Part shown: positions 1-64,000 of the stretch, in pieces
Layout of the letters: the number at the start of each line of letters is the position of its first letter
How positions within the stretch are numbered: position 1 is the first letter of the stretch
Assembly: GCA_002083825.1 (NCBI GenBank)
Contig: DAZV01000057.1
Span: 1-64,000 of the forward strand
Direction of reading: 5' to 3'
Source: Candidatus Sericytochromatia bacterium S15B-MN24 CBMW_12
Lineage (GTDB): Bacteria; Cyanobacteriota; Sericytochromatia; S15B-MN24; UBA4093
Length of the DNA: 64,000 nucleotides
The notes under the pieces: model-generated
What the model saw: only the letters and a program-made list of their open reading frames with translations
The model's database searches: none
Told to the model about the DNA's origin: nothing
Program-made: the position numbers and the translations under genes

Positions 1-250
1 GAGGGCGGTGGCCGCTCACTAAATTCTCAATTTATCTGCCTCGAAGTTGTTGACACATTCCGAGCCAAGGCCCGTCTCGCAGCAGATGGCAATCGCCGCA
101 CTCGGGCTCGTATTAGCTCTCCCGCTACTGCCGTTCGTAGTTGTGCCGATGTGCATGAATGTCTGCACGGTGCTGTAAACTCACCGTACTTCAGCACGCG
201 GACCCATGCGCGTTTTGTGGCAGCGATTCCGTGTGCAAGAAAACTCGTTA
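1..250. other. Left edge, no gene recognised
   Basis: No convincing gene or RNA was found before the terminator of the HNH gene. The only open frame of note, 81 codons on the minus strand at 27-272, has no ribosome binding site and an arginine/alanine-rich composition typical of a chance frame in GC-rich DNA. A gene entering from outside the window cannot be excluded. Confidence 0.5.
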
Positions 251-284
251 GCCGAAAGCCGGCTCCCCGCACGGGGAACCGGCT
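251..284 (-). terminator. Probable intrinsic terminator of the HNH gene
   Basis: Read on the minus strand, a GC-rich stem (AGCCGG and CCCCG facing CGGGG and CCGGCT, 257-284) overlaps the stop codon of the HNH gene. It is followed by a short T-containing stretch. There is no long U-run, so termination efficiency is uncertain. Confidence 0.5.
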
Positions 285-756
285 ACCAACCCATGAGTTT
301 CGACCAGAGGTCGGAGGCCACCTCGATGGCCCGGGGAGCCTTGGGCGGATTGGAGAGCATCATGTTGGCTTCCTCGGGACGCCTGTCTCCCTTGCGGTTG
401 TTGCACTTCTGGCACGCCGTCGTGAGATTTTCCCAGGTGTCCTCCCCGCCGCGGCTCTTGGGCTGGACGTGGTCGATGGTGAGATCGTTGCGCGATCCGC
501 AGTACTGGCAGGCGTGCTTGTCGCGCTTGAATACTGCCGTCCGGGTGGGTCGCATGGTTTCGTAGTAACGATGAACGATGGCCTTTACCAGCAACCGAAT
601 AGCCTCCGGAATGGGTAACGCCACCGACGGCGAACGGATCACCTGATCGGAATCCCTGACCGAGACTGCTTTTCCGAGGAACAGCAGCGTGACCGCCTTT
701 TCAACCCCGCAGGTGTACAGCGGTTGATAGGAGTTACTTAGCACGAGAACCTGCAT
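283..756 (-). CDS. HNH endonuclease
   Basis: A 157-residue protein with a C-terminal HNH/McrA-like nuclease module. CQYCG (about residue 84) and CQKCNNRKGDR form the structural zinc site, and the DHV motif between them supplies the metal-binding and catalytic histidine. The N-terminal half (VLVLSNSYQPL, then LLFLGKAVSV) matches the small stand-alone HNH proteins common in Cyanobacteria, Deinococcus and Firmicutes. Their biological role is unsettled. The frame also opens with a GTG at 765, but AGGAGG at 765-770 lies 8 nt before the ATG at 756, so the ATG is the start. It is monocistronic and ends in a hairpin. Confidence 0.85.
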   Translation of the reverse strand: MQVLVLSNSYQPLYTCGVEKAVTLLFLGKAVSVRDSDQVIRSPSVALPIPEAIRLLVKAIVHRYYETMRPTRTAVFKRDKHACQYCGSRNDLTIDHVQPKSRGGEDTWENLTTACQKCNNRKGDRRPEEANMMLSNPPKAPRAIEVASDLWSKLMGW

Positions 757-853
757 ACGTATCACCTCCTGAGGGTATTATTCCCCAAAGAGGCCTTGCT
801 TTCAGCAATCAAACGAAAGATTCATCTTGGCGCAATGCGCCATAAAGACCCGC

Positions 854-1912
854 TTAGCCGCCCGGGCGATACTGATACACCTCATCGTCCTCGGAGTCGC
901 TCACGTAAACGGAGCCGTCCGCCCCCACGGCGATGCTCATGCCATGACCGATTCGTCCCCCGCCGAAGCTCCCCAGGAACGTCCCCGCGGCATCGAATCT
1001 CAGCACCTGCCCGAGATCCAGCGCGTAAACCGCGCCGTTCCTGGGATCCACCGCGACGTCCTGAAACTGCATGGCGCCCGGCCCCGAACCGTCGGTTCCG
1101 CGGCCGTCGAACTCCAGCACCCGCTGGCCCCCCTGATAGGCCGCGATCCGGCCCGACGTCGCCACCCAGAGCCGCCCCTGGGCATCGGATCCCAGCCCGC
1201 GTGCGTCCACGCTCAGGGCCGGAGCGGACTCCCAGGTTCCTTCCTTGAGGGCCGCTATCTGGCCCGCTCGCGCCATGTACAAGACCCCTCCCGCCAGTGC
1301 CATGTCCCGGCATGCGGGCGCGATCGGCTCCCCGCCGTTGATGGCGTTCTCAGGGATGGCCCGGATGAAGCCTCTCACTCCCGTCTCGTCGGATGCAAGC
1401 ACCAGGTGATCGTTCACCGCCACCGCTCCAACCGTCGAGCCGAGCAGTAGGCGAGTCGTCTCGCCGATGCGGCGCTCGTAGTACATCCCCGCCTGGGTGG
1501 TGAAGGCGTCCTCGCTCATGCCGTCGAAGGCCATGACCGCCCCGTACTTGCCGCGCGGGGAGAAGCGGTCGCCGTCGGCGATGAAGAGCAGGTTTCCGGC
1601 GACGGCAAGTCCGCTCGGACCATGGAGCCAGTTGCTCAGGAAGCCCTTGCCGATCGTGCGGCGGTAATCGTTGGGAGTGCCGCCCCAGACCGGCCCGCCG
1701 GGCGTGGGGCTCGCGTACGGCGACGCCGACGGCGCGGGGCTGGCCGTCCCGTCACTCGCCGCAGGACTCGGAGAGGCGAAGTTGTCGTAGTCGTCTCCGG
1801 AGTAGTCGTCGAGGTCGTCCGTCGCGGTGGGCAGGCTCTGGCCCCCACAGGCCGCCAGCAAAACCGTGGCAGCGAGCGTGACGACGATGGATGCGCGGCG
1901 AACCTCGAACAT
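854..1912 (-). CDS. Lipoprotein with beta-propeller (NHL-like) domain
   Basis: A 352-residue lipoprotein. The signal peptide ends in the lipobox LLAAC near residue 20. An Asp/Ser/Pro-rich linker follows to about residue 75, and the remainder reads as repeated short beta-blades (LFIADGD, LWVATSG, VYALDLG, VYVSDSEDD), typical of NHL or SMP-30-like propellers. It probably displays a binding propeller outside the membrane; the ligand is unknown. The frame stays open far upstream, but GGGAGG just before the ATG at 1912 and the signal peptide set the start. Phased TTAA-type repeats lie 24-50 nt upstream. It is divergent from rsmI. Confidence 0.75.
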   Translation of the reverse strand: MFEVRRASIVVTLAATVLLAACGGQSLPTATDDLDDYSGDDYDNFASPSPAASDGTASPAPSASPYASPTPGGPVWGGTPNDYRRTIGKGFLSNWLHGPSGLAVAGNLLFIADGDRFSPRGKYGAVMAFDGMSEDAFTTQAGMYYERRIGETTRLLLGSTVGAVAVNDHLVLASDETGVRGFIRAIPENAINGGEPIAPACRDMALAGGVLYMARAGQIAALKEGTWESAPALSVDARGLGSDAQGRLWVATSGRIAAYQGGQRVLEFDGRGTDGSGPGAMQFQDVAVDPRNGAVYALDLGQVLRFDAAGTFLGSFGGGRIGHGMSIAVGADGSVYVSDSEDDEVYQYRPGG

Positions 1913-1931
1913 GCGGCCTCCCTTGATGAAC

Positions 1932-1960
1932 GTTTCAAGAATGGTTATCGAGACTTTAAC
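1932..1960 (-). promoter_or_regulatory. 11-bp-phased TTAA-type repeat upstream of the lipoprotein gene
   Basis: On the minus strand, GTTAAAGTCTC is followed directly by GATAACCATTC and then TTGAAACG. The TAA cores of the first two units are exactly 11 bp apart and the third unit is degenerate. The spacing resembles sites bound by OmpR/PhoB-family regulators. Similar arrays precede six other genes in this window. Confidence 0.45.
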
Positions 1961-1999
1961 GGAAAAGTTGCGTTCCTGCCTGAACGCTGTCAACTCTGG

Positions 2000-2014
2000 T
2001 ATCATGGCCTCATG
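2000..2014 (+). promoter_or_regulatory. Extended -10 promoter placing +1 at the rsmI start codon
   Basis: TGGTATCAT carries an extended -10, with TATCAT at 2000-2005. Exactly 6 nt separate it from the ATG at 2012, so transcription would start at or next to the A of the start codon. No SD sequence precedes the ATG. The same TGGTATCAT element precedes the tRNA-Leu gene. Confidence 0.45.
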
Positions 2015-2899
2015 GACGTCCAACTTCCCTCGCAACGCCCGCCTTCGGGTACCCTCTACGTCTGCGGCACCCCCATCGGCAACCTTGGGGACGTCTCCAC
2101 GCGCCTGCTCGACACCCTGCGCCAAGTCGACCGGATCGCCGCCGAGGACACCCGCCAGACCGCCAAGCTGCTGGCCCGTTACGGCATCGAAGCCCGCATG
2201 CTCAGCTACCACGCGCACAATATCGCCGCCCGCACCGCCGATATCGTCGCCATGCTCCAGGCCGGCTCCACCATCGCCCTCGTCAGCGACGCCGGCATGC
2301 CCGGCATCTCGGATCCCGGCTGGGAGCTCATTTCCGGCGCGATCCGCGAGGGGATTCCGGTGGTGCCCATTCCGGGGCCCTCCGCCTTCGTGGCGGGACT
2401 GGTGGTCTCCGGATTACCCACCGATCGCTTCGTGTTCGAGGGCTTCCTGCCCCGCGAAGGCAAGGCCCGTCGCCGGATCCTGAAGACCCTCGTCCACGAG
2501 GCTCGGACCCTGGTCTTCTACGAGGCCCCCCACCGCCTCGCCGACACCCTCGAGGACATGAGCGCCCTCTTCGGGAGCGATCGTCCCGCAGCCGTCGCCC
2601 GCGAACTCACCAAGCAGCACGAGGAGGTCAAGCGCGGCTCCCTCTCGGAGCTCGCCCGCTGGGCCGCCGATCACGACGTCCGGGGCGAGATCGTTCTCGT
2701 CGTCGGCGGCTCCTCCAGCCCCGAGCCCAAGCTCGAAGGCGACTGGGAAGCGATGCTGCAAAAGCTTCTCGCGGAGGGGGCCAGCACCCAGGACGCCGCC
2801 AAACAGGTCGCCCAGACCCACGCCATCCCCCGCCGCCAGGCCTATCAACGGGCCCTGGAATTGGCGCATGCCCCCGCAGTTCCCCCGCAAGACGAGTAG
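2012..2899 (+). CDS. rsmI: 16S rRNA 2'-O-ribose C1402 methyltransferase RsmI
   Basis: A 295-residue SAM-dependent tetrapyrrole-methylase-fold enzyme that methylates the 2'-O of C1402 in the ribosomal decoding centre. Family signatures are LYVCGTPIGNLGD at the N-terminus, the EDTRQT motif, LVSDAGMPGISDPG, IPGPSA and YEAPHRL, all in the usual order. The C-terminal region (about 235-290) is the usual accessory helical domain. The frame extends upstream antisense to the lipoprotein gene, but the start at 2012 (MDVQLP) gives the normal family length. The transcript may be leaderless. polA follows after 7 nt, so the two are probably co-transcribed. Confidence 0.93.
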   Translation: MDVQLPSQRPPSGTLYVCGTPIGNLGDVSTRLLDTLRQVDRIAAEDTRQTAKLLARYGIEARMLSYHAHNIAARTADIVAMLQAGSTIALVSDAGMPGISDPGWELISGAIREGIPVVPIPGPSAFVAGLVVSGLPTDRFVFEGFLPREGKARRRILKTLVHEARTLVFYEAPHRLADTLEDMSALFGSDRPAAVARELTKQHEEVKRGSLSELARWAADHDVRGEIVLVVGGSSSPEPKLEGDWEAMLQKLLAEGASTQDAAKQVAQTHAIPRRQAYQRALELAHAPAVPPQDE

Positions 2900-2906
2900 A
2901 GGACCC

Positions 2907-5705
2907 ATGGCCGAATCCACCCTCCTAAGCACCCCCGTTACCACCGGAACCGGAAAACGACTCGTGCTCATCGACGGGCATGCCGTGGCCTACCGGGCCT
3001 TCTTCGCCCTCCAGCGCATGGATCTGCGCACCAAGGACGGCAAGGCCACCTGGGCCGTCTACGGCTTCCTGCGCGCCATCCTCGACGTCATCAAGAGCTA
3101 CCGGCCCGACTGCATGGCCGTCGCCTTCGACCGCGCCGCCCCCACCTTCCGCCACGAGGATTTCGCCGACTACAAGGCCCACCGCAAGCCCATGCCCGAC
3201 GAGCTACGCCCCCAGATGGACCTCATCCGCACGATCGTCAGGGCCTTCGAGCTGCCCATCTACGAGATCGACGGCTACGAGGCCGACGACGTCATCGGCA
3301 CCATCGCGAAGCAGGCCGGCAAGGAGGACTACGAGGTCCTGATCGTCACGGGCGATCGCGACTCCTTCCAGCTGATCGACGATCGGATCAACGTCCTCTG
3401 GGCCAAGGCGGGCACCGAGTTGATCCGCATGGACGAGGCCGGCGTCCGCGAGAAATACGGCCTATCCCCCGCCCAGATCATCGAGTACAAGGGCCTCGCG
3501 GGCGATGCCTCCGACAACATCCCCGGCGTCCCCGGCGTGGGCGACAAAACCGCCACCAAGCTTCTCCAGCAGTGGGGAACCGTGGAAAACCTACTCGCCA
3601 ACGTCGACCAGATCGGCGGCAAGCTGGGCGAAAAGATCGCCGCCAACGTCGATCTCGCCCGCCAGAGCCTCAGGCTCGCCACCATCGACCTGCAGGTTCC
3701 CCTCGGCGACATCGACTGGCACGCCTGCAAACTCAACATGCCCGACCTTCCCACCTTGACGAGCGTGCTCGACGAGTTGGAGTTCAAGACCATCTCCCGC
3801 CAGCTCTCGGGCATCCTTTCCCACTTCACCGGCGAAGGATCCGCTTCCCACGAGGCCCCAAGCGACGCGGCCTCGGCGCCCCCCGCAGTCGAGGCCGCGT
3901 CCCTCGAACTCGACGTGGAGGTCGTCGTCACCGAGGATGCCCTCCAGGAGCTGGTGCGCTCCCTGGAGTCGCAGGTCGGCTTCGCCTTCGACACCGAGAC
4001 CGACTCCCTCATTTCCCTCAACACCAAGCTGGTGGGCCTCTCCTTTTCCTGGGAAGGTCTCGCTGGGAAGGCCTACTACGTACCGGTCGGCCACCTGGAG
4101 GGCGATCAGTTGCCCCTCGACCACGTCCTGGCGGCTTTGAAGCCCGTGCTGGAAAACCCCGGTGTCGCGAAGTTCGCCCACAACGCCAAGTTCGACGTCA
4201 ACGTCCTCAGCCAGTACGGCATCCGGATTCAGGGGCTGCGCTTCGACTCCATGGTGGCCGATTACCTGGTCGATCCCAGCCGCCCCCACGGTCTCAAAGA
4301 CCTGGCCGTCCAGGTTCTCGGCATCCGGATGACTCCCATCTCGGAGCTCATCGGTACGGGGGCGAAAGCCATCACCATGGCCCAGGTCGACGTGCGCAAG
4401 GCGGCGGATTACGCAGGCGCCGACGCGGCCATCACCTGCGAACTGGTCGGCAAGCTCTGCGAGCAACTGGTCGGTGCGGGCGTCAACTCCCTCTACAACG
4501 AGGTCGAACTCCCGCTCATCGAGGTGCTGGCCGACATGGAGCAGCACGGCGTCAAGGTCGATACCGGCTACCTGGGGCAGCTCTCCCATGTCATGGGCAA
4601 CCGCTTGCAGGACCTGGAGGCCGAGATCCACGCGCTGGCCGGCGACGCTTTCAACATCAACAGCCCCAAGCAACTCGCCGTCGTGCTCTTCGAGAAGCTG
4701 GGCCTTCCCGTCCTCAAGAGGACCAAGACCGGCCCCAGCACGGATGCCAGCGTGCTCGACGAGCTGTCATCGCAGCATGAAATCGTCGCCAAGATCCTGG
4801 AGTACCGGCAGCTGATGAAGCTGAAGGGCACCTACGTCGACGCGCTCCCGACCCTCGTCAATCCCCGCGACGGTCTGCTTCACACGTCCTACAACCAGAC
4901 CGTGGCCGCCACGGGCCGCCTTTCCTCGACCGATCCCAACCTCCAGAACATCCCCATTCGGACCGAGGAAGGTCGCGAGATTCGGCGGGCCTTCGTCCCC
5001 TCGAAGGCGGGCTACGTCCTGATGGCCGCCGACTATTCCCAGATCGAGCTGCGGATCCTCGCGCAGATCGCGAAGGAACCATCCTTCATCGAGGCCTTCC
5101 GCCACGACGAGGACATCCACTCGCTCACCGCCAGCCAGATCTTCGAGATCCCGCTCGCGGAGGTCACCAAGGATCAGCGGCGGGTCGGCAAGACCATCAA
5201 CTTCGCCACCATCTACGGACAGGGTCCTTTCAGCCTGGCGAAGATCCTCGGCATCTCCCAGAGAGACGCCAAGCGCTTCATCGATGCCTTCTGGGAGCAC
5301 TACAGCGCCATCAAGCATTACCAGATCGAGGCGCTCGCTCAGGCCAAGTCCCGTGGTTACGTCATGACGCTCTTGGGACGCCGCCGCTACATCCGGGAGC
5401 TGATCTCCTCGAACCCGGTCGAGCGCAAGAACGGAGAGCGGATGGCGATCAACGCCCCGATTCAGGGGACGGCCGCCGACATCATCAAGATAGCGATGAT
5501 CCGCCTTCACCACATGCTCCGCGAGGAGGGCTTCGAGGCGCGCATGATCCTTCAGGTTCATGACGAACTGATCTTCGAGGTTCCCGAGGCCGAGGTGACG
5601 TCTCTCGAAGCCAGGGTCCGGGAGATCATGGAGGGCGCCATGACGCTCGACGTGCCCCTCAAGGTGGCCATCAGCGTCGGTCCTAGCTGGATGGAGGCCA
5701 AGTAA
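2907..5705 (+). CDS. polA: DNA polymerase I
   Basis: A 932-residue, full-length three-domain Pol I for Okazaki-fragment maturation and repair. The 5'-3' exonuclease/FEN domain occupies about 15-300 (LVLIDGHAVAYRAFFA, EADDVIG, VTGDRDSFQL, GDASDNIPGVPGVG). The 3'-5' exonuclease domain runs from about 345 to 525, with the acidic DTET motif retained and NAKFD present, so proofreading is probably active. The polymerase domain holds motif A (DYSQIELR), motif B (RRVGKTINFATIYG) and motif C (VHDELIFEV). The start at 2907 leaves a 7-nt gap after rsmI. Confidence 0.97.
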   Translation: MAESTLLSTPVTTGTGKRLVLIDGHAVAYRAFFALQRMDLRTKDGKATWAVYGFLRAILDVIKSYRPDCMAVAFDRAAPTFRHEDFADYKAHRKPMPDELRPQMDLIRTIVRAFELPIYEIDGYEADDVIGTIAKQAGKEDYEVLIVTGDRDSFQLIDDRINVLWAKAGTELIRMDEAGVREKYGLSPAQIIEYKGLAGDASDNIPGVPGVGDKTATKLLQQWGTVENLLANVDQIGGKLGEKIAANVDLARQSLRLATIDLQVPLGDIDWHACKLNMPDLPTLTSVLDELEFKTISRQLSGILSHFTGEGSASHEAPSDAASAPPAVEAASLELDVEVVVTEDALQELVRSLESQVGFAFDTETDSLISLNTKLVGLSFSWEGLAGKAYYVPVGHLEGDQLPLDHVLAALKPVLENPGVAKFAHNAKFDVNVLSQYGIRIQGLRFDSMVADYLVDPSRPHGLKDLAVQVLGIRMTPISELIGTGAKAITMAQVDVRKAADYAGADAAITCELVGKLCEQLVGAGVNSLYNEVELPLIEVLADMEQHGVKVDTGYLGQLSHVMGNRLQDLEAEIHALAGDAFNINSPKQLAVVLFEKLGLPVLKRTKTGPSTDASVLDELSSQHEIVAKILEYRQLMKLKGTYVDALPTLVNPRDGLLHTSYNQTVAATGRLSSTDPNLQNIPIRTEEGREIRRAFVPSKAGYVLMAADYSQIELRILAQIAKEPSFIEAFRHDEDIHSLTASQIFEIPLAEVTKDQRRVGKTINFATIYGQGPFSLAKILGISQRDAKRFIDAFWEHYSAIKHYQIEALAQAKSRGYVMTLLGRRRYIRELISSNPVERKNGERMAINAPIQGTAADIIKIAMIRLHHMLREEGFEARMILQVHDELIFEVPEAEVTSLEARVREIMEGAMTLDVPLKVAISVGPSWMEAK

Positions 5706-5790
5706 GGGGCGGCATGCTGGCTTGAACCCGGGAACCAAGGGTACAATGGCGACGCAACGGTCATGTTTCACGCTCAAAGGAGTCTTCCAC

Positions 5791-6636
5791 GTGAACCTCA
5801 ATCGCAACCTCGGAATGCTCTTGGCTCTCGCCGCGCTGCAATCTGCCGGATTCGCCGCGGTTTCTCCGGCATTCGCCGCTCCGGTATCGGGGGCTTCGGG
5901 ATTTCAACTGGCCGCCGCCGACGGCGCCGTGACCCAGGCGCTTTCCTTGCTCTCTCAGGGGCGCTTCGCGCAGGCTCAGCAGCTCCTGGAGCAGGCGCTC
6001 GCGAAGGATCCCGACTCCCTCGAAGCGACCATGGCGATGGGCCAGGTCCTGGATTACGTCGCCGACTTCGAGGGGGCGTTGAAGTACTTCAAGCGGGCTG
6101 CCGACGCCAATCCCGATTCCCTCGAAGCCGCAGTCTGGCTGGGAGCAGCCTTGCTGGCCGTGGACAAGTATGATCAGTCAATCGCCGTCAGCGAGAAGGC
6201 CCTGTCGGTCTGGGAGAAGAAAACCACCGACAAGGAGTTTCTGTCCAGGCTCTGGGTGAACCTGGCGGGAGCACAGGGTCTCAAGTCCAAGCGCGAAGGG
6301 TTCCTCGCGATGATTCGCTTGGGGATGGGCGTGCGCGGTCATTTCGAGAAGGCCCTGACCCTCGACGTGAACTCCCGGACTCAGTACGCCATGGGCCGCT
6401 ACTTCGTGGAAGCCCCCGGCGCGGTCGGCGGGGATCCCCGGAAGGGGCTTCCGCTTCTCGAGAAGGCGATCAAGCTCGAGCCTCACTACCATGCCATCCG
6501 CGCCAACTACGTTCGTGGGCTGATAGCTGCGGGCGAGAAGGCCGAGGCCAAGGTCCAGTGGACGCGCTTCCAGGCGGATTTCGGTGACATGCCGGGAATC
6601 ATGCGCACGGTCAAGGATATCGAATCCAGGCTTTAA
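5791..6636 (+). CDS. Exported TPR-repeat protein
   Basis: A 281-residue protein starting at GTG 5791, 8 nt after AAAGGAG. An N-terminal hydrophobic signal peptide ends near AFAAPVSG. At least two tetratricopeptide repeats follow (ALSLLSQGRFAQAQQLLEQAL and ALKYFKRAADANPDS), with a further TPR-like helical region toward the C-terminus. It is probably a periplasmic scaffold; the partner is unknown. A TACAAT -10-like element lies at 5742-5747, but its best -35 (TTGAAC) is only 14 nt away, so a dedicated promoter is uncertain and read-through from polA is possible. A terminator follows the stop. Confidence 0.75.
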   Translation: MNLNRNLGMLLALAALQSAGFAAVSPAFAAPVSGASGFQLAAADGAVTQALSLLSQGRFAQAQQLLEQALAKDPDSLEATMAMGQVLDYVADFEGALKYFKRAADANPDSLEAAVWLGAALLAVDKYDQSIAVSEKALSVWEKKTTDKEFLSRLWVNLAGAQGLKSKREGFLAMIRLGMGVRGHFEKALTLDVNSRTQYAMGRYFVEAPGAVGGDPRKGLPLLEKAIKLEPHYHAIRANYVRGLIAAGEKAEAKVQWTRFQADFGDMPGIMRTVKDIESRL

Positions 6637-6650
6637 ATCGTAAGGGCAAG

Positions 6651-6684
6651 AGGCCGGATGGTGTGGAACCCATCCGGCCTTTCG
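6651..6684 (+). terminator. Intrinsic terminator
   Basis: An 11-bp perfect stem (AGGCCGGATGG facing CCATCCGGCCT, 8-nt loop) is followed by a short TTTC. It sits between the TPR gene and the DUF4139 gene. Confidence 0.7.
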
Positions 6685-6720
6685 CTCGTCTGGATTTTGG
6701 TCTCGTAAAAGGAGGAAAAG

Positions 6721-8172
6721 ATGGCATTGATTCTACGTCCCAGGGGTTCCGTCGAGCGCCAGCGGCGCACGCTTCGCATGTTCCTCGCCCTGTCGCTGGT
6801 GGTCGTCGCGGTGCAGGGCTTCGGGGCCCCGCGGGCGGAGGCCGAGCAGTCGACGCTGGCGGATCAGCGCGAGGTGGCCGTCACCGTCTACAACGACGAC
6901 CTGGGATTGGTTCGCGAGGTCCGAGCGCTCAAGCTGAAGGCAGGTCTGCGCGAGTTGAGCTTCGCCGACGTGGCGGCCGCCATCGACCCGACGTCGGTGA
7001 GCCTGCGATCGCTCACTGCCCCGCGAGAGCTGTCGGTGCTGGAGCAGAACTACGAGTACGATCTCTTGACTCCCCACAAGCTTCTCGACAAGTACGTGGG
7101 CCAGATGGTCGAGATCCACACCCCCACGACCGTTTCCAAGGCGGAGTTGCTGAGCACCAACGAAGGTCAGGTCTATCGGATCGGTGACAAGATTTACCTC
7201 GATCCGCCGGGGCGCGTGGTGCTTCCCAGGGTTCCGGAGAACTTGGTGGCTCGTCCCACCTTGGTCTGGGGCTTGCAGAACGACAGGGACGGGGATCACC
7301 TGCTCGATGTCTCGTACCTGACGCGCGGGATGAGCTGGAAGGCGAACTACGTGCTGGTGGTGGACGAGAAGGCCGACAAGGCGAACCTGAATGCCTGGGT
7401 GACGCTCAACAACCAGAGCGGGACGACCTATCAGAACGCCAAGCTGACCCTGGTGGCGGGGGATGTCAACCGGGTGCAAGAGCGGTTTCAGGAGGCGGTC
7501 CGGGCCCCCTACGCGATGGCCAAGTCCGCGGACGCGGGCGGTCAGTTTCAGGAGCAGGCGCTCTTCGAGTATCACGCGTATGCCTTGAACCGGAAGACCA
7601 CGCTCAAGGATCGCCAGACCAAGCAGTTGAGTCTCATGGCGGCTAGCGAGGTTCCGACCCGCCGGCAATACGTTTTCGATCCGGTGCGATCGCCCATCTG
7701 GCTGCAGAATCGGGAGCGTCAGAGCTCGAAGATCGATGTCTTCCTGGAGTTCAAGAACGACAAGGCCAGCCGTCTCGGTATGCCGTTGCCCAAGGGGACC
7801 GTCAGGGTTTACCAGGCAGACAAGGAGAAGCAGCTGCAGTTCGTGGGGGAGGATGCCATCGATCACACTCCCAAGGATGAGCTGGTGAAGGTCAAGCTCG
7901 GCAAGGCCTTCGATCTGGTCGGTGAACGGAATCAGACGGCTTTCCGCACGATGGGCGATCGGGTCGTGGAGTCCAGCTACCAGATCACGCTTCGCAATCA
8001 CAAGAGCGAGGCCGCCACGATCACGGTGATCGAGCCCATGGGCGGGGACTGGGAGATCACTCAGAAGTCGCGGAACTTCCGGAAACTCGATGCCCAGCGG
8101 GTGGCCTTCGATGTCAAGGTGGAGCCTGATCGGCAAGCGGTCGTCACGTACACGGTGAGGACCCGCTACTGA
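6721..8172 (+). CDS. DUF4139 domain-containing exported protein
   Basis: A 483-residue protein with an N-terminal signal peptide or anchor (hydrophobic stretch about 19-37, AxA-like cleavage region at GAPRAEAEQ). The rest matches DUF4139 proteins: an N-terminal beta domain (VTVYNDDLGLVREVRAL), the central YLTRGMSWKANYVL signature, LNAWVTLNNQSGTTYQNA, and a C-terminal SSYQITLRNHKSEAATITVIE segment. The biochemical role of the family is not established; it is usually secreted or mucoidy-associated. The start is clear from AGGAGG 5 nt before the ATG. No obvious operon partner. Confidence 0.8.
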   Translation: MALILRPRGSVERQRRTLRMFLALSLVVVAVQGFGAPRAEAEQSTLADQREVAVTVYNDDLGLVREVRALKLKAGLRELSFADVAAAIDPTSVSLRSLTAPRELSVLEQNYEYDLLTPHKLLDKYVGQMVEIHTPTTVSKAELLSTNEGQVYRIGDKIYLDPPGRVVLPRVPENLVARPTLVWGLQNDRDGDHLLDVSYLTRGMSWKANYVLVVDEKADKANLNAWVTLNNQSGTTYQNAKLTLVAGDVNRVQERFQEAVRAPYAMAKSADAGGQFQEQALFEYHAYALNRKTTLKDRQTKQLSLMAASEVPTRRQYVFDPVRSPIWLQNRERQSSKIDVFLEFKNDKASRLGMPLPKGTVRVYQADKEKQLQFVGEDAIDHTPKDELVKVKLGKAFDLVGERNQTAFRTMGDRVVESSYQITLRNHKSEAATITVIEPMGGDWEITQKSRNFRKLDAQRVAFDVKVEPDRQAVVTYTVRTRY

Positions 8173-8299
8173 GCGCGAATTCTCCGGCCTGTCCCCATCC
8201 GAGCGGGGTCCCGGCAGGCCAGGTTCGAGTGACGGGGCTTTTCGCCGCCGGCGGCATGATAAGCTGTGGTTACCCTGACCCTACGTTGCATGGACTCAA

Positions 8300-8314
8300 T
8301 TGGGTTGGGTTGGG
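8300..8314 (+). repeat. Three tandem TTGGG units upstream of the MerR gene
   Basis: Three perfect 5-bp TTGGG units are followed by TTTTG, about 55 nt before the ATG of the HspR-like gene. ACTCAA just upstream resembles half of an HspR HAIR box (ACTCAAG), but no matching half-site is visible, so an operator role is speculative. Confidence 0.4.
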
Positions 8315-8369
8315 TTTTGCAATCCCCTTGCCGGGGTAAACCCATACTAACTTGCAGGGAGGAGACGCC

Positions 8370-8765
8370 ATGCCGCTCGACTCATCGAAGGACCGGCCGC
8401 TTTACATCATCTCGGTGGCGGCGGAGCTGGTGAACATGCACCCTCAAACGCTCCGCCTGTACGAGCGGCGGGGCCTGGTGAATCCGAAGCGCCAGGGGAA
8501 AAACCGTCTCTACTCGCAGGCGGACATCGAGCGGCTCATGTACATCCAGAAACTCACGCAGGAGCTCGGAATCAACCTGGCGGGAGTGGAGCGGATCATC
8601 CGGCTGCAAAACGAGCTCGACCAGCTCAAGACGCTGAAGGAGGCCGAGATTCAGCTGATACAAGGCCGCTTGGACGATCTGGCCAAACTGAAGCAAGCGA
8701 GAGAGACCGAGATCCGGGTCATCCAGGGCAGGCTCAAGGACCAGCTCAAGGAAGGGGAGGGGTGA
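8370..8765 (+). CDS. hspR: HspR-like MerR-family transcriptional regulator
   Basis: A 131-residue MerR-family regulator. The winged-helix domain begins at about residue 10 ([27 protein letters not shown]), with the [10 protein letters not shown] signature of HspR heat-shock repressors and the RQGKNRLYS wing. From about residue 70 onward it is a long amphipathic coiled coil containing near-duplicate EIQLIQGRL and EIRVIQGRL segments. HspR proteins repress chaperone and Clp genes, and clpC follows 138 nt downstream on the same strand, so control of clpC is the natural inference. GGGAGGAG before the ATG at 8370 fixes the start. The exact subfamily is less certain than MerR membership. Confidence 0.78.
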
Positions 8766-8903
8766 TACCGACTTCGGCAAGGGGAATAAGGTTTTTTGTC
8801 GAGCCTGAAATCCGCAAGCTGGCTGGTTCGTCTGCCCCGGTCCCTGATTCCATGGTAAGATTCCTCCTACATTTGAAACCGGAGCGATCTGGAGAGGTGC
8901 GAT

Positions 8904-11354
<2,451 letters not shown>

Positions 11355-11378
11355 CCTCGGCTCAGACGCCTGCCCTTA

Positions 11379-11417
11379 GCAAAGACGCCCTCGCCTTCGG
11401 GCGGGGGCGTCTTTGCT
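11379..11417. terminator. Bidirectional intrinsic terminator between clpC and the methyltransferase
   Basis: A long stem (GCAAAGACGCC and further pairs) closes on a TTCG tetraloop, and the arms end in AAAG/CTTT. It serves both clpC (plus) and the convergent rRNA methyltransferase operon (minus). Confidence 0.8.
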
Positions 11418-11478
11418 TATTGTGGGTCAATGGAAATGCCTGCACCCGGAGCCAAGCCCGTCTTTTGCGGCCTGATCG

Positions 11479-12255
11479 TCAGCAGGAACTCGCCCGCTGC
11501 CGGACGGTTTCGAAGAGGCAAACGGCCGCCGCGACCGCCGCGTTCAGGCTTTCCGCCCGCCCCGGCATCGGGATCCGGATCTCGATCGTGGCGTGTTCGA
11601 GCGCCTCGGGGCTGAGCCCCTGGGACTCGTTTCCGATCAGCCAGACGACCGGCCCCGAGAGATCGAGGTCGTAGAGCGATCGATCGGACCCCAGCGAGGC
11701 GGCGATGACCGAGGCTCCTGCTGCGGAAAGCTGATCGAGCATCGGGTAAAGGTCAGAGATTCCGAGCACCGGCAGGTGGAAGAGTGAGCCCATGGTGCTG
11801 CGAACGACCTTGGGGGAATAGGGGTCGACCGTGCCCTTGCCGGCCAGGATGGCCGTGGCTCCGGCCGCATCGGCCGTCCGGATGATGGTTCCCAGGTTTC
11901 CCGGGTCTTGGAGCGCGTCGAGAGCGACGAAGAGGCTGTCCGGGGCGAGCGCGGGGACGGCGGGTTCTTCGGGAATCCGGGCGATCGCCACGATTCCTTC
12001 CGGCGTCTCCGTGGTCACGAGCTGAGAAAACAGCGTCTCGGCGACCAGGGTGACGGGGGCGTTCCAATCCGACCCGTGCCGCTCCACCCAGGACGGGGTG
12101 GCGAAGACCTCGACCAGTGGCCAGCTCCAGAGCCGGGCCTCCTCGACGAGCCGGGTGGTCTCCAGCAGGAAGCTCGCATGCTTCTGCCGTTCCTTGCGGG
12201 AATGCAGCGCGCGAACGTGCTTGAGCTTGGGGTTCTGGAGGCTCGCGAGGATCAC
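11479..12255 (-). CDS. TrmH/SpoU-family RNA 2'-O-methyltransferase
   Basis: A 258-residue SPOUT methyltransferase. The N-terminal substrate-binding domain (about 1-95; LQNPKLKHVRALHSRKER, FLLETTRLVEEA) is followed by the knotted SpoU domain with motif 1 (LDALQDPGNLGTIIRTADAAG), motif 2 (WLIGNESQGLS) and motif 3 (IPMPGRAESLNAAVAAAV), so the active site is complete. The likely target is an rRNA guanosine, but the exact base cannot be read from sequence. The GTG start lies inside the overlap TCGTGA with the upstream RsbW-like gene, implying translational coupling. It is the last gene of the minus-strand operon. Confidence 0.88.
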   Translation of the reverse strand: MILASLQNPKLKHVRALHSRKERQKHASFLLETTRLVEEARLWSWPLVEVFATPSWVERHGSDWNAPVTLVAETLFSQLVTTETPEGIVAIARIPEEPAVPALAPDSLFVALDALQDPGNLGTIIRTADAAGATAILAGKGTVDPYSPKVVRSTMGSLFHLPVLGISDLYPMLDQLSAAGASVIAASLGSDRSLYDLDLSGPVVWLIGNESQGLSPEALEHATIEIRIPMPGRAESLNAAVAAAVCLFETVRQRASSC

Positions 12256-12710
12256 GAGGGGGTGTTTTCGGGGATGAGGTACTTGACCAGCCGGACCTCG
12301 TTCTTGATTCCGGGTTCGATATGGTAGTCTACCTGATCCATCAGGGAACGCATCAGGTAGATGCCCAGGCCGCCGACCCGGTACTGGGCCATGTATTCGG
12401 TCAGATCGGCTGGTTGGATCACGCTGGGATCGAACGTCTCCCCGTGGTCGGTGATGATGATGGTGAACTTCCCGAACTCCAGCTTGAGGCAGAGGTGAAG
12501 CTGCTGGGATTTCGGGGCTCCGGCGACCTCGGGCGGATAAGCGTGCTCGATGACGTTGGCACAGGCCTCGTCGACCGCCAACTCGATCTTGTCGAGTTCG
12601 TCGCTGCCGAAGCCAATTTCCGCGGCCTTCTCGCGCACGAACAGGCGGATCAGTGCCAGGTTGGCTGTATCGTTGGTGAAGCTAGCCTGGAACTGGCACG
12701 TCTCCTCCAT
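12252..12710 (-). CDS. RsbW-like anti-sigma factor / serine kinase
   Basis: A 152-residue GHKL-type ATPase of the RsbW/SpoIIAB class. The N-box reads ELAVDEACANVIEHAY, the G1 motif is ITDHGETFDP, and the glycine-rich lid is YRVGGLGIYLMRSLMDQVDY. Such proteins bind a sigma factor (or another target) and phosphorylate a STAS partner. The STAS gene is immediately upstream (2-nt gap), giving a classic partner-switch pair, and a SpoIIE phosphatase that could reverse the phosphorylation is encoded at 29940-32363. No sigma factor is visible in the window, so the output target is unknown. Confidence 0.87.
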   Translation of the reverse strand: MEETCQFQASFTNDTANLALIRLFVREKAAEIGFGSDELDKIELAVDEACANVIEHAYPPEVAGAPKSQQLHLCLKLEFGKFTIIITDHGETFDPSVIQPADLTEYMAQYRVGGLGIYLMRSLMDQVDYHIEPGIKNEVRLVKYLIPENTPS

Positions 12711-12712
12711 GG

Positions 12713-13063
12713 CTAGGCCTCTTGGAAGGCTGCAATAGCATCCTGACGGTTGTCGAAGATCTCGAAGAGCTTGCTGAAGCCCAGGAGGTCGAAGACCTTG
12801 TAGACCTTGATGGGAAGATTGACGAGCTTCATGTCGCCCTTGTTCTCCCGAAACGTACTGATTGCGCCCATCAGCACTCCGAGCCCCGCCGAGGAGATGT
12901 ACTCCATCTGCTGGAAGTCGAGCACGACCTTGTAGTTGCGCTCGGCGATCATGTCCAGGAGCAACTTCTCGAGTTCAGGGGCAGTATGGGCGTCGATGTA
13001 CCCCTCGACACGGACGAAGGTGATGCCACCTTCGGTTTCGACGCTTTGCTTGAACATCTTCAA
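12713..13063 (-). CDS. STAS-domain anti-sigma factor antagonist (RsbV/SpoIIAA-like)
   Basis: A 116-residue single STAS domain. The conserved phosphorylation loop reads MEYISSAGLGVLMG, in which the serine pair before AGLG holds the residue normally phosphorylated by RsbW-type kinases. The whole length is STAS, with a C-terminal GFSKLFEIF helix. The start is probably TTG at 13063 (GAGGT 8 nt upstream); ATG at 13057 is the alternative and would lie 14 nt from that SD. It is co-transcribed with the RsbW-like gene and lies 54 nt downstream of the sensor kinase gene. Confidence 0.87.
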   Translation of the reverse strand: MKMFKQSVETEGGITFVRVEGYIDAHTAPELEKLLLDMIAERNYKVVLDFQQMEYISSAGLGVLMGAISTFRENKGDMKLVNLPIKVYKVFDLLGFSKLFEIFDNRQDAIAAFQEA

Positions 13064-13109
13064 CGATTGGTACCTCGTTCTCTCTTCTGTTTTTGTTTAC
13101 CCACCCGAG

Positions 13110-13133
13110 GGATCGGGTTAACCCACCCGATCC
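13110..13133 (-). other. Hairpin at the 3' end of the sensor kinase gene
   Basis: GGATCGGG faces CCCGATCC across an 8-nt loop and overlaps the kinase stop codon. No U-run follows on the minus strand. It is more likely a processing or stability element within the operon than a terminator. Confidence 0.4.
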
Positions 13134-14173
13134 AGAGGCAAGGTGATGGTGAAAGTGGTTCCGACGTTGATCTCGGAGGAGACGTCGATGTTTCCGCCGT
13201 GGGCCACGATGATGTCCTTGACGATCGACAGCCCCAGCCCCACCCCGCCGGTGACCCGGGAGCGGGATTTGTCGACCCGATAGAAGCGGTCGAAGATCCG
13301 GGGGCGGTCGACCTCGGGAATCCCGATGCCCGTGTCGACGACCTTGATCTTGATGGCGTTCTCGGTCGGGTCGTGGAAGATGTCGAGGCTGACGGATCCG
13401 GAGGCGGGGGTAAACTTGAGGGCGTTGTCGACGAGGTTGATGAGCACCTGCTGGAGCCGGTCGCGATCGCCCTGGTAGCTCGGCAACTCATCCGGACAGG
13501 TCAGGACCAGGCTGACGTTGTTGAGCTGCGCATGCGGCTCCAGCGTCAAGACGACCTCCTGGGCCAGTTCGGGGAAGGTGAAGTTCGCCATGTGCAAGGT
13601 GGGACGACCGTGAAGGTTGGCCACCACCAGGAGTTCGTTGACCAAGCGCGTCAAGCGGTCGGCCTCGCGCTGGATGTTGGAAAGGAACTTGGCCCGCATC
13701 TTCTCGTTGCCCATGGCGCCGAGCTGAAGCGACTCGGCAGCCATGCGAATCGACGTGAGCGGCGTGCGGAGTTCGTGGGAGACGTTGGCCACGAAATCCT
13801 GCTGCATGCTGGCGAGGCGATGGACGGCGGTCCAGTTGTGGACCGCCAGCACGATCGTCTCGTCCATGATGGCGGCGTTAACCCCGATGACGTGGCCGGG
13901 CCACCAGTCGGGAATGATCTCGACGTCGGCTTCCTGGCGGCGGGGAAGCGAGGCGAGCATCTCCCGCAAGGACGCATCGGCCATGAGCTGGGCCAAACGC
14001 CGCGGACCCGCTTCGTCAGGCCGCTCGTCGGCGTCGCTGAGGACGCGGAGCATCTCGGCGTTGTGGGAGTGAACGTTGCCGTCACGCAAGAGGGCCAGGC
14101 CCGCGGAACGCGTGGGGAGGAGGGAAACCTCCTCGTCCTTGCGGGGCGCGATGGGATTGACGGCGTGACTCAT
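13118..14173 (-). CDS. Sensor histidine kinase (PhoR-like, cytoplasmic)
   Basis: A 351-residue kinase. An N-terminal sensor part of about 120 residues shows PAS-like features (GLALLRDGNVHSHNAEMLRVL, then VEIIPDWWPGHVIGVNAAIM), with no transmembrane segment. HisKA carries the phosphoacceptor in VANVSHELRTPLTS. HATPase_c has the N-box LINLVDNALKFTP, the G1 box DTGIGIP, the F-box RIFDRFYRVD and the G2 box GGVGLGLSIVKDI. No response regulator is adjacent; it is instead coupled by an ATGA overlap to the upstream M20 peptidase gene and precedes the STAS/RsbW pair. It could be an orphan input to that switch or partner a distant OmpR-type regulator. Confidence 0.9.
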   Translation of the reverse strand: MSHAVNPIAPRKDEEVSLLPTRSAGLALLRDGNVHSHNAEMLRVLSDADERPDEAGPRRLAQLMADASLREMLASLPRRQEADVEIIPDWWPGHVIGVNAAIMDETIVLAVHNWTAVHRLASMQQDFVANVSHELRTPLTSIRMAAESLQLGAMGNEKMRAKFLSNIQREADRLTRLVNELLVVANLHGRPTLHMANFTFPELAQEVVLTLEPHAQLNNVSLVLTCPDELPSYQGDRDRLQQVLINLVDNALKFTPASGSVSLDIFHDPTENAIKIKVVDTGIGIPEVDRPRIFDRFYRVDKSRSRVTGGVGLGLSIVKDIIVAHGGNIDVSSEINVGTTFTITLPLDRVG

Positions 14174-15429
14174 GCTTCCTCCTTGATGCCGGCCACCGCC
14201 GCGGCGATCGCCGCGGTTCCCCGGGCCGCCCTGACGAGCTTTTCGACGCTGACCCGGTCGTACGGGGTGTGCGAGTAGTTCTCTTCGCCCGGGGCGTAGC
14301 CGAGCGTCGCAAGCCCCAGGACACCGGCAGTATAACCCCCTTCGGTGGAGAAGTGCCACTTGTCGAAGCGCGGCTTATCTCCTAGACCTTCGAGCGCTTT
14401 CAAAGCCACCTGGACCCAGGGGTCTTCGTCCGAGGTCAGGAAGCTCGCCAGCAGCTTGGGCACTTCGCGCGTGACGCCGGTGTAGGCGGTTTCCTCGACC
14501 ATGCGAACCTTGGCCTCCCCTCGGAACTCGGGATCACTCTGCCCTGTCCGGATCAGGATGGCCTCGACCTGGCCCAGGATGGTCTCCAGCGATTCGCTGG
14601 GAAGGAAACGGCGGTCGAGCGAGGCCAAGCAGCGATCGGGAATGATCGAGAAGCGGCCAGGGGTGCAGTAGAGTTGCGTGACCGAGAGCGTGCTCTTGCC
14701 GAGGAAAGGGTGACAGGGAAGCATGGTGCTCAGGTTTTGAATTCCCTCGACCACGGGCATCATCTTGTAAACGGCGTTCTGTCCAAGCCAGGGAGTGCTG
14801 GCATGGGCCGTTCGACCGATGGTCTTCACCTCGATCTCCATGCGTCCGCGCTGACCCAGGTAAAGGTTGAGGTCGGTGGGATCCCCCATGACCACCAAGC
14901 GGGGGCGAATGGCGCGGGCCGGCAGGGTCTTCTCGAAGAGGTGGGAGATGCCGAAAGCTTCCGCACGTTCGGCCATGACGACGAAGGCGACCACCACGTC
15001 CCCCGCCAGTGATTGACCGCTGGACAACAGGCTGGCCGCACCGAAGGCGTAGGCCGCAATGGAACCCTTGGCGTCGGAAGCCCCCAAGCCCGTCAGCATG
15101 TCGCCGTCGAGATGCGCGTCGAAGGGGTCTCGCTCCCAGAGCTCGAGATCTCCGGGATCCGGGGTGTCCATGTGCGCGCAGAAGAGCACCGAAGGGCCTT
15201 CTGAGCGCCCCTTGATCACGCCGACGACGTTTCCCACCTCGTCGGTGAAGACGTCGTCGTAGTGGAGCTCGCGAAGTTGCCTGGTGATGAGGGCTGCGAC
15301 CGCAGATTCATCCCCGGAAAGGCTGGGAGTGCGGATGAGCGCCTGAGCGAAGGAGAGCAGGGCATGCGAGGATGGCGGGGCGTCGGGGAGGCGATTGGTG
15401 GGGCCTTGCGGCCCGTGAAGCGGACTCAC
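14170..15429 (-). CDS. M20-family zinc peptidase / amidohydrolase
   Basis: A 419-residue M20 (ArgE/DapE/ACY1) enzyme. Visible ligands are His in CAHMDTP, the bridging Asp in GLGASDAKGS and the C-terminal His in ENYSHTPYDR; the dimerisation domain holds GRTAHASTPWLGQNAV. The usual catalytic Glu-Glu pair appears as AERAEAF, so one acidic residue is not where expected and the substrate could be unusual. It is closest in feel to YgeY-like and carboxypeptidase-like members. GTG at 15429 is preferred because AGGAGGTG lies 7 nt upstream. It is the first gene of the minus operon, behind a consensus promoter. Confidence 0.82.
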   Translation of the reverse strand: MSPLHGPQGPTNRLPDAPPSSHALLSFAQALIRTPSLSGDESAVAALITRQLRELHYDDVFTDEVGNVVGVIKGRSEGPSVLFCAHMDTPDPGDLELWERDPFDAHLDGDMLTGLGASDAKGSIAAYAFGAASLLSSGQSLAGDVVVAFVVMAERAEAFGISHLFEKTLPARAIRPRLVVMGDPTDLNLYLGQRGRMEIEVKTIGRTAHASTPWLGQNAVYKMMPVVEGIQNLSTMLPCHPFLGKSTLSVTQLYCTPGRFSIIPDRCLASLDRRFLPSESLETILGQVEAILIRTGQSDPEFRGEAKVRMVEETAYTGVTREVPKLLASFLTSDEDPWVQVALKALEGLGDKPRFDKWHFSTEGGYTAGVLGLATLGYAPGEENYSHTPYDRVSVEKLVRAARGTAAIAAAVAGIKEEA

Positions 15430-15470
15430 GCGGGGGCACCTCCTGCAGGAGCGGGGGTCTGGCCGCCCCG

Positions 15471-15499
15471 AGTATACCACCCGCCCCCCCGAGCGGCAA
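15471..15499 (-). promoter_or_regulatory. Sigma-70 promoter of the M20-kinase-STAS-RsbW operon
   Basis: On the minus strand TTGCCG and TATACT are separated by 17 nt, and the -10 is extended (TGGTATACT). It lies about 45 nt upstream of the GTG start of the M20 gene. Confidence 0.75.
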
Positions 15500-15505
15500 G
15501 AAAGC

Positions 15506-15526
15506 CTTAGCGCCAGCGGCTGTTTC
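15506..15526. repeat. 21-bp dispersed repeat, copy 1
   Basis: The 21-bp sequence starting CTTAGCGCCAGCGG and ending CTGTTTC recurs at 17011-17031 with two mismatches. The two copies bracket the infC-rpmI-rplT transcription unit. Function unknown. Confidence 0.5.
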
Positions 15527-15616
15527 GTAAGGCAGCGAGAGAACGCCGTGAGGCAGGGACCATGGGGCGTATTTCCATCTCTCGCTGTCCTGAAGAAACG
15601 AGCTTTGCTCTAATGC

Positions 15617-15645
15617 TTGACACGGGCTCCCCCCGCCCTTATGAT
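15617..15645 (+). promoter_or_regulatory. Consensus sigma-70 promoter of infC-rpmI-rplT
   Basis: A perfect TTGACA (15617-15622), 17-nt spacer and TATGAT (15640-15645). The predicted transcript begins near 15652, leaving a leader of about 195 nt before the infC start. Confidence 0.88.
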
Positions 15646-15651
15646 GGCTTA

Positions 15652-15847
15652 TGGTTCCGCTTCGGCAGGGATCTAAACTAAAATGGAATTGGCGAAAGCA
15701 GAAGCGACCCTTCTCACCCCGCGGCGAAGCCAGCTGGGTAGTCAGAGCGAATTTTCGGTCTGGTAGGTGGGTGTCGCATGGCGCCTGCCTTTTTGGCATG
15801 ATGCCGAGGGACGGGAACCCCTGCTTTTTTGAACAGGAGGCACGACC
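15652..15847 (+). promoter_or_regulatory. Structured leader of the infC operon (attenuator-like)
   Basis: The roughly 195-nt leader holds two terminator-like units. The first is GGTAGG facing CCTGCC (15762-15789) directly before TTTTT. The second is AGGG facing CCCCT (15807-15822) before TTTTTT (15825-15830). A small perfect hairpin GGCAT/ATGCC lies between them. Leaders of this operon in Bacillus and relatives are regulated by L20 binding and transcription attenuation, so autoregulation is the likely role. No specific Rfam match can be asserted without a covariance search. Confidence 0.55.
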
Positions 15848-16375
15848 ATTCTTAGAGAGAGAGACATGACCCTTATCAACGAGCGCATCCGCGCCCGTGA
15901 GGTTCGTACGATCGATGACGAGGGAAACCAACTCGGGATCCTTCTTACCCGCGAGGCGATGCGAATCGCCCAAGAAAAGGGCCTCGATCTCGTGATGGTC
16001 GCCGCTGACGCTCAACCGCCCGTCTGCAAGATCATGGACTATGGGCGCCACAAGTTCGAAAACGAAAAGAAGGCCAAAGAGGCCAAGAAGCGCCAGCACA
16101 CGGTCAGCCTCAAAGAAGTCACCGTCTCTTACAAGATTGGTCTTCACGACTACGAAGTTCGCCTGCGTTCGATTCAGAAATTCATCACCGAAGGCGATAA
16201 GGTCAAGGTGACGGTTCGATTCCGCGGCCGTGAAATGCAGCACCAGGACCTGGGCAGCGCCCTGCTGGGCCGTTTCGCCGAAGGGGTCAAGGAAATTGCC
16301 CTCGTCGAGCGTGATCCCAAGCAAGAGGGGCGCACCCTGTTCATGATCCTCGCACCCAGGAAGAAGGAGAAGTAA
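15848..16375 (+). CDS. infC: Translation initiation factor IF-3, AUU start
   Basis: A 175-residue IF-3 that binds the 30S subunit and checks start-codon/initiator-tRNA pairing. The N-domain ([21 protein letters not shown]), the lysine-rich linker ([15 protein letters not shown]) and the C-domain ([14 protein letters not shown]) are complete. The first ATG is 15866, but AGGAGG at 15835-15840 is 25 nt from it and exactly 7 nt from an in-frame ATT at 15848. ATT is therefore the likely start. AUU starts are known in infC of Escherichia coli and others, where IF-3 represses its own translation by discriminating against AUU. rpmI follows after 5 nt. Confidence 0.93.
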
Positions 16376-16380
16376 TCCCC

Positions 16381-16590
16381 ATGCCCAAGATGAAGACCCA
16401 CCGCGCGTCGGCCAAGCGCTACCGCGTTACCGGCTCGGGCAAGCTGATGCGCCGCAAGGCCTTCAAGAAGCACCTGCTGGTCAACAAGAGTTCCCGGCGC
16501 CTGCGCCAGATTAGCGGTTCGGAAGTGGTCAACGAGACGGATGAGCGTCGCGTCAAGCTCTCGCTCCCCTATCCTCAGTACTTGCGGTAA
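16381..16590 (+). CDS. rpmI: 50S ribosomal protein L35
   Basis: A 69-residue basic protein starting [20 protein letters not shown], the L35 signature, with the typical KAFKKHLL and SSRRLRQ segments. It lies between infC (5-nt gap) and rplT (15-nt gap) in the conserved infC-rpmI-rplT operon. Length is normal for the family. Confidence 0.97.
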
Positions 16591-16605
16591 CGAAGGAGTT
16601 TATTA

Positions 16606-16965
16606 ATGCCTCGCGTCAAACGCGGTAACGTCAACCGCAACAAGCATAAAAAGGTTTACAAGCTCGTCCGCGGACACCGCGGCAGCCTCAAGAAAATCTT
16701 CCGCGCCGCCAACCAATCCATGATGAAGGCGCTCCGGTACATGTACCGCCACCGCCGCGAGCGCAAGCGCGACTTCCGCCGCCTCTGGATCCAGCGCATC
16801 AACGCGGCCGCCCGCATGAACGGCATCAGCTACTCGCAGCTGATCAACGGCCTCAAGAAGGCCCAGGTCGAAATCAACCGCAAGATCCTCGCCGACCTCG
16901 CGGTCAACGACTACCCCGCCTTCGAGCGCCTGGCCTCCGTCGCCAAGGACAAGCTCACGGCTTAA
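16606..16965 (+). CDS. rplT: 50S ribosomal protein L20
   Basis: A 119-residue L20 ([20 protein letters not shown], then [25 protein letters not shown] cut across its conserved basic helix). It is an early 23S rRNA-binding assembly protein and in several phyla represses its own operon by binding the infC leader. AAGGAG precedes the ATG. It is the last gene of the operon and a strong terminator follows. Confidence 0.97.
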
Positions 16966-16978
16966 GACTCCCCATCCC

Positions 16979-17007
16979 AAGCGCGGTCCCTTCCGGGACC
17001 GCGCTTT
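16979..17007 (+). terminator. Intrinsic terminator of the infC operon
   Basis: GCGCGGTCCC faces GGGACCGCGC across a TTCC loop, preceded by AA and followed by TTT. The 10-bp stem is perfect. Confidence 0.85.
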
Positions 17008-17010
17008 CCG

Positions 17011-17031
17011 CTTAGCACCGGCGGCTGTTTC
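17011..17031. repeat. 21-bp dispersed repeat, copy 2
   Basis: Matches 15506-15526 at 19 of 21 positions. It lies just before the SD of rfbC and may be an incidental remnant of a duplicated intergenic segment. Confidence 0.45.
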
Positions 17032-17068
17032 CCCCTTCCCACCCATTCGCAAGAGGAGCGCTCACGCC

Positions 17069-17653
17069 ATGAAGGTCATCGATACCGGCATCCCCGGACT
17101 CATCGCCCTCCAACCCAAGGTCTTCGGCGACGCCCGCGGCTTCTTCCTCGAAACCTACGCCGAAAGCCGCTACCATTCGGTCGGCATCACCCAGCGCTTC
17201 GTCCAAGCCAACCACTCCCGCTCTCGCCGGGGGGTCCTGCGCGGACTCCACTACCAACTCACCCAAAGCCAGGGCAAGCTCGTCAGCGTCGCCCGCGGAT
17301 CCGCCTTCGACGTCGCCGTCGACGTTCGCCGAGGTTCGCCCACGTTTGGAAAGCACTTCGGACTCGTGCTCGACGACGTCGCTCACCGCCAGATGTTTGT
17401 TCCCCCCGGCTTCGCTCACGGCTTCCTCGTCCTCTCCGACGAGTGCGACTTCCTCTATCAGGTGACGGATTACTACCACCCCGCCTCGGAACAGGGCATC
17501 GCATGGAACGACCCCGACCTCGCCATCGATTGGCCCATTCAGGACGTTCTGCTGTCCGACAAGGACCGCCTCCACCCCTATCTCGCCGATCAAGACCCGG
17601 ATAAGCTTCCCGTCTGGGATGCCCTCGTCATGGCGGCCGCCCCAGGATCCTAG
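17069..17653 (+). CDS. rfbC: dTDP-4-dehydrorhamnose 3,5-epimerase
   Basis: A 194-residue RmlC-family cupin that epimerises C3 and C5 of dTDP-4-keto-6-deoxyglucose in dTDP-L-rhamnose synthesis. Diagnostic motifs are RGFFLETY, the catalytic-His-containing GVLRGLHYQ, the KLVSVARGSAFDVAVDVR strand region, VPPGFAHGFLVLS and the C-terminal YYHPASEQGIAWNDP. AGAGGAG lies about 10 nt upstream of the ATG. The other rhamnose genes (rfbA, rfbB, rfbD) are not adjacent, so this is an orphan member of the pathway here. Confidence 0.93.
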   Translation: MKVIDTGIPGLIALQPKVFGDARGFFLETYAESRYHSVGITQRFVQANHSRSRRGVLRGLHYQLTQSQGKLVSVARGSAFDVAVDVRRGSPTFGKHFGLVLDDVAHRQMFVPPGFAHGFLVLSDECDFLYQVTDYYHPASEQGIAWNDPDLAIDWPIQDVLLSDKDRLHPYLADQDPDKLPVWDALVMAAAPGS

Positions 17654-17970
17654 CGCAAGAATCACCGAAGGCGCCGCCCGCTCATCAAGTTCCGCCCCTA
17701 TCTCGGTACGCCAGGCAAGAGAACGGTCATTTTGGGGTATGTTCTCTCTGGTTCCAGGATCGATTGCTTTGAAGTGGGCGTGGTTCCTCGCATTGAGGCC
17801 AAAGCGAGGATCGCCTCCTGTCTCATGCCTTCGACATGCAGGGGACCTCGATGCGGGGTGTAGGTTCCGCATTCCGGGTTTTTCAGCCATGGTCACCACC
17901 TAGCTGCGGGGCTCTTTCCAGGGATCGAGTCACAGGACCATGTTTATGCGCTGCCTGAAAGGGAAAAACG
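17654..17970. other. Intergenic region with an inverted repeat
   Basis: This 317-nt gap has no convincing gene. Its one clear structure is AGAGAAC (17718-17724) facing GTTCTCT (17741-17747) across 16 nt, a 7-bp perfect dyad that could be an operator or a weak hairpin. No consensus -35/-10 pair was found for the downstream kinase operon. Confidence 0.5.
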
Positions 17971-20004
17971 ATGACGTCACCTCACGCATCCATCCTGGTC
18001 GTTGGTGCTGACGGATTTAACCGGGAGGATCTAGCGGGGCAAGACTTCGAGGTGACCCTCGTCGATGATGGGCCGCAAGCTCTAGATTTGCTCAAACAAA
18101 ACCAGTTCGATCTCGCCCTCGTCGATCTGCAGAGTGCCGGTTTGGAGGGGCTCCGGACCCTCGAAGCCATGAAGTCCCTCGATCCCAGCCTCGAGGTCAT
18201 CGTGACGACGGTTTCGTCCGACATCGAGACCGCTATCGCCAGCGTGCAAGGTGGTGCGTATGACTACCTCATCAAGCCATACCCCCGTGCCGAGTTGCGT
18301 TTCACTCTGGGGCGAGCGATGGAGAAGTGCAACCTCGAGAGGATCAATCTCCTGTACGAGGCGAGTACTACCCTGCTCGGAACTCCCAATCCCGAGGATC
18401 TGCTCGATCTCGCCCTGAGTCTTGCGGGGCATGTGCTCAAGACCAGCGAGATGGGACTCGCCGTGCTCCGGACCGATCGAGACGGCTACCACCTGTACCG
18501 ATCGAGTCAGAGTCAGAAGTATTCCGACACCCTCCTTGCCCCATTTGTTCAGCGTGCTCTTGAGGCCGACAAGCCGCTCTTCTTGCGTTTCGAGCCGACT
18601 GAGGGGGATTCAGCACATCTTGCGCTTAACCAAGCGGATGCCGGGTATGCTTTCCCTCTGCACGTGGGGGATCGGCACCTCGGGGCCCTGGTGATGGTGC
18701 GGGAGATCTCGCTGCCTGCCTTCACCCCGGCCAATCTGCAGCAAGGAAAATTCCTCGCCTCCCAGATCGCGCTGGCGCTCGACAACGCGCGACTCTATAG
18801 CGAACTCTCGAAGGCCGAAGAACGCACGCGGCTCAACGAGGGCAGGCTCCAGGCCATCGTGAATGCCGCCTTCGACGGGATCATCACGCTCGATCGAAAG
18901 CTGTCCATCGTGGCCATGAACCCCGAGGGCGAACGTATCTTCGATCGTTCCAGCGTAAAAGCGGCAGGCTTGCCATTCCTCATGCTCGTCGATCAGCTCG
19001 GCAAGCGTGACGGTACCCTCCGGGAGGCTCGAGGCATCGAGGCCAGGGTGATTCTGCCCGACGGCCCCTCGAGGCCCGTCGAACTCTCCATCACGGAATT
19101 CGAGACCGCGGATGGTGGCGGGTTCGTGTCTTTCGTTCGGGATGTCAGCGAGACCAAGCGCATCGAGGTGGAGTTGCGCCATTCCCAGAAGCTCGAAGCC
19201 GTCGGTCGCCTATCTGCGGGTATCTCCCACGAGATCAACACCCCCACGCAGTACGTCGGCGACAGCATTCACTTCCTGAAGGGCGCCTTCGCCGACCTGG
19301 CCACCATGATCGCCGCCTACCAGGCGTTGCTGGGCAGTGCGGTCGAGGCCCGTTTCGGGCCGGAGGAGATCGCGCGCCGCGAGGAAGCCGAGGAAGATGC
19401 CGATCTGGAGTATCTGATGGAAAACGTGCCCAGGGCCATCGACCGTGCGCTTGATGGCGTTTCGCGGGTGGCGACGATCGTTCAGGCCATGAAGCAGTTC
19501 GCTTACCCCGATCGTGAGGAGAAGTCCAGCGCCGATCTCAACAAGGGGATTCTCAGCACCCTGGCCGTCGCCAACAGCGAAATCAAGTACCTGGCCAAGG
19601 TTTCTACCGATCTCGGGGACCTCCCCCCGGTGATCTGCCATATCGGGGACCTCAATCAGGTCGTACTCAACCTCCTGGTGAATGCCGCTCATGCCATCGA
19701 GGATAACCACCAGCCCTCGGGAAGCATGGGGTCGATTCACATTCGGACCGTTCAGGAGGGTGAGTGCGTCCTCATCACCGTTCGCGATTCCGGATCCGGC
19801 ATTCCGGAGGCCATCCGCGAGAAGATTTTCGAGCCCTTCTTCACCAGCAAGACCGTGGGGCGCGGTACGGGCCAGGGACTGGCCTTGGCTCGTGCCATCG
19901 TGGTGGATAAGCATGGGGGGGAGATTTGGTTCGAGAGCGAGCAGGGCCTGGGAACGACCTTTTTCATCAGACTGCCGATCAACGGCGGGGAGGGGACCCG
20001 ATGA
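17971..20004 (+). CDS. Hybrid REC-GAF-PAS sensor histidine kinase
   Basis: A 677-residue soluble kinase. The N-terminal REC domain (about 5-120) keeps the phospho-acceptor region (LALVDLQ) and the lysine (LIKPYP), but the usual acidic DD pair is replaced by VVGADG, so Mg binding may be impaired. A GAF-type domain spans about 130-280 and PAS about 295-405. The kinase core has the H-box LSAGISHEINTPTQYVGD, N-box LNLLVNAAHAIED, G1 DSGSGIP and G2 GTGQGLALARAIV. The ISHEINTP type with N-terminal REC recalls kinases controlling c-di-GMP or motility outputs. It overlaps the next gene by ATGA; the operon continues through 22410. Confidence 0.9.
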   Translation: MTSPHASILVVGADGFNREDLAGQDFEVTLVDDGPQALDLLKQNQFDLALVDLQSAGLEGLRTLEAMKSLDPSLEVIVTTVSSDIETAIASVQGGAYDYLIKPYPRAELRFTLGRAMEKCNLERINLLYEASTTLLGTPNPEDLLDLALSLAGHVLKTSEMGLAVLRTDRDGYHLYRSSQSQKYSDTLLAPFVQRALEADKPLFLRFEPTEGDSAHLALNQADAGYAFPLHVGDRHLGALVMVREISLPAFTPANLQQGKFLASQIALALDNARLYSELSKAEERTRLNEGRLQAIVNAAFDGIITLDRKLSIVAMNPEGERIFDRSSVKAAGLPFLMLVDQLGKRDGTLREARGIEARVILPDGPSRPVELSITEFETADGGGFVSFVRDVSETKRIEVELRHSQKLEAVGRLSAGISHEINTPTQYVGDSIHFLKGAFADLATMIAAYQALLGSAVEARFGPEEIARREEAEEDADLEYLMENVPRAIDRALDGVSRVATIVQAMKQFAYPDREEKSSADLNKGILSTLAVANSEIKYLAKVSTDLGDLPPVICHIGDLNQVVLNLLVNAAHAIEDNHQPSGSMGSIHIRTVQEGECVLITVRDSGSGIPEAIREKIFEPFFTSKTVGRGTGQGLALARAIVVDKHGGEIWFESEQGLGTTFFIRLPINGGEGTR

Positions 20005-21182
20005 AGCGCATTCTCTTTGTCGACGACGAGCCGGGTGTCCTCGAAGGGATCCGCGATCTCTTGCGCCCTTATCGACGCAAGTGGGACATGGTCTTCGTCG
20101 TCAGCGGCGAAGCAGCGCTTGAAGAGCTGGAGCGCGCGCCTTTCGACATCATCGTCTCGGACATGCGCATGCCGCAAATGGATGGCGCGACGCTTCTCAA
20201 GGCCGTCCAGACGCGATTTCCCCGGGTGGTGCGCTTCATCCTCTCGGGCTATTCGGAATTCGAAGCGTCCCTTAGCAGCGTGTCCGTCGCACACCAGTTC
20301 CTCAGCAAACCCTGCGATCCCGAGCAATTCCGCGGTGCCCTGGAACGCGCTTGCAGCCTTCGTGACCTCCTCAACGATGAGGCGCTCATGGCGACCATCG
20401 GCGAGATCTCCAGCCTGCCTTCCGTGCCTGCCGCATACCGGGCAATCACCCGTGCGCTCGAGAACCCGGACGCCAAAGTCAAGGAGATTGCCGCCATCAT
20501 CGAGCAGAACTCCGTGATTTGCGCGAAAATCCTCCAAGTGGCCAACTCCGCTTTTTTCGCTCCCGCTCATCGCGTCTCGAGCATCGCGGAGGCCGTCAGT
20601 TACCTGGGGATCACCATGCTGAAGACGCTCGTGCTCTCCTTCGAGTCGTTCGGCCATTTTCGCATGGGGATGCGGGTGCCGGAGGCTGAAATCGACCGCC
20701 TACAGCGGAGAGCCTTGCTCACCGCGAGGCTCTGCAGGCAGATCGCGGGTCCGATCGGGGCCGAGGAGGCTTTCACCAGTGGCCTTCTTCATGACATCGG
20801 GTATCTGATCATCGCCTATTATTTGCCCGATCGGTATAAGCGCCTTTTGGCTGCAAGTCAGGCAGAGGGACGTCCCTTTCACGAACTCGAGCGGGAGTTC
20901 TACGGAATTACGCATGCCGAGCTAGGCGCCTATCTTCTGGGCTTGTGGGGGCTACCCAACCCCATCGTGGAAGCCGTCGCGCACCACCACGAGCCTTGGC
21001 GCGTGCCCCACGCGGCGTTTGGAAGCCTGGATGCTCTCTACGTAGCCGACGTCCTGATCCTCGAACAAGAGGGATCAGGCGCGACCCCACCGCTGAATGT
21101 CCTCCACCTCGAGACCTTGGCTGCGCCGGCCGAGGTGCATCACTGGCGTGAACTCGCCCGGGAGCTGATGACGCATGACTAA
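20001..21182 (+). CDS. Response regulator with HDOD output domain
   Basis: A 393-residue protein. REC (about 1-120) is complete: ILFVDDE, the phospho-acceptor in IIVSDMRMPQMDG and the lysine in FLSKPC. The HDOD domain (about 140-340) carries LPSVPAAYRAI and VICAKILQVANSAFF, then a metal-dependent-HD-like GLLHDIGYL and a later VAHHHEPW. HDOD proteins are signalling adaptors, usually non-catalytic, tied to c-di-GMP and stress networks. The ATGA overlap with the upstream kinase and the 8-nt overlap with the next gene show a tightly coupled operon, so this is the likely phosphotransfer partner. Confidence 0.9.
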   Translation: MKRILFVDDEPGVLEGIRDLLRPYRRKWDMVFVVSGEAALEELERAPFDIIVSDMRMPQMDGATLLKAVQTRFPRVVRFILSGYSEFEASLSSVSVAHQFLSKPCDPEQFRGALERACSLRDLLNDEALMATIGEISSLPSVPAAYRAITRALENPDAKVKEIAAIIEQNSVICAKILQVANSAFFAPAHRVSSIAEAVSYLGITMLKTLVLSFESFGHFRMGMRVPEAEIDRLQRRALLTARLCRQIAGPIGAEEAFTSGLLHDIGYLIIAYYLPDRYKRLLAASQAEGRPFHELEREFYGITHAELGAYLLGLWGLPNPIVEAVAHHHEPWRVPHAAFGSLDALYVADVLILEQEGSGATPPLNVLHLETLAAPAEVHHWRELARELMTHD

Positions 21183-22410
21183 GAAGACCTCCCCGCTGCC
21201 TCGCATCCTCTTCGTCGACGACGAAGCTAACTTGCTCGAAGGGGTTTCAGTAGCATTACGGCGTCACTTCGAAGTGGTCACCGCCATCAGCGGCGTGGCT
21301 GCGCTCGCCCTGATGAAGGTCCAGGAACCCTTTGCCGTGGTGGTCGCCGACATGCGCATGCCCGTCATGAACGGTGCGGCCTTCCTGAGCCGCGCGCGGG
21401 AGGAAGCGCCTGACATGGTGCGCATCCTGCTGACCGGTCAGACCGATCTGGAGTCTGCCATCACTGCGGTGAACCAAGGCGGCATCTTCCGCTTCCTCTC
21501 CAAGCCATGTCAACCCGATCTGCTCTTGAACTCCCTCCAAGAGGCCATCGACCAGCACCATCTGCTCACCGCCGAGCGGGTTCTGCTGGAAGAGACCCTT
21601 CATGGTTGCATCCAAACCCTCACGGATGTTCTGGCCCTCAGCCAACCCACGGCGTACGGAAAGGTGCGACGCGCCCAGCAGCGGGTGGGTCGGCTTGCCG
21701 CCAGCCTCAAGATCTCAAACCGCTGGGAAGTCGAGGTCGCCGCCATGCTGTCTCAGATCGCCTGCGTGACGCTTCCTCCCTCCACGGTGGCGAAGCAATA
21801 CCTCGGACAACCGCTGGACGATACCGAGCAGGACATGATCCGCCGCCTCCCTCTGGTGACCGATCTGCTGCTCGCGAACATCCCTCGGATCGAGGGCATC
21901 CGGACAATCCTGAGGCATCAGGGCACGCGTTTCGACGGAGCCGGCGGTCCCGAGTCCGGGCTGAAGGGGGGAAGCCTCCCATGGGGAGCGCGCGCCCTCA
22001 AGATCGCGCTGGACTTTGACGAACTCGAGGCCCAGGGAATGCGGACCTCCGAGATTCACTTGACCTTGCAAGAACGCCAGGGGTGGTATGATCCCCATCT
22101 CTTGAAGGCTTTTATCGCCCTCTTCGAGGTTTCCGATTCCGAAGAGATCGTCCGGCTCCACACGCTCGCCGAACTCAAGAACGGCATGATCTTTGCCGAG
22201 GACGTCTGCAACTCCGACGGTGCGGTCTTGGTTGCTCGAGGCCATGTGGTCACGGCGGGCCTGCTGGCGCGTCTCAAGAACTTCTCTTTCGACAAGCTCA
22301 GCTTCCGAGTCAGTATCCCCAGTCCTCCCGAGCCCCTCGCCGATCCCGTTCCCGCCCTTGCAACCACGGCTCCCCCGCAAGCCGATGGCGGGGATCGATC
22401 GTCGCCTTGA
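21175..22410 (+). CDS. Response regulator with degenerate HD-GYP domain
   Basis: A 411-residue protein. REC (about 8-128) is intact, with ILFVDDE, VVVADMRMPVMNG and FLSKPCQPD. The second half resembles RpfG-type HD-GYP phosphodiesterases: the terminal signature region survives as HQGTRFDGAGGPESGLKGG followed by ALKIALDFDEL. The catalytic HDxGK segment is replaced (AAMLSQIACVTLPPS), so c-di-GMP hydrolysis is unlikely and a binding or scaffold role is inferred. A Pro/Ala-rich tail ends the protein. It overlaps the HDOD gene by 8 nt and is the last gene of the signalling operon. Confidence 0.85.
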   Translation: MTKKTSPLPRILFVDDEANLLEGVSVALRRHFEVVTAISGVAALALMKVQEPFAVVVADMRMPVMNGAAFLSRAREEAPDMVRILLTGQTDLESAITAVNQGGIFRFLSKPCQPDLLLNSLQEAIDQHHLLTAERVLLEETLHGCIQTLTDVLALSQPTAYGKVRRAQQRVGRLAASLKISNRWEVEVAAMLSQIACVTLPPSTVAKQYLGQPLDDTEQDMIRRLPLVTDLLLANIPRIEGIRTILRHQGTRFDGAGGPESGLKGGSLPWGARALKIALDFDELEAQGMRTSEIHLTLQERQGWYDPHLLKAFIALFEVSDSEEIVRLHTLAELKNGMIFAEDVCNSDGAVLVARGHVVTAGLLARLKNFSFDKLSFRVSIPSPPEPLADPVPALATTAPPQADGGDRSSP

Positions 22411-22412
22411 CC

Positions 22413-22482
22413 CATGCAAGGAGTTTCAATCTCGCGGTGGGGTCTCGGCACGGCCCCACCCAGGTGAAACTTCCGTTGCATG
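22413..22482 (+). other. Three-tier nested hairpin downstream of the signalling operon
   Basis: Three perfect stems are nested: CATGCAA (22413-22419) with TTGCATG (22476-22482), AGTTTC (22422-22427) with GAAACT (22466-22471), and GGTGGGG (22436-22442) with CCCCACC (22454-22460). Internal loops of 2/4 and 8/5 nt separate them. This looks like a folded RNA rather than a plain terminator, since no U-run follows. Confidence 0.6.
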
Positions 22483-22490
22483 CAGTAGCT

Positions 22491-22515
22491 GAAAATTGGA
22501 GCTGAAAATTAGACC
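22491..22515 (+). repeat. Tandem AGCTGAAAATT repeat
   Basis: AGCTGAAAATT occurs twice in a row with a 13-bp period, immediately after the nested hairpin and overlapping the start of the phased TTAG/TTAA array. Confidence 0.45.
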
Positions 22516-22541
22516 AATCTTAACCGGATGTTAGGAAGATT
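22509..22541 (+). promoter_or_regulatory. 11-bp-phased TTAG/TTAA/TTAG operator
   Basis: TTAG (22509), TTAA (22520) and TTAG (22531) start exactly 11 bp apart: TTAGACCAATC, TTAACCGGATG, TTAGGAAGATT. An overlapping dyad (CAATCTT facing AAGATTG) could also form. It lies 60-90 nt upstream of the lipoprotein start. Confidence 0.55.
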
Positions 22542-22599
22542 GAGCGAGAAAAACGGGATAACCTCCTCACGTACCGATGACTTTGAGGGAGGATAACGC

Positions 22600-23091
22600 G
22601 TGAAGGCAGTTTGGACAGTGGCGTTGGTGACCCTTTTGGCCGGATGCGGCACGATGCCGCAGATGGTCTCTGGGACCTCATCCTCGGACTCGGTGGAGGC
22701 AAACGGCCTCTTCTCCTCCTTCAAGGAAAGCAACTATACTCAGCAGGCATCAATAGCCGACATGCGGAAGTTCGCCGACGACGAAGCGAGCAACCGGGCG
22801 CAAGCCGGCAAGCGTTTCCAGGCGACCGGAACGATCGGCTGCTCCATCGGGGACATGCAGCTGGTGGACGCGAATGACGTCACCGTGACCCTTTCTTCCG
22901 GCGCCGAGTACGCGTACATCCACCGTGAGCGCTTTATCTTGGGGAGCAAGGCGCGGGCCTTCATCGCGAATGTGAAAGGCGATCAGCCGGGACTCTCGAC
23001 CATCTACTTCACCGTGAAGACCGGAAACCTCAACACCCGGATCCACGTGGACGCCATCAAGCGGCCGGACGGCAAGATCATCAAGCTATAA
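22600..23091 (+). CDS. Small lipoprotein of unknown function
   Basis: A 163-residue protein starting at GTG 22600, behind GGAGG. The signal peptide ends in the lipobox LLAGC (about residue 16). After a Ser/Thr-rich linker a beta-rich domain of about 100 residues carries RFQATGTIGCSIGDMQL, VTLSSGAEYAYI and STIYFTVKTG. I do not recognise a family. It is preceded by a phased TTAG/TTAA operator and a nested hairpin, and shares a bidirectional terminator with the convergent lipoprotein gene. Confidence 0.7.
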   Translation: MKAVWTVALVTLLAGCGTMPQMVSGTSSSDSVEANGLFSSFKESNYTQQASIADMRKFADDEASNRAQAGKRFQATGTIGCSIGDMQLVDANDVTVTLSSGAEYAYIHRERFILGSKARAFIANVKGDQPGLSTIYFTVKTGNLNTRIHVDAIKRPDGKIIKL

Positions 23092-23102
23092 CGACTCACA
23101 GA

Positions 23103-23136
23103 GCGAAGCGCCCCCGGTCATCCGGGGGCGCTTCGC
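23103..23136. terminator. Bidirectional hairpin between two convergent lipoprotein genes
   Basis: A 15-bp perfect stem, GCGAAGCGCCCCCGG facing CCGGGGGCGCTTCGC, with a TCAT loop. No U-run is present on either side, but the stem is very stable. Confidence 0.7.
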
Positions 23137-23174
23137 ACATGGGAGGGTGTATCGGGGAGAGGCGGGTAAGCGTC

Positions 23175-23978
23175 TTAGTAGCCGGCGCGCTTGAAGAGAA
23201 TCTTGGCCAGCATCATGACCTCGCCGCCCTGGGTCACCATGCCGGACTCGGCGTTGACCGCCATCACGGGCTGCCCCTCGGTCTTGCTCGGCATGTCGGC
23301 GAAGACCCACATGGGGCCGAAGGTCTTGATGTCGAGAAGAACGGCCGCTCCGAACTTACTCGGGACGTAACCCGCTCTACGGGCAATCGCGTGGGCGTCC
23401 TTCACTCCATGCGCATGCCGGTCCTGAGGTTCGTTCAGGATCAGAAAGGCTTGCTCGAAGCCATCCGCAGGCTCCTCGAACGTCTTGGAAACGAAGGAGG
23501 CCAAGGTGAACTCGACCTTCAGCGCCTTTCCCTTGGACGGCGAGTAATAGGCATGGCGCGTGATGCTCAGCGCCGGAAGCTTCCAGTAGGCCCAGATCAC
23601 GTAGACCTGACGCGCATCCGCCGCCCAGTCCTTGGCGATTCGATCCGCGTTTTCCTGGGAGTTCCGAGGGATGACCTGGAGCTGGTAACTGGGAGCCGTG
23701 AGTTGGCTCGCCATGGCAGGAAGATCGTTGACGAGCCCGGCTTTCAGGCTGGATGCCAGCTCAAGGATGCTCGGCGAGGTCTTCGGCGCCATCGGGCCGC
23801 GTTGGGAAACGCCCGCCTCGGGTGTCCCCCGCGTTGGATCTTGGGACTTCGCGTCGGGAAGAAGCGCCGCCTGAGACCTGAAGGGCACGACGCCCGGCAC
23901 GGGCGCGGATCGGCTACAGCCTGCCAGCAGCATGCTTGCCATGAGGAAAGTTGCGAGGCAGAGCGAGTGGCGTCTCAT
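23175..23978 (-). CDS. Lipoprotein of unknown function
   Basis: A 267-residue protein with the lipobox LLAGCS near residue 20. The mature part begins with a Pro/Ser-rich linker and continues as an alpha/beta domain (about 85-267) with DARQVYVIWAYWKLPALS and a C-terminal GGEVMMLAKILFKRAGY. No family recognised. ATG at 23978 is chosen because GGAAGGAAAT lies just upstream; a longer start at 24002 would put the SD inside the gene. A TTAA direct repeat precedes it. Confidence 0.68.
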   Translation of the reverse strand: MRRHSLCLATFLMASMLLAGCSRSAPVPGVVPFRSQAALLPDAKSQDPTRGTPEAGVSQRGPMAPKTSPSILELASSLKAGLVNDLPAMASQLTAPSYQLQVIPRNSQENADRIAKDWAADARQVYVIWAYWKLPALSITRHAYYSPSKGKALKVEFTLASFVSKTFEEPADGFEQAFLILNEPQDRHAHGVKDAHAIARRAGYVPSKFGAAVLLDIKTFGPMWVFADMPSKTEGQPVMAVNAESGMVTQGGEVMMLAKILFKRAGY

Positions 23979-24015
23979 GCGATTTCCTTCCATGACTATC
24001 AAGCGGTATTCATTC

Positions 24016-24037
24016 TTAAACCTGCCTTAACCTCATC
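24016..24037 (-). promoter_or_regulatory. 11-bp-phased TTAA direct repeat
   Basis: On the minus strand GGTTAAGGCAG is followed by GTTTAAGAATG. TTAA cores lie at 24016-24019 and 24027-24030, exactly 11 bp apart and 38-60 nt upstream of the lipoprotein ATG. Confidence 0.5.
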
Positions 24038-24063
24038 ATCATAATCGCTCGATCGCCACAAGT

Positions 24064-24096
24064 CAAACCCCGGGGCGGATACTGCCCCGGGGTTTG
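24064..24096 (-). terminator. Hairpin 3' of the subtilase gene
   Basis: A 13-bp perfect stem, CAAACCCCGGGGC facing GCCCCGGGGTTTG, with a 7-nt loop. It lies 24 nt beyond the subtilase stop codon on the minus strand. Confidence 0.65.
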
Positions 24097-24119
24097 GAGT
24101 TCGCGGGGGAAGAACGGGA

Positions 24120-25613
24120 CTACCAGAACCTGACGCTGTTTTGCCAGCCTCTGCCGGGATGGGGCTTGGTGGCGGAGACGGCGGCGAAGGCGTTGACTCG
24201 GCCCTCGCCGAACTGCGCGTCGAATCCGGCGGCGCCCAGGTCGTCGGCGCTTTCGAAGAGCGTCGCGACGACCTTCTTGGGCTGGGCTCGGAAGTGGCCG
24301 CGCTTCGAGATGACCAGGGCGGCGACGCCGGCGACGTGAGGGGCGGCCATGGAGGTCCCCGCCATCATGAAGTAGGGGGCCGGCTGGAAAGGCATGCCTT
24401 CGACGGTCTGGCGAACGGCGTGGTTGCTCCAGGTGCTGTAGATGAAGCCGGCCGGGCTGATGCCGGTCGGGGTGATGATGACGCCTCCGCCGGGAGCCGC
24501 GAGATCGACGATTCGCTTGCCGGAGTTGCTGTAGAAGTTCGCGAATGAGTCGTAGTCAGTTCCGGTGGCGGGCCCGGTCGCCGAGACACCGATATTGTGC
24601 TCGAGCATGGCGGGAATTCGGATGTCGGTGTTGTTGTCGTAGTTGGTGCGCTCGTTACCCACTGAACTGACGACCACCGCTCCGCGCCGGAAGGCGAAGC
24701 GAACGGCCTTCTGCATCTTTCGATTGAGCGACTCGCCGGCTGCATCGCCTTGCGCGAAGCGAGCACCGAAGCTCATGTTGATGACGTCGGCGCCCGCGGA
24801 CGACGCGTAGACGATTCCCTTGATGACCTGGTCGAAGTTCGACTCGCCCTTGTAGTTGTTGACCTTGAGGGCCATGAGGCGCGCGTGGGGGGCGACTCCC
24901 GTGACGCCCGTGCCGTCGGCCGCAGCCGCGATGATGCCCGCCACGTGACTCCCGTGACCGCGCAGGTCCAGGACGTCGTTGTTGTCGGCGTTGGGGCCAT
25001 CGTTCTGGATGAAGGAGCGCGAGGCCCAGTGAATGCGCCCGGCGAACTCGGGGTTGGTGTAGTCGATACCCGAATCCAGCACCGCCACGGTGACTCCCTT
25101 CCCGGTGGCTCCCGCCGTCCAGGCCTCGGGGGCATGGATGGCCTTGAGGCCCCATTGCATCGGGCTGAACGTCAGGTCTGAACTGCCCACTTGAGAGTCA
25201 TCCGAACCATTGACCGGCATGGCCTGCACCGAGTCAGCGGAGAACCAGTTGACCACCCGATCGGCGACGATGCTCTCGACGCCGGCAATCCTGGCCGCAT
25301 TCTCCTCGAAGTCGGGATGGCTCGAAAGAACGGTGGCCAAGCCGACGCCCTCGTAGGAATCAGCAAGCGTTCCGCCAACCTGCGCCAGGGCCTTCTTGAA
25401 ATCCTTGGGAATCGAATCACCGGTGAATTCCACCAGGTACTGGGTCCGGTTTCCCACCGAGGCGACGCGCCACTCGGTCGTCTTCTGCTGAAGGGCATTC
25501 CCCTGGGGAGCGACGGTCGCGACGAGCGCCGTGGGCTGGCTTTGGCAGCCTGCCAAGAGCGTGAGCCCCAAGGTAAAGGCCATGGTGCGGGCGAGGTTCT
25601 TGCTTGGTCTCAT
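24120..25613 (-). CDS. Subtilisin-like serine protease (S8), lipoprotein
   Basis: A 497-residue secreted protease. The signal peptide ends in the lipobox LLAGCQ (about residue 22). A propeptide-like I9 domain spans about 45-125 (TQYLVEFTGDSIPKDFKKAL). The S8 catalytic domain has all three triad residues: Asp in VAVLDSGIDYTNPEF, His in RGHGSHVAGIIAA and Ser in GTSMAAPHVAGVAAL. It is predicted to be tethered outside the membrane and to degrade extracellular protein. The start is ATG 25613 (GAGGAGG 6 nt upstream). Three 11-bp direct repeats lie about 105-140 nt upstream. Confidence 0.92.
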   Translation of the reverse strand: MRPSKNLARTMAFTLGLTLLAGCQSQPTALVATVAPQGNALQQKTTEWRVASVGNRTQYLVEFTGDSIPKDFKKALAQVGGTLADSYEGVGLATVLSSHPDFEENAARIAGVESIVADRVVNWFSADSVQAMPVNGSDDSQVGSSDLTFSPMQWGLKAIHAPEAWTAGATGKGVTVAVLDSGIDYTNPEFAGRIHWASRSFIQNDGPNADNNDVLDLRGHGSHVAGIIAAAADGTGVTGVAPHARLMALKVNNYKGESNFDQVIKGIVYASSAGADVINMSFGARFAQGDAAGESLNRKMQKAVRFAFRRGAVVVSSVGNERTNYDNNTDIRIPAMLEHNIGVSATGPATGTDYDSFANFYSNSGKRIVDLAAPGGGVIITPTGISPAGFIYSTWSNHAVRQTVEGMPFQPAPYFMMAGTSMAAPHVAGVAALVISKRGHFRAQPKKVVATLFESADDLGAAGFDAQFGEGRVNAFAAVSATKPHPGRGWQNSVRFW

Positions 25614-25718
25614 TGAGGTCCTCCTCGGAACTCCCCTCGGGAAAAGCGGGCGGCCGGTGATTTGCAACACAACAGCCTGACTTTTGGCACTATACCTCAC
25701 GATTTCCTCATGGAAACG

Positions 25719-25751
25719 GGATCAACGAAGGATTGACGAAGGTTTAAAGAA
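25719..25751 (-). promoter_or_regulatory. Three tandem 11-bp direct repeats upstream of the subtilase gene
   Basis: GGATCAACGAA, GGATTGACGAA and GGTTTAAAGAA lie head to tail with no spacers. Units 1 and 2 match at 9 of 11 positions, units 2 and 3 at 8 of 11. On the minus strand they read as TTCnTnnAnCC-type units, consistent with a cooperative direct-repeat operator. Confidence 0.6.
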
Positions 25752-25783
25752 TCCCTTGCTCGGTGCAACAATCGTGCAATGTT

Positions 25784-27235
25784 TCAGTCGAGTGCGAAGG
25801 CACGCAGCAACAGGTGGGTCAGCATCCAGGTCATGTACCCCGCGATTCCCACCGTGTAGGCCCCTCCGAACGCGCTGTACCACAGGAAGGCCCGATGCTC
25901 GCGCGGGGTCCTGGCTTCCGAGACGCCGACTTCCTTTCCGAGCATGCTTGCCATTCGCTCGTCCAGCGAGGCGAAGGCCCGAGAGCGCAGGTTGGGTATC
26001 TCCAGCCAATCGGTGAGGATGTAATACCCGTCGAGCTTGAGCAGGGGGTTGAGGTTGGCCAGGGTCGAAACCATGGTCACCGCCACGAACTGGGCCAGGA
26101 CCAAGGCCACGGCGGAAGGCATCGGCAGCCACGCCCAGGCGATGGCAAAGAGGGAGGCCACGGCGAGTTGAACGTAGATCCCCGCCGCGCCCACGATCAT
26201 GCGGTCGCGCTTCGAGGCGAAGCGGTGGGCGTCGCTGACGTCGCAAAAGGCCATGGGAGCCAGGACGTAAAGCATGATGCCCATGCGCCGGACTTGGCCG
26301 CCGAAGGCCCGGCAGGCCATGGCATGGCCGTATTCATGGATGATCGAGGAAAGCAGCATGGCGGCGATGAAGCTTCCGACCCCTCCCGCCCAGCGATGCG
26401 TCACGTTTCCGACGACCAGCGTCCAGAGGGAGTTTCCCTGAACGGAAAGCACGCCTGCGGCCAGCGTGACCAGGAGCAAGACGAGTATCAGGCCCGTACT
26501 CGAGAACAGAAGGCGCCCCAGGGGGAACGTTCGATCGAGCAGCTTGCTGGGATCATGAAAGGGAATCCGGACCTGCACCCAGCGGGCCCATCCGGAAGGC
26601 GTCGGGGGAGCAGGGTTGCTCGCGAGATGGGCTTCCGCATCGGGGACGGCGGTCTTGCTTTCCATGCGGATCATGCCGAGGGCCCAGAGCCGGGTGGTCA
26701 GGGTGAGCAGTTGCTCCGGCCAGACCAGTTGCTCGGTCTCCTCCCAGAAACGCCGCGCGATGGCCCCGAAGCTCGTCTCCGAGACGAGGCTTTCCGCGAG
26801 CGCGAATTCCGCCACGCTCAGCTGAACGTGGCGTTCCGCCATGGAAAGGACGACGGCCTGACGGTGGGTTTCGTTCACTCGCGTGACGCCGAGGTCGTCG
26901 TTCCAGCGGAACAGCCCGAGGCTTCGCCAGAGGGGGGACGCGAGGACCGCCTGCGCCTCGAGTGCCTTGGAAATCTGAGCTTCGGAGCACTTCCCGCTGG
27001 CTATCAAGATCTCGCCCAAGAGGTGCGGATCGGACTTTTGAGCGTCAAGGGCCAGCGCGACGTCCTCGGACTTCGCCAAACCGAGTTCCACCAGGACCTC
27101 GCCTATCAGGCGCGGCTGGGGATCGAAGCGAAGGAGCCCCTCGATGAGGTCCGGCGACGTAGAGCGCTCGGACTTACGGGTAGGGGGGGAGTCGGCCGCA
27201 TTTTCGTTGGGAAATCGTGAGGTTTGGTCCATCAT
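25784..27235 (-). CDS. M50 peptide zinc metalloprotease with N-terminal MshEN-like repeats
   Basis: A 483-residue membrane protease. Two tandem repeats at about 40-95 (RLIGEVLVELGLAKSEDVAL and HLLGEILIASGKCSEAQISK) follow the RLGExLVxxG pattern of MshEN domains, some of which bind c-di-GMP. After a linker come about six hydrophobic segments with the S2P zinc motif HEYGHA and the second signature NLNPLLKLDGYY, as in YydH-type peptide metalloproteases of peptide-maturation loci. It lies divergent from a precursor-like gene and a radical SAM gene. The start is ATG 27235 or the next codon. TATGAT (27272-27277, minus) is a candidate -10. Confidence 0.85.
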   Translation of the reverse strand: MMDQTSRFPNENAADSPPTRKSERSTSPDLIEGLLRFDPQPRLIGEVLVELGLAKSEDVALALDAQKSDPHLLGEILIASGKCSEAQISKALEAQAVLASPLWRSLGLFRWNDDLGVTRVNETHRQAVVLSMAERHVQLSVAEFALAESLVSETSFGAIARRFWEETEQLVWPEQLLTLTTRLWALGMIRMESKTAVPDAEAHLASNPAPPTPSGWARWVQVRIPFHDPSKLLDRTFPLGRLLFSSTGLILVLLLVTLAAGVLSVQGNSLWTLVVGNVTHRWAGGVGSFIAAMLLSSIIHEYGHAMACRAFGGQVRRMGIMLYVLAPMAFCDVSDAHRFASKRDRMIVGAAGIYVQLAVASLFAIAWAWLPMPSAVALVLAQFVAVTMVSTLANLNPLLKLDGYYILTDWLEIPNLRSRAFASLDERMASMLGKEVGVSEARTPREHRAFLWYSAFGGAYTVGIAGYMTWMLTHLLLRAFALD

Positions 27236-27261
27236 GTATCAGCATCGGTAAGGGCAGGGGG

Positions 27262-27271
27262 ACGCTAGCGT
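27262..27271. promoter_or_regulatory. Palindrome ACGCTAGCGT next to the protease -10
   Basis: A perfect 10-bp palindrome directly beside the TATGAT -10 candidate on the minus strand, a position where a repressor would block initiation. Weak evidence by itself. Confidence 0.35.
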
Positions 27272-27386
27272 ATCATACCCTGCCAAGCGTGGAATCACGC
27301 CATTGCGGGCCGGATCTGAGGTCATCGTGAAGGTTGCGTAAATATTGCACCCGCATTAAGCAAGCGTAGGACCTGGTTCAAATGTT

Positions 27387-27416
27387 GGTTATTGCTGGTT
27401 CTTGGCGGTTATTGGC
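27387..27416 (+). promoter_or_regulatory. Three tandem 10-bp direct repeats upstream of the precursor gene
   Basis: GGTTATTGCT, GGTTCTTGGC and GGTTATTGGC follow each other without spacers (period 10), about 70-100 nt upstream of the precursor start. The period is one helical turn, and both sequence and period differ from the 11-bp TTAA arrays. It may be an operator for the locus. Confidence 0.5.
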
Positions 27417-27485
27417 TGCGTGAAGAGGGTAGGATGAGCTAGACGGATGATACAGGCAATCCCCTTGCTGGAAGGAGACCGATGT

Positions 27486-27698
27486 ATGAACAACAAGCAA
27501 GTCATTGAGTTCGTGAATCGCCTTGCCGTTGATGAGACGCTTCGCGGCAACCTCGAGGCCGACTTCGAGGGAACGCTTTCCGAGAACGCTATCTCGCTCA
27601 CGGCGCGGGAGTTGTCGTCGCTGAAGGCCAGCTGGCGCTTCATCAAGGATGTCGACCCGATGGAGCTCGAGGCTCGCTTCGTCGCCGACGACTGCTAG
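27486..27698 (+). CDS. Candidate ribosomally made precursor peptide
   Basis: A 70-residue peptide starting MNNKQVIEFVNRLAVDETLR. The acidic, helical N-terminal two-thirds, with FVNRLAVDETLRGNL and AISLTARELSSL, resembles Nif11 or Franean1_4349-type leader peptides, though I cannot assign a family. The C-terminal part (SWRFIKDVDPMELEARFVADDC) ends in the protein's only cysteine. The start is ATG 27486, with AAGGAG 8 nt upstream; an upstream in-frame ATG at 27447 has no SD. A terminator-like hairpin follows, then a radical SAM gene, the usual arrangement for a highly expressed RiPP precursor. No clear GG or GA cleavage motif is visible. Confidence 0.6.
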   Translation: MNNKQVIEFVNRLAVDETLRGNLEADFEGTLSENAISLTARELSSLKASWRFIKDVDPMELEARFVADDC

Positions 27699-27720
27699 GC
27701 CGCATCGAAAAGGTATCCTC

Positions 27721-27758
27721 CGGGGGAGGGCGGCGAGGGCTGCCTGTCCCCCGTTTTT
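27721..27758 (+). terminator. Intrinsic attenuator between precursor and radical SAM genes
   Basis: CGGGGGA (27721-27727) faces TCCCCCG (27747-27753) and is followed at once by TTTTT. It lies 23 nt after the precursor stop and 19 nt before the radical SAM start, so partial read-through would give much more precursor than enzyme mRNA. Confidence 0.8.
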
Positions 27759-27776
27759 GATCAAGGAATCTCACGA

Positions 27777-28796
27777 ATGCCTCACGAGCGCGACATCTTT
27801 CACCTTCAGCTCTCGGTGACCAACGCCTGCAACTTGCAGTGCGTTCACTGCTACCGCGAGGAGACCAAGGCCTTCCGGGATGAACTATCGGTCGAGGAGA
27901 TGATCGCACTCTTCCAGGATTTCAAGGCTTTTTCCGAGCGCCTCGACATGGACGGAGTGGTGACGTTCGGCGGGGGAGAGCCGTTGCTGCGACGGGATCT
28001 GGGGCTTCTCGCCAAGGTCGCCCATTCCGCCGGGCTGGGCGTCCGCGTCATCTCCAACGGAGTGCTATCGGCCAAGCAGGCTGAAAACCTGGCCGACTGG
28101 GGTATCCGCCTGGTCCAGATCAGCGTCGATGGCGCGACCGCCGAGGTGCACGATCGCGTGCGTGGCCAGGGCATGTTCGATCGCACCATGGAGGGCATCC
28201 GTCACCTCGTGGCGGCGGGCATCACCGTGAACCTCAAGGCCACCCTGATGAAGGGCTACAACGATCACCAGATCCCCGAGTTCTTCGCGCTCGCCAACGC
28301 GGCCAAGGTCCCCGTCCTGTCCTTCGGTCGACTCATCCCCATCGGGGCGGGCGCCGATCTCATGCGCCTGACGCCTGAGGAGTATCGCCACATCTACGAC
28401 CAAATATCCGAGGAAGCCATGCGCTCTCCCGAAACCCGCGTCGAGTTCCGCGAGCCCGGTTTCGACCGCTCCATGGCCTGGGGACGGAAGCAGGACTTTC
28501 GCTCCAGCGAGGGAAATCGTCACCTCGCCATCGATGCGGATGGCACCGTCTACTCCAGTCGCCGCATGGGCGAGAAGATCGGCAATATCCGCCGCTCCTC
28601 GCTCGACGAGCTCTGGCAGCATCCTCTGCTCGTCACCCTCCGCGAGGGGCAGGTGAAGGGTAAGTGCCAATCCTGCGAGCTCTACGCGGTCTGCAAGGGT
28701 GGCTCGCGCGCGGCTGCCTTCGCCTCGACCGCCGATCCGCTCGCCGAGGATCCGGATTGCTGGTTCAGTCCCGCGCGTCTTCCGGTCAACGCGTAA
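27777..28796 (+). CDS. Radical SAM/SPASM peptide-modifying enzyme
   Basis: A 339-residue radical SAM protein. The [4Fe-4S] motif is CNLQCVHCY (Cys-x3-Cys-x2-Cys, about residue 20), followed by the SAM-contact GGGEPL. The C-terminal SPASM-type region (about 295-335) carries CQSCELYAVCKGG and a further Cys near the end, enough for an auxiliary cluster. Such enzymes make thioether, C-C or epimerised centres in RiPPs, or mature enzyme cofactors. Its neighbours (a small Cys-ending peptide, a peptide metalloprotease, an ASKHA protein) favour peptide modification. The next gene starts inside its stop codon (TAATG). Confidence 0.9.
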   Translation: MPHERDIFHLQLSVTNACNLQCVHCYREETKAFRDELSVEEMIALFQDFKAFSERLDMDGVVTFGGGEPLLRRDLGLLAKVAHSAGLGVRVISNGVLSAKQAENLADWGIRLVQISVDGATAEVHDRVRGQGMFDRTMEGIRHLVAAGITVNLKATLMKGYNDHQIPEFFALANAAKVPVLSFGRLIPIGAGADLMRLTPEEYRHIYDQISEEAMRSPETRVEFREPGFDRSMAWGRKQDFRSSEGNRHLAIDADGTVYSSRRMGEKIGNIRRSSLDELWQHPLLVTLREGQVKGKCQSCELYAVCKGGSRAAAFASTADPLAEDPDCWFSPARLPVNA

Positions 28797-29956
28797 TGCC
28801 CAAGGCTCTAGGCATCGACCTTGGCAACGCCAAGGTCAAATTCTGCTTGCTGGAAACCACCTCTCTGGACGCGGTCCCCCAGGGCTTTTCGGCAAGCTGG
28901 GGTGGAGGCCTCATTCCCTTCACCGCCAAGCTGCTTCCGGATCGGCAAGAAGACTTCGAGACGGGCTTTCCCGCGGCGCTGGCACGGTTCATGATAGCTC
29001 ATGCACTCGCACCCGAGGATCTGGACGTGGTGGTCGTTTCCACCAGCCACTTCTTCGCCTATCCCTCGTTCGAGGCCGCCCATCGTCATACCTTGAACTT
29101 GCTGGAGCGCTGCTTCATCCCCGAAACTGTCCGCCTGCTCGGATCCGAGGGGCGGCTCTACTCGCTCGCGGAGGCCCGCAAACTCGAGGGGCGAGAAGTC
29201 GTGAGGTTTGCGGCCACCAAGTTCTGGGGCTCGGCTTATCTCGCGTCGAAGTTGATACGCGACGGCATCTCCATCGACATCGGAACCAGCTCGACGGATC
29301 TGGTTCCGATCGTGGCCGGCGTGCCGGATCCCGAAGCCCAGCGCGACCCCGATGCCTACAATCTGGGGCGCCTTGCGACCGAGCGCTTCATCTGGTACGG
29401 AATGACGGCGACCCCTCTGGATTACATCAGTCATGAGGCCGAAGCGGATGGGGCGCGCTGGCTTCTCTACCCCAGGATGGCCAAGACGGAAGTCTTGACG
29501 TCGCTACTCGCCCTGGCCCCGCGGGATCTCACCGAGGCGCATGCCTACGGGGGAAGGTTTCCCAGCATCGAGGCTTCGCGTTACCAGCTGGCTCAGGCCT
29601 GCGGGCTGGACGTGGCGTTGATCGGGGAGGGGACCTTGAAGGCGATCGCCGAGGATCTCTCCCGCCGCATGGTCGATCGCATTGCCGAGAGCATTCGCAA
29701 GGTCGCCGCTCACGCGGGGATCTTTTCGCTCGACGAAGCCCAGGGTGCGGTCATGGGGCTAGGACGCGCGACGGTGGCGCGCGAGGCCATGGTTCGGGCG
29801 GGCTTCCGTCCGGAACACCTGGTGGACGTCGAGGACGTTCTGGGGGAAGGGCTGTCGAGTGTCTCGACGGCTTACGGCGCCGCCCTCAAGGGGCTCGAAG
29901 CCGTGCTCGGCACGGAGCTGAGTATTCCGGAACCGAGCCTCATGCCGTCAACTTGA
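28796..29956 (+). CDS. MfnF-like ASKHA-family protein
   Basis: A 386-residue protein opening with an ASKHA ATP-binding motif (ALGIDLGNAKVKFCLLE). The central SIDIGTSSTDLVPIVAG is the second phosphate motif and is closely patterned on the DIGSTTTDIIPI of H4MPT-linked C1-transfer proteins (MfnF, hydantoinase/oxoprolinase relatives). The following RLATERFIWYGMTATPLDYI and YGGRFPSIEASRYQLAQACG also align by eye. MfnF makes a methanofuran intermediate, but nothing here indicates methanofuran synthesis. Translational coupling to the radical SAM gene (TAATG) suggests joint action. It overlaps the convergent SpoIIE gene by 17 nt. Confidence 0.75.
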   Translation: MPKALGIDLGNAKVKFCLLETTSLDAVPQGFSASWGGGLIPFTAKLLPDRQEDFETGFPAALARFMIAHALAPEDLDVVVVSTSHFFAYPSFEAAHRHTLNLLERCFIPETVRLLGSEGRLYSLAEARKLEGREVVRFAATKFWGSAYLASKLIRDGISIDIGTSSTDLVPIVAGVPDPEAQRDPDAYNLGRLATERFIWYGMTATPLDYISHEAEADGARWLLYPRMAKTEVLTSLLALAPRDLTEAHAYGGRFPSIEASRYQLAQACGLDVALIGEGTLKAIAEDLSRRMVDRIAESIRKVAAHAGIFSLDEAQGAVMGLGRATVAREAMVRAGFRPEHLVDVEDVLGEGLSSVSTAYGAALKGLEAVLGTELSIPEPSLMPST

Positions 29957-32363
29957 GCGTGACCAGCGTGATATCGTCGAAGGGGATTCCATCGCCCGTG
30001 AAGTCGCGGATCTCTCCGAGAATTCGCTCCTGAATCTGGTGGGGAGATAGCCCGAGGTTCTGCGTGATGAGCGCTTCCACCCGCTCTTCCCCGAACTGCT
30101 CTCGCTCCGGGTTCATCGCGTCCTCGGCACCATCCGAGTAGAGCACCAGCATGTCGCCAGCGTTCATGGTGATGGTCTGCTCCGTATAGCTCATCGTGCC
30201 CATCACTCCCAGGGAGACTCCCTTCGCTTCGAGCCTGCCCACGCTGCCTATCGGGAAGGGGTTTCCGGCGTTGGCGAAGCAAAGGCTCTTGTCCCGCGCG
30301 TCGTAGATGGCGTAGAAGGCCGTGACGAACATCTTGTTGGAGGGACGGTTGAGGTAGATCAGCGCGTTGGCCTTGGCCATGACCGAAGCAGCCGAATCGT
30401 TGCCGCCGGCGATGGAGCGGAAGATGACGAGGGTCATGGCCATCATGAGGGCCGCCGGAACACCCTTTCCGGAGACGTCGCCTATCAGGATACCCAGTCG
30501 GTTCTCATCGATCCGGATGACGTCGTAGAAATCGCCGCCGACTTCCAGGGCGGGCTTGGAGATGGCCGCCAGTTCGATACCGGGAAGGGTGGGGATCTTG
30601 GCGGGGAGGAGTCCGGCCTGGACTTCGGCGGCGATTTCCAGTTCGCGCTTGAGGCGAACCTGGCTCGCCACCTGGCCGATGAGCTGGGTGATCTTGAGCC
30701 AGACGGCCAACTGCTGGGCGAGGTTGACCAAGAGTAGGCGGTCGATCTCCTTGTATTCCAGGTCCGACTTGCGGGAGCCTATCAGCACGCAGCCGATGAT
30801 AGTGTCCTTGTCGAGCAGAGGCAGGGCCAGCGCGCGCATGATGCCTCCGAACGCCGCGTGTTCGTCGGAGATGGGTTTGCCGGTTCGGCTCAGGTTGGCG
30901 AAGTTCGGATCGTTCACCGAGAGCGTGAGCTTGCTGCTTGGTCCGAGGCCGAGGGATTCCTTGAGGTGAAGCTCGTCGGTGCCCTCCTGGCGCAGCAAGA
31001 TGGCGAGGCTGCCCGGGTGGAGCGCGTGCTCCACCTGTTTAACGAAGGCGCAGAGCAACTGCTGGGAGTCGATGGTTTCTCGGGCCTCGTCGCCGAACTC
31101 GGAGACGATCTTCTGGAAGTCGTAGCCGGTTCGGAAGAAGATGCGATCGACCATGATCTTGACGCGGTCGCGCATGGGGGCGAAGGCCAGGGTGACGGTC
31201 ACGGTCGCCAGGATATTGGCTAACGCCGAATGGTTCCCCATCAGCATGCGCACGCCGCCGATCATGAGGAAGTAAAGGCCGAAAAGGGCCGAGGTGACGA
31301 TGGCGTAGGTGATGGTCCGTTTGACGATGACGTCGATGTTGAAGAGCTTGTGGCGGACGATGGTGTAGGCGACCGAAAGCGGGAAGAGGGTGATCGCGAG
31401 ATAGGCGAGCTCGGCGCCTGGGAACGAGAGCCCGAAGAAAAAGCCGATATTGACGGCAATCGCCGGGACGAACGCCATGGAGGCCCCGGTGAGGATCACC
31501 TTCGCTTGAGAGCGCTGAAGGACGGTGCTGGTAGGGCTTTTCATGGTCCAGACGGCGGCTGCGGGGAGGCTCACCGTGCCCAGCGAACCGTAGGCCGTGA
31601 GCAGGAGGTAGGTCGAGAACCACCGTTCCGCGGCGAAGTAGCTGCCCAGGATGAAGAGCGTGACCAAGCCACCGAGGCCGAAGCTTGCCCAGCGAATCCA
31701 TGGGTGTCGATCGAGGATGGGCATCCTTCGTGGCAACTGCATGGCCAGATCGATAGCGAAGGTCCCGAGCAGGCAGAAGGCCGCTGTGTGGGGAACCAGC
31801 GCGAAGAAATAGGTGGTCGAGGCCTCGAAGTGGCTGAGAAAGAAGAACGCGAAGATCAAGCAGAACAGCAAGTGGGCTCTTGCAACCGGATCTCGGGGCT
31901 TGACGATCGAAACGAACGCTCCGATGAGAATGTGGAAGAAGCCCATCAACCAGAAGGAGCCGAAGATCCCCGACCAGTCCCAGAACGAATAGGTCTGGGT
32001 GGGAACCACCTTGGTCAAGCGCTTGGCCTCGCCCGGCCCGAAGGCGCGTTCGATTTCGTAAGTGATGTTGCTTCCCACCGGTTTGGCGGCTGCGTAGCGG
32101 TAGATCATCTCGCTGGAGGCGACGGGCATGCCATCCATGGCGATGATCCTGTCGGCTGCCTGCATGCCCGCTTGAATTCCGTTCCAGCGCGGGGAGTAGA
32201 GCGAATCCAGGCACTGGTTCTGGAGGACCAGAAAGCCCGGGAACGAGCGATTGATCCACCCCATGGACAGCACGAGGCAAGCGGCACTGAACACGATCAA
32301 GAGAGAGATCGTCATCCAGAAGCCGGTTTTTTCGGCGATACGAGGCATGGTTAGCGTATTCAT
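29940..32363 (-). CDS. Membrane-bound SpoIIE/RsbU-type PP2C phosphatase
   Basis: An 807-residue protein. One transmembrane helix (about 14-36) is followed by a PDZ-like periplasmic segment (about 55-115; GIQAGMQAADRIIAMDGMPV), a block of roughly seven to eight transmembrane helices (about 130-390), a GAF-like domain (about 425-565), a coiled linker (RLKRELEIAAEVQAGLLP) and a PP2C domain with GGDFYDV, GDVSGKGVPAALMM, LYSDGAEDA and FDDITLV. It is likely the phosphatase that reactivates the STAS protein at 12713-13063. No clear SD precedes ATG 32363. It lies 9 nt downstream of the terpene-cyclase-like gene. Confidence 0.9.
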   Translation of the reverse strand: MNTLTMPRIAEKTGFWMTISLLIVFSAACLVLSMGWINRSFPGFLVLQNQCLDSLYSPRWNGIQAGMQAADRIIAMDGMPVASSEMIYRYAAAKPVGSNITYEIERAFGPGEAKRLTKVVPTQTYSFWDWSGIFGSFWLMGFFHILIGAFVSIVKPRDPVARAHLLFCLIFAFFFLSHFEASTTYFFALVPHTAAFCLLGTFAIDLAMQLPRRMPILDRHPWIRWASFGLGGLVTLFILGSYFAAERWFSTYLLLTAYGSLGTVSLPAAAVWTMKSPTSTVLQRSQAKVILTGASMAFVPAIAVNIGFFFGLSFPGAELAYLAITLFPLSVAYTIVRHKLFNIDVIVKRTITYAIVTSALFGLYFLMIGGVRMLMGNHSALANILATVTVTLAFAPMRDRVKIMVDRIFFRTGYDFQKIVSEFGDEARETIDSQQLLCAFVKQVEHALHPGSLAILLRQEGTDELHLKESLGLGPSSKLTLSVNDPNFANLSRTGKPISDEHAAFGGIMRALALPLLDKDTIIGCVLIGSRKSDLEYKEIDRLLLVNLAQQLAVWLKITQLIGQVASQVRLKRELEIAAEVQAGLLPAKIPTLPGIELAAISKPALEVGGDFYDVIRIDENRLGILIGDVSGKGVPAALMMAMTLVIFRSIAGGNDSAASVMAKANALIYLNRPSNKMFVTAFYAIYDARDKSLCFANAGNPFPIGSVGRLEAKGVSLGVMGTMSYTEQTITMNAGDMLVLYSDGAEDAMNPEREQFGEERVEALITQNLGLSPHQIQERILGEIRDFTGDGIPFDDITLVTLKLTA

Positions 32364-32372
32364 TACTGAGGC

Positions 32373-33440
32373 TTATACCCGGGAGGCGGCTTGAATAGTC
32401 ATTCTCGCCGTGAGCAATGCCCCCAAGATAATGGCCGTGGCGACTTCACGGCTCTGGTAGGCGCTACGCCCCAAGGTGAAGTAAAGAGGTTCAGCCGCCC
32501 ACCCGCCATCATTTGCTTGCTGCGTGACGAGCCAAGCGGCGGCGCGTTGCAGGGCAAGCTGGCCCTCTGGGGGAGTCCAGTCCCGTCCGGCTGCCAGGGC
32601 TTCGATGCAGAACGCGGTTTCCTGAGCGGCGGCGCGCATAGCCTCGTCGGGGGCCTGCTCGACCGGAGCGCGAAGTGGAGCCCAGGAACCTTCGAGAGCT
32701 TGGCGTTCGATCATGCTCGCCAGGGCGGCTTGGATTGCAGGGCGAGTTTCGGGAGCCAGGTGAGGCAAAAGATCGGTGACCTTGCGCAGGGCACGGACCA
32801 CCTGAAAGGTTCCATAGCCCCATCCCCAGTACCAGTAGCCCGCCCAGCCTTCCGGAGATCGCCTTTGAATGAGCCAGCGAGCGCCTTTTTCGAGCTGCGC
32901 CGCGTAGCGTTCGGGATCATAGGTGGCCAATGCATCGAGAAGGTTGGCCAGCACTTCCGGATGGCAGAGGTCGTCCCCGCCGGCCCAGCTGAGGCGGGCG
33001 TTCTCGGCGGCTAGGGCATCCGTGACCAGCCATGTATTGCAACTTCCGTCGGGGTGGAAGTTGCTATCCAGCATGGCGAGTGGTCCCGCGAGGATCGTGT
33101 CGCGATCCTCCCAGTCCGTGAGCGTGAGCACGTGGATGACGTGGGCCAGATCATCGGCATCCGGTGGGATCTGCGGGAAGAGGTTAAAGTAGCGCCAGCC
33201 CGTATCGTCGCCCAGGGCGACGATGGTTTCAACCTCGCGGCGGGCGAGTTCAACCGCCACGCTTGAGTTCAGCTCCGGGCGAGCCAGGGCTAGCGCGATG
33301 AACGACAGTGGGAAGACGGTCCCGATGAGTAGGGGCGCGCCGCGAAAGCCGGCCTGGATTTCCCAGGCATCCCGGAAGCCCGAGCTTCCTGCTGCAATCA
33401 GGAAGCCCAGCGCCCGGGAAATGGAGGCATCGGAGGGCAT
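32373..33440 (-). CDS. Terpene-cyclase/prenyltransferase-fold protein
   Basis: A 355-residue alpha/alpha-barrel protein with several PFTB/QW-type repeats (DGSCNTWL, EGSWAPL, NDGGWAAEPLYFT). An Asp-rich PPDADDLAHVIHVL motif resembles the DxDD acid motif of class II terpene cyclases such as squalene-hopene cyclase. At about half the length of those enzymes (roughly 620-720 residues) it would be a single-barrel form, so activity is uncertain. It lies 6 nt after accA and 9 nt before the SpoIIE gene, apparently in the accD-accA transcript. No isoprenoid genes are nearby. GAGGT before ATG 33440 supports the start. Confidence 0.7.
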   Translation of the reverse strand: MPSDASISRALGFLIAAGSSGFRDAWEIQAGFRGAPLLIGTVFPLSFIALALARPELNSSVAVELARREVETIVALGDDTGWRYFNLFPQIPPDADDLAHVIHVLTLTDWEDRDTILAGPLAMLDSNFHPDGSCNTWLVTDALAAENARLSWAGGDDLCHPEVLANLLDALATYDPERYAAQLEKGARWLIQRRSPEGWAGYWYWGWGYGTFQVVRALRKVTDLLPHLAPETRPAIQAALASMIERQALEGSWAPLRAPVEQAPDEAMRAAAQETAFCIEALAAGRDWTPPEGQLALQRAAAWLVTQQANDGGWAAEPLYFTLGRSAYQSREVATAIILGALLTARMTIQAASRV

Positions 33441-33446
33441 GAGACC

Positions 33447-34424
33447 TCAGTACTCTTCGGCGTACTGGCCGATTTGCCGGTATTTCGCGTAGCGGCGTTC
33501 GACCAGTTGGAAGCCCGGAACCTTCGTGAGCTCGTCGAGCTGTTCGCCGATGGCTTCCTTCAGGCTGCGCGCGGCCAGAACCGGATCGCGGTGCGCGCCT
33601 CCGACCGGCTCGGGAACGATGCTGTCGACCACGCCGAAGCCAACCAGGTCTTCGCCGGTGAGCTTGAGAATCTGGGCGGCTTGAGGGGCCTTCGACGGGT
33701 CCTTCCAGAGGATGGCCGCACAGCCCTCGGGGCCGATCACGGCGTAGTAGGCGTGCTCGAACATCAGCACCCGGTCGGCCAAGCCGATTCCGAGGGCGCC
33801 GCCGGAGGCGCCTTCGCCGATGACCACCGAGACGATCGGCACTTCGAACTGGCTCATCTCGAGCATGTTCTGGGCGATCGCCCCCCCCTGTCCCCGCTCC
33901 TCGGCTTGAATGCCGGAATATGCTCCAGGAGTGTCGATCAAGGTGATGATCGGGAATCCGAACTTGGCCGCATAGCGCATCAGTCGCAGGGCCTTGCGGT
34001 AGCCCTCGGGGTGGGCCATGCCGAAGTTGCGCAGGATGTTGTCCTTGGTGTCGCGACCCTTCTGATGGGCGATCACCATGACCGTCATGCCATTGAAGCG
34101 AGCGAGCCCGCCCACGATGGCCCGATCGTCGAAGCCCATGCGATCCCCGTGAAGCTCGGTGAACTCCTCGGTGATGGCGAGGATGTAGTCGAGAGCCGAG
34201 GGGCGCGCAGGGTGCCGCGCGATCTTGATCCGCTGGATGGGCGTGAGGTTTTCGTAGATGGCCCGACGAATATTGAGAGCCCGCTCCTCGAGCAGGATAA
34301 TCTCATGGCTGAGATCAGTCTCCGAGTCCTCGGCGAGTTGCTTGAATTCCTCGATCTTCTCCTCGAGTTCCTGGATGGGTGCCTCGAAGTCGAGGGTGAA
34401 GCGGCGCGCTTCCTTGATCTTCAT
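33447..34424 (-). CDS. accA: Acetyl-CoA carboxylase carboxyltransferase subunit alpha
   Basis: A 325-residue AccA that with AccD transfers the carboxyl group from biotin to acetyl-CoA, the committing step of fatty acid synthesis. Typical segments: the N-terminal coiled helix (LEEKIEEFKQLAE), ALDYILAITEEFTELHGDRM, GFPIITLIDTPGAYSG, the oxyanion-hole glycines in GEGASGGALGIGLADRV and the PEGCAAILWKD motif. Length is normal. GGGAGG before the ATG overlaps the end of accD, 1 nt apart, consistent with stoichiometric expression. Confidence 0.97.
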   Translation of the reverse strand: MKIKEARRFTLDFEAPIQELEEKIEEFKQLAEDSETDLSHEIILLEERALNIRRAIYENLTPIQRIKIARHPARPSALDYILAITEEFTELHGDRMGFDDRAIVGGLARFNGMTVMVIAHQKGRDTKDNILRNFGMAHPEGYRKALRLMRYAAKFGFPIITLIDTPGAYSGIQAEERGQGGAIAQNMLEMSQFEVPIVSVVIGEGASGGALGIGLADRVLMFEHAYYAVIGPEGCAAILWKDPSKAPQAAQILKLTGEDLVGFGVVDSIVPEPVGGAHRDPVLAARSLKEAIGEQLDELTKVPGFQLVERRYAKYRQIGQYAEEY

Positions 34425-34425
34425 G

Positions 34426-35310
34426 TTAGCCTCCCGTGACCCGCGCGAGGGCGGGGGCCATGTGCATCGCCAGGAGCTGGGAAAGCTTCTCGCGCAGCTT
34501 GGGGCGGGGGACGATCATGTCGATCAGGCCGTTACGCAGAACGCTTTCGGCCGTCTGGTAGTCAGCTGGGGTCTTCTGACGAAGCATGGCCTCGTTGACC
34601 CGTTTTCCGGCAAACCCAATGGTGGCGCTGGGTTCGGCGATGATGAGGTCCCCCAATGACGCGAACGAGGCCATGACCCCGCCAGTGGTCGGATCCGTCA
34701 GCACCACGATGTACAGCCCCCCCGCCTTCGCGAACCGGGCCAGAGCCGCGCTGGTCTTGGCCATCTGCATCAGCGACAGGGTACCTTCCTGCATGCGGGC
34801 CCCACCCGAGGCGGCCACCACGATCAGCGGTTGGCGCGCTTCGAGGGCTTGCTCGATGGTGCGGGTGAGCTTCTCGCCCACCACCGACCCCATGGACCCG
34901 CCCATGAAGAAGAAGTTCATGACCGCCAGCGAAACCGGCTGTCCCTCAAGGGTAGCCTTCCCCGTGATGAGGGCATCTCCAGGCCCCCGCGCCGCGGTGT
35001 TCTCTCGCAGTCGCTGGACATACGGCTTGCTGTCCACGAAGCCCAGCGGGTCGATCGACAGCAATTCGACGTTGGTCTCCCGGAAGGATCCGGAATCCAC
35101 GAGCTGGGCGATTCGTTCACGGGCTTCCACCCGGAAGTGATAACCGCACTTGGGGCAGACGTTGAGGTTATGCAAGAGCTCCTTGGTGTATAGGGGCTCA
35201 TGGCAATCCGTACACTTGGTCCAGAGGCCATCTGCAACTTCCCGCTTCTCGCGTTCCGTATCTACCAAGGTTGCCTTCTTGCGGGCGGCGAACCAATCCC
35301 GTAACGACAT
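34426..35310 (-). CDS. accD: Acetyl-CoA carboxylase carboxyltransferase subunit beta
   Basis: A 294-residue AccD. The N-terminal four-cysteine zinc ribbon (CTDCHEPLY, then NVCPKCGYHF) is intact. The carboxyltransferase core has GKATLEGQPVSLAVMNF, GGSMGSVVGEKLTR, VVAASGGARMQEG and TIGFAGKRV. The start MSLRDWFAARKK at 35310 matches family length; the frame runs further up but without support. The promoter TAGACA-17-TATAAT lies about 105 nt upstream with a hairpin in the leader. Confidence 0.95.
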   Translation of the reverse strand: MSLRDWFAARKKATLVDTEREKREVADGLWTKCTDCHEPLYTKELLHNLNVCPKCGYHFRVEARERIAQLVDSGSFRETNVELLSIDPLGFVDSKPYVQRLRENTAARGPGDALITGKATLEGQPVSLAVMNFFFMGGSMGSVVGEKLTRTIEQALEARQPLIVVAASGGARMQEGTLSLMQMAKTSAALARFAKAGGLYIVVLTDPTTGGVMASFASLGDLIIAEPSATIGFAGKRVNEAMLRQKTPADYQTAESVLRNGLIDMIVPRPKLREKLSQLLAMHMAPALARVTGG

Positions 35311-35344
35311 CTTATCTATATCCTCAAATTTGAAGCTTCGGTAA

Positions 35345-35373
35345 GCAGCCCTAACGGGCCCTTCAAGGGCTGC
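35345..35373 (-). promoter_or_regulatory. Hairpin in the accD leader
   Basis: GCAGCCCT faces AGGGCTGC over a 13-nt loop in the accD 5' leader. A competing smaller hairpin (GCCCTT/AGGGC) uses the same strand, so two mutually exclusive folds are possible. Confidence 0.4.
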
Positions 35374-35412
35374 GGACAAGGCGACTCACCTCCGCCGCAG
35401 CGCCAACGATTC

Positions 35413-35441
35413 ATTATACGGGCGGCATCCGGCCTTGTCTA
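35413..35441 (-). promoter_or_regulatory. Sigma-70 promoter of accD-accA
   Basis: On the minus strand TAGACA and a perfect TATAAT are separated by 17 nt. The predicted leader to the accD ATG is about 96 nt. Confidence 0.8.
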
Positions 35442-35448
35442 ACGACAG

Positions 35449-35467
35449 CGCCGGGTTTTCCGGCGCC
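35449..35467. other. GC-rich hairpin
   Basis: GCGCCGG faces CCGGCGC around a short T-rich loop, upstream of the accD promoter and next to the tandem repeat block. It could end stray transcription, but no gene ends here. Confidence 0.4.
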
Positions 35468-35490
35468 CATAGTCAAGGGCCCCAAGCGCC

Positions 35491-35570
35491 TGCGGCTTGG
35501 AAATCATGAGTGCGGCTTGGAAATCATGAGTGCGGCTTGGAAATCATGAGTGCGGCTTGGAAGTCACGAG
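35491..35570. repeat. Four tandem copies of a 20-bp repeat
   Basis: Three perfect copies of a 20-mer (starting TGCGGCTTGG, ending ATCATGAG) are followed by a fourth with two substitutions (A to G and T to C). It lies in the gap between accD and the ABC ATPase gene. Units are adjacent, so it is not a CRISPR. It is a likely slippage-prone, copy-variable locus. Confidence 0.9.
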
Positions 35571-35571
35571 A

Positions 35572-35597
35572 GAGGCCCCTGCGATCGCAGGGGCCTC
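35572..35597. terminator. 26-bp perfect palindrome 3' of the ABC ATPase gene
   Basis: GAGGCCCCTGCGATCGCAGG and its continuation form a 26-bp perfect palindrome, 22 nt beyond the ABC ATPase stop codon. No U-run. A probable terminator or 3'-end stabiliser. Confidence 0.6.
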
Positions 35598-35618
35598 GAG
35601 TTCATGGCCGCACGGCCT

Positions 35619-36716
<1,098 letters not shown>

Positions 36717-36867
36717 GGTCGGGTGAGTTCCTCCTCTATACGGGCTCGTAGCTGGCGGAAATCTTCGTGAATCCTGAAAGGATGGCCCTTCATTTTGGCA
36801 TGGAATCGCGGAGTTGGCCACCCGCAAGGATGAAGCGGCGGCGCGATCGTCGGGACCAAAGGCAAAT

Positions 36868-36891
36868 GGGCCCCGGCAATTGCCGGGGCCC
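36868..36891. terminator. 24-bp perfect palindrome 3' of the glycine-zipper gene
   Basis: GGGCCCCGGCAATTGCCGGG and its continuation form a perfect 24-bp palindrome, 27 nt beyond the stop codon of the glycine-zipper gene. No U-run. Same style as the palindrome at 35572-35597. Confidence 0.6.
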
Positions 36892-36918
36892 GTGTGAACG
36901 GAAAGATCAGGGAAGGGA

Positions 36919-37527
36919 TTAGGTCTGGGGCTGAGCGGGAGCCTGGTTGATCTGCTGAGCGGAGGTCATGAGGCTCTGGATGCCCTGCTGTACGGTGCCC
37001 GAGAACTTGTCGCGGATGTTGCTCTCGTAGAACTTTCCGAGCAAGAGGCCGCCCAGGGCGCCGATACCGGCCCCGAGAAGGGTTCCGACCACGGGGATGG
37101 GGATGAGCGAGCCAATCATGGCGCCCACCGAGGTGGCGGCGACGCCGATGCCGGTGTAGGCGACGGTATCGGCGGCGAAGTTGCCGGCAGCCTGCAGGGG
37201 CTTCACCTTGCCGGTGGCCATCTCGTAGATGTTGCTCACGCCGGAAAGAATGGCGGCAACAACGAAGTTGGACTTGATCAGGCCGGGGAGGTTCCGGAAG
37301 AGGCCACTGAAGGCGCCCTTGACGGTGCTGCCGATGCCGCTGATCGAAGAGGCGGCAATCTGGTTGGATCCCTGGAAGACGTCCTTGGCCATCTTCAGAT
37401 CCTTGAAGGATTGGACGACGGGGGCTGCCATCCGCATGCCGGCCATGTTCTCGGGGTTGGCCGCAGGCAACATGGTCTTGGCCTGGTTCATCACGTTCAG
37501 GGCGGGGTTGCTGTTCTGAATGGCCAT
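36919..37527 (-). CDS. Glycine-zipper protein of unknown function
   Basis: A 202-residue protein without a signal peptide. The first 85 residues are polar and helical. A hydrophobic, Gly/Ala-rich stretch follows (about 95-170), including VGAMIGSLIPIPVVGTLLGA and GIGALGGLLLG, whose GxxxG spacing suggests paired membrane-inserting helices. The tail is Gln/Pro-rich. No family recognised; a membrane-inserting or pore-like role is only inference. GGAGG 8 nt before ATG 37527 fixes the start. The longest phased TTA array in the window lies upstream, and a similarly controlled LysM gene lies beyond tRNA-Gln. Confidence 0.65.
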   Translation of the reverse strand: MAIQNSNPALNVMNQAKTMLPAANPENMAGMRMAAPVVQSFKDLKMAKDVFQGSNQIAASSISGIGSTVKGAFSGLFRNLPGLIKSNFVVAAILSGVSNIYEMATGKVKPLQAAGNFAADTVAYTGIGVAATSVGAMIGSLIPIPVVGTLLGAGIGALGGLLLGKFYESNIRDKFSGTVQQGIQSLMTSAQQINQAPAQPQT

Positions 37528-37611
37528 TGTCCAATCCTCCGTTGAAATCGCTGTTTCCCTTGCTGGGTTCCGTTCACAAGGGTGTTATAGGGAGGCTGGA
37601 GACGGATTCGG

Positions 37612-37692
37612 TAAAGGAATGGATAACTCCTCGATAACTCACGACTAAGTTTTTAAGGGTTTGCTAAATGGCTGGTAAGTGAACACTAAGTT
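37612..37692 (-). promoter_or_regulatory. Long phased TTA array upstream of the glycine-zipper gene
   Basis: Plus-strand TAA cores start at 37624, 37635, 37646, 37654, 37665, 37676 and 37687, giving spacings of 11, 11, 8, 11, 11 and 11. A further TAA at 37612 is 12 bp out. On the minus strand the units read ACTTAGTGTTC, ACTTACCAGCC, ATTTAGCAAAC, then ACTTAGTCGTG, AGTTATCGAGG, AGTTATCC. The array ends about 85 nt before the start codon. Confidence 0.65.
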
Positions 37693-37728
37693 AGTGGCCC
37701 CTGAAGCCCTGCGACGCGCTCATTTTCC

Positions 37729-37758
37729 TTGACAGGTATCGCCCTGGCTGATTACAAT
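37729..37758 (+). promoter_or_regulatory. Sigma-70 promoter of tRNA-Gln
   Basis: A perfect TTGACA (37729-37734), 18-nt spacer and TACAAT (37753-37758). Predicted +1 near 37765, 12 nt before the tRNA. Confidence 0.85.
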
Positions 37759-37776
37759 GGGCTTCGCTTCGCGCGA

Positions 37777-37848
37777 TGGGGCGTAGCCAAGTGGTACGGC
37801 ATCGGTCTTTGGATCCGACATTCGCAGGTTCGATCCCTGCCGCCCCAG
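37777..37848 (+). tRNA. tRNA-Gln (UUG)
   Basis: A 72-nt cloverleaf. The acceptor arms TGGGGCG and CGCCCCA pair, with G as discriminator. The D-arm is present (AGCCAAGTGGTACGGC), the anticodon loop CTTTGGA gives UUG, and the T-arm carries GGTTCGATCC. CCA is not encoded. It has its own promoter and a terminator directly after. Confidence 0.95.
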
Positions 37849-37850
37849 CT

Positions 37851-37886
37851 AAGAAAGCCCGCCTCCTCGGAGGCGGGCTTTCTTGC
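37851..37886. terminator. Terminator of tRNA-Gln (possibly bidirectional)
   Basis: AAGAAAGCCCGCCTCC faces GGAGGCGGGCTTTCTT, a 16-bp stem with almost no loop. The A-rich and T-rich ends let it also serve the convergent LysM gene. Confidence 0.85.
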
Positions 37887-37913
37887 CTTTACGGCAAGTG
37901 AGCTTTGCAGGTA

Positions 37914-39533
37914 TTACTTGGCGTTAGGCAGGGCCTGGGTGATCTTGTCGATCTGGTCGTACTCCTCGCCGGTGGTCCAGCCGCCGCGCAGTTCCTCGCG
38001 CATGGCACTAAGCGTGGGCCGTTGCAGTTTGCCGAGGTCCTCGACGGACATGTCCTTGGTCATCATGAGGACGCCATCGTCTTCCATGGTGCGAACGAGT
38101 TCCGGGGTGAGGCTTTCAGGGTGGGTCGCGGCGATCGAGGTGCCCAGCCGGCCGATCAGGGCGTCCTCCTCGTGTGTGGTGGCACCGGAGGCGAGTTCCT
38201 GGATCATGGTGGTGCGGGCATCGGGCGAAAGCTTCGCGAGGCCTTGGGCGTCGACGCGGTCCATGAGTTCCCGGACGCCGTCGTCTTCCATGGTCCGGAT
38301 GACGTCGGGCGTCAGGGTTTCCGGATGGGTCTTGGCCAGGGAAGCTCCCAGCTTGCCGATCATCTGATCCTCTTCTTGGGAAGTGATGCCTTCGGCGAGT
38401 TCGTGGATCATGGCTCCACGGGACTCGGCGGGAACCTTGTCCACGACCTCATCGGGAGCTCCTTTTACGAACTCCCGGACGCCGTCATCCTCCATGTGCT
38501 TCACCACGTCCGGGGTCAAGGCCTCCGGGTGGGTCCGGGCGATCGACTGGGCCAGTCCGCCGATCATCTGATCTTCGGTTTCGCTGGTCGCGCCTCGATC
38601 CAAAGCCTTGATCATCCCGATCCGGGTGCCGGGGTTGAGCTTGTCGACTTCCTCGGGCGTACGTTTGTTCAGCATGTGCCGCACTTCGTTGTCGTCGAGA
38701 TCTTCGTCCACCACGATCTTTTCGGCGGGGGCGGCGACGCCGTAGCGCGTATTGAACTCCCCTTCGAGCGTCTTGACCTTGCCTTCGTAGTCGGCTCGTT
38801 TCGCGTCCTTGGCGGGAATCTGGCCGAGGGCGTCCTGGGCGCCTACCACGGTCTTTTGGTCAAGCTCCTTGATGGCCTTGAGGTCTTCCGCCGGCAGCAG
38901 TTTGGCGGCTTCGGGATCGAGTTTGTAGAGCTTGGCGCTGTCGATGGTTTCCTTGGCCTGCTTGATCTTCTTTTCGGCGCTGGTGTCCACCGGGTCGGGT
39001 TTGACATCGGTCGGCTTGGTCTCGGCTGGGACCGTCTCGGCCGGCTTGGTTGCCGACTTCGGAGGCAGGGTGATCGTGTCGCCCGGGTAGATCAGATCTC
39101 CCGCCGCCGAGCGCTTCTTGCCGGTGGCGTCCTTCCCGTCCTTGAAGAGATCGGGATTGGCCTTCTCGAGTTCGTCGATGCTCACGTTGTTCTGGCGAGC
39201 GATCTTGGAGAGGGTGTCGCCCGGCTTGACCGTGATCGTCTGGGTAGCGCTTGCACTCGTCGTCTCGGCCTGGCTCTCCGGGGCCACCACGGCGTTGAGG
39301 AGCGCCTCGAACCCAGCCTCGTCCGGGCCATCCGTGTCAACCGCCTCGTAGAGCTTGGTGAGTTCTTCGGAGGATTTCTTTTCGAGGCCGGGAGCGACCT
39401 TGAGGGTGTCCTTCTCGACGACCTTCGCCTTGTCGGTATCCGATGCCTCCGGCTTCTGGGCGGGCTTCGCGAGGTTGGTCTCGGGCTTCGGCGCCACGGC
39501 GAAGGTTTGTTTGGCGTTGACGTCTAGACTCAT
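37914..39533 (-). CDS. LysM protein with C-terminal tandem repeats
   Basis: A 539-residue acidic protein without signal peptide or membrane segment. Residues 1-95 are disordered and charged. LysM lies at about 98-155 (TITVKPGDTLSKIARQNNVS, then GDLIYPGDTITLP). A Pro/Lys/Glu linker and a helical region follow. From about 300 to the end there are about three and a half tandem units of some 68 residues, each with the pattern EEDxxIGxL, then AxTHPExLTPxxxxxMEDDGV. Function unknown; lack of a signal suggests a cytoplasmic or specially exported structural protein. AGGAGG precedes ATG 39533. It carries the same type of upstream operator as the glycine-zipper gene. Confidence 0.72.
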   Translation of the reverse strand: MSLDVNAKQTFAVAPKPETNLAKPAQKPEASDTDKAKVVEKDTLKVAPGLEKKSSEELTKLYEAVDTDGPDEAGFEALLNAVVAPESQAETTSASATQTITVKPGDTLSKIARQNNVSIDELEKANPDLFKDGKDATGKKRSAAGDLIYPGDTITLPPKSATKPAETVPAETKPTDVKPDPVDTSAEKKIKQAKETIDSAKLYKLDPEAAKLLPAEDLKAIKELDQKTVVGAQDALGQIPAKDAKRADYEGKVKTLEGEFNTRYGVAAPAEKIVVDEDLDDNEVRHMLNKRTPEEVDKLNPGTRIGMIKALDRGATSETEDQMIGGLAQSIARTHPEALTPDVVKHMEDDGVREFVKGAPDEVVDKVPAESRGAMIHELAEGITSQEEDQMIGKLGASLAKTHPETLTPDVIRTMEDDGVRELMDRVDAQGLAKLSPDARTTMIQELASGATTHEEDALIGRLGTSIAATHPESLTPELVRTMEDDGVLMMTKDMSVEDLGKLQRPTLSAMREELRGGWTTGEEYDQIDKITQALPNAK

Positions 39534-39633
39534 TGCATCCTCCTGAGGATTACCAACGGTGACGGGGAACCTATCCTTATATGGTCCCGACGCGTCTCAT
39601 TCATGCGTGAACCGAGTGAGAAATCATTTGGAT

Positions 39634-39656
39634 TCCGTTAGATCTTCGTTAAAATT
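39634..39656 (-). promoter_or_regulatory. 11-bp-phased TTA repeat upstream of the LysM gene
   Basis: On the minus strand TTTTAACGAAG is followed directly by ATCTAACGGAA, with TAAC cores exactly 11 bp apart. It lies about 100-125 nt upstream of the LysM start and overlaps the 3' end of the gene at 39649-40206. Confidence 0.5.
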
Positions 39657-40206
39657 CCGGTTCGGTGGGGAGGAATCCGGTTCCGCCGGTCTTCCCCTTC
39701 ACCCCGGTAATATGCTTGAGCAGCATGAACAGCTGCGAGAGGCGGTTGCGGTAGCCCTGCATCTGCTGCTCCAGGGTTTCCTTGCGCGCGAGGAACTCCG
39801 GGGCTTCGCGATCTCCGACCCAGCTCATCGTCAGCTCGCGGAACTCGGCCTCCAACTGCCCGACCATCGCGGTCTGGTAGGTGCGCTCATCGGAGATGAT
39901 CTTGTAGATGAACTTGGGGTCCTTGAACTCGGGGACGGCGTTCTTGTCCTTCATGTAGGTCATGATGACCGCCATGCGCTTCTTGGATTCGTCGGCCTTC
40001 TGCTCGGAGGTAAGCTCCGGATGCAGGAGAGGGGAGGTCGGTTGGCCTGCTAGGGGAGCCGTCTGTCGGCCTTGCCGGACGTAGGCGTCCGAGCCCTTGT
40101 TCAATGAGCCCGAGCGAGGCGGGGGGACCGGCGGAGTCTCCTTGGAGCCTGAAAAGAGGCCTTTGAGGCCTCCGAGAAACTGAGAAACGCGGTCCTGATC
40201 ACTCAT
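39649..40206 (-). CDS. Hypothetical soluble protein
   Basis: A 185-residue protein, unknown family. The N-terminus (DRVSQFLGGLKGLFSGSK) is amphipathic, followed by a Pro/Ser-rich linker to about residue 75 and a helical, probably coiled C-terminal domain (YQTAMVGQLEAEFRELTMSW, RKETLEQQMQGYRNRLSQLF). CGGAG lies a few nt upstream of ATG 40206. It sits upstream of the LysM gene on the same strand, so the two may be functionally linked. Confidence 0.62.
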   Translation of the reverse strand: MSDQDRVSQFLGGLKGLFSGSKETPPVPPPRSGSLNKGSDAYVRQGRQTAPLAGQPTSPLLHPELTSEQKADESKKRMAVIMTYMKDKNAVPEFKDPKFIYKIISDERTYQTAMVGQLEAEFRELTMSWVGDREAPEFLARKETLEQQMQGYRNRLSQLFMLLKHITGVKGKTGGTGFLPTEPEF

Positions 40207-40432
40207 GGTTCGACTCCGGAAAGCGGGCTCGTCCTGCGCCTGCGGCTAACCGTGGCACACTCCCAAGAGTCTTCTACCCAGAACGCTTCCTCGCTACAGG
40301 AGAACGGGAGAGACGGGGGATTTCCCGGACCCCTCGTGGACACGGTACTTGAAGTTTGTTACCCTTCGTTGGTCGCTGTCACGCGTGTTGAGCAGTGAGC
40401 CCTCGTTTCACCAGTCAGAAGGGAGAGGCCCG

Positions 40433-41602
40433 ATGCGCTTTTTATCGGCAGGCGAGTCTCACGGGCCGATCCAGGTGGCCATCGTCGAGGGCTTCCCGGC
40501 CGGCGTCCCCTTGACCGCTATGCAGATCGACGTTCGGCTCGCCCGACGGCAGCAGGGCCACGGTCGGGGCCAGCGCATGAAGATCGAGACCGACCGGGTC
40601 CAGTTTCGCTCGGGAATTCGCAACGGTCGGACCACGGGCGCTCCCATCACCCTGGAGATCCCGAACAAGGACTTCGCCAACTGGCAACTCGCCATGTCGC
40701 CCGAGCCCCTCGATCCCGAGGATGCCGCTCGTCTGGAGGCGATTTCCGCCAAGCGTATCACCAAGGTCCGGCCCGGCCATGCGGACTATGCGGGGGCGCG
40801 AAAGTACCGTCACGACGATGTTCGGGATGTGCTGGAGCGTTCAAGTGCCCGAGAAACCACGGCTCGCGTTGCGGTGGGGGCCTTGGCGGGCGTTCTGCTT
40901 GCCGAGTTCGGGATCGAGATTTTTTCCCACGTCCTGGCCATCGGGAGCGTCGAGGCCTCGCGGAGCGCGCATGAGGACTTCAAGGCGCTTCGCGAGGCGG
41001 CCGAGGGATCTCCGGTTCGCTGTGCCGATCCCCGGGCGTCCGCGGAAATGGTCGCTCTGATCGACCGGACGCGCTCGGCGGGAGATACGCTAGGCGGTGT
41101 CGTCGAGGTGATAGCCTCCGGGCTGCCCATCGGGTTGGGATCCTTCGCGCAGTGGGATCAGCGGCTCGACGGACGGCTAGCACAAGCCGTGATGAGCATT
41201 CCAGCCATCAAGGGGGTGGAGATCGGCTTGGGGTTCGAGTCTGCGCGCCGTCCCGGATCCCAGGTCCACGATCCCTTCGCTCCGGGTTTCGTGCGCCCCC
41301 GCAATCATGCCGGGGGCATCGAGGGCGGCATCTCGAACGGGCAGCCCATCGTTCTGAGGGCTGCCATGAAGCCCATTCCTACGTTGATTCACCCCCTGCC
41401 CTCCGTGCATCTGGATACCGGGGAGGCGGTAGCGGCGCACTTCGAGCGCTCGGATGTCTGTGCCGTCCCAGCAGCGGGGGTCGTCGCCGAGGCCATGGTC
41501 TGCTGGGTCCTGGCGGAGACGCTCGTGGCAAAGCTTGGCGGGGATTCGCTCTCCGAGATGCGCGAGCACGCCCGTTCGCTTTATACGGAGGCTATGCGAT
41601 GA
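40433..41602 (+). CDS. aroC: Chorismate synthase
   Basis: A 389-residue AroC converting EPSP to chorismate with reduced FMN, the last shikimate step. Signatures: the N-terminal [76 protein letters not shown] and the C-terminal [17 protein letters not shown]. The start at 40433 (AGAAGGGAGAGG upstream) excludes an unsupported 28-codon extension. It overlaps aroQ by ATGA, pairing the last shikimate step with the third. Confidence 0.97.
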
Positions 41603-42030
41603 AGCTCCTGGTCCTACACGGCCCCAACCTGAACCTGCTGGGCCGCCGCGAGCCGGGCGTTTACGGCTCGACGTCGCTTGCGGAACTCGATGGCGGCCTG
41701 CAGGAGCTGGCTCAACAACTGGGGATTGGCCTGGAGTCCAGGCAGTCTAACTATGAGGGGGCGCTGATCGACTGGGTGCAGGGCGCGGAGGGCGAGGGGT
41801 TCACGGGGATCGTGATCAATCCTGGCGGCTACACCCATACCTCGGTGGCGTTGCGGGATGCGATCTCCGGCATCGACCTGCCGGTGGTGGAGGTTCATCT
41901 CTCCAATATTTTCGCCCGGGAGGCCTTCCGTCATCATTCTTACGTTTCGCCGGTGGTCCAGGGGGTGATCAGTGGTTTCGGGACGGAGTCGTACCGGCTC
42001 GGGGTCCTGGCGTTGATCGGCAGGCGGTAG
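41599..42030 (+). CDS. aroQ: 3-dehydroquinate dehydratase, type II
   Basis: A 143-residue type II dehydroquinase forming 3-dehydroshikimate. The active-site loop [21 protein letters not shown] contains the conserved Arg and Tyr. [31 protein letters not shown] and [20 protein letters not shown] (catalytic His region) are intact. Its ATG overlaps the aroC stop. Length is normal for the dodecameric family. Confidence 0.97.
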
Positions 42031-42132
42031 GAGATCCAGCTTCCGTAACCAACTCTTCTGTGTGGATGGCCGAAGTCACCGCGCGGCGCCCCGCCTAGGG
42101 TAGGGGTGAGAGGGGTTCACGCGGAGGCTGAC

Positions 42133-43287
42133 ATGGCCAATATCCCGGAACCTGGAAACCCGGAACCTGGAAACTTGGTGCCCGTTGAACCGGAACCTCG
42201 GATACGGCTCGGCCGCTTGCAGGAGCGCCTGCAGGGGTTGGGTCTGGATGCGCTCTTGGTGACCCAGCCCGAGAACGTTCGATATTTGACGGGCTTCACG
42301 GGCAGCCTTGGTCGGCTGCTGGTCAGCCGGCAAGGGAGCTACCTGATCGTGGACGTGCGATATCGCGAGCAGGCTGCTCGTGAGTCTTCCTGTCAGGTGA
42401 TGCAGGTCCTGGGATCGGGCTACGAGGAGGCGACGGCGGAGGCCGTCCGCTTATCGAAGGCCCGCCGGGTAGGGTTCGAGAGCGGGGCGCTCTCCTACTG
42501 GAGTCATGGCCGGCTGGAGGTGCTGCTGGCCGGCATTGCCCGGCTCATTCCTTCGGGTGGGGAAACCGAGGCTCTACGCCTGATCAAGGACGCATCGGAG
42601 CGAGCGGCCCTCCGGCGGGCGGCTCGGATCACCGCCGAGGCCATGGACGAGACCCTGTCGCGGGTCGAGGCGGGAATGACCGAGCGAGAGGTCGCCGCGG
42701 AATTCGAGGTCCGCATGCGCCGCAAGGGCGGTGGCATGCTCAGCTTTCCTACCCTCGTCGGATCCGCGGAGCGTTCGGCCTTGGCTCACCCCGAACCCAC
42801 CGATCGGGTGATCGCCGACGGGGACCTCGTCTTGCTCGATGGGGGCACCACCGTCGAGGGCTACCATGCCGACATGACCCGCATGCTCGTCGTCGGGACA
42901 CCCACCGCGCGGCAGCAGCAGGTGATGGAGGCGGTGCGGGAGGCTCTGGAGGCGGCAATCGCCCTCGTGCGGCCCAGCATGCCCATCTCGCGGATCGTCA
43001 AGGCGGCCCAGGGCGTGATGGAACGCCATGATCTGGGTACGGCCAACTCCTTCGGCCTGGGGCATGGAGTGGGGCTGGCCCTCCACGAGGAGCCCTGGCT
43101 CGTCGAGGGCGAGGTCGGCGTCCTGCAGGAGGGCATGGTGATAGCCCTCGAACCCGGCGCCTACCTCGAAGGTTGGGGCGGGATCCGCCTGGAAGAGCTG
43201 ATCCTGGTCGGAGCGCGGGGACCCGAGCGTTTGACCGCCCTTGAGGGGCGGCCGTTGGCCCTTTTCCCGGTTGCCAAATCGTGTTAG
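42133..43287 (+). CDS. pepQ: M24 aminopeptidase P / Xaa-Pro dipeptidase
   Basis: A 384-residue M24B metallopeptidase. The creatinase-N domain (about 25-150; LQGLGLDALLVTQPENVRYL TGF region) precedes the pita-bread domain with the dimetal ligands: Asp in LLDGGTTVEGYHADMTR, His in FGLGHGVGLALHEEPWL, Glu in VIALEPGAYL and Glu in GGIRLEELILV. It cleaves Xaa-Pro bonds. The N-terminus carries a PEPGN duplication from a 15-bp tandem repeat. ATG 42133 is preferred (GGAGG 5 nt upstream). The pepQ-efp pairing is common in Firmicutes and Cyanobacteria. Confidence 0.92.
   Translation: MANIPEPGNPEPGNLVPVEPEPRIRLGRLQERLQGLGLDALLVTQPENVRYLTGFTGSLGRLLVSRQGSYLIVDVRYREQAARESSCQVMQVLGSGYEEATAEAVRLSKARRVGFESGALSYWSHGRLEVLLAGIARLIPSGGETEALRLIKDASERAALRRAARITAEAMDETLSRVEAGMTEREVAAEFEVRMRRKGGGMLSFPTLVGSAERSALAHPEPTDRVIADGDLVLLDGGTTVEGYHADMTRMLVVGTPTARQQQVMEAVREALEAAIALVRPSMPISRIVKAAQGVMERHDLGTANSFGLGHGVGLALHEEPWLVEGEVGVLQEGMVIALEPGAYLEGWGGIRLEELILVGARGPERLTALEGRPLALFPVAKSC
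42144..42173 (+). repeat. Tandem duplication of a 15-bp unit inside pepQ
   Basis: CCCGGAACCTGGAAA occurs twice without a gap and encodes PEPGN twice in the non-conserved N-terminus. Confidence 0.85.
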
Positions 43288-43300
43288 GATTTTCTTAAAT
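43271..43300 (+). promoter_or_regulatory. Candidate promoter of the efp-accBC-nusB-ftsY unit
   Basis: TTGCCA and TTAAAT are separated by 18 nt, overlapping the end of pepQ and about 58 nt upstream of efp. Moderate consensus match only; read-through from pepQ is also possible. Confidence 0.45.
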
Positions 43301-43358
43301 TCAGGACAACCGACTGCGACGGTTGCCGTCGCTCCCCAAGTAACGAAGAGGAAACATC

Positions 43359-43916
43359 ATGATTTCGTCGAACGATCTACGCCCCGGCACCACGGTCGAA
43401 CTCGATAACGACGCCTGGACCGTCGTCGAGTTCCAGCACGTGAAGCCCGGCAAGGGAGCCGCCTTCGTCCGCACCAAGCTCAAGAGCGTCAAGTCCGGCA
43501 GCGTCGTCGAGAAGACCTTCCGGGCCGGCGAGAAGATGCCCAAGGCCAACCTCGAGAAGAAGGAGATGCAGTTCACCTACGCGGCGGACGACGACTACTT
43601 CCTCCTGGATCTCGAAACCTTCGACACCGTTCCCGTGCCCGCTTCCAAGCTGGGCGACGCCACCAAGTGGATCAAGGAAGACATGAAAGTCGAGCTGCTC
43701 TACTTCCATGGCAACATCGTGGGCGTGTCCATCCCCAACTTCGTCGAACTCCGGATCACCGACACCCCTCCCGGAGTCAAGGGCGATACCGCCTCGGGCG
43801 GCGGCAAGCCCGCCACCGTCGAGACTGGCGCCGTCGTTCAAGTTCCCTTCTTCGTGAACGTCGATGACGTCATCCGGATCGACACCCGGACCGGCGAATA
43901 CCTCGATCGCGCCTAG
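43359..43916 (+). CDS. efp: Translation elongation factor P
   Basis: A 185-residue EF-P, which rescues ribosomes stalled on polyproline. The KOW-like N-domain carries the tip loop KPGKGAAFVR, with Lys at about residue 32, the usual modification site. The OB domains follow, and VPFFVNVDDVIRIDTRTGEY is the C-terminal signature. No modification enzyme gene is visible nearby. accB follows after 6 nt. Confidence 0.97.
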   Translation: MISSNDLRPGTTVELDNDAWTVVEFQHVKPGKGAAFVRTKLKSVKSGSVVEKTFRAGEKMPKANLEKKEMQFTYAADDDYFLLDLETFDTVPVPASKLGDATKWIKEDMKVELLYFHGNIVGVSIPNFVELRITDTPPGVKGDTASGGGKPATVETGAVVQVPFFVNVDDVIRIDTRTGEYLDRA

Positions 43917-43922
43917 GAGGCG

Positions 43923-44429
<507 letters not shown>

Positions 44430-45776
44430 GTGTTCCGCAAGATCCTGATTGCCAACCGCGGGGAGATCGCGCTGCGCGTCCTGAGAGCCTGCGAGGAAAT
44501 GGGAATCAAGACGGTCGTGGTCTACTCCGAAGCCGACCGCGACTCGCTTCCCGTCAAGCTGGCCGATGAGGCCTACTGCATCGGGCCGGCACCCTCCAAC
44601 CGCTCCTACCTCAACATTCCCAACCTGATCGCCGCGGCTGAACTCTCGGGAGCCGAGGCGGTTCATCCAGGGTACGGCTTCCTCTCCGAGAACGCCCGCT
44701 TCGCCGAGATCTGCCAGGATCACGGCCTGAAGTTCATCGGTCCCTCTCCCTACGTCATCGATCGCATGGGCGACAAGATCAAGGCCAAGGAAACCATGAA
44801 GTCGGCCGGCGTTCCGACCATTCCAGGTTCCGAGGGGCCGATCGTCGATGCTCAGGATGCTGAGCGCCTTGCGACCGAGATGGGCTATCCCGTGATCATC
44901 AAGGCAGCCGCCGGTGGCGGAGGCCGGGGCATGCGCGTCGTTCAGCATGCCGGCCAGTTCCAAGAGCAGATGGATTTGGCCCAGCAGGAGGCCCTTGCTT
45001 CATTCGGCAATGGCGAGGTCTACCTCGAGAAGTACCTCGAGGAGCCCCGTCACATCGAGTTCCAGGTCCTGATGGATCAACGTGGGAACGCCATTCACCT
45101 GGGTGAGCGCGACTGCTCGATTCAGCGGCGCCACCAGAAGCTGCTCGAAGAGGCTCCCAGCCCGCGGCTGACTCCCGAATTGCGGGCCCGCATGGGCCAT
45201 GACGCCGTGCGCGCAGCCCAGTTCATCGGTTACGAGGGCGTGGGGACCGTCGAGTTCCTGCTCGACAAGCACGACCAGTACTACTTCATGGAGATGAACA
45301 CCCGGATCCAGGTGGAGCATCCGGTCACCGAGATGATCACCCGCATGGACCTCGTCCAGGAGCAGATTCGGATAGCCGCCGGCGCCCCGCTGTCGCGGAC
45401 GCAGGAAGAGGTGAGGTTCGAGGGCCATGCGATCGAGTGCCGGATCAACGCCGAGGATCCCGAAAAGGGTTTTCGACCGTCACCGGGCGTCATCGACGCT
45501 TACGTTCCTCCCGGGGGACCATGGGTGCGGGTGGACTCGCACGTTTACCCGGGTTACAGCATCCCCCCCAACTACGATTCGATGATCGCCAAGCTGATCG
45601 TCTGGGGGGAAGACCGAAACAAAGCGATCGCCCGCATGCAGCGGGCTCTTGGGGAATACGCCATCACCGGGGTAAAGACCACCATCCCCCTGCATGAGAA
45701 GATCCTCGACAATGCATTTTTCCGAAAGGGGGAAGTCTACACCAACTTCCTCCAGCGTAGGATCCTAGGAGGCTGA
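44430..45776 (+). CDS. accC: Biotin carboxylase subunit of acetyl-CoA carboxylase
   Basis: A 448-residue ATP-grasp enzyme that carboxylates biotin on AccB. Motifs: the N-terminal [24 protein letters not shown], the glycine-rich [29 protein letters not shown], the metal-binding [14 protein letters not shown] and VGTVEFL. GTG start, directly abutting the accB TAG. Full length. It feeds AccDA, encoded at 34426-35310 and 33447-34424. Confidence 0.97.
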
Positions 45777-45777
45777 T

Positions 45778-46548
45778 GTGAATACCCGTCGTATCGCCAG
45801 GGAACTGGCCCTTTTGACTCTCTCCCAGTTCGAGACCCTCCCCGCGGATGCTCGCCCGTCCATCTCGGAGTTGCTCGGCCGGGCTGCCGATATGCTGGCT
45901 CGCGAGGCCCGCGAGACGCTTGAAACTTCCTGCGCGACCCTGGCGCGGATGCGCGACGAGATCGAACGCCTCAACGAGGAGGAATTCGGTCCCACCTTGG
46001 TTCGCGACATGATTCGCGCCGCTCAGAAGGCCCAGGGCCTCGACGAGGTGGATGAGAAGGCGCTCGAGAAGACCGCCATGCTCTTCTGGAAGCGGGCCAA
46101 GGAGCAAGACGCCATGATCGAGCTTCGCGAAGGCCTGCTCGAAACGGCCCTGCCGCGAGCGCTCATGGCGGTCGACGAGCTCCAGCACGCCGCGGAGCTT
46201 ATCGCCTCGGCGCTCGAATGGCCCGCCATGTCGGCGCTGGCCGGTGACCAGGACGTGCGAAGCTTCGCGCTGGTCAAGGTCGAGCACTACATCAAGAACA
46301 AGCAGGATGTGGATGCGACGATGGAGCGCGCTGCCAGGCACTGGAAGGTGGAGCGCATGGCGAGCCTGGACCGGGACGTCTTGCGCTTGGCGGTTGCCGA
46401 GCTGAAGTACGATCCGTCCGTGCCGCTGGAGGTGGTCATCAACGAGGCGGTTGAGCTTGCCAAGAAGTACGGAACCGATGAGTCGGGACGCTTCGTGAAC
46501 GGCGTGCTTTCGGCGATCGCCCCCGAGGCCGCCGAGCTGAGATCCTGA
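45778..46548 (+). CDS. nusB: Transcription antitermination factor NusB, long form
   Basis: A 256-residue NusB. The N-terminal RRIARELALLTLSQFE and the C-terminal core (RAARHWKVERMASLDRDVLR, VVINEAVELAKKYGTDESGR) are canonical, but about 100 extra residues separate them, against 130-150 residues in most bacteria. The opening and the insertion are reminiscent of cyanobacterial NusB, a lineage clue. NusB binds boxA RNA with S10 in rRNA antitermination. GTG start, 6 nt after GGAGG and 1 nt after the accC stop. Confidence 0.9.
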   Translation: MNTRRIARELALLTLSQFETLPADARPSISELLGRAADMLAREARETLETSCATLARMRDEIERLNEEEFGPTLVRDMIRAAQKAQGLDEVDEKALEKTAMLFWKRAKEQDAMIELREGLLETALPRALMAVDELQHAAELIASALEWPAMSALAGDQDVRSFALVKVEHYIKNKQDVDATMERAARHWKVERMASLDRDVLRLAVAELKYDPSVPLEVVINEAVELAKKYGTDESGRFVNGVLSAIAPEAAELRS

Positions 46549-46549
46549 A

Positions 46550-47941
46550 ATGTGGAAGAGGCCTGAGGAAGACAAGCCCCGCCTGAGCTGGCTTGACCGC
46601 CTCAAGGGCAAGGACATCGAGTTGGCGGAGCAGCCCGCTCCCGCCGCTCCGGTGGTCTCCGAGCCGGTCGTTTCCGAACCGGTGGCGCTCGAGCCTGTCG
46701 TTCATGAGGCTGCCCCTGAACCCGTGGTTCTCGAACCGGTGACCCCTGTGACGGAGATCGCCCGGGATGCCGAGGGCGAGCCCATCGACGCCACGGCGGC
46801 CCTGTCCGAGATGCCGGCTCCGGCCCTATCAACCGGTCCTATGCCCGATGCCATGTTGCCGGCGGTGGCCGCCGAGCTCCCTTCCCCGCCGGCGACGACG
46901 CTCGAACCGATGGTGGCACCGATCGGCGCGGAAGTTCCTCCCCCCGAGGAGGAACGGAAGGGCTTCTGGGCGAAGACCTGGGACGTTCTCAACAAGCCGG
47001 TCTTCACCATCGACTCCGAGTCGATCACCCAGGGCCTGGCCAAGACCCGCGAGGGCTTCGTCAAGCAGGTTCGTAAGCTCACCGCGACGTTCACCAAGAT
47101 CGATGACGAGACGCTCGAGGAGCTCGAAGAGCTGTTGCTCGAGAGCGACATGGGCGTGACGATCGCCGACGGGGCCCTGAAACACCTGCGCATGCTGCAC
47201 AAGGCCGGTGAGCTCACGCCTCAGAACGTGGCCGATGCGCTCGAAGCCTACTTGAGCGGTCAGCTCGGCGATAAGTCGCCCCTTCAGTTGAAAGAGGGCC
47301 AGCTCAACATCATCATGCTGGTGGGCGTCAACGGGGTCGGCAAGACCACGACGCTCGGCAAGCTCGCCAACCGCTTCCAGATTGAGGGCCGCAAGGTCCT
47401 GGTGGCAGCCGCGGATACCTTCCGCGCGGCGGCGATCGATCAGTTGGTGATCTGGGCGGAGCGCGCGGGTGTGGAAGTCGTCCGACACAAGGAGGGCGGG
47501 GACGCCGCGGCGGTGGTCTTCGACGCCCTTAGGGCCAGCCAGGCTCGCAACGTGGACGTTCTGTTGATCGACACGGCGGGGCGCCTCCACAACAAGGCCA
47601 ACTTGATGGAGGAGCTTCGCAAGATCCGGAAGATCATCGACCGGGAGGCTCCGGACGTGCCGCTGGAGGTCTTGCTCGTGCTGGATGCCACCACGGGGCA
47701 GAATGGCTTGCGTCAGGCGGAGGTCTTCACCGAGGCCACTGCGCTCACGGGAGTGATCCTCACCAAGCTGGATGGAACCGCCAAGGGCGGCGTGGTCTTC
47801 GGAATCCACTCCCAGCTGGGCTTGCCGGTCAAAGTGGTGGGGCTCGGAGAGAAGGTGGATGACCTCAAGGACTTCGATCCCGAAGTCTTCGTCGAGGCCT
47901 TGTTTGCTAGGGAAGAGCCTACTTCCGATGCCGGTACGTGA
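46550..47941 (+). CDS. ftsY: Signal recognition particle receptor FtsY
   Basis: A 463-residue SRP-receptor GTPase. The acidic Pro/Val/Glu-rich A domain (about 1-135) contains duplicated VSEPV and LEPV segments. The N-domain helices (about 140-245) are followed by the G-domain with G1 [27 protein letters not shown]3 [14 protein letters not shown]4 [10 protein letters not shown] and the closing [22 protein letters not shown]. It docks ribosome-SRP complexes at the membrane. It overlaps the convergent infA by 23 nt. Confidence 0.97.
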
Positions 47942-48137
47942 TCCGGCCGCGGGTCAGATCGTAGGGACTCAGCTCGACGCGGACCTTGTCTCCCATGAGG
48001 ATCTTGATGTAGTGCTTGCGCATCTTGCCCGAGATGTGGGCCAGGACCGTGTGCCCGTTTTCCAACTCCACCCGGAACATGGTGTTGGGTAGGGATTCCT
48101 TGACGGTGCCTTCCATTTCGATGGTATCGGTCTTCAT
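47919..48137 (-). CDS. infA: Translation initiation factor IF-1
   Basis: A 72-residue OB-fold IF-1 ([60 protein letters not shown]). It occupies the 30S A site during initiation. The frame runs upstream to 48380, but ATG 48137 with AAGGGAG 4 nt upstream gives the exact family length. Its 3' end overlaps ftsY antisense by 23 nt. It is unusual in standing alone rather than in the ribosomal-protein operon with rpmJ. Confidence 0.93.
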
Positions 48138-48258
48138 GCAGCTCCCTTTCGATGACGAAATGTAACGACCCTCCCCACGGTAGCTCCCTTGGTTCGAGAC
48201 GGCTAGGGCGAAAGTAACAAAAACAAGTCGAAGTTTCTTCCCGTGGTCTCGCTCCCCG

Positions 48259-48287
48259 TTGTCTTGGCCCCTTCGGGCTGGTATCAT
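48259..48287 (+). promoter_or_regulatory. Promoter of tRNA-Leu
   Basis: TTGTCT, 17 nt, TATCAT with extended TGGTATCAT. It ends 10 nt before the tRNA 5' end. Confidence 0.7.
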
Positions 48288-48297
48288 GGATAGCCTC

Positions 48298-48379
48298 GTC
48301 GGGCTGGCGAAATTGGCAGACGCGCCAGATTTAGGATCTGGTTCCGCAAGGAGTATGGGTTCAAGTCCCTTGCCCGACA
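48298..48379 (+). tRNA. tRNA-Leu (UAG)
   Basis: An 82-nt class II tRNA. Acceptor GTCGGGC pairs with GCCCGAC, with A as discriminator. The anticodon stem CCAGA/TCTGG encloses TTTAGGA (anticodon UAG), a long variable arm follows (TTCCGCAAGGAGTA region), and the T-loop is GGTTCAAGTCC. CCA is not encoded. Confidence 0.95.
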
Positions 48380-48381
48380 CT

Positions 48382-48425
48382 AAACGAGGAACGACGCGGT
48401 TTTCAGCGTCGTTCCTCGTTTCCTT
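48382..48425 (+). terminator. Terminator of tRNA-Leu
   Basis: A 16-bp perfect stem, AAACGAGGAACGACGC facing GCGTCGTTCCTCGTTT, 8-nt loop, then CCTTTT. Confidence 0.92.
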
Positions 48426-48502
48426 TTGTTGGCCCCAGAGTCTCGATTTATTCCAGATTTATACCAAATCGTCGCATGTACCCCTCCGAAAGGAGCCCTC
48501 CC

Positions 48503-48709
48503 ATGTTCGATTCGACCATCATCATCCCGACCCTGGATCTCTCCACCCTCGACCTAGACGCGCTCGCCGATGCCGCATGGGCCTCGCTCGTCTCCGCTGG
48601 CAGGGAGTCGCGTAATCGGGAGTGCTGGGGACTGGGGTGTCGGAAGGGAGTTGTAGGCGTGCTCCTGCCGTTAGCGGAGAGGCGGCTGGGGAAGCATACC
48701 GACTGCTAA
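48503..48709 (+). CDS. Small hypothetical protein
   Basis: A 68-residue frame starting MFDSTIIIPTLDLSTLDLDA, with AAAGGAG 7 nt upstream. The first 30 residues look protein-like (Asp/Leu-rich); the second half, Arg/Gly/Cys-rich, looks less so and could be out of frame after decay. No family recognised. It lies between tRNA-Leu and the HigBA operon, within the accessory segment. Confidence 0.4.
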   Translation: MFDSTIIIPTLDLSTLDLDALADAAWASLVSAGRESRNRECWGLGCRKGVVGVLLPLAERRLGKHTDC

Positions 48710-48746
48710 TTTTCTGCTTGACAGAAAATTCTGTCTCGCGTAATAT
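48708..48746 (+). promoter_or_regulatory. higBA promoter with overlapping operator dyads
   Basis: TTGACA (48718-48723), 17 nt, TAATAT (48741-48746). The -35 sits inside a perfect dyad, AATTTTCTG (48708-48716) facing CAGAAAATT (48722-48730), and a second dyad GACAGAA/TTCTGTC overlaps it. A further CAGAAAT half-site lies after the -10. This is typical of an autoregulated toxin-antitoxin promoter. Confidence 0.85.
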
Positions 48747-48778
48747 ATTTCCGTCGGGCAGAAATAGGGGCGGCAGCG

Positions 48779-49060
48779 ATGATCAAGGGCTTCTTCGACA
48801 AAGAGACCGAGAAGGTATTCAACCTTCAGTTCTCGAAGAAGCTCCCTCACGACATTCAGCGTGCAACTGCCCGTAAGCTCCGGGTGATCGATTCGGTCTC
48901 CAGCCTGGAAGAGCTTCGTCAGCCCCCTAGCAATCACTTGGAAGCGCTAAAGGGAGACCGCTCGGGCCAACACTCGATTCGGATCAACGATCAATGGCGG
49001 ATCTGCTTTGAGTGGAAGGACGGGGACGCTTACCAGGTCGAGATCTGCGACTACCACTAG
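48779..49060 (+). CDS. higB: HigB-type toxin (RelE superfamily)
   Basis: A 93-residue RelE/ParE-fold mRNA interferase of the HigB family, a ribosome-dependent RNase that halts translation. Signatures: an N-terminal IKGFFDKETEKVF strand-helix, LRVIDSVSSLEELRQPP, LEALKGDRSGQHSIRINDQW and the closing RICFEWKDGDAYQVEICDYH. The toxin gene precedes the antitoxin gene by 14 nt, the order typical of higBA. The promoter carries operator dyads. Confidence 0.92.
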   Translation: MIKGFFDKETEKVFNLQFSKKLPHDIQRATARKLRVIDSVSSLEELRQPPSNHLEALKGDRSGQHSIRINDQWRICFEWKDGDAYQVEICDYH

Positions 49061-49074
49061 GGAGGGATAGCAAG

Positions 49075-49431
49075 ATGGCAGAAGAGAAGATGCCCCCCAT
49101 CCATCCGGGGGAGATCCTGCTCGAGGAGTTCATGATGCCTCTGAAGCTCAAGCAGTCTAAGCTTGCCCGAGACCTCAAGGTTCCGGCGACCCGCATCCAC
49201 GAGATCATTAAGGGAGAGCGGGCGATCACGGCTGACACAGCAGCGCGTTTGGCCCGCTACTTCAACATGACCCCAGAGTTCTGGCTCAACTTGCAGACGC
49301 GGTATGAGCTCGACAAATTGAGCGATGAAGGGCTTGCGATGATTAAGGCGGAAGTTGAGCCGTTTGCGGCGAAAACTTTTGCGTTGCCTAGCGTAGGCGG
49401 TCACGAGGCTTCGAAGCCGGTAAAGCGCTAA
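49075..49431 (+). CDS. higA: HigA-type antitoxin (XRE family)
   Basis: A 118-residue antitoxin. The N-terminus IHPGEILLEEFMMPLKLKQS is the HigA/VapI signature; the helix-turn-helix lies at about 22-70 (LARDLKVPATRIHEIIKGER), then ARYFNMTPEFWLNLQTRYEL. It should bind HigB and repress the operon through the dyads at 48708-48730. GGGAGGG precedes the ATG. Confidence 0.92.
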   Translation: MAEEKMPPIHPGEILLEEFMMPLKLKQSKLARDLKVPATRIHEIIKGERAITADTAARLARYFNMTPEFWLNLQTRYELDKLSDEGLAMIKAEVEPFAAKTFALPSVGGHEASKPVKR

Positions 49432-49477
49432 TACCTCAGCCCAGCCCCCAGATACCAACCCGCGCCACCCTGGAAGC

Positions 49478-49740
49478 CTAACCGGCCTCCGGCGGTGGCG
49501 AAACCTTTTCCACCCACGATCCCCCCGCGCCCACCACGATCAGGGGAGATGTCGCAACGTTGTTGATCCGCCGGGGGATGCCACCTGAGCCATCGAAGAT
49601 CGCCTTGATGCCCCTCTCCGCGAAGACGGGGTTTCCCTTCTCGCGCCGACCGCGACAAGACGGGCGTTGAAATAGTCCCGGGCCTCGTCCAGGACGAGCA
49701 GGTGCTGCCTGATGTCTCAACTTAGCAAAGACCATGGCGG
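49478..49740 (-). pseudogene. Degraded AAA ATPase fragment (ExeA/TniB-like)
   Basis: Minus-strand reading gives a Walker-B-like HLLVLDEARDYFNAR in one frame and ERGIKAIFDGSGGIPRRINN in another. These are the hallmark of transposition- or secretion-associated AAA ATPases (ExeA, TniB, IstB relatives). The pieces are joined only by frameshifts and the N- and C-terminal parts are missing, so this is gene debris, probably from a mobile element. Confidence 0.5.
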
Positions 49741-49750
49741 CGACCAATTA

Positions 49751-50017
49751 TCAAGGTCCTACGGAATTCACACCAAGTATAGGGGCAATACCGCGCAGAA
49801 GCTTGATGTCGCGCATTGGCGGTTGACCGAACAGCCTGTGGTACTCCCGACTGAACTGCGAGGAGCTTTCGTAGCCTACCCGTAAGGCCGCGCTGCCGGC
49901 ATCGATGTCTTCGACGAGCATGAGGCGACGCGCTTCCCGGAGCCGTAGTTGCTTTTGGAACTGCAGGGGGCTCATCGAAGTGATCTCGCGGAAATGATGG
50001 TGTAACGACGAGACGCT
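49751..50017 (-). pseudogene. AraC-family regulator, 3' fragment
   Basis: The C-terminal AraC DNA-binding domain is readable on the minus strand: [59 protein letters not shown]. The arabinose-binding-like N-terminal part and the first helix-turn-helix are absent; homology stops abruptly near 50013-50017, where the opposite-strand dehydrogenase fragment begins. Non-functional, the product of a deletion. Confidence 0.75.
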
Positions 50018-50018
50018 C

Positions 50019-50240
50019 TTGGCGCGCCGCGAGCACTTCGACAAGCGCAACCACGGCCAGCCGGGTGATCCGGCCAAGCTCGGCAAGGTCTTCGTCCACC
50101 TCTCGCGACTCGAGAATCCGCCGGTGTCGTTCCTGGCTGGCCCGGACGCCATTCAGTGGGGCGAGACCGCCGTGGAAAACCGTAAGGCCTTGATCGAGGC
50201 CTACCGGGAATTGTCGGCCAGCACGGATGGCGATTGGTGA
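50019..50240 (+). pseudogene. Short-chain dehydrogenase, 3' fragment
   Basis: The 73 codons encode only the C-terminal end of an SDR oxidoreductase ([47 protein letters not shown]). The Rossmann fold and catalytic YxxxK are missing. It is fused head to head with the AraC fragment, as if the 5' ends of a divergent regulator-SDR pair had been deleted together. Confidence 0.7.
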
Positions 50241-50315
50241 TTCATCGCATCAACTGGAAGCAACTGGAGTTTGGCCATAAGGTCTACTTGAGCGGCTAAA
50301 CTTGGGGCTTGTCGT

Positions 50316-50369
50316 CAGGCGGCTTTAGGTGCTGTTGTCGCACAATGGCCATCCAAAGCAGGCCGCCTG
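50316..50369. other. 8-bp inverted repeat in intergenic debris
   Basis: CAGGCGGC (50316-50323) and GCCGCCTG (50362-50369) form a perfect dyad separated by 38 nt, in the gap between the dehydrogenase fragment and hicA. It might be a mobile-element end or MITE-like remnant. No transposase gene is present. Confidence 0.35.
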
Positions 50370-50483
50370 ATGCCACTCGATGCTCAGCGTCTCGCGCTGG
50401 ATAGTGCGGGGCGGTTCACCCCGTTGAGTCTCAGCTGGGCCATCTTCACCTCGATGAGAAAACCCCTCCGAGGAGGAATGGGA

Positions 50484-50520
50484 TTGACATGGTACTAAAA
50501 TGCGGTACTATTTACCTGTG
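50484..50520 (+). promoter_or_regulatory. hicAB promoter, leaderless start, GGTACTA repeats
   Basis: A perfect TTGACA (50484-50489), 16 nt, TACTAT (50506-50511), then 6 nt to GTG 50518, so +1 falls on the start codon. GGTACTA occurs twice with a 14-bp period across the spacer and -10, a likely HicB operator. Confidence 0.75.
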
Positions 50521-50772
50521 AACAGCAAGCATCGCCGCACCATCGAAGCCATTTTCACCAAGCCGACCTTGAGCGACATCGCTTGGTCGGACGTTGAGAA
50601 GGCCATCGTGGCGCTCGGTGGCACCGTGAGCGAGGGAGCGGGTTCGCGGGTTCGTATTCTACTGAACGGGACGATCGCTACTTTCCATCGCCCGCACCCC
50701 AAACGAGAGGCCACCAAGGCGCAGATAAACTCGGTACGCGATTACTTGATTGCAGCGGGGATAAGGGGATGA
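50518..50772 (+). CDS. hicA: HicA-type toxin
   Basis: An 84-residue HicA mRNA interferase (dsRBD-like fold). NSKHRRTIEAIFTKPT, DIAWSDVEKAIVALGGTVSE, GAGSRVRILLNGTIATFHRP and ATKAQINSVRDYLIAAG match the family; the catalytic His is in FHRPHP. GTG 50518 matches family starts, and the promoter position implies a leaderless mRNA. It overlaps hicB by ATGA. Confidence 0.93.
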   Translation: MNSKHRRTIEAIFTKPTLSDIAWSDVEKAIVALGGTVSEGAGSRVRILLNGTIATFHRPHPKREATKAQINSVRDYLIAAGIRG

Positions 50773-51098
50773 ACTACAAGGGATACACGGGGAAAATCGT
50801 GGACTTCGACGAGGAAACCGGCTATCTCCACGGCCGGGTCCTGGGGATTCGCGACGTCGTCACCTTTGAGGCTCTGACCATCAAAGAGGCGATCGAGGAG
50901 TTCCAGCGCTCGGTGAATGATTATCTGGCCTTCTGCGCCGAGCAAGGCAAGGACCCGGCCAAGCCCTACTCCGGTGTTTTCAATGTCAGGCTGGCTCCGG
51001 AGGTCCATCGCGACGTGGCGATTGCTGCCGAGACGGCCGGGGTAAGCCTCAATACCTGGGTATCAGATACCCTCATCAAGGCGGCGAACGCCCGATAA
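50769..51098 (+). CDS. hicB: HicB-type antitoxin
   Basis: A 109-residue antitoxin. The partially degraded RNase H-like N-domain (YKGYTGKIVDFDEETGYLHG RVLGIRDVV region) neutralises HicA. The C-terminal ribbon-helix-helix segment (FNVRLAPEVHRDVAIAAETA, VSLNTWVSDTL) binds the operator. It starts within the hicA stop codon. Length fits the RHH-type HicB subgroup. Confidence 0.92.
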   Translation: MNYKGYTGKIVDFDEETGYLHGRVLGIRDVVTFEALTIKEAIEEFQRSVNDYLAFCAEQGKDPAKPYSGVFNVRLAPEVHRDVAIAAETAGVSLNTWVSDTLIKAANAR

Positions 51099-51141
51099 CT
51101 CTTCCTTATCGAGGGGGGCTCAAAAAGTACGCTCTCTACTA

Positions 51142-51160
51142 CCCTGAGCCTGTCTCAGGG
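51142..51160. other. Small palindrome 3' of the MFS gene
   Basis: CCCTGA and TCAGGG around GCCTGTC. This resembles the CCCTGAG...CTCAGGG-type intergenic palindromes common in GC-rich genomes. It lies at the end of the minus-strand MFS gene, next to hicB. No U-run. Confidence 0.45.
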
Positions 51161-52423
51161 ACTTTTGACTTGTGCGTGTCCCCGCTCCTCGTTGACCCTC
51201 GACAGCAGCAGCGACCCCACCAGGAAGAAGGCCGCCGTGCTGAGCAATCCCAGGCGGAGGTTCCCTGCCGTCACCTCCGCGATCGCCCCGAAACTCACCG
51301 GCCCCACGACCGCGGCCAACCTCAAGGTCATGCCCCAGAACCCATAAAACTCCGCCGCCCGCCCTGGCGGCGTCAACAGTCCCAGCAGCGCGCGTCCCAC
51401 GCTCTGGCTCCCCCCCAGCGCGACCCCGACCCCCAGTGCCGCTAGCCAGAATCCAGGACGGGTCTGAGCGCCGAAGGCCAGCCCCAGGGACGCGATCCAG
51501 AGCGCCAGGCTCAGACCGAGCGCCGGAACCGACCCCAGGCGATCCTGCAGCTGTCCGAATCCGAAGGCACCGCCCGCTGCTGCCAGGTTGAGCACCAGGA
51601 TCAGCCCCATGGTTTCCTGTGTCCCGAAGCCGAAGACCTCCGTGGCGTATACCGCCGCCAGCACGATGACCGTGAAGGTGCCGCTGGCATAGACGAACGC
51701 CGAGGCCAGGAACCAGCGCAGGTCCGCCAAGCCTCTCAGCTGCTTTCGGGTTCGCTCCAACCTCCCCAGTCCCGACCGCAGGAAGCCCCCTTCTCTCGAT
51801 GTGTGGCCCCGCTCGGGAACCCAGAGGAAGGTCGGCAGGGCCGCCAGACCGTAGCACAGGGCCACGACCCCCATGGCGATTGGCACCGCCTTTGCCGGTT
51901 CCAGCCCGAATCGCGCCGCGGCTTCGATGGCTGCCAGGCAAATCCCCAATACCGTGATGCCTCCGAGGTATCCCAGCGACCAGCCGAATGCTGAGACGCG
52001 CCCCAGGTGGCCCTCAGGGGCTATTTCCGGGAGGAAGGCCGATATCAGGTTCTCGCCGGTGGCGAAGGCCAGGTTAGAGAGCACGATCAGCCCCATGGCC
52101 CAGGCGATGCTCCCCGCTCCCGTCAGACCCAGCATGGCGGTCGAGAGGACGCAAATGCCGGTCGAGACCGCGAGGAAGCGCTTCTTGGAGGCGGTGGCGT
52201 CGGCGAAAGCTCCGATCAGGGGGGCGCTCAGGATCACCAACCCGTTCGACAGCCCCAGGGCCAGCGTCCAGAGCAGGGTGGCCCGCCCCGTCCCCAGTTC
52301 GCCCGCCACCACCCCCACGAAGTACGCGTTGTAGACGGCCGTGAGGACCACCGTGGTGTAGCCCGAGTTGGCGAAGTCGTACATCGCCCAGCCCCAGATC
52401 TCCCGGCTTTGGTGCAGGCTCAT
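51155..52423 (-). CDS. MFS transporter, UMF1/Atg22-like
   Basis: A 422-residue membrane protein with about 12 hydrophobic segments. The N-terminal WGWAMYDFANSGYTTVVLTA is the signature of the UMF1 (Atg22-like) branch of the major facilitator superfamily, and GAFADATASKKRFLAV is the loop 2-3 motif. A cytoplasmic loop rich in Arg separates the halves (about 205-235). Substrate unknown; yeast Atg22 exports amino acids from the vacuole. Its ATG overlaps the stop of the upstream hydrolase gene (ATGA). Confidence 0.88.
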   Translation of the reverse strand: MSLHQSREIWGWAMYDFANSGYTTVVLTAVYNAYFVGVVAGELGTGRATLLWTLALGLSNGLVILSAPLIGAFADATASKKRFLAVSTGICVLSTAMLGLTGAGSIAWAMGLIVLSNLAFATGENLISAFLPEIAPEGHLGRVSAFGWSLGYLGGITVLGICLAAIEAAARFGLEPAKAVPIAMGVVALCYGLAALPTFLWVPERGHTSREGGFLRSGLGRLERTRKQLRGLADLRWFLASAFVYASGTFTVIVLAAVYATEVFGFGTQETMGLILVLNLAAAGGAFGFGQLQDRLGSVPALGLSLALWIASLGLAFGAQTRPGFWLAALGVGVALGGSQSVGRALLGLLTPPGRAAEFYGFWGMTLRLAAVVGPVSFGAIAEVTAGNLRLGLLSTAAFFLVGSLLLSRVNEERGHAQVKSP

Positions 52424-53547
52424 GGACTTCGGATGGAGAGCAGGGCGTCCAGGGCACAGCCGAGGAGGCGCATGTCGTTTACCGAGAGGCCGCCAAGATC
52501 CACGTGGCTGAGGCCGTTCACGAGGTGGAGCTGCGCATGGGGGGCTGCGCGGGCGAGGCGCATGCTCTCGGTGTAGGGGATGATCGGGTCGTCCATGCCG
52601 TGTACCAAAATTAGCCTGGCGGAGAGTTGGGACAGGTCATGGCGTGCCACGTCCAGGCCCGCGATTCCCGCCCGGATCTGGGGAGGCAACCGGTCGAATC
52701 GCTCGGCGACCTCGTCGGGGGTCGTCGCGGTCACGAAGGCATAGACCGTCCAGCCTTCATCCCCGAGCTGGCCGACCAGGTCGTCGATGGGGGCTTCAGG
52801 GTCTTCGATACGCCGCTCGGCCATGGTCTTGAGGAGCTGGCGGTCGTTAGGATCGGTGACCTGCTCCAGGTTGCTCATGACGTAGACCCATTTGCCGTAG
52901 GGATTGGGAGAACGCCGCTGCCACGGCCCACCGGGAGCCCGGAACTGGCCGGTGGTCACGAACGTCAGGACGTTGACCATGTCGTAGTACCCGCCCACGG
53001 CGAGGATCGAATCGACCCGATCGCGCAGGTCGGGCTGTAGTGCCGCCAGGATAGCGGGTCCGACCGCGTAGCTCACGGCGGCCAGTCCCGCCCTGCCATC
53101 CGGAGCCAGCCGTTCCTGGGAGATCAGGAAGCGGAAAGCGTCCGCCACCTCCATGGTATCCTCCGGGCGAACGCGGAGGTCTCGCACCCCCTGCATGTCC
53201 GGGACCAGGACCGTGAAGCGCGCCCGGCTCAAGGTGGTGGCGAGCGCGACGAGACGGGGATCGTCCTTGCCCGCCCGCGCCGCGCCGGGGACCACCACGA
53301 GGCCCGCTCCCGGGGCGACTCCCGGCATGTAGAGATCTCCCCAGTAGGATCGTCCCTGCACGCTGAAGGGGATCGTCTTGCGCGTGGGCGCGGGGGTCAT
53401 GGCCTTGAATTGGCTGCGGTCGGCTCCGGCGGCCAGATCCTGCATGACGAGCAGGGCCTCGGCGCTCGGCAGGAGACATGCTCCTCCCCAGAGTTGCCCG
53501 CAGCTGGTCATGAGGATCACGACGGCCAGCAGGATGGCCCGGCGCAA
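52420..53547 (-). CDS. Exported alpha/beta-hydrolase-like protein
   Basis: A 375-residue protein with an N-terminal signal sequence (about 1-22) that may form a lipobox (VILMTSC). The alpha/beta-hydrolase core follows (about 60-370): oxyanion region GLVVVPGAARAG, nucleophile-elbow-like GLAAVSYAVGPA (Ser present, second Gly displaced), acid region ILVHGMDDPIIPY and His in NGLSHVDLGG. Substrate unknown. The TTG start lies 1 nt after the stop of the ACP-FAAL-PlsC gene, and its stop overlaps the MFS start, so it is co-transcribed with both. Confidence 0.75.
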   Translation of the reverse strand: MRRAILLAVVILMTSCGQLWGGACLLPSAEALLVMQDLAAGADRSQFKAMTPAPTRKTIPFSVQGRSYWGDLYMPGVAPGAGLVVVPGAARAGKDDPRLVALATTLSRARFTVLVPDMQGVRDLRVRPEDTMEVADAFRFLISQERLAPDGRAGLAAVSYAVGPAILAALQPDLRDRVDSILAVGGYYDMVNVLTFVTTGQFRAPGGPWQRRSPNPYGKWVYVMSNLEQVTDPNDRQLLKTMAERRIEDPEAPIDDLVGQLGDEGWTVYAFVTATTPDEVAERFDRLPPQIRAGIAGLDVARHDLSQLSARLILVHGMDDPIIPYTESMRLARAAPHAQLHLVNGLSHVDLGGLSVNDMRLLGCALDALLSIRSP

Positions 53548-53548
53548 G

Positions 53549-56398
53549 TCAGCTCTCCACCGGGATTTCGCCCGACAGCCTCAGGATGCTCTGGTAGGTC
53601 GCGTCTCTGAGCTTGATGGCTGTCGCCCAGTCCGTTCCCTCGGGCATCAAGGGCTCGCCTATGGCGAGGATAATGGCTCCGGGCCGTGGCTTCCAGCAAT
53701 CGGCCGGCATCATCTCCCGCGTTCCGCGAAGGCCTATCGGAAGGATCGGCACCCCGACGTGGGCCGCGACCTGGAAGGCTCCCATGCGGAAGGGACGCAA
53801 TCCTGGCGCCCGCCCGATTCCGCCTTCCACGAAGACGACGACCGATTCCCCTTCCCTTACGGTTTCCTCGACTTTCGCGAGGTCTTGAATCCCCCTTCGC
53901 ACGTCTTGCCGCTCGACGAACCTCACTCCGAGCCTGTCGAGGAAGAGGCGGATGCTGCGGTAACGGGTAAATTCGCGCTTGGGAGTGTAGGTTACCGACT
54001 CGGGAAGCGTCGCTGCCAGGGCCAGGACATCGAGGTAGCTCGCGTGATTCGCCGCCATCACGCAAGGCCGGCAATCGTCGAGCCGCTCCGCACCTTCGAC
54101 CCGGAGCGAGATGCCGGCCATGCGCAGGATGAATCTCGCCATTCGTCGAACGATTCTCCGGTTCCGGGGCGGCGAGCGTGAGACCAGGATCATGCCGCCT
54201 CCCGCGAGCATGGCCCCGCCGAAGATCCCCCATAGGAGCGCCGCATAGAGGGAATGGCCCAGCCATGCGGCTCCCTGGCGGATTCGGGGCTGAAGGCCTT
54301 GCAGGCGCAAGGAGATGACCTGTTGCCAGACGGGCTTTTCTTGGCCGAGTTCCCCCCGTAGGTAGAGTTCCCGGCAGGTCGAGCGCCGGATTTTTCCGCT
54401 GGCGGTCTTGGGAGCGGAGTGAGGCGGTCCGAAGAGGATCTCGTCGGGTGCGGCGTTCAGGACATGGAGGGAAAGCTCCTGGATTTGCTGCTGGAGCGCG
54501 CTCAATCTCTCTTCTCGGGTTTCGGACGTTTCGGCGAAGACCACCAGTTTCTCGGTTCCGTGCGCGGGATCCGGGCTGCCGAAGACCGCGACGCCGTTGG
54601 GGACGACGCCGTTCAAGCCGCTCACGGCTTCCTCCAGGGGCTCCGGGAAGAGGTGCTGTCCTCCGCGGATGATCACGTCCTTGGCGCGACCGGTCACGAA
54701 GAGCTCTCCGTCGGCCATGTAGCCCATGTCGCCGGAGTCCAGCCAGCCGTCTCGGCGGAGTTTTCGGGTGGCCTCGGGGTTGCGGTGGTAGCCGGGAGTG
54801 CTGGAGGGGCCCGAGAATTCGACGCGCCCGACGATGCCGTCGGCGGCCGGCTTCCCTTGGTCGTCGACGATACGGACGTGATGTCCCGGTAAGGGCTTGC
54901 CGCAGGACACGAGGGCGATAGCGGTCGGATCCCCCTCTGCTGCGGGGGCGGCCCGGCCTTCTTGCAGGAAGGGTTCGCGTCGGAGCGAGACGATTCGCGG
55001 CCCGCGGCCCGGTGGGGTGAGGGTGAGTCCGACGGCGGACTCGGCGAGCCCGTAGGCGGGCGTGAGGGCCTTGGGATCCAGCCCGTAGGGCGCGAAGCGG
55101 GCCGTGAAACGCGCGAGGGTCTCGGGGTTCACGGGTTCGGCTCCGCTCACGGCGATTCGCAAGGAGCTGAGGTTCAGGCCTGAAAGGTCTTCGTCGCGGA
55201 TCTGGCGGGCGCAGAGCTCGTAGGCGAAGTTGGGGGCTGCCGTGAGGGTGCCGCGTTGCTCATGGATGGCGCGAAGCCAGCGCTCGGGCCGGGCGAGGAA
55301 GGCGAGCGGGCTCATCATCACGGCGGGCATGCCGAAGTAGAGGCTGCCGAGCCATGCGCCAATCAGCCCCATGTCGTGGTAGAGCGGAAGCCAGCTGACG
55401 AAGACGTCCTGCGCCGAGAGGTCGGCGGCTTGGCCCAGGGCCCGGAGGTTGGCGAGGAGGTTGGCGTGGGTGAGGATGACTCCCTTGGGCTGTCCGGTGC
55501 TTCCCGAGGTGTACTGGAGGAGGGCGGTGGCTTCCGGGCGGGCTCCGAGGATCGGGGGTTCGATTGCGCCTTGCTGGAGTTCCCGGGGGGTGGCGATCGC
55601 CTTCAGGCTCGGCACCAGGGGGCGAAGCAACGGATCCAGGCGCCTGGCTGCCTCCACCGTGACCAGCAGCTTGGCCTGGGCGTTCGAGAGGATGGCTGCC
55701 TGGCGGCGTAGATGGTCGGCGATCGCTTCCTTGCGGTGAGGGGGATAGAGCGGAACGGGAATCCCCCCCGCGAGCAGGATCCCGAAGAATGTCGTGAAGA
55801 ACTCCCGCTGGGTCGGGAGCATCAGCGCGACGGTATCGCGGGGCCCCACCCCGCGTGCCCTCAGCCTTCCGGCCAGGATCGCGGCCTCCTCGTAGAGCAT
55901 GCCGTAGGAGAGGTCTTCGCGCCCGACCTCGGACAAGAGCCGGAGGTGGATGCGATCGGCATCCTGTCGGACATGCCATTCCAGGGCCTCGATCAAGGTT
56001 TGAGCATCGATTGGGGCCTGGGTGGGGGCCGCGCGGGGGAGCGGAGGGGCCTGACGCTCGACGGCTGGCGCTTGGGCGCCGGCATGGGAGAGGGCCCTCA
56101 CGAGATCGCGCGGGGTTTCGGCGGCGATCGCCGCTTCGGCATCGAGGCGGATCCGGAAACGCTGCTCCAGCCGGGCGATCATTTCCACCCGGCTCAGGCT
56201 GTCCAACCCGAAGTCGCGATCCAGCGAACTGTCGAGCGTCAGCATCCGTCGGCGCAGGCCGGAATGCAACTCGGAGGTCAGCTCGCCGAGGATCTGCATC
56301 ACGATTTCCGCGTGGGAATCGGGACTCGGTTCTGCGGCAGGACGTTGCGATGGGCGATCCGGCGGGCGATCCGGTGGGTGATCCGGTGGGTGATCCAT
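53549..56398 (-). CDS. ACP-FAAL-PlsC fusion protein
   Basis: A 949-residue multidomain lipid enzyme. After a Pro/Asp/His-rich N-terminus encoded by 12-bp repeats, an acyl-carrier domain (about 25-105) has the phosphopantetheine serine in DFGLDSLSRVEM. A fatty acyl-AMP ligase-like domain (about 130-690) has LLQYTSGSTGQPKGVILTHA, LTPAYGLAESAVG and GWLDSGDMGYMADGELFVTG. After a short membrane-like segment (about 725-745) comes a PlsC acyltransferase with NHASYLD (HX4D) and FVEGGIGRAPG. A plausible route is activation of a fatty acid, transfer to ACP, then acylation of a lipid acceptor. GAGGGAGGGGG precedes ATG 56398; the open frame upstream is spurious. Confidence 0.88.
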   Translation of the reverse strand: MDHPPDHPPDRPPDRPSQRPAAEPSPDSHAEIVMQILGELTSELHSGLRRRMLTLDSSLDRDFGLDSLSRVEMIARLEQRFRIRLDAEAAIAAETPRDLVRALSHAGAQAPAVERQAPPLPRAAPTQAPIDAQTLIEALEWHVRQDADRIHLRLLSEVGREDLSYGMLYEEAAILAGRLRARGVGPRDTVALMLPTQREFFTTFFGILLAGGIPVPLYPPHRKEAIADHLRRQAAILSNAQAKLLVTVEAARRLDPLLRPLVPSLKAIATPRELQQGAIEPPILGARPEATALLQYTSGSTGQPKGVILTHANLLANLRALGQAADLSAQDVFVSWLPLYHDMGLIGAWLGSLYFGMPAVMMSPLAFLARPERWLRAIHEQRGTLTAAPNFAYELCARQIRDEDLSGLNLSSLRIAVSGAEPVNPETLARFTARFAPYGLDPKALTPAYGLAESAVGLTLTPPGRGPRIVSLRREPFLQEGRAAPAAEGDPTAIALVSCGKPLPGHHVRIVDDQGKPAADGIVGRVEFSGPSSTPGYHRNPEATRKLRRDGWLDSGDMGYMADGELFVTGRAKDVIIRGGQHLFPEPLEEAVSGLNGVVPNGVAVFGSPDPAHGTEKLVVFAETSETREERLSALQQQIQELSLHVLNAAPDEILFGPPHSAPKTASGKIRRSTCRELYLRGELGQEKPVWQQVISLRLQGLQPRIRQGAAWLGHSLYAALLWGIFGGAMLAGGGMILVSRSPPRNRRIVRRMARFILRMAGISLRVEGAERLDDCRPCVMAANHASYLDVLALAATLPESVTYTPKREFTRYRSIRLFLDRLGVRFVERQDVRRGIQDLAKVEETVREGESVVVFVEGGIGRAPGLRPFRMGAFQVAAHVGVPILPIGLRGTREMMPADCWKPRPGAIILAIGEPLMPEGTDWATAIKLRDATYQSILRLSGEIPVES

Positions 56399-56399
56399 G
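56352..56399 (-). repeat. Four tandem 12-bp repeats at the start of the FAAL fusion gene
   Basis: Four 12-bp units with the pattern GGGYGATCCGGY, the last ending in the start codon, encode the Asp-His/Arg-Pro-Pro repeats at the N-terminus. Confidence 0.8.
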
Positions 56400-56481
56400 C
56401 CCCCTCCCTCGCGGCTCGGCGATGACTCCTGGAGGCCATGCTCGCGATGAGGCTTGGGATTGTCAACGCCCTTCCGGCAGG

Positions 56482-57063
56482 CTAGTCGTCCACCGGAGCG
56501 CTCAGGGTCAGGGTCTTGAATTCGACGCGGAGTCCGACGGCGGGGCCGGACAGCCAGTTGGTGTTGGGAAAGTAGAGGTACCCCGCCGAGAGTGCCGTGC
56601 GAACGCCACCGCCGAAGTAATTGGAGAGCGAGAGACGCGGCTCGAGAACCAGGCTTGCCTTGGTATTGGTTTCGGTGGTGCCGGTGGCAGCTGCTCCGAC
56701 CAGCAGGTTCATGTCGTAACCCCATCCGGGGTGGAATTTCTGGTCGAATCCGGCGACCATTCCGGCGTAGATGAGGTTGTTCTGGGCTTGGCCGGATCGA
56801 TTGAGGGTGCCGCCGTAGCCCGCCGCTCCGAGGTAGAAGGATTGGCTCATGTAGTTGACGCCACGGCCGCCGATCAGCATGCCGAAGTGATCTTGGGTGG
56901 TGTAGAAGGCCTTGAACTCGGGGCCTGATTGGCCCATGGTCTGCTCGAGCGAGCGAAGTTCGAGGCCGGAGAGATCCCGCAGGACCTTGGCCGAGGCCGG
57001 CGGTGCGAGCCAGAGCAAGGTCAAGGAGAGGAGCAAGAGCTTGGTGATGCGGTGACGCGGCAT
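56482..57063 (-). CDS. Exported beta-strand-rich protein
   Basis: A 193-residue protein with a clear Sec signal peptide (LLLLSLTLLWLAPPASA, cleavage near residue 25). The mature part alternates polar and aromatic residues as in an outer-membrane barrel (FGMLIGGRGVNYMSQSFYLG, LVLEPRLSLSNYFGGGVRTA, GLRVEFKTLTL). It ends in Asp-Asp rather than the usual C-terminal Phe. No family assigned. AAAGGAGG 5 nt before the ATG. It lies 83 nt upstream of the ACP-FAAL-PlsC gene on the same strand. Confidence 0.6.
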   Translation of the reverse strand: MPRHRITKLLLLSLTLLWLAPPASAKVLRDLSGLELRSLEQTMGQSGPEFKAFYTTQDHFGMLIGGRGVNYMSQSFYLGAAGYGGTLNRSGQAQNNLIYAGMVAGFDQKFHPGWGYDMNLLVGAAATGTTETNTKASLVLEPRLSLSNYFGGGVRTALSAGYLYFPNTNWLSGPAVGLRVEFKTLTLSAPVDD

Positions 57064-57180
57064 GACGGCCTCCTTTCGGCAATACGCTATCCGCCCCTAA
57101 CCTACCAAGCGATCGCACAGCGAACTAGCGCTCAGATGGAGAAGGATCTTGGTCGCGTCGGTTGCCGGGGGGAGAAACGC

Positions 57181-57211
57181 CGCGAGGCCGGGGGCGAACC
57201 CCGGCCTCGCG
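57181..57211 (-). terminator. Hairpin terminator of the HhH lipoprotein gene
   Basis: A 13-bp perfect stem, CGCGAGGCCGGGG facing CCCCGGCCTCGCG, 5-nt loop, 13 nt beyond the stop. No U-run. Confidence 0.7.
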
Positions 57212-57224
57212 AAGGATGAAGGTG

Positions 57225-57770
57225 TTACTGGTCGTTGGAGAGGGTCGAGGGCATGGCTTTGGCCGAGTCGACCCACTTGGTGACGGTGCTGAGGGTGGGG
57301 CTGTGGTCGACGAACTTGGGGGCGAAGGTGTTGGCGACACCCAGGCGGTCGTGAAGGTTGGCGGGGACGCGGCGGGCCAGTTCCGCGGCGGAGGTGATGC
57401 CAACGGAGGCGATGAGGTTGCTCTGGCGGGGGCCGATTCCCTTGATCGTCATCAGTTCGACCTTTTGGGCCCAGCCGAGGACGAGCTTGTAGGAGATGCC
57501 GGTGGTCTCGGCGAGCTTTTGGCGCTTGTAGCGCGTGCTGGTGGCGGCGAGCAACTTGTCGGTGTTGGTCACGCCGGCTTCGCGCAGCTTGGTTCCGTAG
57601 ACCGGGCCGATGCCGAGGATGTCCTCGATCTTGTAGGCGCGATCCGCCTCGACGATGCCGCTTTCGAGCGCTTCGACGTTGGCCACGGGTGCGGGGGTAC
57701 CGCAGCCTGCGAGCATTCCGAGCGAGGCCAGAAGCATGCTGCCGATGACGAGGGAGTTGATGCGCGCCAT
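57225..57770 (-). CDS. DUF4332-like helix-hairpin-helix lipoprotein
   Basis: A 181-residue lipoprotein with lipobox MLAGC near residue 22. The mature part carries two helix-hairpin-helix-like motifs (IEDILGIGPVYGTKLREAGV and LMTIKGIGPRQSNLIASVGI), the layout of DUF4332 proteins. HhH motifs usually bind DNA, so a lipid-anchored form is odd; it may bind extracellular DNA or use the fold for protein contacts. A phased TTAA repeat lies 34-55 nt upstream and a strong hairpin follows. Confidence 0.75.
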   Translation of the reverse strand: MARINSLVIGSMLLASLGMLAGCGTPAPVANVEALESGIVEADRAYKIEDILGIGPVYGTKLREAGVTNTDKLLAATSTRYKRQKLAETTGISYKLVLGWAQKVELMTIKGIGPRQSNLIASVGITSAAELARRVPANLHDRLGVANTFAPKFVDHSPTLSTVTKWVDSAKAMPSTLSNDQ

Positions 57771-57802
57771 GGAAACCTCCTATAAGCGAAGCGAAATGAT
57801 TT

Positions 57803-57825
57803 CTTAACTCTTGTTTAATGCTTAT
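57803..57825 (-). promoter_or_regulatory. 11-bp-phased TTAA repeat upstream of the HhH lipoprotein gene
   Basis: TTAA cores at 57804-57807 and 57815-57818 are exactly 11 bp apart. On the minus strand the site reads GATAAGCA, TTAAACAAGAG, TTAAGAAATC; the first TAA is 8 bp from the next, the same irregular spacing seen once in the array at 37612-37692. Confidence 0.55.
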
Positions 57826-57905
57826 CGGGGGTTTCGGTCGGGATCTTGCGTGACCGATCGAAATTTCTCGGCGATCGGCCGGCGCTTCTTAAAATTTCGG
57901 CGGGC

Positions 57906-58271
57906 TCAGGCGCGGGGGCTGCCGTCGCAGGACGCCTCGGCGATGATGTCTCCGAACGGCAGATCGGAGGGCGGCGAGAACGGTTCATGGCAATTCGGGT
58001 CTGCTTGGCATGCCAGCGACCCGGTTTCGCCCGATTGAATAGCCTGGATGAGCGATTCTTGCTCCACCATCCGGGTGGAAAGGGAGTGATCCGGAGCGAA
58101 AGGTTCGCGCACCTTGAGGCGCGCGGGGTAAGCGGGTTCGCCTCGCCCGATCGGAACCGGATCGCCGAACTGCTTCAACCGGTCGTCCTGGAAGGGAAGT
58201 CGGGGATCTACTTTCTTGCCCAGGTGCTCGACCGGGGGATCCGGGGTCCAACCCATGGCGCTGTCGGGCAT
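57906..58271 (-). CDS. Hypothetical protein
   Basis: A 121-residue frame with a good ribosome binding site (GAGGAGGAG before ATG 58271). It is rich in Pro and Asp, with short hydrophilic stretches (RLPFQDDRLKQFGDPVPIGR) and three cysteines near the C-terminus (SLACQADPNCHE and EASCDGS). No signal peptide, no family recognised. It lies 80 nt downstream of the M23 peptidase gene on the same strand and may belong to that operon. Confidence 0.5.
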   Translation of the reverse strand: MPDSAMGWTPDPPVEHLGKKVDPRLPFQDDRLKQFGDPVPIGRGEPAYPARLKVREPFAPDHSLSTRMVEQESLIQAIQSGETGSLACQADPNCHEPFSPPSDLPFGDIIAEASCDGSPRA

Positions 58272-58351
58272 GCTCGGCTCCTCCTCGTGATGGTTGAAAA
58301 TCCCACCATGTCATGATCGACGAGAAAAAGCAGCCGGCAGGCGGAGCGCGC

Positions 58352-59161
58352 TCAGCCCTCCCAGATTCCCGCGACGTCGTTTCTTCGAAAGGGCAGGCTG
58401 AGCCGGAGGAGCGGGCGATCGTCGAAGTTCTGCCAGCCCGGACCGCGGCTGAAACGCGGGGGGGCTATGACCGAGAGCGGTGGAACGAAGTTGGGGCCCA
58501 GCACCGGATCCTGCCGGAAAGCTGCCAGCACGTCGTCTTTCGAGATCTCGTCGAGTGGCAGGTCCAGGTCGAGCGGGGTGACCCCGTCGTGGGGCATCGG
58601 GCGGCCGCCTTCCCAGAATCCGGGTGTTCGATCATCCTCGGTGCCGGAGTAGGGATCGATGGGTACCGCGTCCACCAGGAGACCGAAGTGAAGGTGGGGT
58701 GGAACCCAGGGCCAGAAGCGCTCGATGGCGCTGCCGGTTCCTCCGCTGCGGGCGAGTGGTTCGCCGCGATCGACCGAAGCTCCTTCGGCGACGAGGAGCT
58801 CGCTCAGGTGGTGGTAGGTCGTGGCGTAGCCACCGCCGTGATCCAGCCAGAGGAAGTGTCCGCCGACAGGCTCCCAGCCGATCTTCAGGACGCGTCCGCG
58901 GGCCGGCGCCACGACGGGCGTGCCTACCGGGACGACGAAGTCGGTACCCAGGTGCTTGTCGTAGGTGCGTCGGGTGCCGCGCCAGTCGCGGCAGGTGGTG
59001 ACGGCGAAGACCATTGGGTAGGCGCGCTCGCGGCAGGTCCGGTCGAAGTAGACGTAGATGGGTGCCAGAGGCCAGCGCGGGGGAAGGCCCAGGTAGGTCG
59101 GCAGACTGAGGTCCGGGCGTAGCAGGGAAAGGGTCGAGGGTGAGAGGTCGATTGCGCGCAT
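58352..59161 (-). CDS. M23-family (LytM) metalloendopeptidase
   Basis: A 269-residue LytM protein. The zinc ligands are present: His and Asp in KHLGTDFVVPVG and the HxH in PPHLHFGLLV, with the intervening AEGASVDRGEPLARSGGTG turn. It cleaves peptidoglycan cross-links. No classical signal peptide is visible, so either export is unusual or the true N-terminus is different. The start lies 2 nt after the transglycosylase stop, so the two cell-wall hydrolases are co-transcribed. Confidence 0.85.
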   Translation of the reverse strand: MRAIDLSPSTLSLLRPDLSLPTYLGLPPRWPLAPIYVYFDRTCRERAYPMVFAVTTCRDWRGTRRTYDKHLGTDFVVPVGTPVVAPARGRVLKIGWEPVGGHFLWLDHGGGYATTYHHLSELLVAEGASVDRGEPLARSGGTGSAIERFWPWVPPHLHFGLLVDAVPIDPYSGTEDDRTPGFWEGGRPMPHDGVTPLDLDLPLDEISKDDVLAAFRQDPVLGPNFVPPLSVIAPPRFSRGPGWQNFDDRPLLRLSLPFRRNDVAGIWEG

Positions 59162-59163
59162 GG

Positions 59164-59670
59164 TTACTTTTTCGGGGCGCCCAGGAGCATGCGGCTGTAG
59201 CGCGTGCTGCGGACGCCGCGGCTGGCGACGTAGATGGGCCCATGCAGGTAGGCCGAGAGTCCTCGGTGCAGGTCTCCGTTGAACTCGTCGACGTACTCGC
59301 GCAGGATCCGGCAGCCGAAATCGATGTTGGTGCTTGGATCGTAGAGGTTCTCTCCGCGCTTGGCGTGGCCCTTGCGGACCTGCATCAGCCCCAGCGCGTC
59401 CATGTGGCTGGTTTCGCGGGGGTTGAAGTCGGATTCGAGCTTGATGATCTTGGCGATGAGCAGGGGGGGGAGCTTGTACTTCGCCGCCTTGGCCTTGACG
59501 ATGGGGGCGTAGGCCTTGGCCTTAGCGGTTCCCGCGTGCTGGACGATGTAGGCGTGAATCGGATCGGTGGGAGGCGTCGGGGCCTTGGTCGCTGCCGTCG
59601 CGGGCATGGCGAGGGCGAGGGCGAGTGCCAGGGCCAGGAACGCGCGTTTGAGCGGATTTCGGGTCGGCAT
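59164..59670 (-). CDS. Lytic transglycosylase (SLT domain)
   Basis: A 168-residue exported enzyme. The signal peptide is Leu/Ala-rich (FLALALALALAMPATA, cleavage near residue 26). The SLT domain carries the catalytic Glu in IIKLESDFNP, the ALGLMQV motif, and then NLYDPSTNIDFGCRIL and AYLHGP. It cuts glycan strands, complementing the LytM peptidase gene that follows. ATG 59670 is chosen (AAGGAGG 9 nt upstream); the longer frame has no signal peptide at its start. A perfect dyad lies just upstream. Confidence 0.9.
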   Translation of the reverse strand: MPTRNPLKRAFLALALALALAMPATAATKAPTPPTDPIHAYIVQHAGTAKAKAYAPIVKAKAAKYKLPPLLIAKIIKLESDFNPRETSHMDALGLMQVRKGHAKRGENLYDPSTNIDFGCRILREYVDEFNGDLHRGLSAYLHGPIYVASRGVRSTRYSRMLLGAPKK

Positions 59671-59693
59671 GCGCAGGATCCTCCTTCGTTGGG

Positions 59694-59718
59694 CAAGCGA
59701 GTGACTGACCCTCGCTTG
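59694..59718 (-). promoter_or_regulatory. Inverted repeat upstream of the transglycosylase gene
   Basis: CAAGCGAG faces CTCGCTTG across 9 nt, a perfect 8-bp dyad 24-48 nt upstream of the start. It could be an operator or leader hairpin. Confidence 0.45.
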
Positions 59719-59785
59719 AACGGAGTCCATCCTAGCACAGTCGACCGGGACACCTTTTACTCGTCCGTGAACGGGAGATGAAGCC

Positions 59786-60700
59786 CTAGGTGACAGGGGA
59801 CTCGCCGGCTCGGTAGATGGAACTGCGGTAGGCCAGATGAGTGGTGGCATCGTCGGGCAGGACGAGGACCGTCAGGGCATCGCCTTCGGCGATCGCTCGA
59901 CCCTCTTCGCGACCCGTCCCCGCGTACGACCGGCCCTCCCGATCCTCGAAAGCGTAGCGGTAGCGCGTCGAAAGGGTCCAGGTGTCGTCGCGCAGGCGCC
60001 GCATGAAAGTCTCCTGGCGCGTCACTTCGGCGCGAATCGGCAAGCCGTTCGCGACGATTAGCCGTTGACGCCGGGTCAGCGCGACCATGAAGGCCAGCAA
60101 TCCCAGGAATGGCGGAAGGGTGGCCACCAGGGCGAGCAGCGCCACGAACTGGGTGGCTCCCCCCATGAAGGCCGCGATCGGAGGCAGCGAGAAGAGCAGG
60201 GCCGCCATGACGACGCCCGCGAGGAGCCGAATCGCACCCATCAGCAGCAAGATGGGCGCGAGGTTGCCACTTCCATGCACGGGGCGCGGAGGCGGCGATT
60301 CGAGCTCGGCCTCGGGTGACCAATCTTTCTCGGGCCGCAGCGGCTTCCTCGGCTTGATCCTGTCGAGCTGGAAGGCCGCCGTTTGGTTGCGGCGAGCCCG
60401 GATGATCGCGGGGATGAAGAGCATCAGGATGAAGAAGATATCCAGCACGTAGCCCAGGATGGGATCCAGGCGGTGGAAATAGGCGAAAATGGGGAGGGCG
60501 AGCGGGATCGCCAGGAACGTGAAGCCAAAGTAGCGGAGGTTGCGGCTGCGAAGCAAGCGCGCGGTTCCCGCGAGGTTCCACCCGCAATCCGGACAGTAAA
60601 CGAGCGTCATTCGCGGCGAGTAGGGAATGGTCGTCATCCGGCGCTCACAGCGCGGGCATGGAAGGTCGGTCGGGTTTCCGGTGGTTGAGGGCTTGGTCAT
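59786..60700 (-). CDS. Membrane protein with N-terminal zinc ribbon
   Basis: A 304-residue protein. A four-cysteine ribbon at the N-terminus (CPRCERRMTTI, then VYCPDCGWNL) is followed by four hydrophobic segments in two pairs (about 58-100 and 145-205) and a cytoplasmic or external beta-rich tail (about 215-290; TWTLSTRYRYAFEDREGRSY) like DUF3592 domains. Function unknown. A TATCAT -10 ends 7 nt before ATG 60700, suggesting a leaderless start; the earlier ATG at 60709 lies inside that -10. Confidence 0.7.
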   Translation of the reverse strand: MTKPSTTGNPTDLPCPRCERRMTTIPYSPRMTLVYCPDCGWNLAGTARLLRSRNLRYFGFTFLAIPLALPIFAYFHRLDPILGYVLDIFFILMLFIPAIIRARRNQTAAFQLDRIKPRKPLRPEKDWSPEAELESPPPRPVHGSGNLAPILLLMGAIRLLAGVVMAALLFSLPPIAAFMGGATQFVALLALVATLPPFLGLLAFMVALTRRQRLIVANGLPIRAEVTRQETFMRRLRDDTWTLSTRYRYAFEDREGRSYAGTGREEGRAIAEGDALTVLVLPDDATTHLAYRSSIYRAGESPVT

Positions 60701-60895
60701 GGCCGACATGATAGCAGAGATTTGCCCTCGAGCGCCTCAAACGCTACTATTGCGAAGCGCAGAAGGGAATCAGTTTCCGTCCAGTCCTCGATGCCATGCG
60801 CCAATGGGGCGGCGGCTTGACGCCAGCACCCCCGGTGACGCCCCTTGCCGCTGCAGGTACCCCCGGCATCCCGCTAAAATCGCAACGGAGTGATC

Positions 60896-62140
60896 ATGAA
60901 CTTCAAACGACCCGGCCTGGCCATGCAGATCCTCCTGGGCCTGATCCTGGGCATCCTTTTCGGGCACTTCTTCCCCGCGTGGGGCGAGGCTGCAAAGCCG
61001 CTTGGCGATGCGTTCATCCGCATGATCAAGATGATCGTCGTTCCCATCGTCTTCGCGTCGGTGATCCTCGGAGTCGCGGGCGTCGGCGACCTCAAGAAGG
61101 TCGGGCGACTGGGAGGGATCACCCTGCTTTACTTCGAACTGGCCACCACGGTGGCCATCGTCATGGGCCTCGCCGCCGCCAACCTCTTCCAGGTCGGCTC
61201 GGGCATGAACCTGGAGACGATGGCCAAGGCCGACGTCTCCCAGTATACCGGCCAGGCGCAGACCTTCTCCGAGACGCTCCTGCATATCATTCCGACCAAC
61301 ATTTTTCAGGGGGCGGCCAGCGGCGATCTCCTCCAGATCATCTTCTTCTCGTTGTTCTTCGGCGTGGCCTTGGCTAGCATCGGGCAAGCCGGAAAGCCCA
61401 TCGTAGACTTCATGCATGCCCTCTCCGAGACCATGTTCAAACTCACCAACCTGATCATGATGGCTGCTCCCGTCGGGGTCTTCGCCCTGATAGCCGCGAC
61501 CATCGGCAAGTACGGCCTGGGCGTCCTCTTGCCCCTCGGCAAACTCGTGCTGGTGCTTTACCTCACCATGGCGGCCTTCGTCTTCGTGGTTCTCGGTGGA
61601 ATCGCCTTCCTCGCGAAGATCCCCTTCTTCAAGTTGATCCGCCTCATTTCCGAGGAATTGCTTCTGGCCTTCTCGACCGCTTCCTCGGAGACGGTCCTTC
61701 CTCGCATCATGGCCAAGCTGGAAGAATTCGGCTGTCCCAAGGCCATCGTCTCGTTCGTCGTACCCACGGGCTACACCTTCAACCTCGACGGCTCGTCCCT
61801 TTACCAGGGCATGGCGGTGGTCTTCATCGCCCAGGTCTACGGAATCGACCTGAGCTTCATGCAGCAGGCGTCCATCGTCTTGGTCCTCATGTTCACCAGC
61901 AAGGGTATGGCCGGCGTTCCCGGGGTTTCCTTCGTGGTGCTCGCCGCCACGCTCTCGTCGACCGGTCTGCCGGTCGAAGGCCTGGCGCTTATCGCCGGGG
62001 TGGACCGCTTCATGGACATGGGACGCACGGCGGTCAATGTCATCGGTAACTCGCTGGCCGCCGCGGTGGTCTCGCGGGTGGAAGGTCAGTTCGATGATCA
62101 GGCCGCTGTGGGGATCCCGCCCGTGGCGGTTCCGAGCTGA
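60896..62140 (+). CDS. Dicarboxylate/amino acid:cation symporter (DAACS family)
   Basis: A 414-residue transporter of the GltP/DctA/Glt(Ph) family. The hairpin-1 serine-rich motif AFSTASSETVLPR, the TM7 motif PTGYTFNLDGSSLY, the hairpin-2 region SKGMAGVPGVSF and the TM8 GVDRFMDMGRTAVNVIGN are all intact. The Asp and Asn of the last motif bind substrate amine and cation in characterised members. It likely imports glutamate, aspartate or C4-dicarboxylates with H+ or Na+. The ATG at 60896 has CGGAG 5 nt upstream. Confidence 0.95.
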   Translation: MNFKRPGLAMQILLGLILGILFGHFFPAWGEAAKPLGDAFIRMIKMIVVPIVFASVILGVAGVGDLKKVGRLGGITLLYFELATTVAIVMGLAAANLFQVGSGMNLETMAKADVSQYTGQAQTFSETLLHIIPTNIFQGAASGDLLQIIFFSLFFGVALASIGQAGKPIVDFMHALSETMFKLTNLIMMAAPVGVFALIAATIGKYGLGVLLPLGKLVLVLYLTMAAFVFVVLGGIAFLAKIPFFKLIRLISEELLLAFSTASSETVLPRIMAKLEEFGCPKAIVSFVVPTGYTFNLDGSSLYQGMAVVFIAQVYGIDLSFMQQASIVLVLMFTSKGMAGVPGVSFVVLAATLSSTGLPVEGLALIAGVDRFMDMGRTAVNVIGNSLAAAVVSRVEGQFDDQAAVGIPPVAVPS

Positions 62141-62240
62141 ACGGCCGATCCAGCGGATGGGCGCCTGCGCTTCCTGGCCTCCTGAAAGCGACGAGATCCG
62201 ATCGCGCTCGAGGTCAATGAGCCAAATCGCGCATTGCTTG

Positions 62241-62275
62241 GCGGCCGAACGGCGGATTGCCGATCGGCCGCTTTT
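62241..62275 (+). terminator. Intrinsic terminator downstream of the symporter gene
   Basis: GCGGCCGA faces TCGGCCGC across 15 nt, followed by TTTT. Confidence 0.75.
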
Positions 62276-62331
62276 GATTAAAGTGGAGAAAAGTCCCGGT
62301 TCTCAGAGTTTCGCCAGAAAGGAAGCAGCCC

Positions 62332-63219
62332 ATGTCCAAGAAATCCCTGCTCTCAGCCACGTTGGTCCTCTCGCTCGCCGCCACGCTCAATGCTTGCGCC
62401 GGCCTTCCCACCGGAGCCCTTTCCGGCCTGACCTCCAACCTCAGCCCTCAGCAGCAAGCGGCCGTCACGGCGATGGTGAACGACACTCTGGTCGCCAGCC
62501 AGTTCAACCAGGACATGTCCGACGCCGATGTCCTCTCGGAGTCGGGAATGACGACCCAGGCTCTGAGCGTCGCGGTTTCCACCCAGGCTGTGGCTTCCGC
62601 CAAGCACAAGGAGCGGATGGAGCGCTTCATGAAGCGCTCCAAGCAACGCCTGGACCACAAGCGCCAAGCCATGAAGGGCCAGCCGATCATCAGCGAGGAC
62701 GGCACGACCGTCACGAAGACGATGGAGTTCGACCACAAGAACGGCTCCAAGAAGCAGACCATCGTCAAGATCTACTCGGACGACACCCGCGAGAATTTGA
62801 TCGAGGCGAACTTCCACCTGGAGCAGCAGCATAAGAACGGTATGAGCTTCGTCATCGACCGCTCGCGCGTGCTGGGCGAAGACGGAACCTGGACCCTCTC
62901 CTACAAGGCGACGTTCACTCGAAAGGATGAGAAGATCAAGACCGTGGTCTGGAACCGAACGGAGGCCGCCGACGGTAGCCAGACCGGAACCGGCACCATC
63001 ACCCGCTTCAACGGGACCGTGGTCCAGATCACCTTCGAGAAGTCAGCCGAAGGAGTGGTCGTGACTCGGACGGTCGACGGCGAGGCCAAGGTCGAGGCGG
63101 TCGTGACTCAGGACGAGTCTGCCGTCGAGGCGGAAGTCGAAGTCAAGGACACCGCCAGCGGCGAAAACACCGGTTCGGCGACCCTGAACACGGACGACGC
63201 CGAGCCCAGCGAACTGTAG
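62332..63219 (+). CDS. Lipoprotein of unknown function
   Basis: A 295-residue lipoprotein with lipobox LNACA near residue 22. A helical region (about 30-115) ends in a basic stretch (HKERMERFMKRSKQRLDHKR). From about 120 to 270 it is beta-rich with repeated strands (GTTVTKTMEFDHKNGSKKQT, GTWTLSYKATFTRKD, GTGTITRFNGTVVQITFEKS) and ends in an acidic tail. No family recognised. AAAGGA lies 9 nt before the ATG. No 11-bp TTAA array was found upstream, unlike the other lipoprotein genes here. Confidence 0.72.
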   Translation: MSKKSLLSATLVLSLAATLNACAGLPTGALSGLTSNLSPQQQAAVTAMVNDTLVASQFNQDMSDADVLSESGMTTQALSVAVSTQAVASAKHKERMERFMKRSKQRLDHKRQAMKGQPIISEDGTTVTKTMEFDHKNGSKKQTIVKIYSDDTRENLIEANFHLEQQHKNGMSFVIDRSRVLGEDGTWTLSYKATFTRKDEKIKTVVWNRTEAADGSQTGTGTITRFNGTVVQITFEKSAEGVVVTRTVDGEAKVEAVVTQDESAVEAEVEVKDTASGENTGSATLNTDDAEPSEL

Positions 63220-63223
63220 TCAC

Positions 63224-63272
63224 GAAAAAAGCGCATCCTCACGGGACGTCACCCGTGGGGATGCGCTTTATG
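63224..63272. terminator. Bidirectional terminator between the lipoprotein gene and comF
   Basis: An A-rich run precedes GCGCATCC, then CACGGG and CCCGTG, then GGATGCGC and TTTATG. The stem is about 14 bp with one bulge, and the A and T flanks let it end both convergent genes. It overlaps the last codons of comF. Confidence 0.88.
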
Positions 63273-63950
63273 CATGAGCTGGGCCCTGGCCGCCACCAGG
63301 GCTCTCACCTCGGCTGCCCCCGCTTCCTTCAGCGCTTTTGCCGCCCAGTAGAGGGTGGATCCGGTCGTGAGTACGTCGTCTACCAGCAGGATCCGCTTGC
63401 CTTTCACGCCCTCGGCGGCTTCGAACGCGTCGCGGATTCCTTCCCAGCGCGCTATTCGGCCTTGACCGACTTGAGTGAGGGTGCTTCGCCTGCGCCAGAG
63501 CCACTTCTCGGGCATCTTGTACTGCCTAAGCGGCACGGCCAGCAGTCGGGCCTGGTTGTAGCCACGTTCGCGAAGCCTTTGCGTGCTCAGGGGGATGGGC
63601 AAGACGATCCAGTCACTTTCCAGCCTGGGCAGCGTTTCGGCCATCCGGGCGCCGAGCCAGGGCGCGATTTCGATGCGCCCCTCGAACTTCAGGCCATGGA
63701 TGGCACGGCGAATCGTGCCCACGTAGGGGGCGAACGCATAGACTTGAGTCAGGGGAAAGAGCGGGGAGCAGAGCGGGCAAGGCATCTGGGATCCCCGGCA
63801 ACGCGGACATGCGTGCTCTGGAAAGTCGGGAATACGGTCTTCGCAAGACGTGCAAACCGGGCTTCGGTTCCATTTTCGGCAGCCGACGCAGCGGCATTGG
63901 AAACAGGTGGCGAGCAGTCCGACCCAGAGCCGGCGGAGGCGTGAGCGCAT
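63249..63950 (-). CDS. comF: ComF-family phosphoribosyltransferase-like protein
   Basis: A 233-residue ComF. The N-terminal zinc-ribbon region has four CxxC-type pairs (CFQCRCVGC, CTSC, CPRC, CPLC). The PRTase domain has GTIRRAIHGLKFEGR, VLPIPLSTQRLRERGYNQA and the PRPP-binding loop ILLVDDVLTTGSTL. ComF is needed for DNA uptake or processing during transformation in Bacillus and Haemophilus; no other competence genes are in view. AGGAG lies 6 nt before ATG 63950, and a CCTGA/TCAGG hairpin overlaps this SD. Confidence 0.92.
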   Translation of the reverse strand: MRSRLRRLWVGLLATCFQCRCVGCRKWNRSPVCTSCEDRIPDFPEHACPRCRGSQMPCPLCSPLFPLTQVYAFAPYVGTIRRAIHGLKFEGRIEIAPWLGARMAETLPRLESDWIVLPIPLSTQRLRERGYNQARLLAVPLRQYKMPEKWLWRRRSTLTQVGQGRIARWEGIRDAFEAAEGVKGKRILLVDDVLTTGSTLYWAAKALKEAGAAEVRALVAARAQLMHKAHPHG

Positions 63951-64000
63951 GGCAACTCCTGAAAATCAGGGGATTGCCAGTTTAGTGAATTTTTGTTAAA

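Follow-up and report, generated by a model that had tools for sequence, protein, structure and literature searches.

A U-tract-less 29-pair hairpin directly after a signalling operon of a Sericytochromatia bacterium: a candidate 3'-end stabilising element

According to Dar and Sorek (2018, summarised in PMC13289151), GC-rich hairpins that lack a U-tract mark E. coli message 3' ends that exonucleases have trimmed back once Rho has terminated transcription. In photosynthetic cyanobacteria, which have no Rho, the ends of messages are not well accounted for (PMC13289151). A computational study of 13 genomes has also argued that many terminators can do without a U-tract (PMC8355165). Here we describe a hairpin from a genome that, to judge from the families and genome sizes of its relatives, appears to represent a branch of the cyanobacterial phylum that has Rho and is not photosynthetic. 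Like the U-tract-less 3'-end stabilising hairpins, which include Rho-trimmed ends and the E. coli REP elements, it is a strong, GC-rich hairpin near a stop codon, has no U-tract, and lies in a genome with Rho. It differs from them in being single copy rather than part of a repetitive family, and in having A-rich rather than C-rich sequence downstream. It resembles a canonical intrinsic (Rho-independent) terminator in lying 3' of the last stop codon of an operon, but it has no T-tract and its stem is longer and bulged. The hairpin is an ordinary element of a known kind, and nothing points to a novel RNA family or a riboswitch.

The features of the locus are collected in Table 1, with positions given in the window, the whole 64-kb stretch of DNA that was analysed. 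The hairpin is 70 bases long (CATGCAAGGAGTTTCAATCTCGCGGTGGGGTCTCGGCACGGCCCCACCCAGGTGAAACTTCCGTTGCATG), and its minimum-energy fold is a single stem-loop with a 7-base loop and five unpaired arm bases. The original prediction placed it correctly at 22413-22482 and described a three-tier nested hairpin of 7, 6 and 7 pairs. These perfect blocks do exist (CATGCAA/TTGCATG, GTTTCA/TGAAAC and GGTGGGG/CCCCACC), but the tiers do not, since GGA/TCC pairs bridge blocks 1 and 2, with one-base bulges at 22471 and 22475, and T-G, C-G, T-A and G-C pairs bridge blocks 2 and 3. These short helices link the blocks into one long bulged hairpin rather than a multi-tier architecture. The palindromic outer end that had been predicted is there as well, as the hairpin merges with the palindrome TGCATGCA at 22477-22484, contained in TTGCATGCA. 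Because the hairpin is an inverted repeat, the opposite strand folds nearly equally well (-37.7 vs -41.1 for the + strand, over the same 101 bases around the hairpin).

Table 1. Positions of the hairpin and its neighbours in the window.
Feature	Position	Strand	Detail	Basis
Histidine kinase, operon gene 1	17971..20004	+	receiver, GAF, PAS and HATPase_c domains	Pfam matches, ORF
Response regulator with HDOD domain, operon gene 2	20001..21182	+	overlaps both neighbours	Pfam matches
Response regulator with degenerate HD_5 domain, last operon gene	21175..22410	+		Pfam, motif comparison
29-pair hairpin	22413-22482	+	arms 22413-22444 / 22452-22482, loop 22445-22451	sequence, folding, shuffles
A-rich spacer	22483..22599	+	ends in GGGAGG Shine-Dalgarno sequence	sequence, composition, pattern search
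Small lipoprotein gene	22600..23091	+	GTG start, lipobox LLAGC	ORF
15-pair perfect hairpin, comparison case	23103..23136	+	between lipoprotein gene and convergent neighbour	sequence, gene-end hairpin survey

The hairpin starts 3 bases past the stop codon (22408-22410) of the last of three overlapping genes, which encode the kinase, the receiver-HDOD protein and the receiver-HD_5 protein. In the HD_5 regulator, SQIA replaces HDIG and HQGTRFDGAGGP replaces HHExxDGxGYP, so that the catalytic HD and HHE/GYP motifs are both lost. Homologues with approximately 33-50% identity from many phyla have lost these motifs too, while a few at approximately 30% retain HDIG. Since the motif loss is common to homologues of many phyla, the HD_5 regulator looks like a member of a widespread pseudo-HD-GYP subfamily. 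The original prediction was right that the hairpin follows a signalling operon, but its "c-di-GMP-type" label appears doubtful given the degenerate HD and HHE/GYP motifs of the last gene. A lipoprotein gene does follow on the same strand, as was also predicted, starting 117 bases 3' of the hairpin. A Pfam search of this lipoprotein gave no match.

The hairpin is real and beyond chance. Its 70 bases fold at -38.4 kcal/mol against a mean of -20.5 (sd 3.0) for 2,000 dinucleotide shuffles, none of which folds as well, and hairpins of at least 27 pairs with at most six unpaired arm bases are expected 0.10 times per 64-kb strand, with one observed; on both measures the hairpin is more than a chance product. 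Its strength is not extreme for the 64-kb window, as a hairpin of at least 24 pairs with an energy of -38 or below turns up in 26 of 48 shuffled windows and 12 other non-overlapping 70-base stretches of the + strand fold better.

In this genome, the 3' ends of genes are enriched in strong hairpins. Our gene-end survey covered 344 kb, with 316 genes called by a simple in-frame hexamer model, and took the strongest single hairpin within 100 bases after each stop codon having a gap of at least 70 bases (n = 144 ends). A hairpin of -25 kcal/mol or below is present at 55.6% of these 3' ends, compared with 24% of 74 divergent upstream (5') regions and 31% in the means for shuffles of the same 144 ends. 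At a threshold of -35, the corresponding values are 23%, 4% and 3%. In these calls the lipoprotein start came out at 22693, 3' of its position at 22600, which makes 5' distances based on them approximate; stop codons underlie the 3' statistics. The hairpin described here ranks 23rd among the 144 ends. At 50 of them there is a perfect core stem of at least eight pairs (score at least 22), and the 10 bases after these strong stems contain 4.3 T on average, with at least five T in 26 of the 50, which indicates that T-tailed terminators are common in this genome. With a single T in the 10 bases after its core stem, the hairpin at 22413-22482 falls in the minority without a T-tract, and the tail after the full hairpin (CAGTAGCTGA) contains no U-rich tract of the intrinsic terminator type. 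It may lie outside the class of typical 3' stems of this genome, being longer and more bulged than those.

The genome carries a full-length rho gene at G000:C42:93995-95224 (L131), scoring 638 bits, above the curated cut-off. The same search found a full Rho over the cut-off in each of the eight genomes that belong to the class but not to the order, no Rho in six of nine relatives within the order, and none in any searched genome of the phylum outside the class. This distribution would fit either patchy loss of Rho near the root of the phylum or incomplete assemblies.

We consider it probable that the hairpin is a U-tract-less 3'-UTR or intercistronic hairpin of the kinase/HDOD regulator/HD_5 regulator operon, one that blocks exonucleases while transcription is terminated by Rho or partly reads through. 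The + strand RNA would form a long, stable stem-loop without a U-tract directly after the last stop codon, and this stem-loop would act as a roadblock to 3'-5' exonucleases, thereby setting or protecting the 3' end of the operon message. Polymerase would be released downstream of the hairpin, probably by Rho. Alternatively, transcription may partly continue into the lipoprotein gene, with the hairpin serving as an intercistronic stability element, a variant that is equally simple. The hairpin may also make a modest contribution to termination or pausing. We infer transcription of the hairpin, protection of the RNA 3' end and the termination route from observed features of the locus and genome, namely the hairpin, its position, the missing T-tract, the excess of strong hairpins at 3' ends, and the rho gene. 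One observation counts against the Rho-trimmed model. Rut-like sequence, C-rich and G-poor, is absent from the 80 bases after the hairpin, which are too poor in C to be rut-like (40% A, 14% C, 26% G). The composition of this spacer is exceptional, with only about 1 in 80 comparable 3' ends equally A-rich or equally C-poor. A pattern search also identified a tandem direct repeat, AGCTGAAAATTGG/AGCTGAAAATTAG, at 22487-22512 within the spacer, and this repeat could possibly be a regulator site or an RNase cleavage region. A scan of the spacer for sigma-70 promoters found none.

Given the argument that U-tracts are dispensable, we keep as the main rival an intrinsic terminator proper, whose strong hairpin frees polymerase without a clear U-tract. 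The position after the operon stop codon and the strong GC-rich stem are those of a terminator, and poly-U was often missing from the terminator hairpins inferred in the 13-genome study (PMC8355165). Against this, the terminator scan did not pick up the hairpin, and the missing T-tract, with one T where strong 3' stems of this genome have a mean of 4.3, argues against a canonical intrinsic terminator, so we regard this explanation as unlikely. The original prediction had preferred a small ncRNA, a riboswitch-like leader or a 3'-end element to a terminator. The preference over a terminator holds narrowly, on the same T count, and the 3'-end option is supported by the position of the hairpin and by the excess of strong hairpins that follow stop codons genome-wide; the riboswitch and ncRNA options have no such backing. 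In these, the hairpin would be part of the lipoprotein 5' leader or an independent small or regulatory RNA that switches lipoprotein expression. It does lie on the same strand shortly before the lipoprotein start, and a CCTCC segment could pair with the Shine-Dalgarno sequence, but the leader between hairpin and gene is no more structured than its shuffles (z = +0.4), and at -8.7 the possible Shine-Dalgarno hairpin falls short of the mean of its shuffles (-9.7). Like the riboswitch and structured ncRNA families of Rfam, the hairpin is a stable local RNA structure near regulatory genes; unlike them, it has no multi-branch architecture and no conserved relatives, and it matches none of 4,227 Rfam families. 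With no second copy, and no homologue by sequence in 97 other genomes or by covariance model in 38 relatives, we find a leader or small RNA very unlikely.

The hairpin could also function as a DNA palindrome, either as the binding site of a dimeric regulator or as what is left of a short REP- or MITE-like mobile element with an inverted repeat. The long inverted repeat and the palindrome at its outer end would suit this explanation, but a palindromic operator does not need 29 pairs, and REP and MITE elements are multi-copy whereas this hairpin is single copy by sequence and model. Since it also has no match among phages and viral contigs, and only one 31-base, chance-level match among plasmids, we rejected a repeat or mobile element, and we consider the DNA palindrome as a whole to be quite unlikely. 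Highly improbable, too, is a lineage-specific regulatory unit, made up of the hairpin plus the A-rich spacer and the tandem AGCTGAAAATT repeat within it, through which attenuation or processing would link lipoprotein expression to the signalling operon.

Searches by DNA similarity and with a covariance model both returned the hairpin as single copy in its own genome. DNA similarity gave nothing beyond short chance pieces in 97 other genomes, and the covariance model, built from the hairpin and its 29 pairs (a one-sequence model of limited reach), found only the hairpin itself above chance in its own genome and 38 relatives. The nearest of the relatives compared belongs to the same family, and none to the same genus. 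A scan of the upstream protein against the genomes of 84,980 species found only distant homologues, at most 46% identical. G002 represents a different family within the order; its homologue of the upstream gene (52% identical) has a further gene only a few bases behind it and no hairpin. The lipoprotein has weak homologues in G002 and in G001, a member of the same family; these sit in other settings, with no comparable hairpin in front of them within the leader sequence examined. As no relative was found, the hairpin is either lineage-specific or too fast-evolving. In G001, a very long imperfect inverted repeat with GC-rich arms of approximately 50 bases lies beside the 3' end of the lipoprotein homologue (L006 1296-1450).

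A match with three mismatches at position 33226 of the window has no second arm and falls within a predicted gene; it was attributed to chance. The reading of the hairpin, with its GTTTCAATC start, as a CRISPR-like repeat was rejected because it is single copy. Elsewhere in the genome, a 24-pair, T-less hairpin located approximately 20 bases after a stop codon (L111 9143-9192; G000:C42:89143-89192) is stronger than the one at 22413-22482. Its ends are also CATGC/GCATG, but it has no sequence relation to the hairpin and is itself single copy, so it was rejected as a sibling; the pattern CATGC-N-GCATG is common and uninformative.

Taken alone, the hairpin is of little importance, as a 3'-UTR hairpin of a common kind. 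The formation of 3' ends in this Rho-bearing branch would be a useful comparison with the photosynthetic cyanobacteria.

Follow-up and report, generated by a model that had tools for sequence, protein, structure and literature searches.

A conserved peptide–radical SAM–ASKHA cassette in uncultured relatives of cyanobacteria suggests RiPP-type maturation at a C-terminal cysteine

The locus under study occupies positions 25784–29956 of a 64,000-nucleotide stretch (positions 1–64,000 of the forward strand; hereafter the window) of contig DAZV01000057.1 from Candidatus Sericytochromatia bacterium S15B-MN24 CBMW_12 (GCA_002083825.1; genome G000). It carries a small peptide gene followed by genes encoding a radical SAM/SPASM enzyme (rSAM) and an MfnF-like ASKHA protein. 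These three genes form a cassette conserved across related genomes, upstream of which lie a divergent S8 protease gene and, additionally in some genomes, an M50 protease gene. The coordinates, motifs and gene order of the original prediction were correct on re-check. The complete trio is found in five genomes of two families (G000, G001, G006, G007 and G009); in G002 and G008 the peptide gene, near the S8 gene, is cut by the contig end so that just its start is seen. The original prediction hinged on a conserved small frame upstream of the rSAM gene, and that frame is present in four other genomes. Furthermore, when 18 whole genomes were searched with a profile, the peptide turned up solely in those with the rSAM–ASKHA pair. 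Neither an Rfam element within the locus, nor an adjacent exporter gene, nor a match to a sigma-70-like promoter at the locus was found.

The peptide gene (27486–27698, forward strand) encodes a precursor-like peptide of 70 residues with a net charge of –6, the sole Cys of which is the last residue. Orthologues are present in G001, G006, G007 and G009. In all six complete peptides, namely those of the five cassettes and a second copy, there is one Cys, which is terminal, as had been claimed for the locus peptide, and none is internal; the partial fragment of G002 contains an internal Cys. This terminal Cys is kept at 31%–53% peptide identity. Residues 1–50 are alike between peptides, and the C-terminal part of about 20 residues is variable except for the Cys, with ends such as ADDC, TPAC, GIGC and SIGC. 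The peptide had been described as acidic and leader-like. Its acidity is not conserved, the charge ranging from –6 to +1 across peptides, but its resemblance to a RiPP precursor stands: it is conserved, duplicated and directly followed by a terminator-like hairpin, and all six complete peptides match the Os1348/NHLP leader family (NF038399) at E-values of 1e-3 to 2e-6 (2e-6 for the locus peptide), with scores of 19–28 bits that lie below the curated cut-off of 40 bits. Compared with Os1348/Nif11-type NHLP precursors, the peptides thus have the leader domain in common, but neither a double-Gly core nor an NHLP exporter is seen at the locus. A conserved short precursor beside a modifying enzyme, with a leader distinct from a variable core, is the arrangement that characterizes RiPPs, and it is found here.

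The second peptide copy (G000:C35) stands alone elsewhere in the genome amid unrelated flanks. Given a dN of 0.064 and a dS of 0.86 against the locus peptide (dN/dS about 0.07), it is, by its substitution pattern, under purifying selection. The attenuator predicted between the peptide and rSAM genes corresponds to a G+C-rich hairpin with a T-tract at 27721–27758 (forward strand; –33.3 kcal/mol), which was detected by folding and not flagged by a terminator scanner. Against shuffled sequences its z-score is only –1.7; a comparable hairpin in G001 reaches –2.7, and a strong one behind the second peptide copy –4.6.

The rSAM gene (27777–28796, forward strand) encodes an enzyme matching the Pfam families Radical_SAM (E = 3e-28) and SPASM (E = 1e-7). 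Alignments revealed that all five cassette enzymes keep the CX3CX2C motif and all AuxII cysteines and have lost the AuxI cysteines. The full seven-Cys SPASM motif is therefore absent; with a Pfam SPASM score above cut-off, AuxII present and AuxI absent, the enzyme represents a SPASM fold with a partial motif. SPASM/Twitch rSAMs with one auxiliary cluster site, including some AhbD (PMC10452713), similarly combine an rSAM core with just one complete auxiliary cysteine set, whereas the cassette enzyme is a full-length SPASM protein minus exactly the AuxI set. Such a clean loss offers a natural experiment on the role of that auxiliary cluster; the rSAM tree does not separate a single loss from repeated losses. 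An assignment as AhbD was rejected (151 bits against a cut-off of 500). Apart from a Defluviicoccus protein, a heme-type (NirJ/AhbD-like) paralogue, a scan with the rSAM C-terminal profile retrieved nothing but two same-clade records, matching G009 and G006. In G002 the sole related rSAM has a canonical SPASM domain; some 9 kb separates its gene from that of the partial peptide, and the ASKHA gene sits on a separate contig.

The best PDB match of the cassette rSAM is SkfB (E = 3e-16), and thioether makers belong to the SPASM/Twitch class. Together with the single Cys per complete peptide, this raises a chemical version of RiPP-type maturation in which the rSAM links the sulfur of the terminal Cys to the carbon of an upstream residue, by sactipeptide or ranthipeptide logic, yielding a small C-terminal ring with the ASKHA protein as an accessory. 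However, the residues before the Cys are not conserved, so that a fixed acceptor is not apparent. In known sactipeptides the core usually contains several Cys, and thioether formation leaves the coupled ASKHA protein unexplained; we regard it as a doubtful option.

The ASKHA gene (28796–29956, forward strand) shares one base with the rSAM stop codon (TAATG). The stop and start of the two genes overlap in four of the five cassettes, bearing out the predicted translational coupling. The protein matches TIGR03123 (E = 1e-21) and MfnF (NF040623; E = 2e-8), in both cases below cut-off, with 77 bits against 244 for TIGR03123, of which it has the same fold by model, and 33.8 bits against an equivalog cut-off of 520 for MfnF. 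Its predicted structure (pLDDT 92) is best matched in Foldseek by 3cet/3c0b (E = 1e-19). Profile and model thus place it in the MfnF/TIGR03123 fold family, but it scores far below the equivalog cut-offs, and its partners are an rSAM and a peptide rather than methanofuran/H4MPT genes. No MfnB was found in nine genomes, whereas two methanogen controls gave matches; the methanofuran/H4MPT pathway was accordingly ruled out, and a tie of the rSAM to that known cofactor pathway, which would have told against the original prediction, was not borne out. When 84,980 genomes were scanned with a single ASKHA sequence, no match was obtained, the patterns being too specific.

The original prediction assigned an ATP-dependent step to this protein. 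As an ATP-dependent enzyme or activase it might, for example, pass electrons to the rSAM clusters in the manner of 2-hydroxyacyl-CoA dehydratase activators or RACo. The ASKHA fold, with the phosphate-loop residues D161 and G163 conserved, is consistent with such a role, and the activators 1hux and 3zyy are among the lower Foldseek matches. These score only 1e-7 to 1e-6, however, so that the MfnF-like relatives are by far the nearest, and no Cys suitable for a bridging Fe-S cluster is conserved among 13 homologues, for which reason a function as iron-sulfur activase was rejected. In the MfnF reaction a nucleophile is coupled to a diphosphate ester, with diphosphate as the leaving group (PMC8141765). 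Since the proteins closest to it in sequence and in predicted fold thus point to a diphosphate ester, the ATP-dependent reading is unsupported and appears unlikely. An MfnF-like role for the ASKHA protein, taken alone, is itself put forward tentatively, as less likely than not. In family f6, related ASKHA proteins stand alone among unrelated genes; the function of the protein is thus not necessarily linked to a peptide.

On the opposite strand, the S8 (subtilisin) peptidase gene (24120–25613; Pfam S8, E = 4e-52) has a Shine–Dalgarno sequence, GAGGAGG, ahead of its ATG at 25613; its product, which carries a lipoprotein signal (LLAGC), is a probable processing protease acting outside the cytoplasm. 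Its orthologous subgroup (E = 1e-63 to 1e-87, against about 1e-40 for the next paralogues) is restricted to cassette genomes, in six of seven of which it adjoins the peptide gene. The M50 gene (25784–27235, reverse strand; Peptidase_M50, E = 2e-7) encodes a membrane metalloprotease that resembles the daptide protease MpaP and, as predicted, contains the motifs HEYGHA and NLNPLLKLDGYY. Its expected co-occurrence with the peptide holds in some genomes, but in family f4 it does not lie beside the cassette. The S8 protease, encoded next to M50 and omitted from the original prediction, is nearly universal and a more constant partner than M50.

Residues ~108–192 of the M50 protein (26660–26914, reverse strand) are predicted by AlphaFold2 (pLDDT 85) to form a winged-helix domain, whose best Foldseek matches are mostly RiPP recognition elements (RREs), including TbiB1, TglHI, MccB, TruD, PqqD and CteB. 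The E-values are weak (0.02–0.6), with probabilities near 1 for the top matches; the G007 homologue of the domain matches PqqD at 1e-4. RREs occur in about half of prokaryotic RiPP classes. The predicted combination of an RRE with an M50 site-2 protease in a single leader peptidase is the architecture of MpaP in daptides (MpaA–MpaP; PMC10036551). Daptides also resemble the cassette in having a small precursor whose C-terminal residue is invariant, and more than one precursor copy. Nevertheless, that residue is Thr in daptides and Cys in all six complete peptides here; daptides employ an oxidative decarboxylase, an aminotransferase and a methyltransferase in place of rSAM and ASKHA proteins, and the cassette M50 scores 185 bits against the daptide_HExxH cut-off of 300.

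Alternatively, the peptide might be no RiPP precursor but a conserved small regulatory protein that by chance adjoins the enzymes of a cofactor pathway as yet unknown, the proteases and phosphatase being ancestral neighbours. A SpoIIE-like phosphatase does recur as a neighbour, though a non-specific one (it was rejected as a cassette part, having good paralogues in cassette-free genomes), and ASKHA homologues elsewhere adjoin rpoD/dnaG and kinases. The confinement of the peptide to genomes with the rSAM–ASKHA pair, the predicted RRE-like domain, the terminal Cys conserved at 31%–53% identity and the absence of the methanofuran pathway render this explanation quite improbable.

In the sister family f6, an rSAM homologous to the cassette enzyme lies 3' of an unrelated protein of about 175 residues that ends in Gly-Cys, with no homology to the peptide detected by hhalign. 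Two unrelated putative carriers thus have the terminal Cys alone in common, and within the C-terminal part of the peptide only this residue is invariant. Both observations are compatible with another version of RiPP-type maturation, in which the Cys serves as a building block that undergoes modification while still part of a peptide scaffold and is then cleaved from it to give a small molecule or cofactor, following pearlin- or PQQ-like logic, with S8 and M50 responsible for release. Pearlins of the 3-thiaglutamate and 3-thiahomoleucine pathways are likewise built on a carrier's C-terminal Cys and released by a membrane protease, in one case with an rSAM, TmoD (PMC9303977). The pearlin Cys is, however, PEARL-added, whereas here it is genetically encoded, and the pearlin rSAM is cobalamin-dependent, whereas the cassette enzyme is SPASM-type. 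Moreover, no DUF692 (TglH-type) enzyme was found in six genomes although positive controls matched, which rejects a pearlin of the 3-thia type, the criterion defining the thia-amino-acid branch only; a search for the PEARL ligase (Lant_dehydr_N) gave no match, and neither did its controls. On balance, a carrier-peptide pathway is possible, though not probable.

The conserved cassette, the Cys-ending peptides, the RRE-like domain on M50, the cassette-restricted S8 subgroup, the AuxI loss and the f6 Gly-Cys protein together suggest a maturation system of RiPP type with a C-terminal Cys as its target, to which we assign a probability of about 0.6. Counting against it are the sub-threshold Os1348 matches, the weak RRE E-values, family f4 without an adjacent M50, an rSAM without an RRE-like extension, the stand-alone ASKHA proteins of family f6, the lack of an adjacent exporter gene and the arrangement in G002, with its canonical SPASM, distant rSAM, internal peptide Cys and ASKHA gene on a separate contig. 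As a RiPP-type cassette it fits no class that we found described. The peptide is presumably the substrate of the cassette enzymes, and we infer a putative order of chemistry and export as follows. Initially, the peptide would be made in excess, as suggested by the hairpin behind its gene and the stand-alone second copy, with its N-terminal ~50 residues serving as the leader. The rSAM, in which only the AuxII cluster site is kept, would modify the terminal Cys or a position beside it. The ASKHA protein, translated together with the rSAM, would then act on the same residue, perhaps transferring to the peptide a small group activated as a diphosphate, with the Cys thiol as the simplest acceptor, as its kinship with MfnF hints. 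Afterwards, the RRE-bearing M50, where present, may bind the leader and cleave it off at the membrane. Finally, the S8 lipoprotein protease might trim the product outside.

More speculatively, the cassette could represent a new class of RiPPs. In it, an rSAM with one auxiliary cluster and an MfnF-type ASKHA protein would together build a modified C-terminal Cys, the latter protein placing a diphosphate-activated group on the thiol; this would be the first peptide-maturation use of this fold, with a Cys tag on two unrelated precursors in one bacterial class. No mention of an MfnF-like ASKHA protein alongside precursor peptides was found in the open-access literature searched. If the RiPP-type reading is right, it would add a peptide-modifying pathway with this enzyme type in uncultured relatives of cyanobacteria, and the invariant terminal Cys, the paired rSAM–ASKHA genes and the 70-residue substrate make a small, directly testable system.

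In addition, residues 44–95 of the M50 protein (26951–27106, reverse strand) form an MshEN-like motif predicted to bind c-di-GMP (NF053729, 45.4 bits against a cut-off of 38). It is absent from the M50 homologues of G001 and G002, and in the protein of this locus it also matches the PilF and MshE structures by sequence.

In the 3.9-Mb draft genome G000, the locus spans positions 24120 to 29956 of the window, which lies on contig C42: genes for a subtilisin-type (S8) peptidase and an M50 metalloprotease lie on the minus strand, and those for a peptide, a radical SAM/SPASM enzyme and an MfnF/TIGR03123-like ASKHA protein (together the cassette) run divergently on the plus strand. The peptide gene starts at 27486, preceded by AAGGAG, and encodes 70 residues. 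We searched 146 relatives with the ASKHA protein and inspected the matching loci. As the original prediction had anticipated, a small frame is conserved with the radical SAM gene: the whole cassette recurs in G001 (family f1, that of the window) and, in the same order, in G006, G007 and G009 (family f4). The peptides are 31–53% identical to that of the window, and all five share V10, R12, L19, L23, D26, F27, G29, L38, L46 and A48; the last ~20 residues are variable except for the terminal Cys, the only Cys in each. In G002 (family f2) and G008 (f4), the S8 gene is accompanied by a divergent peptide-gene start (MHNEFINKLEISEEMKQQLRLEADLCPVELEARIMAGTK.. and MLVNSEIRK.., respectively) cut by the contig end, with the C-terminus lying beyond it; the G002 fragment contains an internal Cys. 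When 18 genomes were searched with a profile, the peptide turned up only in those with the radical SAM–ASKHA pair; one extra, stand-alone copy lies on contig C35 of G000, with unrelated flanks and a strong terminator of its own. It matches the window peptide at 63 of 70 residues, and 25 of 35 nucleotide changes fall at third positions (dN 0.064, dS 0.86); given the estimated 6.7% contamination of G000, this copy could in principle stem from another organism. By this conservation and substitution pattern, the peptide gene is real and under selection. All six complete peptides matched NF038399 (NCBIfam, Os1348-family NHLP clan) over about residues 9–51, with E-values of 2e-6 to 1e-3 and scores under the curated 40-bit cut-off. 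The proposed attenuator was borne out in position, as a G+C-rich hairpin with a T-tract (27721–27758; –33.3 kcal/mol) directly 3' of the peptide gene, but its stability stands out only modestly against shuffled sequences (z = –1.7).

The cassette radical SAM enzymes keep CX3CX2C and the AuxII ligands CX2CX5C...C. All five lack three other cysteines: the first one of SPASM, that of GX4C and the final one of CX3C, where Ser stands instead (CxGGSRAAA); the cluster assignment of AhbD (PMC10452713) places these three cysteines in the AuxI site. The canonical cysteines are present in the homologues of G002 and family f6. Two f7 enzymes (L063, 5091–6155; L064, 5783–6820; MGVSYLAID.., CLGGN) also lack the AuxI cysteines, and no Cys-ending partner gene is visible directly upstream of them. 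The radical SAM tree did not resolve the number of AuxI losses. A C-terminal profile run against 84,980 genomes picked up the subfamily only in the same clade.

In f6 (G011–G014), where the best radical SAM homologue is related at E about 1e-50, the gene directly before it (L066, 5101–5634; L065, 4883–5446; L069, 5133–5648; L068, 3917–4453) encodes a ~175-residue protein ending in GC, preceded in the G014 copy by undetermined residues. This protein shows no kinship to the peptide (hhalign probability 0.2%). It has a Pro-rich N-terminus, a probably helical remainder and the end (DDP)GC; a gene for a large (~970 aa) protein lies upstream of both. Because the two precursor types have only the last residue in common, the sequences suggest that a terminal Cys is what the radical SAM enzyme needs; members within each type are homologous, so f6 counts as about one extra independent observation. 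We infer that the peptide is the substrate and is exported, with the following chemistry and order of steps: most likely, the leader-bound peptide would be modified at its terminal Cys first by the radical SAM enzyme and next by the ASKHA protein, and the M50 protease with its putative leader-binding domain (RRE) and/or the S8 lipoprotein would release it. Two versions of this reading fit nearly as well, with overlapping confidence: the terminal Cys may end up in a thioether ring, or a small molecule derived from it may be cut off a carrier peptide.

The predicted translational coupling holds: the ASKHA start overlaps the radical SAM stop (TAATG) in the window, and such an overlap, present in four of the five cassettes, ties the ASKHA protein to the radical SAM enzyme. 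The only convincing family matches of the ASKHA protein are TIGR03123 (77 bits) and MfnF (34 bits), both below cut-off, and its model (pLDDT 92) matches 3cet/3c0b at E 1e-19, with nothing else better than about 1e-8. MfnF uses aminomethylfuran diphosphate as the substrate that it couples to an acceptor of the tyrosine or tyramine type (PMC8141765); resemblance to MfnF therefore carries no implication of ATP use, and the ATP-dependent step originally proposed is not supported. The nine genomes searched lack MfnB and hence the methanofuran route, and a role as Fe-S activase is unlikely given that 13 ASKHA homologues share no Cys. The ASKHA family has further roles, as f6 members stand alone beside other genes, read from their sequences as rpoD/dnaG (L032, L033, L035, L036, L037) or gamma-glutamyltransferase and a kinase (Ser/Thr type at L027 and L028). 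The open-access papers searched yielded nothing relevant on MfnF, hydantoinase or ASKHA together with radical SAM enzymes or precursor peptides.

The expected co-occurrence held for the Cys-ending peptide, present in all five cassettes, but only partly for the M50 gene, which adjoins it only in G000, G001 and G002. With the daptide protease model, whose cut-off is 300 bits, the M50 protein reaches 185. A structure model of residues 100–203 (pLDDT 85), which separate an MshEN motif from the protease domain, had its best PDB folds mainly among domains that bind RiPP leaders (TbiB1 with leader, TglHI, MccB, McbBCD, TruD, ThcOx, PqqD and CteB). Despite weak E-values (0.017 at best), the consistency of these RRE-type matches to the model is telling, and the G007 homologue matched PqqD by sequence. 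An RRE–M50 architecture is that of daptide leader peptidases (PMC10036551). Daptides share the logic of an invariant C-terminal residue and an RRE–M50 protease (the RRE being a predicted one here), but their defining terminal residue is Thr, here Cys; pearlins share the C-terminal Cys as target, but their defining DUF692 is lacking in the six genomes searched for it. The locus is best described as RiPP-type, of no class that we found described. The MshEN motif (26951–27106), a known c-di-GMP-binding fold, scored above cut-off with NF053729 and also matched PilF/MshE structures; it might link c-di-GMP to peptide processing in this organism, and is missing from the G001 and G002 homologues.

The S8 subgroup of the window (E 1e-63 to 1e-87; the next of many paralogues per genome at ~1e-40) has members in G000, G001, G002 and G006–G009, and is absent from all seven searched genomes without the cassette. 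Its gene adjoins the peptide gene, with M50 in between in f1 and f2, everywhere except in G009, an assembly of short contigs. Several members carry a lipoprotein-like N-terminal signal (strict lipobox in four of seven, near-lipobox in the rest). Outside the locus, three response-regulator-type genes lie in a row upstream (17971–22410). A PDZ/GAF/SpoIIE-type phosphatase gene follows the ASKHA gene at 29940–32363, likewise in G001 and G006; a resembling fragment adjoins ASKHA in G002, and the phosphatase also occurs beyond cassette genomes.
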